The notes under the pieces: generated by a model
The model's database searches: none
The model's input: the letters and a program-made list of their open reading frames with translations, nothing else
Told to the model about the DNA's origin: nothing
Part shown: one piece after another, positions 1-36,096 of the stretch
Position numbering within the stretch: position 1 is the first letter of the stretch
Layout: each line of letters starts with the position of its first letter
Made by a program: the position numbers and the translations under genes
Source of the DNA: Nitrospira sp. CR1.2
Lineage (GTDB): Bacteria; Nitrospirota; Nitrospiria; Nitrospirales; Nitrospiraceae
DNA length: 36,096 bases
Assembly: GCA_014055495.1 (NCBI GenBank)
Contig: WIAG01000037.1
Coordinates: 1 to 36,096 of the forward strand
Direction: 5' to 3'

Positions 1-2
1 AG

Positions 3-1151
3 CGGTGGGATCTCCATTTGAAAGGCGCAGGCATGACCCCGTTTTCCCGCGACGGGGACGGGCGGTCGGTGCTGCGTTCGGCGATCCGCGAATACCTTTG
101 CTGCGAAGCCATGCACGGACTCGGCATCCCGACGACGCGCGCCCTCTGTCTGATCGGCAGCGACGACAAGGTCTATCGCGAGCAGGTGGAAACCGGCGCG
201 ACCATCGTCCGTATGGCGCCTTCGCATGTGCGGTTCGGCAGCTTCGAAATTTTTTATTACCGGAAGCAGCATGAGCACTTGCAGCGATTGGCCGACTATG
301 TAATCGAGTCGTATTTCTCTGATTTGGCAGAAGCCGCCGACAAGTATGTCCGCTTTTTTGCCGCAGTGGTCGAGCGCACGGCAAAACTCATCGCGCAGTG
401 GCAGGCGGTCGGCTGGGCCCACGGCGTGTTGAATACCGACAACATGTCGATCCTGGGACTGACGCTCGACTACGGCCCCTATGGCTTCATGGACGACTAC
501 GATCCCGGCTTCATCTGCAACCACTCCGACTATAACGGGCGCTACGCCTTCAACCAGCAGCCCTACATCGGCCTGTGGAACCTGAGTTGCCTCGCGCAAG
601 CACTGTTGCCGCTCGCGCCCAAGGAAGAATTGAAGGCGGCGCTCGATGGTTACCAAGCCACCGTCGATCGGTATTACAGGGATCACATGCGAAAAAAACT
701 CGGTCTGCGAGAAGATGGGGAGGAAGATGAGGCCCTGCTTCAGGAGCTGAAGTCGCTCATGGTCGGCAGCCGGGTCGATTACACGATTTTCTGGCGAGAA
801 CTCGGCACCTTTTCATCCGACCCTGCGGCGAAAAACGAACGGCTGCGCGAGCATTTCCTGAATCCGGAGCGCTTCGACGCCTGGGCCGGACAGTATCGCG
901 AACGACTGCGACGCGAACAGAGCCGGGATGACGAGCGACGAGCAGGAATGGATCGCGTCAATCCCAAATACGTCCTCCGGAATTATCTCGCTCAAGGGGC
1001 CATCGAGAAGGCCCAACAGAAAGACTATTCCGAGATCGATCGCTTGCTGCACCTGCTTCACGATCCCTATACAGACCAGCCCGGCATGGATGCCTATGCG
1101 GCCGCTCCTCCGAATTGGGGCAAACACCTCAGCGTGAGTTGCTCGTCGTGA
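3..1151 (+). CDS. selO: Protein adenylyltransferase SelO/YdiU family, 5' end missing
   Basis: The reading frame is open from the first bases of the window, so the N-terminus lies upstream. The family transfers AMP from ATP to Ser/Thr/Tyr of target proteins using a pseudokinase fold and is linked to redox stress. Visible hallmarks are the LKGAGMTPFSR loop at the very start and, counting from the internal Met at base 18, a TDN motif (D141, N142) followed by D151 in LTLDYGP. The spacing matches the catalytic Asp, Asn and metal-binding Asp of characterised SelO proteins. The protein ends in SVSCSS, which keeps the conserved C-terminal Cys found where animal SelO has selenocysteine. About 380 residues are present of a family normally 480-550 long. 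No frameshift is seen. Family call is firm; substrates are unknown. Confidence 0.95.
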   Translation, partial: RWDLHLKGAGMTPFSRDGDGRSVLRSAIREYLCCEAMHGLGIPTTRALCLIGSDDKVYREQVETGATIVRMAPSHVRFGSFEIFYYRKQHEHLQRLADYVIESYFSDLAEAADKYVRFFAAVVERTAKLIAQWQAVGWAHGVLNTDNMSILGLTLDYGPYGFMDDYDPGFICNHSDYNGRYAFNQQPYIGLWNLSCLAQALLPLAPKEELKAALDGYQATVDRYYRDHMRKKLGLREDGEEDEALLQELKSLMVGSRVDYTIFWRELGTFSSDPAAKNERLREHFLNPERFDAWAGQYRERLRREQSRDDERRAGMDRVNPKYVLRNYLAQGAIEKAQQKDYSEIDRLLHLLHDPYTDQPGMDAYAAAPPNWGKHLSVSCSS

Positions 1152-1248
1152 GCAGAGCTCCGTTCCGGTCGGCGGCCCGGTGCAGCGGTCGGCGATTGGA
1201 GCACAAGTGTTCATGATTCACGCGGGCTGACCTGAAAGAGGCACGGTG

Positions 1249-1962
1249 ATGCGTCTCGAAAAACTCGGCGGCCTCACGGTTCGCCTGACCGGTGGAATCG
1301 ACGGCAAGGGCGGGGGCAACGGTCCATGGGTGGTGTTGCTCCATGGATTCGGCGCGCCGGGCGATGACCTGGTCCCGCTCAGCGAGTATCTGGACGCGCC
1401 CGCGGCCACGCGGTTTCTCTTTCCCGAAGCGCCGATCCAGATCCCGATGGGCTTCGGAGATTCCCGCGCCTGGTGGATGATCGACATGGCGCGCATTCAG
1501 GCCGATCGAGCGGCGGGCAAGGTTCGGGATATGTCCGGTGAAGTCCCGCGCGGATTGCCGGAAGCACGCGACCGTGTGAAGGCCTTGTTGGAGGATGTGC
1601 ACAAGAAGGTAGGGGCTGATCCGGCCCGGACCGTGCTGGGCGGCTTTTCGCAAGGTGCGATGTTGTCCTGCGACGCGCTGCTGCATAGCACCCAGGCCTA
1701 TGCCGGACTGATTCAACTCTCCGGCACACTGGTGGCGAAACAGGAGTGGGCCCCGCTGCTCACGAAGCGGAAGGGATTGCCGCTCTTTCAGAGCCACGGC
1801 ACTCAGGACCCGATTCTGCCGTTCAGTATGGCCGAGCGGTTGCGGGATGAATTTCTGCAGGCTGGCGTGACGGTCGAGTGGAATCCCTTCCGGGGCGGTC
1901 ACGAAATCCCGGACGCGGTGTTGCGAAAGCTGGGCAGTTATCTCCTGAAGGTCTTGCGGTAG
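1249..1962 (+). CDS. Alpha/beta hydrolase, phospholipase/carboxylesterase family (Abhydrolase_2)
   Basis: A 237-residue cytosolic serine hydrolase without signal peptide. The catalytic triad is readable: Ser134 in the GFSQGA nucleophile elbow, Asp187 in GTQDPI and His218 in GGHEI. The HGFGAPGDD segment near residue 32 supplies the oxyanion loop. Length and motif spacing match the PF02230 family of carboxylesterases and lysophospholipase/acyl-thioesterases. An in-frame GTG lies one codon upstream at 1246; ATG 1249 is preferred because AAAGAGG (1235-1241) then lies 7 bases away. A second hydrolase follows after 6 bases, suggesting an operon. Natural substrate cannot be read from the sequence. 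Confidence 0.9.
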   Translation: MRLEKLGGLTVRLTGGIDGKGGGNGPWVVLLHGFGAPGDDLVPLSEYLDAPAATRFLFPEAPIQIPMGFGDSRAWWMIDMARIQADRAAGKVRDMSGEVPRGLPEARDRVKALLEDVHKKVGADPARTVLGGFSQGAMLSCDALLHSTQAYAGLIQLSGTLVAKQEWAPLLTKRKGLPLFQSHGTQDPILPFSMAERLRDEFLQAGVTVEWNPFRGGHEIPDAVLRKLGSYLLKVLR

Positions 1963-1968
1963 AGCCTG

Positions 1969-2712
1969 ATGGAACCATTCACACTGACCTGCGCCGACGG
2001 GACGACCCTCCGCGGCGATCGCCACATCGGTCAGGATCGCCAATTTCTCTTCATCACCGGGTTTCTTTCCAAGCGGTGGGGGAATAAGAGCAAGGCGCTG
2101 GCGCAATGGTGTGAGGAGCGCGGGTGGGGCTTCTGTTGTTTCGACTTTCGCGGCTGGGGCGACTCGGGTGGTGTGTGGGGTGAGTATCGTCTGCGGCAAT
2201 GGCTGGAAGACGCAGAATCCGTGACGAATCTGCTGGCAGACGGGCCGCCGGTGACGATCGTCGGTAACTCCCTCGGCGGCTGGCTGGCCTGGTTAGTCGC
2301 GCAGGAGCAACAGGCGGTGGAAGAATTGATTCTGATCGCCCCGGCGTTCAATATGATGGACCTGCGCGCGGCTCAGATTTCCAACGAGCGGCGTGAACAG
2401 TGGCAGGCGACCGGCTCCATGCCCTGGGATGACGAGCCACTGCATCGGGACGCGCCGATTCCCTGGCATTGGGTGGAAGACAGCCAGGCGTTGTGGCGCC
2501 GCCGTTTCACCATGCCGCGTTGCGTGAAGACGACCATCCTGCACGGCCTGCAGGATACGGTGATCAAGTCCGACGGCAGCTGGGCCTTCGTGCAGCAGGT
2601 GCTGTCACAGGACCCGGAGTTCCCTCTCGAACTGCTGCTGAAAACCGGCGATCATCGGCTGAGCAGCCCGGAGCATCTCGACACCTTCCGACGCCTGGTG
2701 GTGAAGGAATAG
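1969..2712 (+). CDS. Alpha/beta hydrolase
   Basis: A 247-residue alpha/beta hydrolase of a different subfamily from its upstream neighbour. The nucleophile is Ser101 in GNSLGG; likely acid Asp196 (HGLQDTV) and His229 (TGDHR) complete the triad. FDFRGWGDSGG at 58-68 is the usual segment before the cap region. The overall form recalls ABHD10-type thioesterases and small serine esterases, but no substrate can be assigned. No signal peptide or membrane segment is seen, so it should be cytosolic. It starts 6 bases after the preceding hydrolase stop and is followed after 2 bases by a small Cys-rich protein, so the three are probably co-transcribed. Confidence 0.85.
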   Translation: MEPFTLTCADGTTLRGDRHIGQDRQFLFITGFLSKRWGNKSKALAQWCEERGWGFCCFDFRGWGDSGGVWGEYRLRQWLEDAESVTNLLADGPPVTIVGNSLGGWLAWLVAQEQQAVEELILIAPAFNMMDLRAAQISNERREQWQATGSMPWDDEPLHRDAPIPWHWVEDSQALWRRRFTMPRCVKTTILHGLQDTVIKSDGSWAFVQQVLSQDPEFPLELLLKTGDHRLSSPEHLDTFRRLVVKE

Positions 2713-2714
2713 CC

Positions 2715-2882
2715 ATGCTGGTCTTAGTCCATAAAGAATGCGGTGGCCCGGCGCTGGAGGAGTCTCCTGTCGGGGAAGTGTGCGCGATTCCGGTGGATCG
2801 GTTTCCGTTTCCCTGCTTCACCTGTCTGGAAGAAATTGTGGACGAATCAGAATTACGGCTCACCCAGGATCTGGGGATTTGA
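2715..2882 (+). CDS. Small Cys-rich protein (55 aa), function unknown
   Basis: This ORF begins 2 bases after the upstream hydrolase stop; AAGGA at 2704-2708 gives a good ribosome binding site 6 bases before the ATG. It encodes 55 residues with four cysteines, C9, C23, C34 and C37, the last two as a PCFTCLEE CxxC. The arrangement could bind a single metal ion, as in minimal zinc ribbons, or be redox active. The region is continuously open and ends in a clean TGA. I do not recognise the family. The tight spacing to the hydrolase and the RBS make it likely to be a real gene. Confidence 0.65.
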   Translation: MLVLVHKECGGPALEESPVGEVCAIPVDRFPFPCFTCLEEIVDESELRLTQDLGI

Positions 2883-2906
2883 TCGGGCCGAGAAAGCAGA
2901 GGTTTC

Positions 2907-3716
2907 GTGTCGTCATCGTTAGGAGCACACAACAGCGGACCGGACTCGGAAGGTCCTGACGTTCCCGAACCGTCCCATGCCGAAAAGGCCAGAACGTTGG
3001 TCTATCTGCAGCAGACGGGCGGTCTCTCGACCCTGTCGCGGAAGCAACCGGGCTGGCCCTTCGGGTCGGTGATGCCGTACGGGTTGGACGAGCAGGGGCA
3101 GCCGCTGTTTCTCATCAGCACCATGGCGATGCACACGCAAAACCTCCTCGGCGATCCGCGTGCGAGCCTGCTGATTACTCCACCGGAAAGTCAGCGCGAT
3201 CCGCTGGGTGCCGCCCGGGTCACGTTGATGGGATCGGTGACGCGAGTGCCGAAGGAGGAGAGTGCCTCGGTTCGCGAACGGTACCTGGCGCGGCATGCCA
3301 ATGCGGCCTATTGGGTTGACTTCGACGACTTTCACTTCTTCCATATGGCCTTGGCGGATATCTATTTTGTCGGCGGATTCGGGTCGATGGGCTGGGTGGC
3401 ACCAGCTGACTACCTGGCAGCGGCAGTGGATCCGCTCGCAGAGACCGCTGCGGACCTTATTCGTGAGATCAATACGAAGCAGCAGGAGACGCTGCTCCAG
3501 CTTGCCCGCTTGTGTGGCAATCTTGATGCGCAGCAGGCCAGCCTCACGACCATGGACCGGTTGGGATTTCACCTGCGTGTGAAAACGTCAGACCGGATGC
3601 AGGGTGGGCGATTCGCCTTCACTGCTTCGGTCCGCAATGCGGAAGAGGCCCGCGCCGGTCTCGCCGATCTGGCCACGAAGGCGAAGGCTGGGGCCCAGGT
3701 GCTGCACTCGTTGTAG
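2907..3716 (+). CDS. HugZ-like pyridoxamine-5'-phosphate-oxidase-fold protein with C-terminal DUF2470
   Basis: A 269-residue protein with an N-terminal split-barrel FMN-binding domain (about 25-165) and a C-terminal DUF2470-type domain (about 180-265), the arrangement of the HugZ/heme-utilisation-associated family. Family members bind flavin or heme; some degrade heme, so a redox or heme-handling role is plausible but unproven. The start is GTG 2907 with AGAGG at 2897-2901. The last roughly 68 codons are special: bases 3513-3698 are duplicated, with no gaps and about 84% identity, at 4392-4577 beyond the toxin-antitoxin pair. The 3' end present here may therefore be a replacement brought in with that pair. 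The stop (TAG 3714-3716) directly abuts the convergent toxin gene stop. Confidence 0.85.
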   Translation: MSSSLGAHNSGPDSEGPDVPEPSHAEKARTLVYLQQTGGLSTLSRKQPGWPFGSVMPYGLDEQGQPLFLISTMAMHTQNLLGDPRASLLITPPESQRDPLGAARVTLMGSVTRVPKEESASVRERYLARHANAAYWVDFDDFHFFHMALADIYFVGGFGSMGWVAPADYLAAAVDPLAETAADLIREINTKQQETLLQLARLCGNLDAQQASLTTMDRLGFHLRVKTSDRMQGGRFAFTASVRNAEEARAGLADLATKAKAGAQVLHSL

Positions 3717-4103
3717 CTACCAGCGAGTGCGAACTGGATATTGGCTTATCAATGGGTCAGGCGTGAGCAACAGGCAATCATGTTCAATCGCTTGGCAGAT
3801 CAACATGCGGTCAAAGGGGTCTCGATGTAATTGGGGAAGCTTATGCAGATGCAAGACCGCGCCCTCATGAAGTGGCAGCATCGCGATTCCATGTTGCTCC
3901 CGTTGCTCGACAAGAAACTGATCAAGCGGACTCGGCAGCGACAACCGTCCAAGCCCATGCTTCACAGAAATTTCCCAGACCGACACGACGCTCAGCCACA
4001 TCTCGTTGGCTGGGTCGGTGAAGAGCTCTCGCGCGGTTCCTGACAGCTCCTTAGCCCCCGAGATAATCCACAGAAAGGTACAGCTATCGAGGAGGCACTT
4101 CAC
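3717..4103 (-). CDS. PIN-domain ribonuclease toxin, VapC type
   Basis: A 128-residue PIN domain. The acidic metal-binding set is intact: D6 in LLDSCTFLW, E44 in VWEISVK, D95 and D98 in HRDPFDRM, and D116 in TPDPLI. The RDPFDRM signature is typical of the Sll0205-like PIN subgroup. Such toxins cleave RNA, often tRNA or rRNA, and are held inactive by a co-expressed antitoxin. The start is GTG at 4103, overlapping the antitoxin stop by 4 bases (GTGA), the usual coupling in these modules. With all acidic residues present the toxin should be active. The pair lies inside a duplication of the hugZ-like 3' end. Confidence 0.9.
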   Translation of the reverse strand: MKCLLDSCTFLWIISGAKELSGTARELFTDPANEMWLSVVSVWEISVKHGLGRLSLPSPLDQFLVEQREQHGIAMLPLHEGAVLHLHKLPQLHRDPFDRMLICQAIEHDCLLLTPDPLISQYPVRTRW

Positions 4104-4345
4104 TCGTGCGTTCCCTCGAACGCCTCGAGGAGGACATCCGGGAGTGGTGCGAAGAAACTACCTGGGACGGTAAAGCGGCCTTTCGCCAGCCCAATGGGGC
4201 GAGGGTGGGTGGGTGGTTCCGGCAACGCCGTGATCTCGGCAATCGGATGATTGCGTTTGCACAACAGAATTCGCTCGCCGGCCTTGAGCTTGGCCAAGTA
4301 TTTGGAGAGGTGTGTCTTGGCTTCATGAACATTGAGCTTAATCAT
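4100..4345 (-). CDS. Phd/YefM-family antitoxin of the PIN toxin
   Basis: An 81-residue antitoxin when started at ATG 4345 (MIKLNVHEAKTHLSKYL). The N-terminal 45 residues carry the Phd/YefM DNA-binding fold pattern, including AKTHLSKYLAKL and PIAEITALP; the C-terminal tail (PGSFFAPLPDVLLEAFEG) is the usual toxin-binding segment. The frame stays open upstream to 4432, but the extension has no antitoxin-like residues and begins inside the hugZ-like relic, so ATG 4345 is preferred. Family antitoxins neutralise the toxin and repress their own promoter, which would lie just upstream in 4346-4390. Confidence 0.88.
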   Translation of the reverse strand: MIKLNVHEAKTHLSKYLAKLKAGERILLCKRNHPIAEITALPEPPTHPRPIGLAKGRFTVPGSFFAPLPDVLLEAFEGTHE

Positions 4346-4391
4346 GACCACACAGTAGACTAACTTCTCAACTACGTCAAGCTCTCGTGAA

Positions 4392-4580
4392 TGCGGCGAT
4401 CTGGACGCGCAGCAGGCCAGCTTCACGGCCATGGACCGGCTGGGATTTCACCTGCGGGTCCAAACCCCAGACCGGATGCAGGGAGGGCGATTCGCCTTCA
4501 CTGCTTCTGTCCGCGATGCTGAGGAAGCCCGTGCCGGTCTCGCTGACCTGGCAGCGAACGCGAAGGTTGGCGGTCAATGA
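4392..4580 (+). pseudogene. Orphaned 3' end of the HugZ-like gene (62 codons plus stop)
   Basis: Read from 4392, this gives 62 codons starting CGDLDAQQAS and ending AKVGGQ before TGA 4578-4580. It aligns without gaps to codons 3513-3698 of the intact upstream gene: by hand count 29 of 186 bases differ but only 10 of 62 residues, so most changes are silent. That shows both copies diverged under selection as working coding sequence, not as a decaying recent duplicate. It has no start codon or domain of its own and is presumably untranslated. The simplest reading is that this is the original chromosomal 3' end, cut off when a segment carrying a foreign hugZ 3' end plus vapBC recombined in. Confidence 0.85.
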
Positions 4581-4661
4581 ATGAGTTCCGGAACCGTTTC
4601 GGGGGCCCTGTCGGCGTGACCCGGTACCATGGAAAAGCCTGACACCATCCACGCCATGGGC

Positions 4662-5239
4662 CTACGTCGAACCGCTTGGGGCTTGGGCTTCTGCGAGTGG
4701 GGTGAAATCGACATCCCGAACCCGAGCTTCGGTCAGCGCCAGCCTGAGTTCTTTGCTAATCATAGTTGCGCGCCAGGCACTCGCCCCACTGCCAAAGGAT
4801 TCGTATGTTTTCACCATGTGGGAGGCCGGTCTAGTCGTGAGGGCAGGGAACAACCCCTTCGTAACGGAGGGCGATACTTTATCAAACCACAGAGTTCACA
4901 ACGATGCCCCTCCAACCGATGTGTGCTGACATGGACAAGTTCTGACACCACCAATTGCACGACGGTCCGGAGTTCCTGACCTTTTCTATTGTGCACAGGG
5001 CGACACTCGACTCCGAATGGCTTGAAGATGGTGGCCCAGACCTCCGGTGTCGCAAAATACTCGTCGAAGACCCAATTCAGTTTCAGCATACCTCTTCGAC
5101 CCCACTTGGGTTCGCCTCGCACCTGGAACGGGGCCCGCTGGACTCTGCCAAGGTCATAGGTTGCGGTGAGGTACCCGAATTCGTCCTCATTCGGCTGTGG
5201 ATAGCCGTAGTGCCATTGCGGGGCTACCTTCTTCAGCTT
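4662..5239 (-). pseudogene. Frameshifted and truncated polymorphic-toxin immunity-like gene
   Basis: Two reading frames on the minus strand read as one broken protein. From 5239 the frame gives WHYGYPQPNEDEFGYL, then LNWVFDEYFATPEVW, ECRPVHNRKG and HRCELCGLIKYRPPLRRG. Near 4850-4862 the reading must shift by one base to continue as FPALTTRPASHMVKTYESFG, then SGASAWRATMISKELR and VRDVDFTPLA, ending at TAG 4664-4662. The CELCG-KYRPPLRRGFFP layout resembles immunity-type proteins of the Imm43 or double-CXXCG (SitI6-like) kind; this is from memory and uncertain. The frame is blocked upstream by a stop at 5242-5240, beside the SYLF gene end, so the N-terminal third is lost. No matching toxin gene is nearby. 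Confidence 0.6.
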
Positions 5240-5258
5240 TCATGGACCGAGCCAATTG

Positions 5259-5975
5259 TTACTTCCCGTCGGTCGCTCGCTTGATCTCCGCGCGCAACAC
5301 CTCCGAATGCGGATTCTTCACGTCGCGGCGGATCACGATGTCGGTTGGCGTGACCGGTTTGCCATAGTAGGCTCTGCTCCATTCGTCCCGTGAGATGAGC
5401 GCCGCTCCTTCCAGCGACACGCCCGCGAACAGGCCCTTGGCCCGTACGAATGACAACAGGTCCGCACTGAGGTTGGGCGTCGTCGCGCCGGAAACACCTG
5501 CGCCGACGGGTCCCACGGCGACCGATCCATCTGCCCCGAGTTTGAAATTCCCCAGCAAGAGTGAATCGACTCCGCGTTGCGTCAGCACGAGCAAGACCAC
5601 TTCCGACATCTGCGCGCCGAACTGAAAGCCGAAACTCGCGGCGCCCATCGTAAAGAACGCCGGCTCGCTCCATTCGCCGGTTTTCTCGTCCTTGGCGACA
5701 AACACGCCGCTCCCTCCGGCTGCGCCGTAGATCAATGCGCCCTTCATGTACTGCGGGACAATGAAGAGACCCCTGGCCTCTTGGATGTGATCGCGGAACC
5801 AGGTCATGGTGGAATCGGCGAGAAAGTTGGCAAGGGTCATGCGGGACTGATCCACCAGATCCCGCTGTTCGCGGTCGTCCGCGAGGGCGGAGCCGGAATT
5901 GATCCAAGCGAAGAAAAGGAGCAGTGCCGGGATGAGAGGGCTGGATCGCCTCTGAGTCTGGGTGTCGCGAAGCAT
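5259..5975 (-). CDS. Lipid-binding SYLF/YSC84-domain protein, exported
   Basis: A 238-residue protein with an N-terminal signal peptide (hydrophobic stretch about 14-32, SALA cleavage region) followed by a SYLF domain. The family landmarks are present: ARGLFIVPQYMKGALIYG, the Gly-rich GAAGGSGVF segment, PAFFTMGAASFGFQFGAQ and DSLLLGNFKLGADGSVAVGP. SYLF domains bind phosphoinositides in eukaryotes; in bacteria the exported forms are thought to act at the envelope, with unknown function. GGGAG lies about 8 bases upstream of ATG 5975. The gene diverges from ettA across about 100 bases that must hold promoters for both. Confidence 0.88.
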   Translation of the reverse strand: MLRDTQTQRRSSPLIPALLLFFAWINSGSALADDREQRDLVDQSRMTLANFLADSTMTWFRDHIQEARGLFIVPQYMKGALIYGAAGGSGVFVAKDEKTGEWSEPAFFTMGAASFGFQFGAQMSEVVLLVLTQRGVDSLLLGNFKLGADGSVAVGPVGAGVSGATTPNLSADLLSFVRAKGLFAGVSLEGAALISRDEWSRAYYGKPVTPTDIVIRRDVKNPHSEVLRAEIKRATDGK

Positions 5976-6073
5976 GACCGCACTCCCTCGCGCGGTTGTG
6001 AATAATCCCGCGCTTTGTTATGGTCGTCGATTGCACGATCGAACAAACGGATCACACTCTACCGAGGATGGCT

Positions 6074-7756
6074 ATGGCGACGAACGATAAGCAAGTCATT
6101 TTTTCACTGGTCGGTGTCGGCAAGGTCTATCCGCCGAAGAAGCAGGTACTGCGCGATATCTACCTGGGTTTTTATTACGGCGCCAAGATCGGCGTACTCG
6201 GGTTGAACGGCTCCGGGAAAAGCTCTTTATTGAAAATCATTGCCGGTGTGGATCCGAACTATGTGGGGGAGATCACACGGTCCAAGGGCTATAGCGTGGG
6301 CTTGCTCGAACAGGAACCGCAGCTCGACCCCAACAAGACGGTCAAAGAGGTTGTGGAGGAAGGCAAGAAAGAACTGGTTGCTTTGCTGCACGAATATGAA
6401 GCGGTCAGCAACAGCATGGGCGACGCGAGCCCCGATGAGATGGAGAAGCTCATCGACAAGCAGGCACAGCTGCAGGAGAAGATCGAAGCCGCGAACGGGT
6501 GGGAACTGGAAAGCGAACTGGAGATCGCCATGGATGCGCTCCGTTGCCCACCGGCCGACCAAAAAGTGGGCGTGTTGTCCGGAGGCGAAAAACGCCGCGT
6601 GGCTCTCTGTCGGCTCATGATCCAGGAGCCCGACATTTTGTTGCTCGATGAGCCGACCAACCACTTGGATGCCGAATCGGTGCAATGGTTGGAACAGCAT
6701 CTGCAGCAGTACAAGGGGACGGTCATCGCCGTCACCCACGACCGCTACTTTCTCGACAACGTGGCGGGCTGGATTCTGGAGTTGGATCGCGGGCACGGCA
6801 TTCCGTTTCAAGGCAACTACACCTCCTGGCTGGAACAGAAACAGGAGCGGCTGGAGAAGGAAGAAAAGGCCGAATCGAAGCGCAAGAAGACGCTGGAACA
6901 TGAGTTGGAATGGATCAGGATGTCGCCGAAGGCCAGGCAGTCGAAGGGCAAGGCGCGTCTCAACCGCTACGAAGAACTGGTGAATCAGAAGCAGGACCAG
7001 CTGGCCGCCGATCTGGAAATCTATATTCCGCCGGGACCGCGCCTGGGTGATGTGGTCGTGGAGGCGAAGGGGATCAGCAAGGCGTTCGGCGACAATGTGC
7101 TGTATGAAAACGTGGAATTCAGCCTGCCGAAAGGCGGCATCGTGGGAGTCGTGGGCCCCAACGGGGCGGGCAAGACGACCATGTTCCGCATGATCATCGG
7201 CAAGGAGAAGCCGGATACGGGCACCATCCGCATCGGCGAGACGGTGAAGCTCGGCTATGTCGATCAGGACCGCAGCCTCGATCCCAACAAAACCGTCTAC
7301 GAAATCATCTCCGATGGCCAGGACACGATCATGCTGGGTAAAGCCGAGGTCAACGCCCGCGGCTACTGCGCCCGCTTCAACTTCGCCGGGACCGACCAGC
7401 AGAAAAAGGTGAAGGACCTGTCGGGCGGGGAACGCAATCGTGTCCATCTGGCGCGTATGCTGAAAGAGGGCGCGAACCTGATCATTCTCGACGAGCCGAC
7501 CAACGACCTGGATGTGAACACATTGCGCGCCTTGGAAGAGGGGTTGGAAGGGTTTGCCGGCTGCGCCGTCATCAGCAGTCACGATCGTTGGTTCTTGGAC
7601 CGCGTCGCCACCCACATCATGGCTTTTGAAGGCGACAGCAAAGTGGTCTGGTACGAAGGCAACTACAGCGAGTATGAAGCGGATCGAAAGCGGCGGCTCG
7701 GGAAAGAAGCCGACCAGCCGCACCGGATACGCTATCGCAAACTGACCAGAAACTAG
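6074..7756 (+). CDS. ettA: Energy-dependent translational throttle protein EttA (ABC-F ATPase)
   Basis: A 560-residue ABC-F protein with two nucleotide-binding domains and no membrane segments. NBD1 has Walker A GLNGSGKS (43-50), signature LSGGEKRR and Walker [15 protein letters not shown]2 has [17 protein letters not shown] and LDEPTNDLD. An insertion of about 40 residues in NBD1 forms the EttA arm and a charged linker ([14 protein letters not shown]) joins the domains. The length matches E. coli EttA (555). EttA binds the ribosomal E site and gates the first peptide bond according to the ATP/ADP ratio. GAGG at 6064-6067 sits 6 bases before ATG 6074; upstream in-frame ATGs at 6020 and 6068 lack this. 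A palindromic repeat begins 4 bases after the stop. Confidence 0.96.
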
Positions 7757-7759
7757 TAG

Positions 7760-7826
7760 GCTGTTGAAAAAGGGCTGCCGGCGGCGTGCTTCTTGCGGCC
7801 TTGCTGGACAACCCGTTTGAACAGCC
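7760..7826. repeat. Short palindromic (MITE/REP-like) repeat, deleted copy
   Basis: Ends are GGCTGTTGAAAAAG and CGTTTGAACAGCC, imperfect inverted repeats. It shares its left end, its GCGGCGT segment and the GCGGCCTTGCTGGA right-hand block with the longer copy at 19894-20012, but lacks about 50 central bases. It begins 3 bases after the ettA stop and could fold as a 3' hairpin. No ORF inside. Confidence 0.7.
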
Positions 7827-7912
7827 ATAGACGGTCGGTCAACGGACTGGTTCGGGGCCGATTTTCTTCTTACCCCAAGATCCATTCTCCGCATTGGACC
7901 GTAGAGTGACGC

Positions 7913-9169
7913 ATGAGTACGTTACGAGGTTGCTCCCTCGGCTATTGGCTCGCGGCGCTCCTGTTGACCGTCGCGTCCTGTGCGACCAGTGACCCTCCTC
8001 GAGTCCTCCCCCCTGACGTTCCCCCGGCGCCGACGAGGGCGACGCTCCAGTTAGGCCAAAAGGAACTCGCGGATGGCCGGTTCGTCGGGTTGGCGTTTTC
8101 CGGCGGAGGGAGCCGCGCGGCCGTCTTCGGGGCGGCCGTCATGAAGGAACTCGACCGCCTAGGGCTGCTGCAGCAGGTCGATGTGTTGTCCGCCGTGTCC
8201 GGCGGCGCCTTGCCTGCCGCGGCCTATGCGCTGGAGGGTTATCGCGACTTTGACTTTCAGAACGGGTTCCTCGAACAGATCGGGCGCGATATTCAAGGCG
8301 CAGCAGCGGGGCCCTGGTACCTAGTGCCTCATAACCTGCTCCGGTACACCTTCAGAAACACGATTCCCTCCGAACCCGTGATCCGCGCCCTGGACGACCA
8401 ACTGTTTCACGGCGCGACCTTCGCCGACCTGAATCCCTCCCGGCCGCTCTTGCTGTTGAATGCCACGGATGCCTTGACCGGTGATCCTCTGGTCATCGCC
8501 GAGGAACGGTTCGCGGCGTTGGGCATTCCCTTAGGATCGTTCAGTATTGCCCGGGCCGTCTATATGTCTGCGGCCTATCCCGGCGTGCTCGAGCCCTTGA
8601 CGCTGACCGATGGACATGTCGGGACGAACGGCACGGCCTCCAATCCGGTTCTTGCCTATGACGGGGGCGCCGCCGACAATCTGGGCATTCGCACGCTCAT
8701 GCACGTGGTGGAGGAAAGCCTATCGGAGCAGCCGATGGCGGATCGTTTTCCACAAGGTTGTCTGGTGATCTCCATCGATGCCACGAGCCGTCCGAGGAAC
8801 GAGACGCGCACACCGCTTTCCGCTGCCGCGGCGTTACTCAGAGGCCATCGCCGGAATGTATTGGAGCTCGCCGGAATTCCTGCCGCAGAGCAAGACCGGA
8901 CCATGTTCGGCAGCTTTCGGGTCGGTCTGAACGGAAGCGAGGGGATCTGCCAGTTTTGGCATCTGGCATTGCGCCAGTTACCGGACAGCGATCCGTTGGG
9001 CGACTACGTCACGCACATCACTACGAACCTGGGCTTGCCGGCTGAGGATCAAGCTGCGTTGGCTGCTGCCGCCGCCCGCCTCGTCTCGAAGGGGCGCGAG
9101 GCGATGAACGGGACGGCTGGTTGGGCCTGGCTTGGGGAGTCGAAGCCGTCGCTGCGTTCGCATCCATGA
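7913..9169 (+). CDS. Patatin-like phospholipase, predicted lipoprotein
   Basis: A 418-residue patatin-family acyl hydrolase. An N-terminal signal with lipobox-like VASC (Cys23) predicts membrane anchoring at the cell envelope. The catalytic core shows the oxyanion-hole loop SGGGSRAA (63-70), the nucleophile Ser96 in SAVSGGALP, and the catalytic Asp250 in AYDGGAADN. Patatins release fatty acids from phospholipids with a Ser-Asp dyad; the target lipid here is unknown. The stop overlaps the next gene start by 4 bases (ATGA), so expression is probably coupled with the two downstream Rossmann-fold genes. Confidence 0.9.
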   Translation: MSTLRGCSLGYWLAALLLTVASCATSDPPRVLPPDVPPAPTRATLQLGQKELADGRFVGLAFSGGGSRAAVFGAAVMKELDRLGLLQQVDVLSAVSGGALPAAAYALEGYRDFDFQNGFLEQIGRDIQGAAAGPWYLVPHNLLRYTFRNTIPSEPVIRALDDQLFHGATFADLNPSRPLLLLNATDALTGDPLVIAEERFAALGIPLGSFSIARAVYMSAAYPGVLEPLTLTDGHVGTNGTASNPVLAYDGGAADNLGIRTLMHVVEESLSEQPMADRFPQGCLVISIDATSRPRNETRTPLSAAAALLRGHRRNVLELAGIPAAEQDRTMFGSFRVGLNGSEGICQFWHLALRQLPDSDPLGDYVTHITTNLGLPAEDQAALAAAAARLVSKGREAMNGTAGWAWLGESKPSLRSHP

Positions 9170-9840
9170 CCTACCCCATCACTCGGCAGCGGATCTTTAT
9201 CACCGGCGCCACCGGATATGTCGGGTGCCGGCTCATTCCGTTGTTGCTCGAACGCGGTCATGACGTGACGGCGTTGGTTCGCGAGTCATCCGTGAAGAAG
9301 GTTCCGGCCGGATGCCTGGTCGTAGTCGGCGATCCGTTGGATGCGGAGACGTTTGCGGAATCTGTGCGTGGACACGATACACTCCTGCAGTTGGTCGGCG
9401 TGCCCAAACCCTCGCCCTGGAAGGGGGCGCAGTTTCGCGCGATCGACGGGCCCAGTGCGCGGGCGTCGATTACTGCCGCAAGCCACGCCGGTGTCCGGCA
9501 CCTGGTCTATGTCAGTGTCGCCCAGCCGGCTCCCATCATGCGGGACTATCTCGCCGTACGTCGCGACTGCGAAGCGGCGATCGCGGCGGCGGGGCTGGTC
9601 GCGACGATCCTCCGGCCCTGGTACATTCTCGGTCCGGGTCACTGGTGGCCTTTGGCGCTGCAGCCGGTCTTTCGTGTGTTGGAACGAGTGCCTGCGACAA
9701 GGGAGGCCGCCATGCGTTTGGGATTGGTGACGATTCGAGAGATGCTCGCGGCCTTGTTGTGGGCCATCGAGCATCCGCCGGTGAAGACGAGGATGATCGA
9801 CGTGCCGGAGATCAGGCGTCTGGGACTGAGCGAGAGATGA
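9166..9840 (+). CDS. NAD(P)-binding NmrA/SDR-atypical protein
   Basis: A 224-residue Rossmann-fold protein with the dinucleotide-binding GATGYVGCRL motif at about 13-22 and the atypical-SDR pattern of NmrA-like or complex-I-assembly NDUFA9-like proteins (HLVYVSVAQP, then ILRPWYILGPGHWW). The YxxxK catalytic pair is not evident (YLAVRRDCE takes its place), so it may be a binding or regulatory protein and not a dehydrogenase. ATG 9166 overlaps the patatin stop (ATGA), and its own stop overlaps the next start in the same way. A longer in-frame upstream start inside the patatin gene is unlikely. Confidence 0.85.
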   Translation: MTYPITRQRIFITGATGYVGCRLIPLLLERGHDVTALVRESSVKKVPAGCLVVVGDPLDAETFAESVRGHDTLLQLVGVPKPSPWKGAQFRAIDGPSARASITAASHAGVRHLVYVSVAQPAPIMRDYLAVRRDCEAAIAAAGLVATILRPWYILGPGHWWPLALQPVFRVLERVPATREAAMRLGLVTIREMLAALLWAIEHPPVKTRMIDVPEIRRLGLSER

Positions 9841-10742
9841 AACCGGTCGCACTCGTCACCGGTGCCGCCGGCTTGATCGGCGGCTATCTCCTCAGAAGCG
9901 CCTCGCGCTGGGCGCCCGACTGGGAAGTGCATGGTGTCACCAGGGCCGAGGTCGATCTCACTGATCGGCCGCAGGTGCAGCGGGTCTGGAATCGTTACCG
10001 ACCGGACCTGGTCATCCACTGCGCGGCGTTGAGCCGGACCGGTCTCTGCGAGCAGGATCCCGCGCTGGCCCGGCGGATCAATGTCGAGGCGACCCGGTCC
10101 CTGGCCGACCTCGCGAAGGACGTGCCCTTCATCTTCCTTTCCACCGATCAAGTCTTCGACGGCGCGAAGGGACGGTATGCCGAAACCGATGCCGTTCATC
10201 CGCTCAATGTGTATGGGCACACGAAGACTGAGGCGGAGCCGCTCGTGCTCGAACATCCGACCCATGCGGTCGTGCGTATCGCGTTGACAGCCGGGACGTC
10301 GCCGACGGGGGACCGAAGTTTCGTCGAAGATATGCTGCGGGCGGCGGCGAAGGGAACCAGATTGACGCTCTTCACGGACGAATTTCGCTGCCCGTTGCCG
10401 GCCGGGGCCCTGGTGCGGGCGCTCTGGGAATTCGGCCTGCAGCGCCGACCGGGGCTCTATCACCTGGGTGGTCAGGAGCGGCTGTCCCGCTGGGAGATTG
10501 GAGAGCTGCTGGCGGCGCGATTTCCGGAACTGCGGTCTGCGATCCAGCCTGGTTCGGTGGCCGACTATCATGGCCCGCCACGGCCGCCGGATCTGTCGAT
10601 GCGCAGTGACAAGATCCAGGCACTCCTGTCGTTTCGCCTGCCGGGATTTCGCCAATGGCTGACGGAGAATCCGTCGGATGGCGGCGATCCTTGGGATTAT
10701 CCTCCGGGTGGATTAATGCGGAAGCGTGCGAATGTAAGCTAA
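9837..10742 (+). CDS. RmlD-like NAD(P)-dependent sugar-nucleotide reductase/epimerase
   Basis: A 301-residue extended-SDR protein of the dTDP-4-dehydrorhamnose reductase (RmlD) type. It has GAAGLIGGYL (9-18) for dinucleotide binding, FLSTDQVFDG (100-109), and the catalytic Tyr126-Lys130 pair in VYGHTKTE. RmlD_sub_bind family members reduce or isomerise nucleotide sugars; without other rhamnose genes nearby, dTDP-rhamnose synthesis cannot be claimed. It starts within the preceding stop (ATGA). The final 30 bases overlap the 3' end of the convergent cytochrome gene. Confidence 0.85.
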   Translation: MKPVALVTGAAGLIGGYLLRSASRWAPDWEVHGVTRAEVDLTDRPQVQRVWNRYRPDLVIHCAALSRTGLCEQDPALARRINVEATRSLADLAKDVPFIFLSTDQVFDGAKGRYAETDAVHPLNVYGHTKTEAEPLVLEHPTHAVVRIALTAGTSPTGDRSFVEDMLRAAAKGTRLTLFTDEFRCPLPAGALVRALWEFGLQRRPGLYHLGGQERLSRWEIGELLAARFPELRSAIQPGSVADYHGPPRPPDLSMRSDKIQALLSFRLPGFRQWLTENPSDGGDPWDYPPGGLMRKRANVS

Positions 10743-11072
10743 CACGCTTTGGATGTCGTGGTCGGAGAGGATGCCCTTCCAGGAGGGCATGTTCGGTTTC
10801 CCCTCGTGGATGGTGGTCAGCAGCGCGCTGTCTGGTTTCTTCCTGGTCGCTGGTGCCGTCAGGTTTGCCGGATCCGGGCCGAGCAATTTATACCCATCGC
10901 CTTTTCCTTCAGCACCGTGACATCCGGCGCAGTGTCGGCTGAAGATGCGTTTGCCTTTTGAACTCTCAGGTGTCTTCGCACCGGCGGCTCCACTCGCGTC
11001 CGACGGCATACCGGACCAGCCCACGCATGCCACGATGATCATCACGATGCTCACAACAGCCGTCTTCACCAT
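10713..11072 (-). CDS. Small periplasmic c-type cytochrome
   Basis: A 119-residue protein: signal peptide (about 1-22), then one class I cytochrome c domain with the heme motif CAGCH at 48-52 and a likely axial Met95 in PNMPSW. The KGKRIFSRHCAGCHG context and DIQSVLAYIRTLP ending are standard for mono-heme electron carriers. The frame extends upstream to 11123, but GAGGGACT directly before ATG 11072 marks the start. It runs convergently into the RmlD-like gene with a 30-base overlap of coding ends. The redox partner is not apparent here. Confidence 0.92.
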   Translation of the reverse strand: MVKTAVVSIVMIIVACVGWSGMPSDASGAAGAKTPESSKGKRIFSRHCAGCHGAEGKGDGYKLLGPDPANLTAPATRKKPDSALLTTIHEGKPNMPSWKGILSDHDIQSVLAYIRTLPH

Positions 11073-11258
11073 AGTCCCTCCGTACCGATGCGTCATCCTG
11101 CAGATTGGGGCCAGCGGTATCATACCGCCGGGCGACGGCCAATACCATGACTACGTGCACCGGACGACCCGGTGTTGCCGGTGACGAACATCATAGTACA
11201 ATCGCCGCATCACCTCCTGTGAGCCCTGTGGGCGCAGCGCACGTTAAGGAGCTCCCGC

Positions 11259-12077
11259 ATGTCGGCGACGGATCCACTGTCCCTCCTCATCACCGCCTGG
11301 GCGGTCTCGGCGATGCTGATGGGTGTGCTCTGGTTGCTTGAGCGCCGCCTGCAAAATCTGTCGATCGCCGATGTCGGGTGGTGTTACGGACTGGCCTTGG
11401 TGGTGTTGTGGTACGCCGGCGCTGCTCCTGGTGAACCGGCCAGGCGCCTGTTGGTTTGTGGGATGATCGTACTCTACGCCGCTCGCCTCGGCACACATAT
11501 CCTCATCGATCGGCTATGGGGGAGACCCGAAGACGGCCGGTACCGCGCCCTGCGTTTGCAATGGGGAGAGCAGGGTCCGCTGCGCCGGTTTTGGTACGTT
11601 CAATTGCAGGCGGCGGCCATTGTCTGGTTTTCCCTTCCTCCTCTGGTCGTCATGCAGAATCCTCATCCGCCGTTTCATCTCATGGAGTTGCTCGGCGTGC
11701 TTCTGTGGGGGGCGGCGGTGACAGGGGAAGCGGTTGCCGATTGGCAACTGTCGGCCTTTCGCCGCCGACCCTGGAACAGGGACCACGTGTGCCGGGAAGG
11801 ACTCTGGTACTACTCGCGCCATCCCAATTATTTCTTCGAATGGCTGCACTGGTGGAGTTATGTGGTGATGGGAGTCGCCAGTCCGCTGGGCAATTGGGGG
11901 GTGACGTTGATTGGTCCGCTGACGATGGGCTGGGCGCTCCTGAAAGTCACCGGCATTCCCTGGACGGAGATGCAGACGATGCGCAGCCGTGGTCGCGAGT
12001 ATGCGGAGTATCGGCGAACCACGAACGCCTTCTTCCCCTGGCTTCCGCGCCTGGGGAGCGTACAACGTGAAAGGTGA
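11259..12077 (+). CDS. DUF1295 (steroid 5-alpha-reductase-like) membrane protein
   Basis: A 272-residue polytopic membrane protein with hydrophobic segments near 5-27, 38-55, 62-80, 112-132, 140-160 and 200-235. The conserved C-terminal block GLWYYSRHPNYFFEWLHWWSYVV followed by SRGREYAEYRRTTNAFFPW is the DUF1295 signature shared with steroid reductases and ICMT-like enzymes that bind NADPH or SAM in the membrane. The substrate is unknown; a lipid or isoprenoid reductase role is plausible. AAGGAG at 11245-11250, 8 bases before the ATG, supports the start. Confidence 0.88.
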   Translation: MSATDPLSLLITAWAVSAMLMGVLWLLERRLQNLSIADVGWCYGLALVVLWYAGAAPGEPARRLLVCGMIVLYAARLGTHILIDRLWGRPEDGRYRALRLQWGEQGPLRRFWYVQLQAAAIVWFSLPPLVVMQNPHPPFHLMELLGVLLWGAAVTGEAVADWQLSAFRRRPWNRDHVCREGLWYYSRHPNYFFEWLHWWSYVVMGVASPLGNWGVTLIGPLTMGWALLKVTGIPWTEMQTMRSRGREYAEYRRTTNAFFPWLPRLGSVQRER

Positions 12078-12133
12078 AAGGCGCCTCGCGGCGATTGCAG
12101 CAGAAGTGCTCATGAATAATGCGGGGTAAGAGG

Positions 12134-12358
12134 CTACGGTTTGTCGGCCAGTGCAGTCAGACGTGTCCGGGCGATCTTGGCGGCTGGGCTGTCGGGATAC
12201 TGATGGACGATTTGTTCGTAAAGTTCTTTGGCGTGCGCTCGATTGGTCTGGCGCTCTTCGAACTGGGCCGTCTCGAGCAGCTGCGCAGCCTGGTCGGGAC
12301 TACAGGCGGAGATGGCCAGCAGCAGAGTCGGAATGAGCCATGTCGCGACTCTGTTCAT
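12134..12358 (-). CDS. Small lipoprotein with a TPR-like helix pair
   Basis: A 74-residue predicted lipoprotein: hydrophobic signal, lipobox AISAC with Cys19, then an amphipathic helical region (LLETAQFEERQTNRAHAKEL, YEQIVHQYPDSPAAKIART) that reads as a single TPR-like or BamD/YbgF-like hairpin. AAGGAG lies 7 bases upstream of ATG 12358. It follows the HTH/Zn-ribbon gene on the same strand after about 116 bases. Its role is unknown; an envelope scaffold is a guess. Confidence 0.75.
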   Translation of the reverse strand: MNRVATWLIPTLLLAISACSPDQAAQLLETAQFEERQTNRAHAKELYEQIVHQYPDSPAAKIARTRLTALADKP

Positions 12359-12474
12359 GCGATGCTCCTTTCGGCCGACATGTCGCGCAATGTCGTGAGA
12401 AGTTGAGGTGTGTGCGTAGTGTCGCCCAAGACGCCGGGAGTTTCAAGAAGGCAGGGTCGAGGTGGTACTCGAGG

Positions 12475-12786
12475 TCAGAGGGATTTTTCCTCACGAATGC
12501 CGAATCTCGGGGACGTAATGGCCTCGCTGCGGCAGCGGGGACACCGGCTTGGACGGGTGAGTCTGGTTCGATCGCGGAAGGCGTACGTACAGTCCTGACA
12601 GTGCGACGGTTCCAGCAGAAATGTTCGAGACGCGTCGCGAGCGAGGGTTTTGACAATGTGGGTCAGGTGATCTTCCACCTGGCGCTCCGGCATGCCGACA
12701 AGTTGCGCCAACTGGTGAGACGATAACAACGTGCCGGTCAGCAGCGTCATGATTCGCTGCCGCGGTGTCTGCTGTGGAGTGATCAT
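12475..12786 (-). CDS. HTH transcriptional regulator fused to a Zn-ribbon (COG3357-like)
   Basis: A 103-residue protein. Residues 8-50 form a winged-helix-like DNA-binding region (RQRIMTLLTGTLLSSHQLAQ, LVGMPERQVEDHLTHIVKTL). Residues 60-90 carry two CxxC pairs, C63-C66 and C82-C85, forming a zinc ribbon. This two-part layout is that of COG3357, a predicted regulator class better known from archaea. ACAGGG upstream of ATG 12786 may serve as RBS. The gene is divergent from tldD, with 114 bases between them. Regulated genes are unknown; autoregulation or control of tldDE through the shared upstream region is possible. Confidence 0.75.
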   Translation of the reverse strand: MITPQQTPRQRIMTLLTGTLLSSHQLAQLVGMPERQVEDHLTHIVKTLARDASRTFLLEPSHCQDCTYAFRDRTRLTRPSRCPRCRSEAITSPRFGIREEKSL

Positions 12787-12900
12787 GCCCTGTTGATTGT
12801 AGGTGAACCGCCTGCCGATGAAAAGGCAGGCATCGATGACCGCGATCTTGTTATACTACGCTGAACTGCCTGTGCATTCGGCGCAGAGAAAGACGCCGCT

Positions 12901-14364
12901 ATGAGTGGATCGCAGTGGGACGAGCTGGCCGAATTGGCCTTGGCTTGTGTGCGCTCGGCCGGGGTCGAGTATGCGGATATCCGCCTGCTTGATACGACGA
13001 CGCGGACCATCAGCGGTGAAGACCGGCGCATCGCCCATATTCGCGAGTCCACCGATCGAGGGTTCGGCATCCGCGTGCTGCACCGTGGCGCCTGGGGTTT
13101 TGCCGCCAGTTCCATCATTTCACTCGAAGAAATTCCTCGTGTCGCCGATCTGGCCGTAGAAATCGCCAAAGGTTCGGCGTCTCTCGCGATTTCGAAGGTG
13201 CACCTCGCCCCAGAGCCGGTGCATCGAGACCGGATTGTGACGCCTTGCCGCCTGGATCCCTTTGCCGTTCCGCTCGAAGAACAATCGGCGTTGCTGCTGA
13301 ACACCATGGATATCATTCAGCGGCATCCCGGTGTGGTGAGAAGTCATGCCGGCCTGTGGGCTCAACGCGATCGCAAACTGTTTGTGTCCACTGAGGGCTC
13401 CCATCTGGAGTTCGACCTGTTGGCGGTACAGGGCGACTGCACGGCCACGGCGGTGCATGAGGGACGGTTCGCCAGTCGCTCCTTCAACACGCCCCATCTG
13501 CGCATGGGGTATGAACTGGTGCGCGATGCGGACTGGGCCCGTGAAGGGGCGCGCATCGCCGCTCAGGCGGTGGAAAAGGTGCGCGCGCCGGTCATCGAAG
13601 CGGGCCGCTACGATCTGGTTTTGGATCCGGAACATCTCTCGTTGACGATGCACGAGTCGTGCGGGCATCCGAGTGAATTGGATCGCGCGCTTGGGTATGA
13701 GGCGAACTACGCGGGCACCAGTTTTCTCACGCCCGACAAACGCGGCACCTATCGGTATGGCTCCTCCCACGTGAATCTGGTGGCCGACAACACCGAAGCC
13801 GGTACGCTGGCGGCGACCGGGTATGACGATGACGGCGTCAGTTGCCAGAAGTGGGACATCGTGCGAGAGGGCATCTTTGTCGGCTACTGCACGAATCGCG
13901 AAGTCGCGCCGAGGATCAAGGAAGAGCGGTCACGCGGGTCGAACCGGGCCGATAGCTGGGGCAGCGTGCCGATGGTGCGCATTGCGAACATCGGGCTTGA
14001 GCCGGGAACCGCCACCCTCGACGGGCTCCTGGCCGACGTGAAACGGGGCATCTACATCGAAGGCCACGGGTCGTACAGCATCGACCAGCGGCGGTACAAT
14101 TTTCAGTTCGGCGGCGACGCCTTCTGGTTGATTGAAAACGGCCGGCGAACAGGTATGGTGCGCGACGTGATCTATCACGGGATCACGCCGGAGTTTTGGG
14201 GCCGGTGCGACGGCGTCGCGGACCGGAGTCATCGTCGTCGGTATGGATTTGTTACCTGCGGAAAAGGCCAACCGGGGCAATCGGGCTGGATGACCCACGC
14301 CGCGTCCCATGCCCGGTTCCGGCGCGTGGACGTCATCAGCGGAGAGACGAAGGCCAATCCATGA
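12901..14364 (+). CDS. tldD: Metalloprotease TldD (PmbA/TldD family, catalytic subunit)
   Basis: A 487-residue TldD. The zinc-binding HExxxH motif is intact as HESCGH at 251-256 inside LTMHESCGHPSELD. The N-terminal SIGEDRRIAHI-type region and the C-terminal GRRTGMVRDVIYHGIT block match the family. TldD and TldE form a heterodimer that degrades unfolded peptides through a narrow channel; in E. coli it matures microcin B17 and degrades CcdA. The next gene, tldE, starts within this stop (ATGA), so the subunits are coupled. No modified-peptide precursor gene was seen nearby, which suggests a housekeeping role. Confidence 0.95.
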   Translation: MSGSQWDELAELALACVRSAGVEYADIRLLDTTTRTISGEDRRIAHIRESTDRGFGIRVLHRGAWGFAASSIISLEEIPRVADLAVEIAKGSASLAISKVHLAPEPVHRDRIVTPCRLDPFAVPLEEQSALLLNTMDIIQRHPGVVRSHAGLWAQRDRKLFVSTEGSHLEFDLLAVQGDCTATAVHEGRFASRSFNTPHLRMGYELVRDADWAREGARIAAQAVEKVRAPVIEAGRYDLVLDPEHLSLTMHESCGHPSELDRALGYEANYAGTSFLTPDKRGTYRYGSSHVNLVADNTEAGTLAATGYDDDGVSCQKWDIVREGIFVGYCTNREVAPRIKEERSRGSNRADSWGSVPMVRIANIGLEPGTATLDGLLADVKRGIYIEGHGSYSIDQRRYNFQFGGDAFWLIENGRRTGMVRDVIYHGITPEFWGRCDGVADRSHRRRYGFVTCGKGQPGQSGWMTHAASHARFRRVDVISGETKANP

Positions 14365-15707
14365 CCTCCTCGATCACCGCGTCATGGCCGAAATTGACGA
14401 GTCGCCAGGAGTTTGAATTCCTCGCCGACCTCGTGATGAGCCACTCCACCGGGGAGGAGACGTTTCTGTCCTTGCGGGACTCCCATGGCGGCACGACCCG
14501 ATTCGCCAACAACCAGGTCATTCAGAATGTGAATCAGCGGCGGGGCAGCCTGTCGATCACGGTGGGCTTCGGGCGTCGGCACGGGACGGCCAGTACGACG
14601 GATTTCGCGGCCGGGGCGGTACGGGAAACGCTGAAGCAGGCGGAATCGATCGCCCGTCTGTCGCCGGACGATCCGGAATATCTTCCGCCGGTGGGCGCGC
14701 AGACCTATATGTCGCTTCCGACCTCCCGCCCGGAAACGCATGCCGCAGGACCGGCACGTCGACTCGAGTACGCGCGTGAGGCCATCGGTCAGTGCAAGAT
14801 GGAGAATCTGAATGCGGCGGGGACGGTGTCGTCCAGTGTCGCGACGATCGGATTGGCCGCCGGGACCGGATTGCGAGCGTATGAGGAACGCACGGAGGCG
14901 CGGTTCAGTCTGACCGTGCAGGCCGGCGAAGCGACGGGCTGGTCGGCGGCGGCCCATCGATCCATCGACCGCTTGCATGTCCAGGAGCGCACCTTGGCCG
15001 CGATTATCAAAGCCAAGCGAGGCGCGGACGAGCCGCAGGAATTGCCGCCGGGCCGCTACACGGTCATTCTGGAGCCGGCCGCTGTGGCGGGCCTGCTCAG
15101 CTGGATGATCTGGATGTTAGATGCGAAATCCTTTTACAAAGGCACCAGTCCGTACAGCGGGAAGTTGGGCTCGCGTATCATCGATCGACGCCTGTCCCTC
15201 TCGAATCAACCGGCCCATGCCGACTTGCTGGGGAACGGCTTTACCCATGAGGGGCTGCCCGTCATCGAATCGGGCTGGATTGAGTCGGGAGTATTGGCGC
15301 AGCTGTTGCACGACCGGTACACGGCGCGGGAACATCAGATCGATCCTCTCGCCACGTTGGAGTCGCCCCATTTCTCGGGAGAACGTCCCATCGGCACCCG
15401 CGTGGACGATCTCATCCGTACCACCCAGCGGGGGATCCTGGTGACGAATTTCTGGTACATCCGTCCGGTCAATCCCTCCGATCTGACGCTGACCGGGATG
15501 ACCAGAGACGGCACGTTTCTCATTGAAAACGGGGAGATCACCTCGGCCGTACGGAATTTCCGGTTTCACGAGAGCCCTTTGCGTGCGTTCAACCACGTGG
15601 ACGCCTACACGACCCCGGCTGAGGCGGTGACCTCGGAAACCGGGAAGGCGCTGGTTCCCGCCATGCGGATTCACGATTTCAATTTCTCCAGCGTCACCCG
15701 CTTCTAG
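14361..15707 (+). CDS. tldE: TldE/PmbA subunit of the TldD/TldE protease
   Basis: A 448-residue member of the PmbA/TldD family without the HExxxH zinc site, as expected for the non-catalytic partner. The start ATG 14361 overlaps the tldD stop by 4 bases. Family segments visible include FANNQVIQNVNQRRGSLSIT at about 50-69, the GRYTVILEPAAVAGLLSWM block and the C-terminal GTFLIENGEITSAVRNFRF motif. The family role is described under tldD. The frame remains open upstream to 14196, but that part lies inside tldD and is not family-like. Confidence 0.93.
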   Translation: MTSSITASWPKLTSRQEFEFLADLVMSHSTGEETFLSLRDSHGGTTRFANNQVIQNVNQRRGSLSITVGFGRRHGTASTTDFAAGAVRETLKQAESIARLSPDDPEYLPPVGAQTYMSLPTSRPETHAAGPARRLEYAREAIGQCKMENLNAAGTVSSSVATIGLAAGTGLRAYEERTEARFSLTVQAGEATGWSAAAHRSIDRLHVQERTLAAIIKAKRGADEPQELPPGRYTVILEPAAVAGLLSWMIWMLDAKSFYKGTSPYSGKLGSRIIDRRLSLSNQPAHADLLGNGFTHEGLPVIESGWIESGVLAQLLHDRYTAREHQIDPLATLESPHFSGERPIGTRVDDLIRTTQRGILVTNFWYIRPVNPSDLTLTGMTRDGTFLIENGEITSAVRNFRFHESPLRAFNHVDAYTTPAEAVTSETGKALVPAMRIHDFNFSSVTRF

Positions 15708-15823
15708 CTCTGCCCTGTACCCGGCGTGCCGGCCGAAAAAAGCCCTTTGCAGCCATTGACTCGGACTATGGGAAAGAGTAATGAATTAAGGGTAATTGGC
15801 CGATAAGAGCTCGGTGTGCGCCT

Positions 15824-16531
15824 ATGACACGAAAACAACAGCGTTTGGCCGAAAAGCCGGTCAACCTCCTGACCCTCGCTCCCGACAAGGGTGAAAAAGG
15901 AGCCGTCAATCCGTTTGCACCCTCGCCCCTACGCGCGGCAATCGGAAAGGTGTTCGTCAAGCTGGAAGATGTGACTGAGCGGTTCGAGGATTGGTGCCGG
16001 TACGGCAGCTCTGAGGACCGGACGGAACAGCCGTTGGGGCAGCGTGTGTCACAATGGCTCGGGGCACCTGTCGCGCGCCACATCGAGCACGAGGTTCAGG
16101 CGGAACATGGGCTGGTGCCTGCTCGTCGCTGGGACGGCGCCGTCGGCGATCTCCTCTTCCGGTTGCGCGACCGCGCGGGATTTGTGCAGCGGGCCTTGGC
16201 GGCGCAAGCGCGTGAACTCAAAGACTGGGTCATCCAGCATACCCAATCCACTCAAGCGGAACTCCATGAGTTGCGCGAGCAGGTGTCCACTCAGAAAGCG
16301 CAGATGGAGGAACTCTCCTCGCAACTTCAGGATTTGCGCGCGTTGGTCAGTTCGCAGCAACAGGTCTTGATGTACATGGGCAAGGATATGGAGATGGCCC
16401 CACCCGCTGAGTTAGAGCTGTCCCTCGTCCCGCCGCGTGCGTTGCCGTATGGCGACCGTGAGATCAAGTCTTCGAGAGATCGGCGCGAGGCTTCTGCCGA
16501 GGCCTCCGAAATTCCCTACCTCAACGCGTAG
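15824..16531 (+). CDS. Hypothetical coiled-coil protein (235 aa)
   Basis: Not recognised. No signal peptide or membrane segment. The N-terminal third is charged; residues about 118-182 form a strong predicted coiled coil rich in Gln, Glu and Leu (HTQSTQAELHELREQVS, then QKAQMEELSSQLQDLRALVS). The C-terminus is proline- and charge-rich. Codon usage and GC match the neighbours and the frame is long and open, so the gene is probably real. The arrangement (globular part plus coiled coil) recalls poly(3-hydroxyalkanoate)-associated or phasin-like structural proteins only in general shape, not in sequence. It is separated from tldE by 116 bases. Confidence 0.7.
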   Translation: MTRKQQRLAEKPVNLLTLAPDKGEKGAVNPFAPSPLRAAIGKVFVKLEDVTERFEDWCRYGSSEDRTEQPLGQRVSQWLGAPVARHIEHEVQAEHGLVPARRWDGAVGDLLFRLRDRAGFVQRALAAQARELKDWVIQHTQSTQAELHELREQVSTQKAQMEELSSQLQDLRALVSSQQQVLMYMGKDMEMAPPAELELSLVPPRALPYGDREIKSSRDRREASAEASEIPYLNA

Positions 16532-16847
16532 ATCGCGCCTGGACGCTCCGGCGGTATAACCGGATCAAGTCTGCCCTGCCGCTTGTTCATCGATCTCGTA
16601 CATCCGCTCCTCGGCGGGTGATTGCCTCTTGCGCTCCTGCTGTTCCGAACTGCAGGCTCCGTCCTACGGGAGAGGTTGCGTCAGGTCGTCTCCTACGTAT
16701 CTGCCGCAGTGCCGGGCATCGCCCCACAACGTGCTGGCAACTTCGTCATAAGACTGCTAATTTGTGCGTCTCCTCGCGGCCGTGCCGTGGCCGGATCATC
16801 GGGGCGTGGTCGATCCTTTCGCCCATACACGACCAGGAGCGTGATCA
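16532..16847. other. Non-coding interval before the TPR gene
   Basis: 316 bases with no convincing gene. A short inverted repeat, CGGCC-GTGCCGT-GGCCG near 16778-16794, could form a hairpin but has no T-tract. AGGAG at 16835-16839 is the ribosome binding site of the following gene. The interval presumably also holds its promoter, which I could not place. Confidence 0.5.
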
Positions 16848-18482
16848 ATGGTGAAGCGACGATATCTGCAGGTGTTGTTGTCCGGTCTTCTCTGTGCGGG
16901 TGCGACGTCGTCTTTGGGAGAAGGGCATGCAGGGGCCGAGCCGATATTGTTCGACAACCTGGGCACGCTGCATCACGAGATCAGCACGACATCCGAACGT
17001 GCCCAGCAATACTTCGACCAGGGGCTCCGACTGGTCTATGCCTTCAACCATGAGGAAGCCATCGCCGCATTCACGGAGGCCTCCCGCCTCGACCCCGACG
17101 CGCCCATGCCCCATTGGGGCGTGGCGTTGAGCCTGGGGCCGAACATCAATGCCGGGATGGACGTGAAAGCTGAAGTACGCGCGGTCGATGCCATACACAA
17201 GGCCACTGCGCGCCTTGCGCAGGCCACTTCCCGTGAACGGGCCTACATTGAGGCCTTGGCGACACGGTACTCCGGCAAGAAGGCTTCGTCACGGAACGGC
17301 AAGGATGAGGCCTATGCCAAGGCCATGCGCCGGCTCCATGCGGAGTCTCCAGACGATGTCGATGCCGCCGTGCTGTTCGCGGAATCGATGATGGTCCTTC
17401 GCCCCTGGGACTATTGGCGTGCCGATGGTCGTCCTCAACCGGGAACAGAGGAAATTGTGGCGACGTTGGAAGCAGCGATCGAGCGAGAGCCGAATCATCC
17501 GGGCGCCTGCCATTACTACATTCACGCGGTAGAGGCCTCACCCGATCCACAGCGCGGGTTGGCCTGTGCCCAGCGCCTGCCGTCTCTCATGCCCGGTGCC
17601 GGGCATCTGGTGCATATGCCGGCCCATATCTTTATGCGGGTGGGCCGCTATCGGGAGGCGTCCGAGCGGAATGCGAATGCCGCGACGGTGGACCACGAGT
17701 ATTTGCGTCATCACCCCCTTGAGGGCAACTACGCATCAGGATACTATGCGCACAATCTGCATTTCCTCAATGCCTCACTGGTGATGGAAGGGCGGAGTGC
17801 GGAAGCGGCGCAGGTTGCGCGCGACCTGCTGGGCAAGATTTCGGTCGACGAGATCGTGAAGGAGCCGTCGCTCGAATGGTACGCGCCGACCCTTTTGCTC
17901 ACGATGGCGCGATTCGGCCGGTGGGGGGAGTTGATCCGGCAGCCTCCGCCGCCCAGGGAGTTGCGCTTCACCACGGGCCTCTGGCACTACGTCCGCGGAT
18001 TGGCCTTTGCCGCAACGACCCGATTCGGAAGCGCCGAGGGGGAATTGTCGAACCTCAGGAAGTCGTTGAAGGCTTTCACCAAGGCGAAGACAACGGAGGG
18101 GAAGTTGAGTCGCACGCTGCTCAAGGTGGCGGAGCGAGTGTTGGTCGGAGAAATGGCTGCGCGCCGCGGGGAGTATGAGGCGGGGATTCAGGCCTTGCGC
18201 GAAGCGCTGAAGATGGAATCGTCGTTGCCGTACAGCGAACCGCCGTTTTGGTTTCAGCCGGTCCGTCATAACCTGGGAGCGGTGCTGTTGCTGGCGGGGC
18301 GTCCAGGCGACGCGGAGGTCGTCTACCGGGAAGATTTGCGCGTGAATCCGGAGAACGGCTGGGCGCTGCACGGACTCGTGCAGAGCCTCCAGGCGCAGCG
18401 CAAAGACGCGACTGACGAAGAGGCCCGGCTGCGTGCCGCCTGGGCGCAGGCCGATATCGCGTTGACGGGGTCGCGTTTTTGA
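16848..18482 (+). CDS. Exported tetratricopeptide-repeat protein
   Basis: A 544-residue protein with signal peptide (hydrophobic about 7-27) and TPR units, beginning with AQQYFDQGLRLVYAFNHEEA, then IAAFTEASRLDPDAPMPHWG. Conserved family stretches include PNHPGACHYYIHAVEAS and PGAGHLVHMPAHIFMRVGRY, whose His-rich pattern (HYYIH, HMPAH) hints at metal binding. Similar proteins are common in environmental bacteria and are annotated simply as TPR proteins. No enzyme activity can be assigned. AGGAG at 16835-16839, 8 bases before ATG, supports the start. The methyltransferase follows after 21 bases. Confidence 0.85.
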   Translation: MVKRRYLQVLLSGLLCAGATSSLGEGHAGAEPILFDNLGTLHHEISTTSERAQQYFDQGLRLVYAFNHEEAIAAFTEASRLDPDAPMPHWGVALSLGPNINAGMDVKAEVRAVDAIHKATARLAQATSRERAYIEALATRYSGKKASSRNGKDEAYAKAMRRLHAESPDDVDAAVLFAESMMVLRPWDYWRADGRPQPGTEEIVATLEAAIEREPNHPGACHYYIHAVEASPDPQRGLACAQRLPSLMPGAGHLVHMPAHIFMRVGRYREASERNANAATVDHEYLRHHPLEGNYASGYYAHNLHFLNASLVMEGRSAEAAQVARDLLGKISVDEIVKEPSLEWYAPTLLLTMARFGRWGELIRQPPPPRELRFTTGLWHYVRGLAFAATTRFGSAEGELSNLRKSLKAFTKAKTTEGKLSRTLLKVAERVLVGEMAARRGEYEAGIQALREALKMESSLPYSEPPFWFQPVRHNLGAVLLLAGRPGDAEVVYREDLRVNPENGWALHGLVQSLQAQRKDATDEEARLRAAWAQADIALTGSRF

Positions 18483-18503
18483 GGTGCCGCCTGCGCGGCG
18501 TCC

Positions 18504-19352
18504 ATGAGCGCGGACGAATCGAGTCTTGAAAGGGAGACAGTGAATACAGACTATGTCTTTCATACGAGCGAGGAGCCGCGCGAACTCGTCCGGCTGCATA
18601 TGCTTGAGCGGATCTTTGATGCGGGGACCCAACGGCGCCTGCTGGCCACAGGCCTGACGAGCGGGTGGCATTGCCTGGAGGTGGGGGCGGGAGCCGGTTC
18701 CATCGTGCGGTGGTTGGAACAGCGTGTCGGGCCGTCCGGCAAGGTGGTCGCGCTCGACACGAACCCGCGTTTTTTGCGGGGCAGCGGCAGCTCGACCATT
18801 GAAATCCTTCAAGGCGACATTTGCGACGCGGATCTTCCGCTCGCGACCTTCGACCTGGTGCATGCCCGTTACGTGATGATTCATATCGCGGAATATCAAC
18901 GCGCGTTCGAACGCATGCTCCGTTGCGTCAAGCCGGGCGGGTGGGTCGTGCTCGAGGAGCCGGATTTTGAAGCGGCGCGGGTGGTGGCCGGGACGGAGGA
19001 AGGGCGGGCCTCGTTCGGTCGCGTGTCCGATGCCATCGCGCGGATGTTCACCTCGCTCGGAATGGATTATGCGCTGGGGGTGAAGTTGCCCGCGCTGTTT
19101 CAGCGCCACGATCTGACACAGCTGACGGTGGAGCACGAAGGGCATTTGTCCGCCGGCGGAGGGATGGTGGCACAGATGATGAAGTTGTCCGCCGAGCAAT
19201 TGCGCGATAAATACATCGCGACCGGCCTGGTGAGGGAGGCCGATATTGAAGAATATGACCGGTTGGCCGACGATCCCGACTCCTGGGCGATCTACTATGC
19301 GACGGTGGCCGTGACGGGCTGGTGGCAGCCGCAATGCGGCGGTCGGATGTAA
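18504..19352 (+). CDS. Class I SAM-dependent methyltransferase
   Basis: A 282-residue methyltransferase. SAM-binding motif I is LEVGAGAGSIVRWLE (about 55-69), followed by acidic motif II VVALDTNPRFL and motif III-like GDICDADLPLATFDLVHARY; motif post-III LRCVKPGGWVVLEEPD is typical. The C-terminal half is family specific, and the acceptor cannot be read. ATG 18504 has no clear RBS; the in-frame GTG at 18540 lies 3 bases after AGGGAG and is an alternative start giving 270 residues. It follows the TPR gene closely and is followed by the LOG-like gene after 8 bases, so an operon is likely. Confidence 0.85.
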   Translation: MSADESSLERETVNTDYVFHTSEEPRELVRLHMLERIFDAGTQRRLLATGLTSGWHCLEVGAGAGSIVRWLEQRVGPSGKVVALDTNPRFLRGSGSSTIEILQGDICDADLPLATFDLVHARYVMIHIAEYQRAFERMLRCVKPGGWVVLEEPDFEAARVVAGTEEGRASFGRVSDAIARMFTSLGMDYALGVKLPALFQRHDLTQLTVEHEGHLSAGGGMVAQMMKLSAEQLRDKYIATGLVREADIEEYDRLADDPDSWAIYYATVAVTGWWQPQCGGRM

Positions 19353-19360
19353 GGATGGGC

Positions 19361-19891
19361 ATGCGCTATATCGTGGGCGTAATGGGGCCGGCCAAGGCCA
19401 GGAAGAAGGATGTGGACAATGCCCGCGTATTGGGCGAGTTGATCGCGCGCCGGGAATGGGTGGTGCTGACCGGTGGACGCGATGTCGGCGTCATGGACGC
19501 GGCCTGTCAGGGTGCGAAGAAGGTTCCCGGTAGTTTGACGATCGGCGTGCTCCCGTCGGCTCGCGAACGCGTGTCGAAGTATGTCGATCTGGCGATCATC
19601 ACCGAAATGGGCAATGCGCGCAACAACGTCAACGTGATGTCCAGCAACGTGGTGGTGGTGTGCGGGCTGATGGGGGCCGGCACGGTGTCCGAAGTTGCAC
19701 TCGCCCTGAAGGCAGGGAAACCGGTCATCCTGGTCGGAGCGACGCCGGCTGAAGAAAAATTCTTCAAGAAACTCGGCGGGCGGTTGATCGCCGCGGTGGA
19801 AAACCCGGAAGAGGCTATCACCCTAATGATGAAACAGTTTGAACAGCAGCAACCGGATTTGGTGCAGGGTGCACGCTCCTGGGGCGTCTGA
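19361..19891 (+). CDS. TIGR00725 / LOG-like Rossmann-fold protein
   Basis: A 176-residue protein of the TIGR00725 type, a relative of the LOG/SLOG nucleotide-binding fold. Key stretches are VGVMGPAKA at the start, VVLTGGRDVGVMDAACQGAK (about 29-48), and EMGNARNNVNVMSSNVVVV leading into GAGTVSEVALALKAGKPV, the phosphate-binding signature. LOG proteins hydrolyse cytokinin ribotides, while SLOG domains bind nucleotide-derived ligands; for TIGR00725 the ligand is unknown. AAGG at 19351-19354 places the start at ATG 19361. The last methyltransferase codons precede it by 8 bases. A palindromic repeat follows 2 bases after its stop. Confidence 0.85.
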   Translation: MRYIVGVMGPAKARKKDVDNARVLGELIARREWVVLTGGRDVGVMDAACQGAKKVPGSLTIGVLPSARERVSKYVDLAIITEMGNARNNVNVMSSNVVVVCGLMGAGTVSEVALALKAGKPVILVGATPAEEKFFKKLGGRLIAAVENPEEAITLMMKQFEQQQPDLVQGARSWGV

Positions 19892-19893
19892 CA

Positions 19894-20012
19894 AGCTGTT
19901 GAAAAAGCCCGCCAGCGGCGTTCTCGCATCGCTCCGCGGCTCAACGTACAGCAAGGGTACGCCTCCCGCCTCGCATTGCTGCGGCCTTGCTGGACGGACT
20001 TTTTGAACAGCT
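19894..20012. repeat. Palindromic MITE/REP-like repeat, full-length copy
   Basis: Ends AGCTGTTGAAAAAG and CTTTTTGAACAGCT form 14-base terminal inverted repeats with one mismatch. The 119-base body is GC-rich and contains a smaller inner palindrome with CGTAC and GTACG arms. The copy at 7760-7826 is a shortened relative. It begins immediately after the TIGR00725 stop and has no ORF. Candidate non-autonomous element or REP-type hairpin. Confidence 0.75.
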
Positions 20013-20241
20013 GATAAGCGGTTTGCGATCCTCTTCCCCACAGAGCTTTTCTCGTAGATTCCTTCCATGGACTGCCAGTACGTGATGCGTCGGCTTCTCA
20101 CACTTCGTTGTGAATGCAGGACGCCGCCGTGAATCGTGAACCGTATCTGGTTGGGGAGAGAAAAACTTTGGGGACCTGATTCCGAGGCTTTTTTCTGGGG
20201 AGGAACGACGCGTCACGAACGACGGGTGACGAGCCCGTTTC

Positions 20242-20724
20242 TCACTGGGCAGAGGGAGAACCGGAGAGGGCACCCTTGTCCAACAACAGGCCGGAGGTAT
20301 CGAAGGGGAGTCGGCCATCCTTCGTGTGCAGCACGCCCGTGACATGGTAGGTGAGCGACTGATCCCCGGAAAAGGACAGGAGCTGCCTCACGACCTGTAG
20401 AGTGGACGTACTGGTTTCGACGGAGGTTACGGCGTCGCTTAAACGAGGCACGACCAATTCTTTGTTGCCCAGTCCTCGTACAAGCCGATTGCCGTTTAGA
20501 TCCAGACGAAAGTCGATCTCGGTCACAGCGAGGTCGAAGTCGTTGGGATTCCGGATTCGAAGATCGACCTGAAGTCGCTGCTCGAAGGCGCTGGCCTCCA
20601 GCGGCGTGACATTCGTCACCAGCACCTCGGGAGGTTCACCCTTCATCAGCCAGGTCGCGCACCCGGCAAGCAGGAATACGGTCAGTAGGCTGCTGAGCAG
20701 TGTCAATCGCCTCATCTCGCGCAT
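20242..20724 (-). CDS. LEA14-like (water-stress/hypersensitive-response domain) lipoprotein
   Basis: A roughly 160-residue lipoprotein: signal with lipobox LLAGC, followed by a single LEA type 2 (WHy) domain with the NPNDFDLAVTEIDFRLDLNG core and alternating beta-strand pattern through VVRQLLSFSGDQSLTYHVTG. Such immunoglobulin-like domains occur in desiccation- and stress-related proteins; the bacterial role is unclear. Start candidates are ATG 20727, 20724 and 20715; none has a clear RBS, and 20724 is chosen. The longer open frame to 20943 runs through the msrA leader and is not protein-like. It is divergent from msrA. Confidence 0.8.
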   Translation of the reverse strand: MREMRRLTLLSSLLTVFLLAGCATWLMKGEPPEVLVTNVTPLEASAFEQRLQVDLRIRNPNDFDLAVTEIDFRLDLNGNRLVRGLGNKELVVPRLSDAVTSVETSTSTLQVVRQLLSFSGDQSLTYHVTGVLHTKDGRLPFDTSGLLLDKGALSGSPSAQ

Positions 20725-20866
20725 CATACACAAACATCCAATCGGTTGCGACTTGCGTAGAGATCGGCAAGGACCCCGATGGTTGACCTGCGTCGCGGAG
20801 GTCCGGTTCTTTGGTAAGATGACCGGGCAGGGGTCGATTATGTTTCCCTTCAGGAGGTTGCCAGCC

Positions 20867-21487
20867 ATGAATTCCATCGCACGCATGAAACTCGGTGTCG
20901 TACTCATGTTGCCAGTGGTGCTGGCAGGGGCGCTCGTCTCCATCGGTCATGCAGCCGACCAGTCCGGCGGGAAAGCGTACTTTGCCGGCGGCTGTTTCTG
21001 GTGCATGGAGGAAGTGTTTGAGAAAGTTCCTGGCGTCCTCTCCGTCACCAGCGGCTATATGGGCGGGCGGGTGGAGCACCCGACCTATGAGCAGGTATCG
21101 GCGGGGGGAACCGGCCATGCCGAGTCGGTGGAAGTGGTGTATGACTCGACCAAGGTCTCCTACCAGGTGTTGCTGGATGCCTTCTGGCACAATGTGGACC
21201 CGGTCACGCCCAACGCGCAGTTCTGCGACCATGGGAGCCAGTACCGCGCGGTGATTTTCTACCAAGGGGAAGAACAGCAGCGCTTGGCCGAGGAGTCGAA
21301 GCGCGCGATCCAACAATCTCCGCGGCTGTCCCAACCGGTTGTGACGGAACTCACGAAGGCGTCGCAGTTTTATCCGGCGGAAGACTACCACCAGGATTTC
21401 TACAAGAAGAATCCGGTCCGGTACAAGTTTTACAAGTTCAATTGCGGCCGCGCACAGCGTCTCGAGGAAGTGTGGGGTGCCCCATGA
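20867..21487 (+). CDS. msrA: Peptide methionine sulfoxide reductase MsrA, exported form
   Basis: A 206-residue MsrA with an N-terminal signal peptide (hydrophobic 8-28, IGHAA cleavage region). The catalytic motif GGCFWC puts the nucleophile at Cys43 and a second Cys at 46; FCDHGSQYRAVIFY, SQFYPAEDYHQDFY and the late FNCGRAQR Cys are also present. MsrA reduces the S-epimer of methionine sulfoxide. The signal peptide means this copy repairs periplasmic proteins. AGGAGG at 20852-20857 lies 9 bases before ATG. The stop overlaps the next gene start (ATGA). No MsrB is adjacent. Confidence 0.95.
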   Translation: MNSIARMKLGVVLMLPVVLAGALVSIGHAADQSGGKAYFAGGCFWCMEEVFEKVPGVLSVTSGYMGGRVEHPTYEQVSAGGTGHAESVEVVYDSTKVSYQVLLDAFWHNVDPVTPNAQFCDHGSQYRAVIFYQGEEQQRLAEESKRAIQQSPRLSQPVVTELTKASQFYPAEDYHQDFYKKNPVRYKFYKFNCGRAQRLEEVWGAP

Positions 21488-21933
21488 CGGGCGACGTGCC
21501 GTCGCAGGATACGCTTAGGCGCCTGCTTGTGGAATGTAGAAGAATTGCCGTGGTGGGGTTGTCATCGAATCCGGCCCGGCCGTCCTATCGCGTGGCTGCC
21601 TACATGCAGCGACAGGGAAAGGTCGTGATTCCGGTCAATCCGCGTGAAACGATGGTCTTGGGGCAGCCGGCCTATCCGTCATTGACCACGGTGCCGGGCG
21701 CGGTGGATCTCGTGACGGTCTTTCGGCGATCCGAGGAGGCAGGGGCAGCCGTCGACGAAGCGATTCGTATCAACGCCAAGGCGGTCTGGCTCCAGGAAGG
21801 CGTGATCGACGAAGCTGCGGCGCTGCGCGCCCGTCAGGGCGGGTTGCAGGTCGTGATGGACCGCTGCTGGCTGAAGGAGCATGGCCGATGTCTCGGCGAG
21901 GAAGGCCGCGATGCCGGGCCGGTGAGAGCGTGA
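21484..21933 (+). CDS. CoA-binding protein (YccU-like, Rossmann fold)
   Basis: A 149-residue single-domain CoA_binding protein. RRIAVVGLSSNPARPSYRVA (about 19-38) is the nucleotide-binding loop, and GKVVIPVNPRETMVLGQPAY, AVWLQEGVIDEAAALRAR and VMDRCWLKEH complete the conserved pattern. These small proteins bind CoA or act as its sensors; the biochemical role is not settled. It is translationally coupled to msrA (ATGA at 21484) and to the following membrane protein (GTGA at 21930). Family assignment is firm. Confidence 0.92.
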   Translation: MTGDVPSQDTLRRLLVECRRIAVVGLSSNPARPSYRVAAYMQRQGKVVIPVNPRETMVLGQPAYPSLTTVPGAVDLVTVFRRSEEAGAAVDEAIRINAKAVWLQEGVIDEAAALRARQGGLQVVMDRCWLKEHGRCLGEEGRDAGPVRA

Positions 21934-22370
21934 ATCCGGACCGTACCCTGGTGCGGTTGATTTGGGCCATCGCCGTCTTGAATGCCGCGCATACCGTCGA
22001 CCACGTGATCCGGGGAGATTTTCATTGGCCGCTCGACGAACAATCGATCGGTTTTATTCTGGTCGTCACGAGCATCTATCTGGTGATCGGGATCGGATTA
22101 CGGCGCTCGCATAGCGGCATGGTCGGTCCCCGCTTCTGGGCGATCGTCGGGGGAGCGGGTTTGGCGCTTGGATGGTTGTCGCATTTCAGTCCTTTCACGG
22201 ATCAACCGGTCCATGTCATGTATGATGCGTATCACGGGACGATCGGCGGGCCTCTTGCGGTGGTTTGTTTGATGCTGCTCATGGGCGTCGTGCTGGTTGC
22301 GACGACGTACTCGGCCTATCTCTGGCACGACCAGCGGCGACATTCGACGACGGGCCCTGCCTCCGGGTAA
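21930..22370 (+). CDS. Small polytopic membrane protein, function unknown
   Basis: A 146-residue protein with about four membrane segments (near 6-20, 32-52, 60-80 and 102-128). Histidines cluster in LNAAHTVDHVIRGDFHW, in FSHFSPF and in DAYHGTIGG, which might bind a metal or heme. GTG 21930 overlaps the upstream stop (GTGA) and GGTGAG lies just before it; the frame is open to 21888, but that extension is a shifted reading of the CoA-binding gene. The family is not recognised. Confidence 0.75.
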   Translation: MNPDRTLVRLIWAIAVLNAAHTVDHVIRGDFHWPLDEQSIGFILVVTSIYLVIGIGLRRSHSGMVGPRFWAIVGGAGLALGWLSHFSPFTDQPVHVMYDAYHGTIGGPLAVVCLMLLMGVVLVATTYSAYLWHDQRRHSTTGPASG

Positions 22371-22520
22371 CCACTCCTTCGCCTCGACCAGTCGCTCCTT
22401 CCCCCGGTTGGTTTCCCTCATTTTCTTGAGCATTCCCGATCTCCATGGAATAGTGACGTGACGGTACGTCTCAGCCTGTCCTGCAGGAATTTCCACGTCA
22501 TCCATATTGGAGGTGTAGCC

Positions 22521-22907
22521 ATGATGCCCTTGCTCACGGTGTGCGGTCGCGTGTTGTTCCTCCTTCCCCTGGGGCTCGTCGCGGTGGGTTGTACGCAGTC
22601 GGTGCTGCCCACCCCTTCTCCGCAAGAACATCTTGGCATGGGCATCGTGACCGGGACGCTCGGTGCGCAATCACCGGGTGCGGCCTCAAGTAATGAACAG
22701 GCGGGCAGGTCTGTGGTCGGACAGGTCCAAGCACTGGAAGGTGGGGCCTACCTGGTGCGCGACGTCCGGGGCCAGGAACACCGCATTCCCCATGATGAAA
22801 ACACGAAAATCGATCGCCCGGCCCACGTAGGCGATCGCATTCAATCCTGGTTCGACCGGCATGGGCGTGCCGTGTTGATTCGAAGCGCTGATGAGGAGAG
22901 TCGATAG
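22521..22907 (+). CDS. Predicted lipoprotein, function unknown
   Basis: A 128-residue lipoprotein: signal peptide with lipobox VAVGC (Cys24), a Pro/Ser-rich linker, then a small beta-rich domain (VVGQVQALEGGAYLVRDVRG, then RIQSWFDRHGRAVLIRSAD) of a kind seen in periplasmic proteins of unknown role. GGAGG at 22509-22513 lies 7 bases before ATG 22521. It is followed closely by the lytic transglycosylase gene. Confidence 0.75.
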   Translation: MMPLLTVCGRVLFLLPLGLVAVGCTQSVLPTPSPQEHLGMGIVTGTLGAQSPGAASSNEQAGRSVVGQVQALEGGAYLVRDVRGQEHRIPHDENTKIDRPAHVGDRIQSWFDRHGRAVLIRSADEESR

Positions 22908-22941
22908 GAGCCGCCCGGCCGCCGCCGGTCGATTTTTCATC

Positions 22942-23559
22942 ATGCCACAGCCGGATTGGAATCAGCGCTGGAGCCGAGTCGCCCGCGCGTTCGTTCCCCT
23001 CGTCGTGGCCGCCTGCCTGATCGCCGTGATGCCTCCGGCCAGCAGGCTTGCCTTCGATCCCGCGATGAAGTCATACCCCCACCAACCTGCCGCCGAACCG
23101 ATCATCTCCCTGATCGCCACCTATGCCGAGCAATATGCATTGGATCCTGCGCTGCTACAGGCGATCATCAAAGTCGAGTCGAATTTCAACTCCGAGGCTG
23201 TGTCGTCGAAAGGTGCGATCGGACTCATGCAGCTCATGCCGCTGACCGCTGCGGCGTTTCATGTCCTCGACCCCTTCGACCCGAAGGATAATATCCGGGC
23301 CGGAGCAGCGCTGCTCCGGGGACTGCTCGACCGGTTCGGCGGAGATCTTTCGTTGGCGCTGGCGGCCTACCATGTCGGTGAGGCGCGAGTCCGGCAGGCG
23401 GTCGGCGTACCGGCCCTTCCGGCCACGCAGCTCTATGTCGATCGGGTGCTGGGTTACTATGAGCGGTTTCGGACAAGCAGCGAGCAGGCTGCGCTCCGTT
23501 CCGTCGTCCGTCGCCGGTCGACCCAGAGGATGATGGATCAGCCTCTTTCAGGCGAATGA
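22942..23559 (+). CDS. Lytic transglycosylase, SLT domain
   Basis: A 205-residue protein with a membrane segment or signal (about 14-32) and an SLT (GH23) domain at about 50-165. The catalytic Glu79 lies in IIKVESNFN, followed by the family motifs SSKGAIGLMQLMP (88-100) and LALAAYHVGEARV. It cleaves the MurNAc-GlcNAc bond of peptidoglycan with formation of 1,6-anhydroMurNAc. The start is uncertain: ATG 22942 and an in-frame ATG at 22891, overlapping the lipoprotein end, are both possible and neither has a strong RBS. The catalytic domain does not depend on this choice. Confidence 0.88.
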   Translation: MPQPDWNQRWSRVARAFVPLVVAACLIAVMPPASRLAFDPAMKSYPHQPAAEPIISLIATYAEQYALDPALLQAIIKVESNFNSEAVSSKGAIGLMQLMPLTAAAFHVLDPFDPKDNIRAGAALLRGLLDRFGGDLSLALAAYHVGEARVRQAVGVPALPATQLYVDRVLGYYERFRTSSEQAALRSVVRRRSTQRMMDQPLSGE

Positions 23560-23640
23560 GCCGCATCCGGTTGCATTTTCCTTGGGAAACGGAGTAGGGA
23601 ATTCCGCGAGACTACTCGCGTGTGGAGATCGAGGATGCGC

Positions 23641-24795
23641 ATGAAGAAAAGTGATCGGACAGCCCGGTTGGCTCAGTCGGATATCCGTGCGATGACCCTG
23701 GCCTGCGCGAAGGTCAACGGCATCAATATGTCTCAGGGAGTGTGTGATACGCCCGTGCCTCAGGTGGTGGTGCACGCTGCGCAGCAGGCGATGGCACAGG
23801 GACATAATACCTATGCCCGCTTCGACGGCATCGCGGAGTTGCGGGAGGCAATCGCCGCCAAATTGGCCGCCTACAATCATATCACCGCCGATCCCGAAAC
23901 TCAGATCACGGTGAGTGCGGGTGCGACGGGGTCGTTTCAGGCCACCTGCATGGCGTTGCTCAACCCCGGGGACGAAGTGATTCTTTTTGAGCCGTTCTAC
24001 GCCTACCATGTGCAGGCGATTCTTGCGGTGGAGGCGGTGCCCCGCTATGTGACGATGCGGCCGCCGGACTGGACGGTGGATGTGAAGAAGTTGGAACAGG
24101 CCATGACGCCCAAGACTAAGGCGATCGTGGTCAATACTCCGGGCAATCCATCCGGCAAGGTCTTTACCCGTCGGGAGTTGGAACAGATCGCCGAGATGGC
24201 GTGCCGCCATGATGTGCAGGTGATCACGGACGAGATTTACGAGTATTTCGTGTTTGACGGGCGGGAACACATCAGTATGGCCTCATTGCCCGGCATGGCC
24301 GACCGGACCATTACCATCGGCGGCTATTCCAAAACGTTCAGCATCACCGGGTGGCGCATCGGCTACAGTGTGGCGGAGGCCTCATGGGCGAAGGCCATCG
24401 GTGCTATGAGCGATGTGTTGTATGTCTGTGCGCCCACGCCATTGCAGTACGGGGTGGCCGCTGGCATTCGTGAACTCGGTCCGTCTTTTTACAAGGACCT
24501 GGCACTCGAGCATCAACAGAAGCGGGATCGTTTCTGCGGCGCCTTGGCGAAGGCAGGGCTTCCTCCCGCCGTGCCGCAGGGGGCCTACTACGTCTTGGCC
24601 GATGTGTCTCGCGTACCGGGAAAGACCAGTCGCGAACGCGCGCTGTATCTCCTGGACAAGACCGGGGTGGCGGGTGTGCCGGGAGAGGCTTTCTTTGAAG
24701 GACCGGCAGGCAGTCGCTATATGCGGTTTTGTATGGCGAAGACCGACAGCGATCTGGAGCACGCCAGCCGGGCAATTGAAGGATTCTCACTCTAA
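23641..24795 (+). CDS. PLP-dependent class I/II aminotransferase
   Basis: A 384-residue fold-type I aminotransferase. The PLP-binding Lys231 lies in GGYSKTFSITGWRIGY; also present are the NTPGNPSGKVFTR motif, the ITDEIYEYFVFDG Asp-Tyr pair and RYMRFCMAKTDSDL with the substrate-carboxylate Arg. This is the aspartate/aromatic-aminotransferase-like set that includes AspC, MtnE and kynurenine types; the amino donor cannot be read. GAGG at 23631-23634 is 6 bases before ATG 23641; the earlier ATG 23635 is poorly placed. It ends just before the convergent glycosyltransferase, with 9 bases between stops. Confidence 0.93.
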   Translation: MKKSDRTARLAQSDIRAMTLACAKVNGINMSQGVCDTPVPQVVVHAAQQAMAQGHNTYARFDGIAELREAIAAKLAAYNHITADPETQITVSAGATGSFQATCMALLNPGDEVILFEPFYAYHVQAILAVEAVPRYVTMRPPDWTVDVKKLEQAMTPKTKAIVVNTPGNPSGKVFTRRELEQIAEMACRHDVQVITDEIYEYFVFDGREHISMASLPGMADRTITIGGYSKTFSITGWRIGYSVAEASWAKAIGAMSDVLYVCAPTPLQYGVAAGIRELGPSFYKDLALEHQQKRDRFCGALAKAGLPPAVPQGAYYVLADVSRVPGKTSRERALYLLDKTGVAGVPGEAFFEGPAGSRYMRFCMAKTDSDLEHASRAIEGFSL

Positions 24796-24804
24796 CTCGC
24801 GAGA

Positions 24805-26211
24805 CTATCGCGTCTGCCAGGATGCGGTCCTGGTCATAATCCCCCACGTCGCCTTCTTCCCGCGTATCCACTGATACAGGCCGATCAACTTCCAGACTGA
24901 GTTCAGCTGCCGGAACCCGAAATTTTCCAGGACGGCGGCGAGCAGCAGTCTTAAGACATCGCGCTGGGTCGGGTAGACGTGAAACGACATCTCTTCCAGC
25001 AGCAACGCGTTCACTGAGAGCAGCAGGCCGAGGCCGATGGCCGCGACGAGCAGAATCGACCAGGCCTGCAGGGAGACCTGCCCCCAGACGAAACTGAGTA
25101 CCAGGAAGCAGTAGCCCAACACTTCGATCACCGGTCCGATCCATTCGAAGACGGCCATAAACGGAAAGGCCAGCCAGCCGATCGTGCCGCCCTTGGGATG
25201 ACACATGAGGTCCAGGTTTTTGGTCAGGCTTTCGCAGAGTCCGCGTTGCCAGCGAATGCGTTGGTTCTTGAGCGTGCGCAAGTCTTCCGGGGCTTCGGTC
25301 CAGCACACCGAATCGGGAACGAAGGTGATCCGGTAAGGCGTCCCGTTCAGCCGTAGATGGCGGTGCAGTCGGACGACCAACTCCATATCCTCCCCGATCG
25401 TATCCGATCGATACCCGCCCACCGTGACGACCACTTCTTTGCGGAAGATGCCGAATGCTCCCGAGATGATGAGCATCGCGTTCAGCGGAGACCAGCCGAG
25501 ACGTCCGAACAGAAACGCGCGGAGGTATTCGACGATTTGAAAGAGTGCCAGCAGGTTGGTGGGGAGTCCGATCTTCGTCAGAAAACCATCCTGGACGCGA
25601 CATCCGTTGGCGATGCGGACGGTGCCGCCGCTCGCGACCGTGCGGTGGTCGTCCAGAAACGGCTGCACGGCCTGACGCAGGCTGTCCGGCTGAAGGATCG
25701 AGTCCGCATCGATGCAACAAAACAGGGGATACAACGACAGGTTGATGCCGGCGTTCAGGGAATCGGCCTTGCCGCCGTTCTCCTTGTCGATGACGCGCAG
25801 ATTGGTATGCAGCGACGAATGGTAAATGGCCCGAATCTCAGCCGTCCGTAACTGGGGATTGTAGGACTCCGGAAACGGGTAGAGTTCGAATTCCCTGCGA
25901 AGCACGTCGATCGTGGCGTCCTTCGATCCATCGTTGACTACGACGATTTCGTATTCGGAATAACTCAGCTGGAGAAGGGACCGGATAGAGCCGGCGATTG
26001 TGGCGGCTTCATTGTAGGCCGGAACCAGAATGCTGATCTGGGGCTCGAAGCCCGTATAACTGCGCGGCAGGCTCTCCAGCACCCGTTCCTGCAGATACTG
26101 CCGCAAGTGCACGATGGAGATGGCGTTCAGGATCAAGTATCCGGCGGTCAGGCCGAGAAAGTAGAGCAGGAACAGCCATTCGGATATTGAAATGAGCGTG
26201 TCTATCCACAT
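24805..26211 (-). CDS. Membrane glycosyltransferase family 2, processive polysaccharide synthase-like
   Basis: A 468-residue inner-membrane GT2. An N-terminal membrane segment (about 8-30) precedes the catalytic domain (58-330) with VPAYNEAATI, VVNDGSKDAT, DAD at 168-170, GED at 273-275 and QRIRW at 317-321, the D,D,D,Q(Q/R)xRW set of processive beta-glycan synthases. Three or more membrane helices follow (about 338-420), then a cytosolic tail. The form is that of PgaC, NodC and cellulose-synthase-like enzymes, which polymerise and export a glycan together. It is divergent from the TIM-barrel, exporter and deacetylase genes; nothing in the sequence fixes the sugar. No PilZ domain is visible. 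Confidence 0.9.
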   Translation of the reverse strand: MWIDTLISISEWLFLLYFLGLTAGYLILNAISIVHLRQYLQERVLESLPRSYTGFEPQISILVPAYNEAATIAGSIRSLLQLSYSEYEIVVVNDGSKDATIDVLRREFELYPFPESYNPQLRTAEIRAIYHSSLHTNLRVIDKENGGKADSLNAGINLSLYPLFCCIDADSILQPDSLRQAVQPFLDDHRTVASGGTVRIANGCRVQDGFLTKIGLPTNLLALFQIVEYLRAFLFGRLGWSPLNAMLIISGAFGIFRKEVVVTVGGYRSDTIGEDMELVVRLHRHLRLNGTPYRITFVPDSVCWTEAPEDLRTLKNQRIRWQRGLCESLTKNLDLMCHPKGGTIGWLAFPFMAVFEWIGPVIEVLGYCFLVLSFVWGQVSLQAWSILLVAAIGLGLLLSVNALLLEEMSFHVYPTQRDVLRLLLAAVLENFGFRQLNSVWKLIGLYQWIRGKKATWGIMTRTASWQTR

Positions 26212-26254
26212 GGATCAGCATCTCGTGGCATCGACCGGCCAGGGCCGAGCCCAA

Positions 26255-27835
26255 ATGAAACGGTCGTCGGCGGTGTTGCTCAGGCTCGCCCTGTGCGCCG
26301 GAGTCGGGCTCGGAGTTCAGGTTCTTCCTGTGCGCGCCGCCGACGTTCCTGTGTCGGAACCCATTCCATCCACCGTCTACGAAATCGAGCTGACGTATAT
26401 CGGCGAGCGCACCGACCCGACCGTGTCCTTCAGCGGACCACCGTCGACTCCGGGTCCTCTACCTTATCGACCGTTTCAGCCCATTCTTGAACTGCGGGCA
26501 AGCCTCGGGGAGGTGCGGCCGTTCGGACCTTGCCGGAGCCGGACGACGAAGTCCGTTGCCGGAATCGAGTTACAGTGGAGTGCCGAAGGAGCGGTCCGTT
26601 GCGGGCAACGTATTGAGTTGCATCAATCCGGGAAACCCGTGGATCTGCTGTCCTACCGGATGTTGCGGATTCGTGGTCGAGCGACCACACCTGTAGTGGT
26701 GGGGATCGAAGATCTTGCCGGAGCCAGGCGTGAGGACAATCGGACGGTCGGCACGTTGCGCGGAGTCTTCGATCTGGAGATTCCGCTGCAGCAGATCGCG
26801 CGTGAAGTCGACCTTCGGCAGGTCACGGCCTTAGTGGTCTCCACCGAGGGCAGCGACGGGCAGGTTGAGCTGGAGAAGATCGACGTCGTGCAGGAACCCC
26901 CGGTCATGCGACCTACAGGGACCGGTTTCTGGGTGTGGAACTACCGTCAGGCGGCGAAGGCCCCCGAGGCGATGTTGGACACCTGTCGTGCACAGAGTTG
27001 TTCACGGGTGTTGATTCAGTTGCCGGCCCAATCCGAGGACGAGGGGATCTGGCGGGAGTACGCACAGCTCCTGGCGAAGGTCCGAGCCGTCGGTATCGAG
27101 CCGTGGGCGCTGGACGGGTATCCCGAAGCCATACAGGAACCGCAACGATTGGCCGATAAGATAACAAGACTGCTCCGTCTCGTATCGCCCGGCCTCCTGT
27201 CGGGCGTGCAACTCGACATCGAACCCTATCTCATGCCGGGGTTTCTTCAGGACGAAGCACAACTTCGCCGGTATCTCAGCGCGATTGGAACGGTGAAGGA
27301 GGCGATACAGGGGCGAGCCAGCCTGTCGCTGGTGATTCCGTTCTGGCTCGCCGTGCCGACCGTCGGCGGGCGCCCCCTGGCCTTTGCGGTGATGGATCTG
27401 GCGGATGAAGTGGCAGTGATGAGTTACCGTACCGATCTCGATGAGGTCCAGGACATCGCCGACGACATTCTGCGGTATGGGTCGGTGAGCGGGATTCCGG
27501 TGTGGTTGGCCGTCGAGACGACGGTCTTGCCGGTTGAGCAGCACGTGGTGTTACGGCGGGAGCGGCAATCGGATCACGCCGAGGTCCTCCTGGATCGCGA
27601 CCACCGTCTGTTACGGTGGCGACCGCTCGGCGAGGCAGGCGGTGCAGGCCTCGACCAGGAGTGGTTCCGGGTTCATCGCCGGTTCACCGTCAGACCGGAA
27701 CGGCTGTCGTTTGCCGGCCGATCGCGTGCGCAGGTGTCCTCGGCGATCAAGGACATACAGAAGAGCACCTCGCATCGGAGTTTTGCGGGGGTGATGATTC
27801 ACGATCTCGATGGATTCCTCGCCCTTGCCGAATAG
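26255..27835 (+). CDS. Secreted TIM-barrel protein, glycoside-hydrolase-like
   Basis: A 526-residue exported protein: signal peptide (MKRSSAVLLRLALCAGVGLG, then VRAAD), an N-terminal beta-sandwich-like domain (about 40-225) and a C-terminal (beta/alpha)8-like domain starting at TGFWVWNYRQ. GVQLDIEPYLMPGF carries a D-x-E pair (D321, E323) at the end of a barrel strand, as in GH18-like and PelA/PgaB-type hydrolases; VAVMSYRTDLDE (late strand) and GVMIHDLDGF also fit that fold. I do not recognise a named family. ATG 26210 is an alternative start. It begins 43 bases from the divergent synthase gene and heads the exporter and deacetylase genes. Confidence 0.75.
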   Translation: MKRSSAVLLRLALCAGVGLGVQVLPVRAADVPVSEPIPSTVYEIELTYIGERTDPTVSFSGPPSTPGPLPYRPFQPILELRASLGEVRPFGPCRSRTTKSVAGIELQWSAEGAVRCGQRIELHQSGKPVDLLSYRMLRIRGRATTPVVVGIEDLAGARREDNRTVGTLRGVFDLEIPLQQIAREVDLRQVTALVVSTEGSDGQVELEKIDVVQEPPVMRPTGTGFWVWNYRQAAKAPEAMLDTCRAQSCSRVLIQLPAQSEDEGIWREYAQLLAKVRAVGIEPWALDGYPEAIQEPQRLADKITRLLRLVSPGLLSGVQLDIEPYLMPGFLQDEAQLRRYLSAIGTVKEAIQGRASLSLVIPFWLAVPTVGGRPLAFAVMDLADEVAVMSYRTDLDEVQDIADDILRYGSVSGIPVWLAVETTVLPVEQHVVLRRERQSDHAEVLLDRDHRLLRWRPLGEAGGAGLDQEWFRVHRRFTVRPERLSFAGRSRAQVSSAIKDIQKSTSHRSFAGVMIHDLDGFLALAE

Positions 27836-27868
27836 GGGTGCCATGTCCGGAGAACAGGGCCGTCACGG

Positions 27869-30229
27869 ATGAACGATCTCCTCAGGTGGATGACACGACG
27901 AACATCTGCAGCCGGTCTGCTGGCGGGGCTTCTGCTCGCGGCGGTCTGGTTCTCTGCGCCCGCCGCGATGATTGCGGCGATGGCGCAAGACGCCGCTCCG
28001 CGCCAGCTTCTGCAACAAGCGAAAGCCTTCGAGGACGAGAAACGGTATGAGGAGGCTATCGAGGCCTACCGCCAATACCTTTTGGCTAGACCGGATCACG
28101 ATGACGTGCGCGCGACGATGGCGAAACTCTTGTCCTGGCAGGGCCAGAGAGAGGAAGCCATCGCCCTCTACCGCGATATTCTGACCCGTCAGCCTCTCGA
28201 TCATGACCACCGAGTCGGCCTGGCCCGGGTCTTGTCCTGGAACAAAGAATTCGCCGACGCGCAGGTCGAATACGAGCGAGTGCTTCACGACGAGCCGGCC
28301 CATGCCGAGGCTCTGGTGGGAATGGGGGATCTGTTGGTGTGGAGCGGCCATCGTGAGCAGGCGATCGCCTACTATGAACGGGCGGTGGCGATCGACGGCG
28401 ACGAGGAGCTTGCGGCGCGACTACGCGTCCTGAAAGCCGAAGTCGAATCCGTTCCTGCGGTCCCGGAGTCGTCCCCTCCTCGAAAAGCCGACTCGGAACC
28501 GCCGGATGGAAGTCAGGCGTTGGAGCGAGGGCGCCGGTTGGAAACCATGCGGCAGACGGAGGATGCCCTTGCCGTGTACCGCGAGGGGCTGCGGCAGTTT
28601 CCGGAGCATGATGAGCTGCGAGTCGCCTTGGCACGGCTGCTTTCCTGGCAGGGCGCTCATGCTGAAGCCGTCGAGTTGTATGGGGACGTACTGGTTCGTC
28701 ATCCGGAGGATCAGGATATTCGTGTGGCGCTGGCGCAGGTGCGCTCGTGGCAGAACCAGTTCGACGAAGCCGACCGGTTGTACCGGGAGGTCCTGCGGGC
28801 CGAACCGATGCAGATGGAGGCTCGCCGCGGTCTGGCCGAGGTGGCACATTGGCGGGGCGACCGTTCGGACGCCCTGCAACGTTATGAGGCGCTCCTTGCC
28901 GAGACCCATGATCCGGACATGGAGGAGCGGGTGCGCGCCATTCGGTCGGAAATGCAGGCCACAGCCGCGCCAGCCGCCGAACAGTCCGCGGCAGGCTCGT
29001 CAACGCAAGAGGAAGGGGCGCGGGCTGTAGCGAGCGCCATGGAACGAGCCACCAGATTCGAGGTGGCCAAAGAATATCGTGAGGCGGAAGGCGTCTATCG
29101 GGAGGCGTTGCAGCAACACCCCGACAACGACGAGATCCGGAGTGCGTTGGCGCGTGTGTTGTCGTGGCAGGGCTTGCACGGGGAGGCGACGGCGTTGTAC
29201 CGGGACGTGTTGGGCCGCCATCCGGAGGATCAGGATATTCGTGTAGCGCTGGCGCAGGTGCTGGCGTGGCAGAACCAGTTCGACGAAGCCGACCGGTTGT
29301 ACCGGGAGGTCCTGCGGGCCGAACCGATGCAGGTGGAGGCCCGTCGCGGTCTGGCCGAGGTGGCACATTGGCGGGGCGACCGTTCGGACGCCCTGCAACG
29401 TTATGAGGCGCTCCTTGCCGAGACGCATGATCCGTCGATTGCGCAGCGCATCGAGGCGGTGAAATCGGAGTTGCTGGTCTCGCCGCGGGCTGCAGTGGGG
29501 CAGGGATTGACCGGACTGCGGCTTCCGTATCGTGACTACGCGAAGATCGGCTACGGTCACTATTCCTATACGAAGAATCAGCCGGACGAGCGGGATCTGT
29601 TGTTTGAAGTCGCCAAACCTTTGGGCAATCAAACCCTGGTCTTGCGGGTGGAACCGATCAATCGGTTCGGGTTCCACGATACGCCGGTCTCGGCGGAGCT
29701 CTATAGCCCCTTGTGGCGGCGAGCCTGGGGGTACGTGGCGGCGCAGGGTACCGTGAATCCGAACTTTTCCCCCAACTACTCCGTGATGGGGGAAGTGGCA
29801 CAAGGATTGGGCGGGTTGCATGCCTCCCTCGCTCCGCTTGAGCTGTCGTTCGGCTACCGGCGACTGAATTACAAGCAGGACGATATCGATCTGCTGATGC
29901 CGGGGCTCACGGTGTTTCTGCCCTTCAATCTGTGGTTGACCGAGAAGATCTACCTGATTCCGAACACGGGAGCGATCACCCTCTCGTCGCAGCTCACCTG
30001 GCGGCCCACGGAACGCGTCCAAGTCTTTGCGTCCGGCTCCTTCGGCACGTCGGGTGAACGGATTGTGGCAGCACAGGATTTTACCCGCGTGGGGAGTCGC
30101 ACGATTCAGGCAGGCATCACGTTTCCGATCAACGAGCGGTTCTCCGCCGAGACGTCCGCCTATTACGAAGACCGCGGATTCCTCTATGTCCGGCGGGGTG
30201 GGAATTTCAGCGTGATCTATCACTGGTAA
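27869..30229 (+). CDS. TPR protein with C-terminal YaiO-type outer-membrane beta-barrel
   Basis: A 786-residue envelope protein. After the signal/hydrophobic leader (13-40), helical TPR repeats occupy about 45-540, marked by the recurring LSWQG or LAWQN and ALAR/ALAQ motifs and the (A/V)YRE pattern. From about 545 a beta-rich domain begins at LPYRDYAKIGYGHYSYTKNQ and ends in GNFSVIYHW, an aromatic C-terminus expected of an outer-membrane barrel. This is the layout of PgaA/BcsC exporters (TPR plus barrel) with a YaiO-like barrel. Bases 28700-28915 and 29219-29434 are nearly identical (about 96%), a recent internal duplication or conversion. It follows the TIM-barrel gene after 33 bases. Confidence 0.85.
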   Translation: MNDLLRWMTRRTSAAGLLAGLLLAAVWFSAPAAMIAAMAQDAAPRQLLQQAKAFEDEKRYEEAIEAYRQYLLARPDHDDVRATMAKLLSWQGQREEAIALYRDILTRQPLDHDHRVGLARVLSWNKEFADAQVEYERVLHDEPAHAEALVGMGDLLVWSGHREQAIAYYERAVAIDGDEELAARLRVLKAEVESVPAVPESSPPRKADSEPPDGSQALERGRRLETMRQTEDALAVYREGLRQFPEHDELRVALARLLSWQGAHAEAVELYGDVLVRHPEDQDIRVALAQVRSWQNQFDEADRLYREVLRAEPMQMEARRGLAEVAHWRGDRSDALQRYEALLAETHDPDMEERVRAIRSEMQATAAPAAEQSAAGSSTQEEGARAVASAMERATRFEVAKEYREAEGVYREALQQHPDNDEIRSALARVLSWQGLHGEATALYRDVLGRHPEDQDIRVALAQVLAWQNQFDEADRLYREVLRAEPMQVEARRGLAEVAHWRGDRSDALQRYEALLAETHDPSIAQRIEAVKSELLVSPRAAVGQGLTGLRLPYRDYAKIGYGHYSYTKNQPDERDLLFEVAKPLGNQTLVLRVEPINRFGFHDTPVSAELYSPLWRRAWGYVAAQGTVNPNFSPNYSVMGEVAQGLGGLHASLAPLELSFGYRRLNYKQDDIDLLMPGLTVFLPFNLWLTEKIYLIPNTGAITLSSQLTWRPTERVQVFASGSFGTSGERIVAAQDFTRVGSRTIQAGITFPINERFSAETSAYYEDRGFLYVRRGGNFSVIYHW
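28700..28915 (+). repeat. Internal direct repeat of the TPR exporter, copy 1
   Basis: 216 bases matching 29219-29434 with 8 mismatches by hand count and no gaps; the offset is 519 bases, exactly 173 codons, so the reading frame is kept. It covers about 72 codons from HPEDQDIRVALAQV to LLAETHDP. The preceding 190 bases are also repeated but much more diverged. Confidence 0.9.
29219..29434 (+). repeat. Internal direct repeat of the TPR exporter, copy 2
   Basis: Partner of 28700-28915. Differences include VRSW versus VLAW and QMEAR versus QVEAR at the protein level. The sharp change from high to low identity at the left edge suggests gene conversion over an older duplicated module. Confidence 0.9.
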
Positions 30230-30233
30230 GTGA

Positions 30234-32180
30234 ATGGAAACTGCCACCATGATCCGTATGGTCGGGGTTTCGGTGCTCACACTGCTCCTGTTCATGGGTG
30301 GTTGGGTCTTCTTCTGGTCGCAATCCGAACAGACCTTCGAGGTGCCGGAACAGGATTTCCACCGGTTCGCCGGTGTGTCCGGGCCCAGGCATGTCACGGT
30401 CGTTCCGCCGAAGGTTCCGACGTCGTGGAGTACGTATGGGAAGGGATCAGGGAGTCGTCTGGCGATTCTCCTGACCGATCCGGATTCCGCCTGGCTCGGC
30501 CTGGCTCATGGGCTCAAGTCGATCGGCGTGCCCTTCCGTATCACGCGAAACGTGCGCGAAGCGCTGTCCCATCAGATGGTGCTGGTCTATCCGATGATTT
30601 CGGGAAAAGTGTTGAATCCGGAGGAATTGCAGGCGCTGGCGGAGTTTCCGAAGGCGGGTGGCACCTTGATCGGCGTGCAGGTGTTGGGGGGAGGGTTGAA
30701 CGGGGTCTTCGGCTTTCGTAACGCCGTCGCCTCGCGTCAGCGTTATGCCATGACGTTGGCGCCGGGCGATCCGTTGCTGACGGAGCTGACCGATCCGGAG
30801 GAGCGGGCGCTGCGAGTCGGGATGCGAGAGAAGCACCTGGAGGTGATGGGCACGTACGGGTACACAGAGGCGACCGCCCCGCTCGTGCGCTTTGACGACG
30901 GGACGGCGGCCGTCACACAGGCGGCGTACGGGCGTGGCCGGGCCTATGCCGTCGGGGTCGATCTTGGCTTTCTCCTCTTGAAGGGGTACAACAATCGCGC
31001 AGACGAACTGGTCCGGAGTTACGACAATCAGTTCGATCCGACGCTGGATGTATGGCTCCGGCTACTCACATCCATCTATCGCGCGGCCGAGGAGCGGGCG
31101 GTCACCCTCGGGACGGTACCGTTCGGGAAATCGCTCTCCGTCATGTTGACGCACGACGTGGATTTTACCCAATCGATGAAGAATGCGGTGGACTATGCGG
31201 AGTACGAACAGAGTCAGGGGGTGGTCGGCACCTATTTCATCCAGGTGAAATATATTCGCGACTACAACGACGACATTTTCTTCAACGACGAAGGGGTGCG
31301 TCATCTGGCGCGCCTTGCCGAACTCGGGATGGAACTGGGCAGTCATACGATTGCGCATTCGAAGGTGTTCGATCAGTTCCCCATGGGAACCGGCCGGGAG
31401 TCGTATCCGTCTTATGCACCATTTGTGAAAAGCCGGAGGACCGCTCTGAACGCCAGCCTGCTTGGGGAATTGCGGGTCAGTAAATTTCTCATCGATCACT
31501 TTTCAGGGCAGGCGATCATCTCGTTCAGGCCGGGGGAGCTGTCGAATCCCTTCGGACTCCCTCAAGCTCTTCTCGCAACGGGGTTTCGATTCAGTTCAAC
31601 CGCCACGGCTAATAACTCCCTCACCCATTTGCCTTATCAGCTGACGTATGACCGCCTGACGGACAGCGAAGTCGACGTATTCGAGTTCCCCGTCACGATC
31701 GAAGATGAAGAGCTGCCGAGGCTGGGCGATCGGCTTCCGCAAGCACTCGAACTGGCGCGGAAACTCAGCCGTTACGGCGGCTCGATGGTGGTACTCATCC
31801 ACCCGAACATTCTCGACCACAAGCTCGCCTTCGAAAAGGGATTCGTGGAAGGGGTGCGTTCCTATACCTGGTTTGGTTCCGTGGGGGAGTTCGGGAAGTG
31901 GTGGGCGGCGCGCAACCAGGTCGAGCTGGATGTGGTGCGCGAGTCGACCGGCATGCGGGTCACGTTGACGGCGCCGAGTCTCTTGAGCGGCTTGACCCTC
32001 GAAGTGCCGAGCGGATGGGAACTCGCACCGTCCGGTTCCTCAGTGCGAGGGCTGAAGCAGCGAGGCGCGATCGTGACGGTGCCCGAGTTGCAAGGCACCC
32101 ACACCGTCCTGTTGCGGCCGCGTACCCCAGCCCCGGTAATCCGGAAGGTCCCGGCGGCGGTCATGAACAATGCGAGCTAG
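30234..32180 (+). CDS. Membrane-anchored polysaccharide deacetylase (NodB/CE4 type)
   Basis: A 648-residue protein: N-terminal membrane anchor (about 6-28), an N-terminal domain with GATase1-like features (about 70-270), and a CE4/NodB catalytic domain (about 300-560). The metal-site motifs THDVDF (about 305-310) and SHTIAHS (HxxxH, about 370-376) and the FRPGEL catalytic-Arg segment are present. A beta-rich C-terminal domain follows. Family enzymes remove N- or O-acetyl groups from glycans, as PgaB and IcaB do for poly-GlcNAc. The start at ATG 30234 lies 4 bases after the exporter stop; ATG 30249 is an alternative with the anchor near the N-terminus. Its stop lies in an inverted repeat. Confidence 0.88.
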   Translation: METATMIRMVGVSVLTLLLFMGGWVFFWSQSEQTFEVPEQDFHRFAGVSGPRHVTVVPPKVPTSWSTYGKGSGSRLAILLTDPDSAWLGLAHGLKSIGVPFRITRNVREALSHQMVLVYPMISGKVLNPEELQALAEFPKAGGTLIGVQVLGGGLNGVFGFRNAVASRQRYAMTLAPGDPLLTELTDPEERALRVGMREKHLEVMGTYGYTEATAPLVRFDDGTAAVTQAAYGRGRAYAVGVDLGFLLLKGYNNRADELVRSYDNQFDPTLDVWLRLLTSIYRAAEERAVTLGTVPFGKSLSVMLTHDVDFTQSMKNAVDYAEYEQSQGVVGTYFIQVKYIRDYNDDIFFNDEGVRHLARLAELGMELGSHTIAHSKVFDQFPMGTGRESYPSYAPFVKSRRTALNASLLGELRVSKFLIDHFSGQAIISFRPGELSNPFGLPQALLATGFRFSSTATANNSLTHLPYQLTYDRLTDSEVDVFEFPVTIEDEELPRLGDRLPQALELARKLSRYGGSMVVLIHPNILDHKLAFEKGFVEGVRSYTWFGSVGEFGKWWAARNQVELDVVRESTGMRVTLTAPSLLSGLTLEVPSGWELAPSGSSVRGLKQRGAIVTVPELQGTHTVLLRPRTPAPVIRKVPAAVMNNAS

Positions 32181-32239
32181 GAGCCTGTCCGAGTAACCCT
32201 TCGTCGCAGCAGCACGGCACTACTCGGACGGACTCCTAG
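32177..32239. repeat. Imperfect inverted repeat spanning two convergent gene ends
   Basis: Left arm 32177-32195 (CTAGGAGCCTGTCCGAGTA) pairs with the reverse complement of 32221-32239 at 17 of 19 positions, with a 25-base loop. The TAG stop of the deacetylase (32178-32180) and the TAG stop of the HEAT protein (32236-32238, minus) both lie in the arm tips. It could be a bidirectional terminator hairpin or a small transposed element that has shortened one or both genes. Confidence 0.75.
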
Positions 32240-33348
32240 GCCGTGCGTGCCTGCGGAGGGATGGCGGGAACCTGGCGTCGACGTTCCACGTTTGACTGCG
32301 CCATAAACGGCAGCAAATGTGCCTGCCCCTCCACGGTCGCGATCCCATTGCAGAGTGTCGTCAGCCGTTCCGTGGTCATCCAAGGCAAATTCGACAGGGC
32401 TTCGGCGGCCCGATAGCATACCCACCAGTGCTCATCCTCCAAGAGGGCGAGCAGCCGTGATTCATCTTCCTCGACGCCGACCTTCCCCAGTGCGGATACC
32501 GCTTGAAGGCGGACGAACCATGTCGGATGGGAGAGATGTGCGCGAATGGTCGCCACGTCCCGCGGATCGCTGCATTCTCCAAAGAGGAACAGGCAGGCCG
32601 CCAACACGTCATCGGACGGCAGGCCTTTTTGAAGCAGCGCCCTGAGCGGCGGTAGCCCGTGTTGGCTCTGGGTCGCCGCAAGGTGGCGGATCAGGCGAGC
32701 GCCGATTTCCGGGGCGGCCTCGCACGCGGCGTTCGCGATCGCTTCGGCGGCGATGTCCGCGCCGGCCGGTTCGAACATGGCGACCACCTTGAGGGGGGAC
32801 CAATCGTTACGGCGACTGATGACGGGAATCAACAGAGGGATCGCCGCCTTCGCATCGATGTGCAGGAGCGCCTTGGCCGCGACCAATGAAACAAAGGCGT
32901 TGTCGGCCTGTAACATCGCGGCGAGGTCGTTCCAGACGGATCGCTCCTGAAGATGCCCGAGCGTCACGACGGCCAGTAATCGGCGGCGGAGGCGTCTGGC
33001 GTGAAGGAGTTGTTTTGCGAGTTGGTCCGTTCCCGTTCGTCGCGCGAGCTCCTTCAGATTCGCGCGTGCCTCTCCCCGAATGGACTCGTAACAATGGTTC
33101 CACAGATACAGCAGCACAAGGCGGTCGCGGTCGGTGAGCGGAGGGAGCGTGTCCGGCACCTCGATCACACATTGGGCGAGCAGCGGCCGCCAGGTCTCGG
33201 TCACGACGCGCCGCCGCCGGTCTTTGTGATGACGTATGAACCGGAGCAGGAGAATGCCCAGCAGGAGCAGACACACGGCCGAGTAGATGGAGATGACGGC
33301 GATGCTGCCGATGCGAAGGGTCAGGTTTGACTGGTCGAGGGCCAGCAC
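32236..33348 (-). CDS. Membrane-anchored HEAT-repeat protein
   Basis: A 370-residue protein with an N-terminal membrane helix (about 12-36) and a cytosolic alpha-solenoid of HEAT-like repeats, for example FVSLVAAKALLHIDAKAAIP and TWFVRLQAVSALGKVGVEED, then HWWVCYRAAEALSNLPW. These are protein-protein scaffolds; in exopolysaccharide loci such a protein could tether the synthase or pass on a signal, which is inference. The start is GTG 33348, with GGGAGG about 6 bases upstream. It follows the response regulator after 22 bases on the same strand and is convergent with the deacetylase. Confidence 0.85.
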   Translation of the reverse strand: MLALDQSNLTLRIGSIAVISIYSAVCLLLLGILLLRFIRHHKDRRRRVVTETWRPLLAQCVIEVPDTLPPLTDRDRLVLLYLWNHCYESIRGEARANLKELARRTGTDQLAKQLLHARRLRRRLLAVVTLGHLQERSVWNDLAAMLQADNAFVSLVAAKALLHIDAKAAIPLLIPVISRRNDWSPLKVVAMFEPAGADIAAEAIANAACEAAPEIGARLIRHLAATQSQHGLPPLRALLQKGLPSDDVLAACLFLFGECSDPRDVATIRAHLSHPTWFVRLQAVSALGKVGVEEDESRLLALLEDEHWWVCYRAAEALSNLPWMTTERLTTLCNGIATVEGQAHLLPFMAQSNVERRRQVPAIPPQARTA

Positions 33349-33370
33349 GCGAGACCTCCCGGTCGGTCGC

Positions 33371-33766
33371 TCACGCCGCCTGGTCGACGAACCGCTTCAG
33401 GCGACTGGTCAGTTCGCGCGGGTTGAACGGCTTGACCATATAATCGTTGGCCCCGTTCTCCAAGGCGCGCTTGATGTCGTGCTCGCTCCCATCGGCCGTC
33501 AACATGATGATCGGCACCTTTCCCCAGCCCTCGAGTGCTCTGAGATAGGTGAGGACTTGCAGTCCGCTAAAAAATGGAAGCATCACATCCAGCAGCACAA
33601 TATCCGGGGGCGCGATGGTACCGGCGAGTTCCTGCGCCTGCCGGCCGTCTTTGGCGTGAATGACATGATAATTTGCCCGTCCCAACAGAAAGGTCAGAAG
33701 GCTTGCGGTGTCCTCCTCATCTTCCACCATGAGCACTCGAAGTTTGGGGATGGCAGGGCTATCCAT
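33371..33766 (-). CDS. Single-domain response regulator (CheY-like)
   Basis: A 131-residue receiver domain with no output domain. The acidic pocket (VEDEEDTAS, Asp16), phospho-acceptor Asp60 in IVLLDVMLP, switch Thr90 and conserved Lys112 in VKPF are all intact. Such proteins act by protein-protein contact or as phosphorelay intermediates. It sits upstream of the HEAT gene with 22 bases between them, probably an operon, and downstream on the same strand of an Hpt protein and hybrid kinase. Its partner may be the HEAT protein or the neighbouring synthase; this is inference. Confidence 0.92.
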   Translation of the reverse strand: MDSPAIPKLRVLMVEDEEDTASLLTFLLGRANYHVIHAKDGRQAQELAGTIAPPDIVLLDVMLPFFSGLQVLTYLRALEGWGKVPIIMLTADGSEHDIKRALENGANDYMVKPFNPRELTSRLKRFVDQAA

Positions 33767-33980
33767 AGGCGCACTCCTTAGGTGCCGAAGCGAGAAAGGC
33801 TGACTCCTGCAAATGGCTTGGTCCGAATGACGTCATTCTTTTGTAGCACAAAGTCCTACAAACACACGAACACTTCATCATTTTCATCCTCGGCACGGGA
33901 TCCCTGGACGGGCTGTTACTGCCGGGCCTCCCCACTCGCCGTCGGCTCAGGAGATGTCTGCACGGCAGAATGTATCCCGG

Positions 33981-34316
33981 CTATTCATACGTGATCTCCA
34001 CGCGAGCAAGGTACGATGCCAAGGTCGCGAGGTGTGTGCGAATCGTCGCTTCGGCGGCGGTCTTGGCCGCCTGTTCCAGCTCTGCTGCGATGGTGGTCAT
34101 GGCGTGAAAGCCGTAACTGCCGCTGACTCCCTTCATGCCGTGGGCGACCTGCTTGATTGTGTCGAAGTCGTGTCTGGAGACGGCTTCGGTCATCACCGTG
34201 ACTTCTCTGTTCCGGTTGGCCATGAACTTAGGAATCAGCGGTTCGAACGACGCGTCCACCAGGACCGTGATGGGTCCGGCCCCGACGGCGGATGTCTCTG
34301 GCGCCATCTCGCTCAT
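33981..34316 (-). CDS. Histidine phosphotransfer (Hpt) domain protein
   Basis: A 111-residue protein with an Hpt four-helix core; the phosphorylated His59 lies in QVAHGMKGVSGSYGF. It starts within the stop of the hybrid kinase (ATGA, 34313-34316), so the two are co-translated. It should relay phosphate from the kinase's receiver domains to a downstream response regulator, most simply the single-domain regulator 214 bases away. The upstream region of that regulator (33767-33980) is non-coding and may hold its own promoter. Confidence 0.9.
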   Translation of the reverse strand: MSEMAPETSAVGAGPITVLVDASFEPLIPKFMANRNREVTVMTEAVSRHDFDTIKQVAHGMKGVSGSYGFHAMTTIAAELEQAAKTAAEATIRTHLATLASYLARVEITYE

Positions 34317-36096
34317 GGGGCTGCCTGCTCCCGAGGGTCCGGAGTTGCATAGCGCCGCACGGTGTCGAGCAGCGTCTGTTTCTTGATGGGTTTTGTCAGG
34401 TGAGCGGTGACGCCGGCCGCGCGAGCCGTCTGGATGTCTTCCTCGAAAGTACTGGCCGTCAGCGCAACGATCGGCGTAGCCTGACGCCCTTCTGCCGCCT
34501 CCCAGGCGCGAATGGTGCGTGTGGCCTCATATCCGTCCATGACCGGCATCTGAATATCCATCAGCACCAGGTCGTAACGGCCGGATTGAAATTTGTCGAC
34601 CCCTTCGACGCCGTTCTTTGCCAGATCAAGTTGATAGGGCGTGGGTTTCAGGAACAAGGTGATCAGAACTCGATTATCCTCCATGTCCTCGACGAGCAGC
34701 ACCCTGAGGGGCCGAGGGTCAGATGCGTCGGCTTGCCCCGGCACCGGAGGCTGCGTGGTTGGCGGCGGCGAGGGGAGCCGAAGCGCGCTCTCCACCGCGC
34801 TCAGGAGTCGTGCGCGACTGAGTGGTTTGTACAGGTAGCCGGCGATGGTCATGTTGTCGGTACGGCGGCTGGTGGCGCGGCGCACCTCAGTGGTCTGCAG
34901 CACCAGGGGAATCGGATGGTCTCCCGCTCGGTGTTCTATGGCCTCCGCCAGATGCATGCCGTGCTGATCCGGCAAGTGGCTGTCGATGATGGCGAGGTCG
35001 ATGGGTTCGTGTCGGGCTCGAGCGGCCTCGATGGTCGCCAGGGCGGCCGCACCGGTGTGAGCTTCGATGATGGCGGCGCCTAGGCGGGAGAGGTGGGCCT
35101 GAATCATCATCCGGCTGACGGGGTTGGCGTCGACAACCAGGATGCGGCGGCCGTGGAGATCGATCAACGGCGAGTCCGCTGGGGAGGCCGTCGCAGGCGC
35201 GGCTGCGGGGGAGAGCACGAACATAAAGGTGCTGCCCTTTCCCAGTTGGCTCTCGACGGTGAGCCGGCCTCCCATCAACCCGACGAGACGTTGTGAAATA
35301 CTCAGGCCAAGTCCGGTGCCCCCGTAGGTTCTGGTCGTGGAGGAGTCGATCTGCGTGAAACTGTCGAAGATGGTCGCGATCCGGTCGCTCGGGATACCGA
35401 TGCCGGTATCCGAGATCGAGAACCGCAGGGCGCCGGGTGTCTCCCTGTCAGGAGTCGGTTCCACACGAATCACGACTTCTCCCCGTTCCGTAAACTTCAG
35501 GGCGTTCCCCACTAGGGTCACAAGAACCTGCCGCAGACGTGTTGGGTCGCCGAGGATCGAAGCGGGGACATCGGGATGGACAAAAGCGAAGAGGGCGATC
35601 TGTTTCGCATGCGCGCGGATGGCCATGGATTCCGCGGTCCGATCGACGAGTTCATGGAGATCGAACGGGATCGAGTCCATCTCCAAGCGTCCGGCCTCCA
35701 GTTGCGACAAGTCCAGAATGTCGTTGAGCAAGTTCAGCAGGCTTGAAGCGGCGTGGCTGAACCGTTTGACATATTCCTGTTGGACGGGCGAGAGGGCTGT
35801 TGCTTGCAGCAGATCGGCCATGCCGACAATGGCATTCATCGGGGTTCGAATCTCGTGACTCATGGAAGCGAGAAATTCGCTTTTTGCCTTCGCCGCCGAT
35901 GGGATGCGGGTCCGGCTGATCCAGAGGAGCCAGTGGTCTCCGTCGCCAGGTTTGGTGAGGAGCGTCAGTGAAACGTCCGTGGCGGTCGAGTGACCGTCCT
36001 TACCTCGGCCGACGATCTCTCCCTGCCAGCGGCCCGTCTCCTCGACGAGGGGGAAGACTGTGGTTTCGATCCTGGCGATCCAGGGATCGAGGTATA
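34313..36096 (-). CDS. Hybrid sensor histidine kinase with two receiver domains, 5' end missing
   Basis: The frame is open to the end of the window, so the N-terminus lies beyond it. The visible order is the C-terminal part of a PAS domain (TGRWQGEIVGRGKDGH at about 30-45), HisKA with the phospho-acceptor His in FLASMSHEIRTPMN, HATPase_c with N-box VGNALKFT and G-boxes SDTGIGIP and GGTGLGLS, a first receiver (LAIIDSHLPDQHG) and a second receiver (LVLMDIQMPVMDG) with the usual KP switch. The first receiver is a weaker match. It begins as a PAS-sensing cytosolic or membrane kinase; the input signal is cut off. Co-translated with Hpt. Confidence 0.93.
   Translation of the reverse strand, partial: YLDPWIARIETTVFPLVEETGRWQGEIVGRGKDGHSTATDVSLTLLTKPGDGDHWLLWISRTRIPSAAKAKSEFLASMSHEIRTPMNAIVGMADLLQATALSPVQQEYVKRFSHAASSLLNLLNDILDLSQLEAGRLEMDSIPFDLHELVDRTAESMAIRAHAKQIALFAFVHPDVPASILGDPTRLRQVLVTLVGNALKFTERGEVVIRVEPTPDRETPGALRFSISDTGIGIPSDRIATIFDSFTQIDSSTTRTYGGTGLGLSISQRLVGLMGGRLTVESQLGKGSTFMFVLSPAAAPATASPADSPLIDLHGRRILVVDANPVSRMMIQAHLSRLGAAIIEAHTGAAALATIEAARARHEPIDLAIIDSHLPDQHGMHLAEAIEHRAGDHPIPLVLQTTEVRRATSRRTDNMTIAGYLYKPLSRARLLSAVESALRLPSPPPTTQPPVPGQADASDPRPLRVLLVEDMEDNRVLITLFLKPTPYQLDLAKNGVEGVDKFQSGRYDLVLMDIQMPVMDGYEATRTIRAWEAAEGRQATPIVALTASTFEEDIQTARAAGVTAHLTKPIKKQTLLDTVRRYATPDPREQAAP

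Follow-up and report, generated by a model that had tools for sequence, protein, structure and literature searches.

Gene content and organisation of the locus

A compact group of glycan-related genes in Nitrospira sp. CR1.2, a nitrite-oxidising bacterium, raises the question of whether its members form one exopolysaccharide system and, if so, what kind of polymer they would make and how its synthesis would be controlled. The window (36,096 nucleotides, the whole stretch of DNA analysed) spans an entire contig of a genome of 4.06 Mb. A first-pass annotation had proposed six genes as a synthase-dependent exopolysaccharide set. All six proved to be genuine, with orthologues kept in related genomes, and co-conservation, predicted folds and motifs supported that reading, from which we infer the function. 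The locus comprises the following features.

24805..26211, minus strand: processive GT2 synthase, PgaC-like (Pfam Glycos_transf_2, TIGR03937, invariant motifs)
26192 or 26255..27835, plus strand: secreted TIM-barrel protein (structure model, invariant motifs)
27869..30229, plus strand: TPR array with YaiO-type outer-membrane beta-barrel (PF19413, TIGR04390, TPR_19)
30234..32180, plus strand: membrane-anchored periplasmic deacetylase, CE (structure model, invariant catalytic residues)
32236..33348, minus strand: membrane-anchored HEAT-repeat protein (HEAT_2, 7.1e-20)
33371..33766, minus strand: stand-alone CheY-like receiver without an output domain (Response_reg, 2.8e-25)
33981..34316, minus strand: Hpt phosphotransfer protein, beyond the six-gene interval (Hpt, 4.3e-10)
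34313..35863, minus strand: hybrid histidine kinase, HisKA-HATPase-REC-REC, beyond the six-gene interval (domain matches)
22891-23559: lytic transglycosylase gene, upstream of the set and conserved in congeners

The six genes held together as a set but not as a single operon, since they fall into three strand blocks. The synthase gene is divergent from the TIM-TPR-CE block, and the HEAT-receiver block is convergent with the deacetylase gene. The right-hand end originally given for the interval also required correction, because the conserved block runs on into the Hpt and hybrid kinase genes, which follow the receiver on the same strand. No sensor domain was evident in the kinase.

Conservation within Nitrospirota

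Of 25 same-genus genomes, 16 had the deacetylase, and all 16 genomes sampled from other genera of the order lacked it; across the phylum sample, it occurred in two genera of the family only. As far as the contigs reach, all 15 same-genus loci had the same gene order (transglycosylase-aminotransferase-GT2-TIM-TPR-CE-HEAT-receiver-Hpt-kinase), with an extra receiver in some. Hpt was conserved in congeners, as was the hybrid kinase, the latter partly in some. In the subset of 16 same-genus genomes checked for the synthase, the TIM-barrel protein and the deacetylase, the three genes were present or absent together: eleven carried all three and four carried none, and the remaining genome, a draft in 1,030 contigs, had a partial synthase and TIM-barrel gene. 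The set is retained in the second genus of the family, two genomes of which place the HEAT gene between the TPR and deacetylase genes on the same strand. The transglycosylase and aminotransferase genes do not adjoin the set there and are thus better regarded as neighbours than as parts.

Some Nitrospira carry the deacetylase alone or with the TIM-barrel protein only, and these enzymes can therefore serve other roles. Lone-deacetylase loci beside genes for DabA-type inorganic-carbon transporters were set aside, the system being absent there.

Recurrence in distant bacteria

A scan of named genomes yielded 51 loci, including ones in Alphaproteobacteria, Bacteroidota and other groups. In Hellea balneolensis DSM 19091 (L137), the genes for an Hpt-receiver protein, TPR-YaiO, HEAT, GT2 and CE follow one another in a tight operon, each overlapping the next. 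The same members stand together in a MAG labelled Aquabacterium (L117; GT2 frame interrupted), a Sphingomonadales MAG (L128) and an alphaproteobacterial MAG (L125; YaiO without TPR). One Bacteroidota MAG has them on two contigs (L130 and L157), both of which break off within the deacetylase gene, and a kinase, Hpt and receiver are present too. In another alphaproteobacterial genome, the TIM, CE and GT2 genes are adjacent, and the TIM-barrel protein is a true relative (E 2.5e-24), although this protein was not seen at every distant locus. The gene set thus recurs across the family and well outside it, where an order confined to one genome would have spoken against a shared system.

Between Nitrospira and the distant loci, GT2 and CE are ca. 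40% identical, and recurrence of the linkage at this identity indicates that it is not due to chance. For HEAT and TPR, identity to the homologues from distant taxa is only 15%–23%, and orthology is therefore judged by position and architecture. Across loci, the pairwise identities of GT2, CE, HEAT and TPR are correlated (Spearman 0.77–0.92). Beyond the starting genomes, a first-look filter that may miss some found the deacetylase in one of 384 genomes of one proteobacterial class and in none of 368 of another, suggesting that both sampled classes rarely carry the system; a plasmid search for the deacetylase gave no match. Full-text literature searches, with most subscription journals outside their coverage, returned no description of this gene set and no account of its homologues as an already characterised system.

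Synthase and putative exporter

The GT2 protein matched Pfam Glycos_transf_2 (E = 3.1e-24) and has a membrane helix at its N-terminus and two or more at its C-terminus. The D,D,D,QxxRW set reported initially was present, and its residues (D94-G, D168-A-D170, G-E274-D275 and Q317-R-I-R-W321) were invariant in 18 of 18 homologues, down to 38% identity. Its best NCBIfam match was the PgaC equivalog TIGR03937, at 152.5 bits against a cut-off of 422.3. With the whole genome scored, it was the most PgaC-like synthase, and no gene passed that cut-off. When the E. coli Pga and Yai proteins were compared with it, PgaC came first (28% identity, E 1e-26) and YaiP second; within the set, the synthase alone had a clear sequence match to these proteins. 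As identity to PgaC is only 28%, the synthase could make a different beta-linked polymer. No c-di-GMP binding was identified among the parts of the system from sequence and model.

The TPR array with a YaiO-type barrel was recovered as described: the protein scored 82.3 bits against TIGR04390 (cut-off 32), also exceeded the PF19413 cut-off and matched TPR_19 (2.1e-51). No other YaiO barrel was found in the genome, and homologues of this one in Hellea, L117, L128, L125 and L157 pass TIGR04390 as well. A match to the PgaA equivalog TIGR03939 (79.4 bits, cut-off 366.65) came from the TPR repeats, and no member of the set reached either Pga equivalog cut-off. On these sequence features, the TPR-YaiO protein is likely the exporter of the system.

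Putative hydrolase and deacetylase

A secreted TIM-barrel protein with a DxE motif had been postulated, and both traits were retained. Translation from 26255 gives a clean, signal-like N-terminus (alternative start, 26192), and D321-x-E323 was invariant over 20 homologues, as was M389-x-Y391 in the homologues of this protein. No Pfam or NCBIfam family matched it. The structure prediction recommended in the first-pass annotation produced a model (pLDDT 82.5) with an N-terminal beta domain, which structural comparison barely covered and for which we claim no fold, followed by a GH18-clan-like TIM-barrel. Residues 217–526 matched Cwp19 best (Z 19.6), followed by GH18 4wiw (Z 18.7) and the PgaB C-terminal domain (Z 16.7), with GH18 chitinases among the matches. 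Relative to the GH18 motif DxxDxDxE plus MxY, the D-x-E and MxY are kept, Ser and Gln stand in for the earlier Asp residues, and no Pfam GH18 match was obtained. One way to read the GVQLDIEPY and MSYR stretches is as a reduced form of the GH18 motif, and a 2-acetamido substrate would follow from this reading. A single sequence relative of known structure, 10yv, emerged from a profile search; its depositors named it a putative GH97.

The claim of a CE4 deacetylase with an intact metal site agreed with the predicted fold and catalytic residues, although the Pfam CE4 score (PF01522, 15.8 bits) was below the gathering cut-off of 23.1. H307-D308-x-D310, H371-xxx-H375, R432 (the invariant MT3-type arginine of an FRPG motif), E490-D491-E492 and H523 were invariant in 31 of 31 homologues. 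The model (pLDDT 88.7) contained a membrane helix, a GATase-like domain, a CE4/CE18/CE21-type barrel and a C-terminal beta-sandwich. Its CE core matched CE4-like enzymes (Z 23.3 to 3rxz), many of them peptidoglycan deacetylases. Among the matches listed, the only long multi-domain ones were PelA 9cgy (443 residues aligned, Z 16.9, rmsd 6.2) and Agd3 6nwz (473 residues aligned, Z 14.8, rmsd 8.8), the high rmsd values reflecting whole-chain alignment. When the PDB was searched with the deacetylase profile, PelA and Agd3 were not among the matches at E values up to 10, and of the E. coli proteins neither PgaB nor YaiS had a sequence match to the profile worth counting. As a refinement of the first-pass view, the modelled domain architecture resembles PelA/Agd3 more than PgaB.

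HEAT-repeat protein and candidate phosphorelay

The membrane HEAT protein and CheY-like regulator stood as proposed, the former with one N-terminal transmembrane segment and the latter as a stand-alone Response_reg domain. In eight homologues, this segment is preceded by 0–1 and followed by 3–7 K/R residues, and the HEAT repeats are thus predicted to be cytoplasmic. Receiver genes also lie beside the set in L125, L128, Hellea and L157, and an Hpt gene or domain in Hellea and L157. Since HEAT and receiver genes share the same linkage with the synthase, YaiO and deacetylase genes in distant taxa, they appear to belong to the system. This refines the earlier picture in that the HEAT protein, judged from its linkage, would be a core part rather than a bystander.

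Proposed function and alternative explanations

Sequence and models indicate that the parts expected of a synthase-dependent system (an inner-membrane synthase, a periplasmic modification enzyme, TPR with an outer-membrane barrel, and a co-subunit or control element) are all present and co-conserved. We consider it probable that the gene set directs synthase-dependent production and export of an exopolysaccharide of the biofilm kind, a partly deacetylated N-acetylhexosamine polymer, under HEAT-phosphorelay control. The GT2 synthase would polymerise an N-acetylhexosamine homopolymer and move the chain across the inner membrane; in the periplasm, the membrane-anchored CE4/CE18-like enzyme would remove a portion of its N-acetyl groups. 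The TPR-YaiO protein would guide the chain and export it through the outer membrane, and the GH18-clan-like hydrolase might clear or trim chains. The cytoplasmic HEAT domain beside the synthase, together with the receiver fed by Hpt and the hybrid kinase, could switch synthesis on and off, standing in place of PgaD or PilZ parts. Control by a phosphorelay through HEAT, which we infer, is the newest and least certain part of the proposal. A stronger version, in which HEAT and the kinase-Hpt-receiver phosphorelay act directly on the synthase as a new class replacing c-di-GMP sensing and the polymer is one not yet described, is put forward only tentatively.

The locus might instead be a divergent Pga locus making ordinary PNAG (poly-GlcNAc), with PgaC and PgaA equivalents and PgaB split into two genes, an explanation that we regard as rather unlikely. 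A parallel with Pga was drawn at the outset: the TPR and beta-barrel exporter, deacetylase and TIM-barrel hydrolase repeat the parts list of E. coli PgaABCD, the synthase is related most closely to PgaC, and the TIM domain aligns with the PgaB C-terminal domain. The deacetylase departs from it, being closer to PelA/Agd3 in domain layout and lacking a sequence match to PgaB. PgaB carries CE4 and GH153 in one chain, whereas deacetylase and hydrolase are two separate genes here, as had been pointed out together with the YaiO-like barrel, for which TIGR04390 was passed. The YaiO barrel, the additional PelA/Agd3-like domains and the added HEAT and phosphorelay genes are unlike Pga, and the scores fall far under the PgaC and PgaA cut-offs. 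No PgaD was recognised beside the synthase among ORFs of at least 90 aa in the block, where a small divergent PgaD could be missed.

Less probable still is a poly-GalNAc system resembling Pel or GAG, in which PelA would be divided into two proteins and GT2 would take the place of PelF. PelA (CE21 and GH166) and the fungal GAG enzyme Agd3 (CE18) share the GATase-like, deacetylase and beta-sandwich domains by fold, and both pathways include a TIM-barrel hydrolase, a separate one in Agd3/Ega3 clusters. PelA is reported to use a D-x-D preceded by a histidine and to lack the MT3 arginine (PMC12022489); the D-x-D spacing of base and metal ligand is the same here, whereas the Nitrospira enzyme has the arginine. 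The hydrolase and deacetylase of PelA form one chain, unlike the separate genes here, and neither PelA nor Agd3 shows a detectable sequence relation to the Nitrospira deacetylase in the PDB profile search. The synthase is a GT2 with QxxRW, the hydrolase motif is GH18-like and the barrel is YaiO rather than a PelB-type protein. Pfam and NCBIfam matches named no PelD, PelE, PelF or PelG within the block, and Pel was rejected as the family of the set for lack of a sequence match in that profile search. A cell-wall or surface-glycan remodelling locus, with deacetylase and hydrolase acting on peptidoglycan and GT2 as a minor glycosyltransferase, is very improbable. In its favour are the conserved transglycosylase gene upstream, the many peptidoglycan deacetylases among the CE4 matches and the best TIM match to Cwp19. 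Against it, the set is constantly linked with a synthase of the processive type and with a TPR outer-membrane barrel, and the transglycosylase was not seen in distant loci.

Two further sets of genes invite comparison with the exopolysaccharide system preferred here. In the E. coli yaiO-yaiP-yaiS cluster, a YaiO barrel is likewise encoded next to a GT2 gene and the gene for a putative deacetylase. This suggested parallel was weak: the barrel and a distant GT2 match remained, but YaiP matches less well than PgaC, YaiS shows no relation to the deacetylase, and the annotated cluster has no TPR, TIM, HEAT or receiver. Xanthomonas XagABCD and stalk-linked xag-like clusters are also uncharacterised synthase-type exopolysaccharide loci. 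The stalk clusters are reported with a BcsB-like protein (PMC4643136). Given the BcsB-like partners and no mention of HEAT or YaiO, they were rejected as the same system, a separation made by their descriptions only.

Implications

Nitrospira are key nitrifiers; in biofilms of wastewater and drinking water, they often form dense microcolonies and flocs. As far as we found, no matrix polymer has been established behind these microcolonies and flocs, and the conserved candidate locus offers a direct target. If the proposed function is correct, the few synthase-dependent systems known across bacteria would gain another member. The separate PelA/Agd3-like deacetylase and GH18-like hydrolase could then be used on biofilms, and the locus may represent phosphorelay control of a polysaccharide synthase via a HEAT adaptor.

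Architecture of the exporter, TIM-barrel and kinase genes

Within the tetratricopeptide-repeat (TPR) array encoded by the TPR-YaiO exporter gene (27869-30229, forward strand), two 300-base copies were found that share 82% identity at a spacing of 519 bases. The TPR-YaiO proteins of the Nitrospira congeners fall into two lengths, of either approximately 785-795 or approximately 610-640 residues, and the array therefore appears to expand or shrink by a block.

If the TIM-barrel gene starts at 26192, rather than at 26255, its beginning overlaps the start of the divergent GT2 synthase gene (24805-26211, reverse strand) by 20 bases. The stretch 26192-26254, which would then hold its first codons, is kept in several congeners. 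The product of the hybrid kinase gene (34313-35863, reverse strand) has its HisKA domain at the very beginning, and no sensor domain is evident in it.

Deacetylase genes at homologous loci

In one congener (locus L040), the deacetylase frame is broken (7917-9731 of that locus), with the GT2, TIM-barrel and TPR genes intact; this interruption reflects either decay or an assembly error. A second interrupted deacetylase copy was observed at locus L133. Some Nitrospira (UW-LDO-01 and relatives) carry a lone deacetylase gene, without a synthase, near DabA-type inorganic-carbon transporter genes (L108, 9884-11767), and in some Nitrospira the TIM-barrel and deacetylase genes adjoin an ABC transporter in place of the synthase (L121, 6304-11836).

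The deacetylase of L110, a record titled uncultured Nitrosospira, is 56% identical to that of the window (30234-32180, forward strand) and is similar to the Nitrospira copies. On these grounds, the record may have been given a wrong title.
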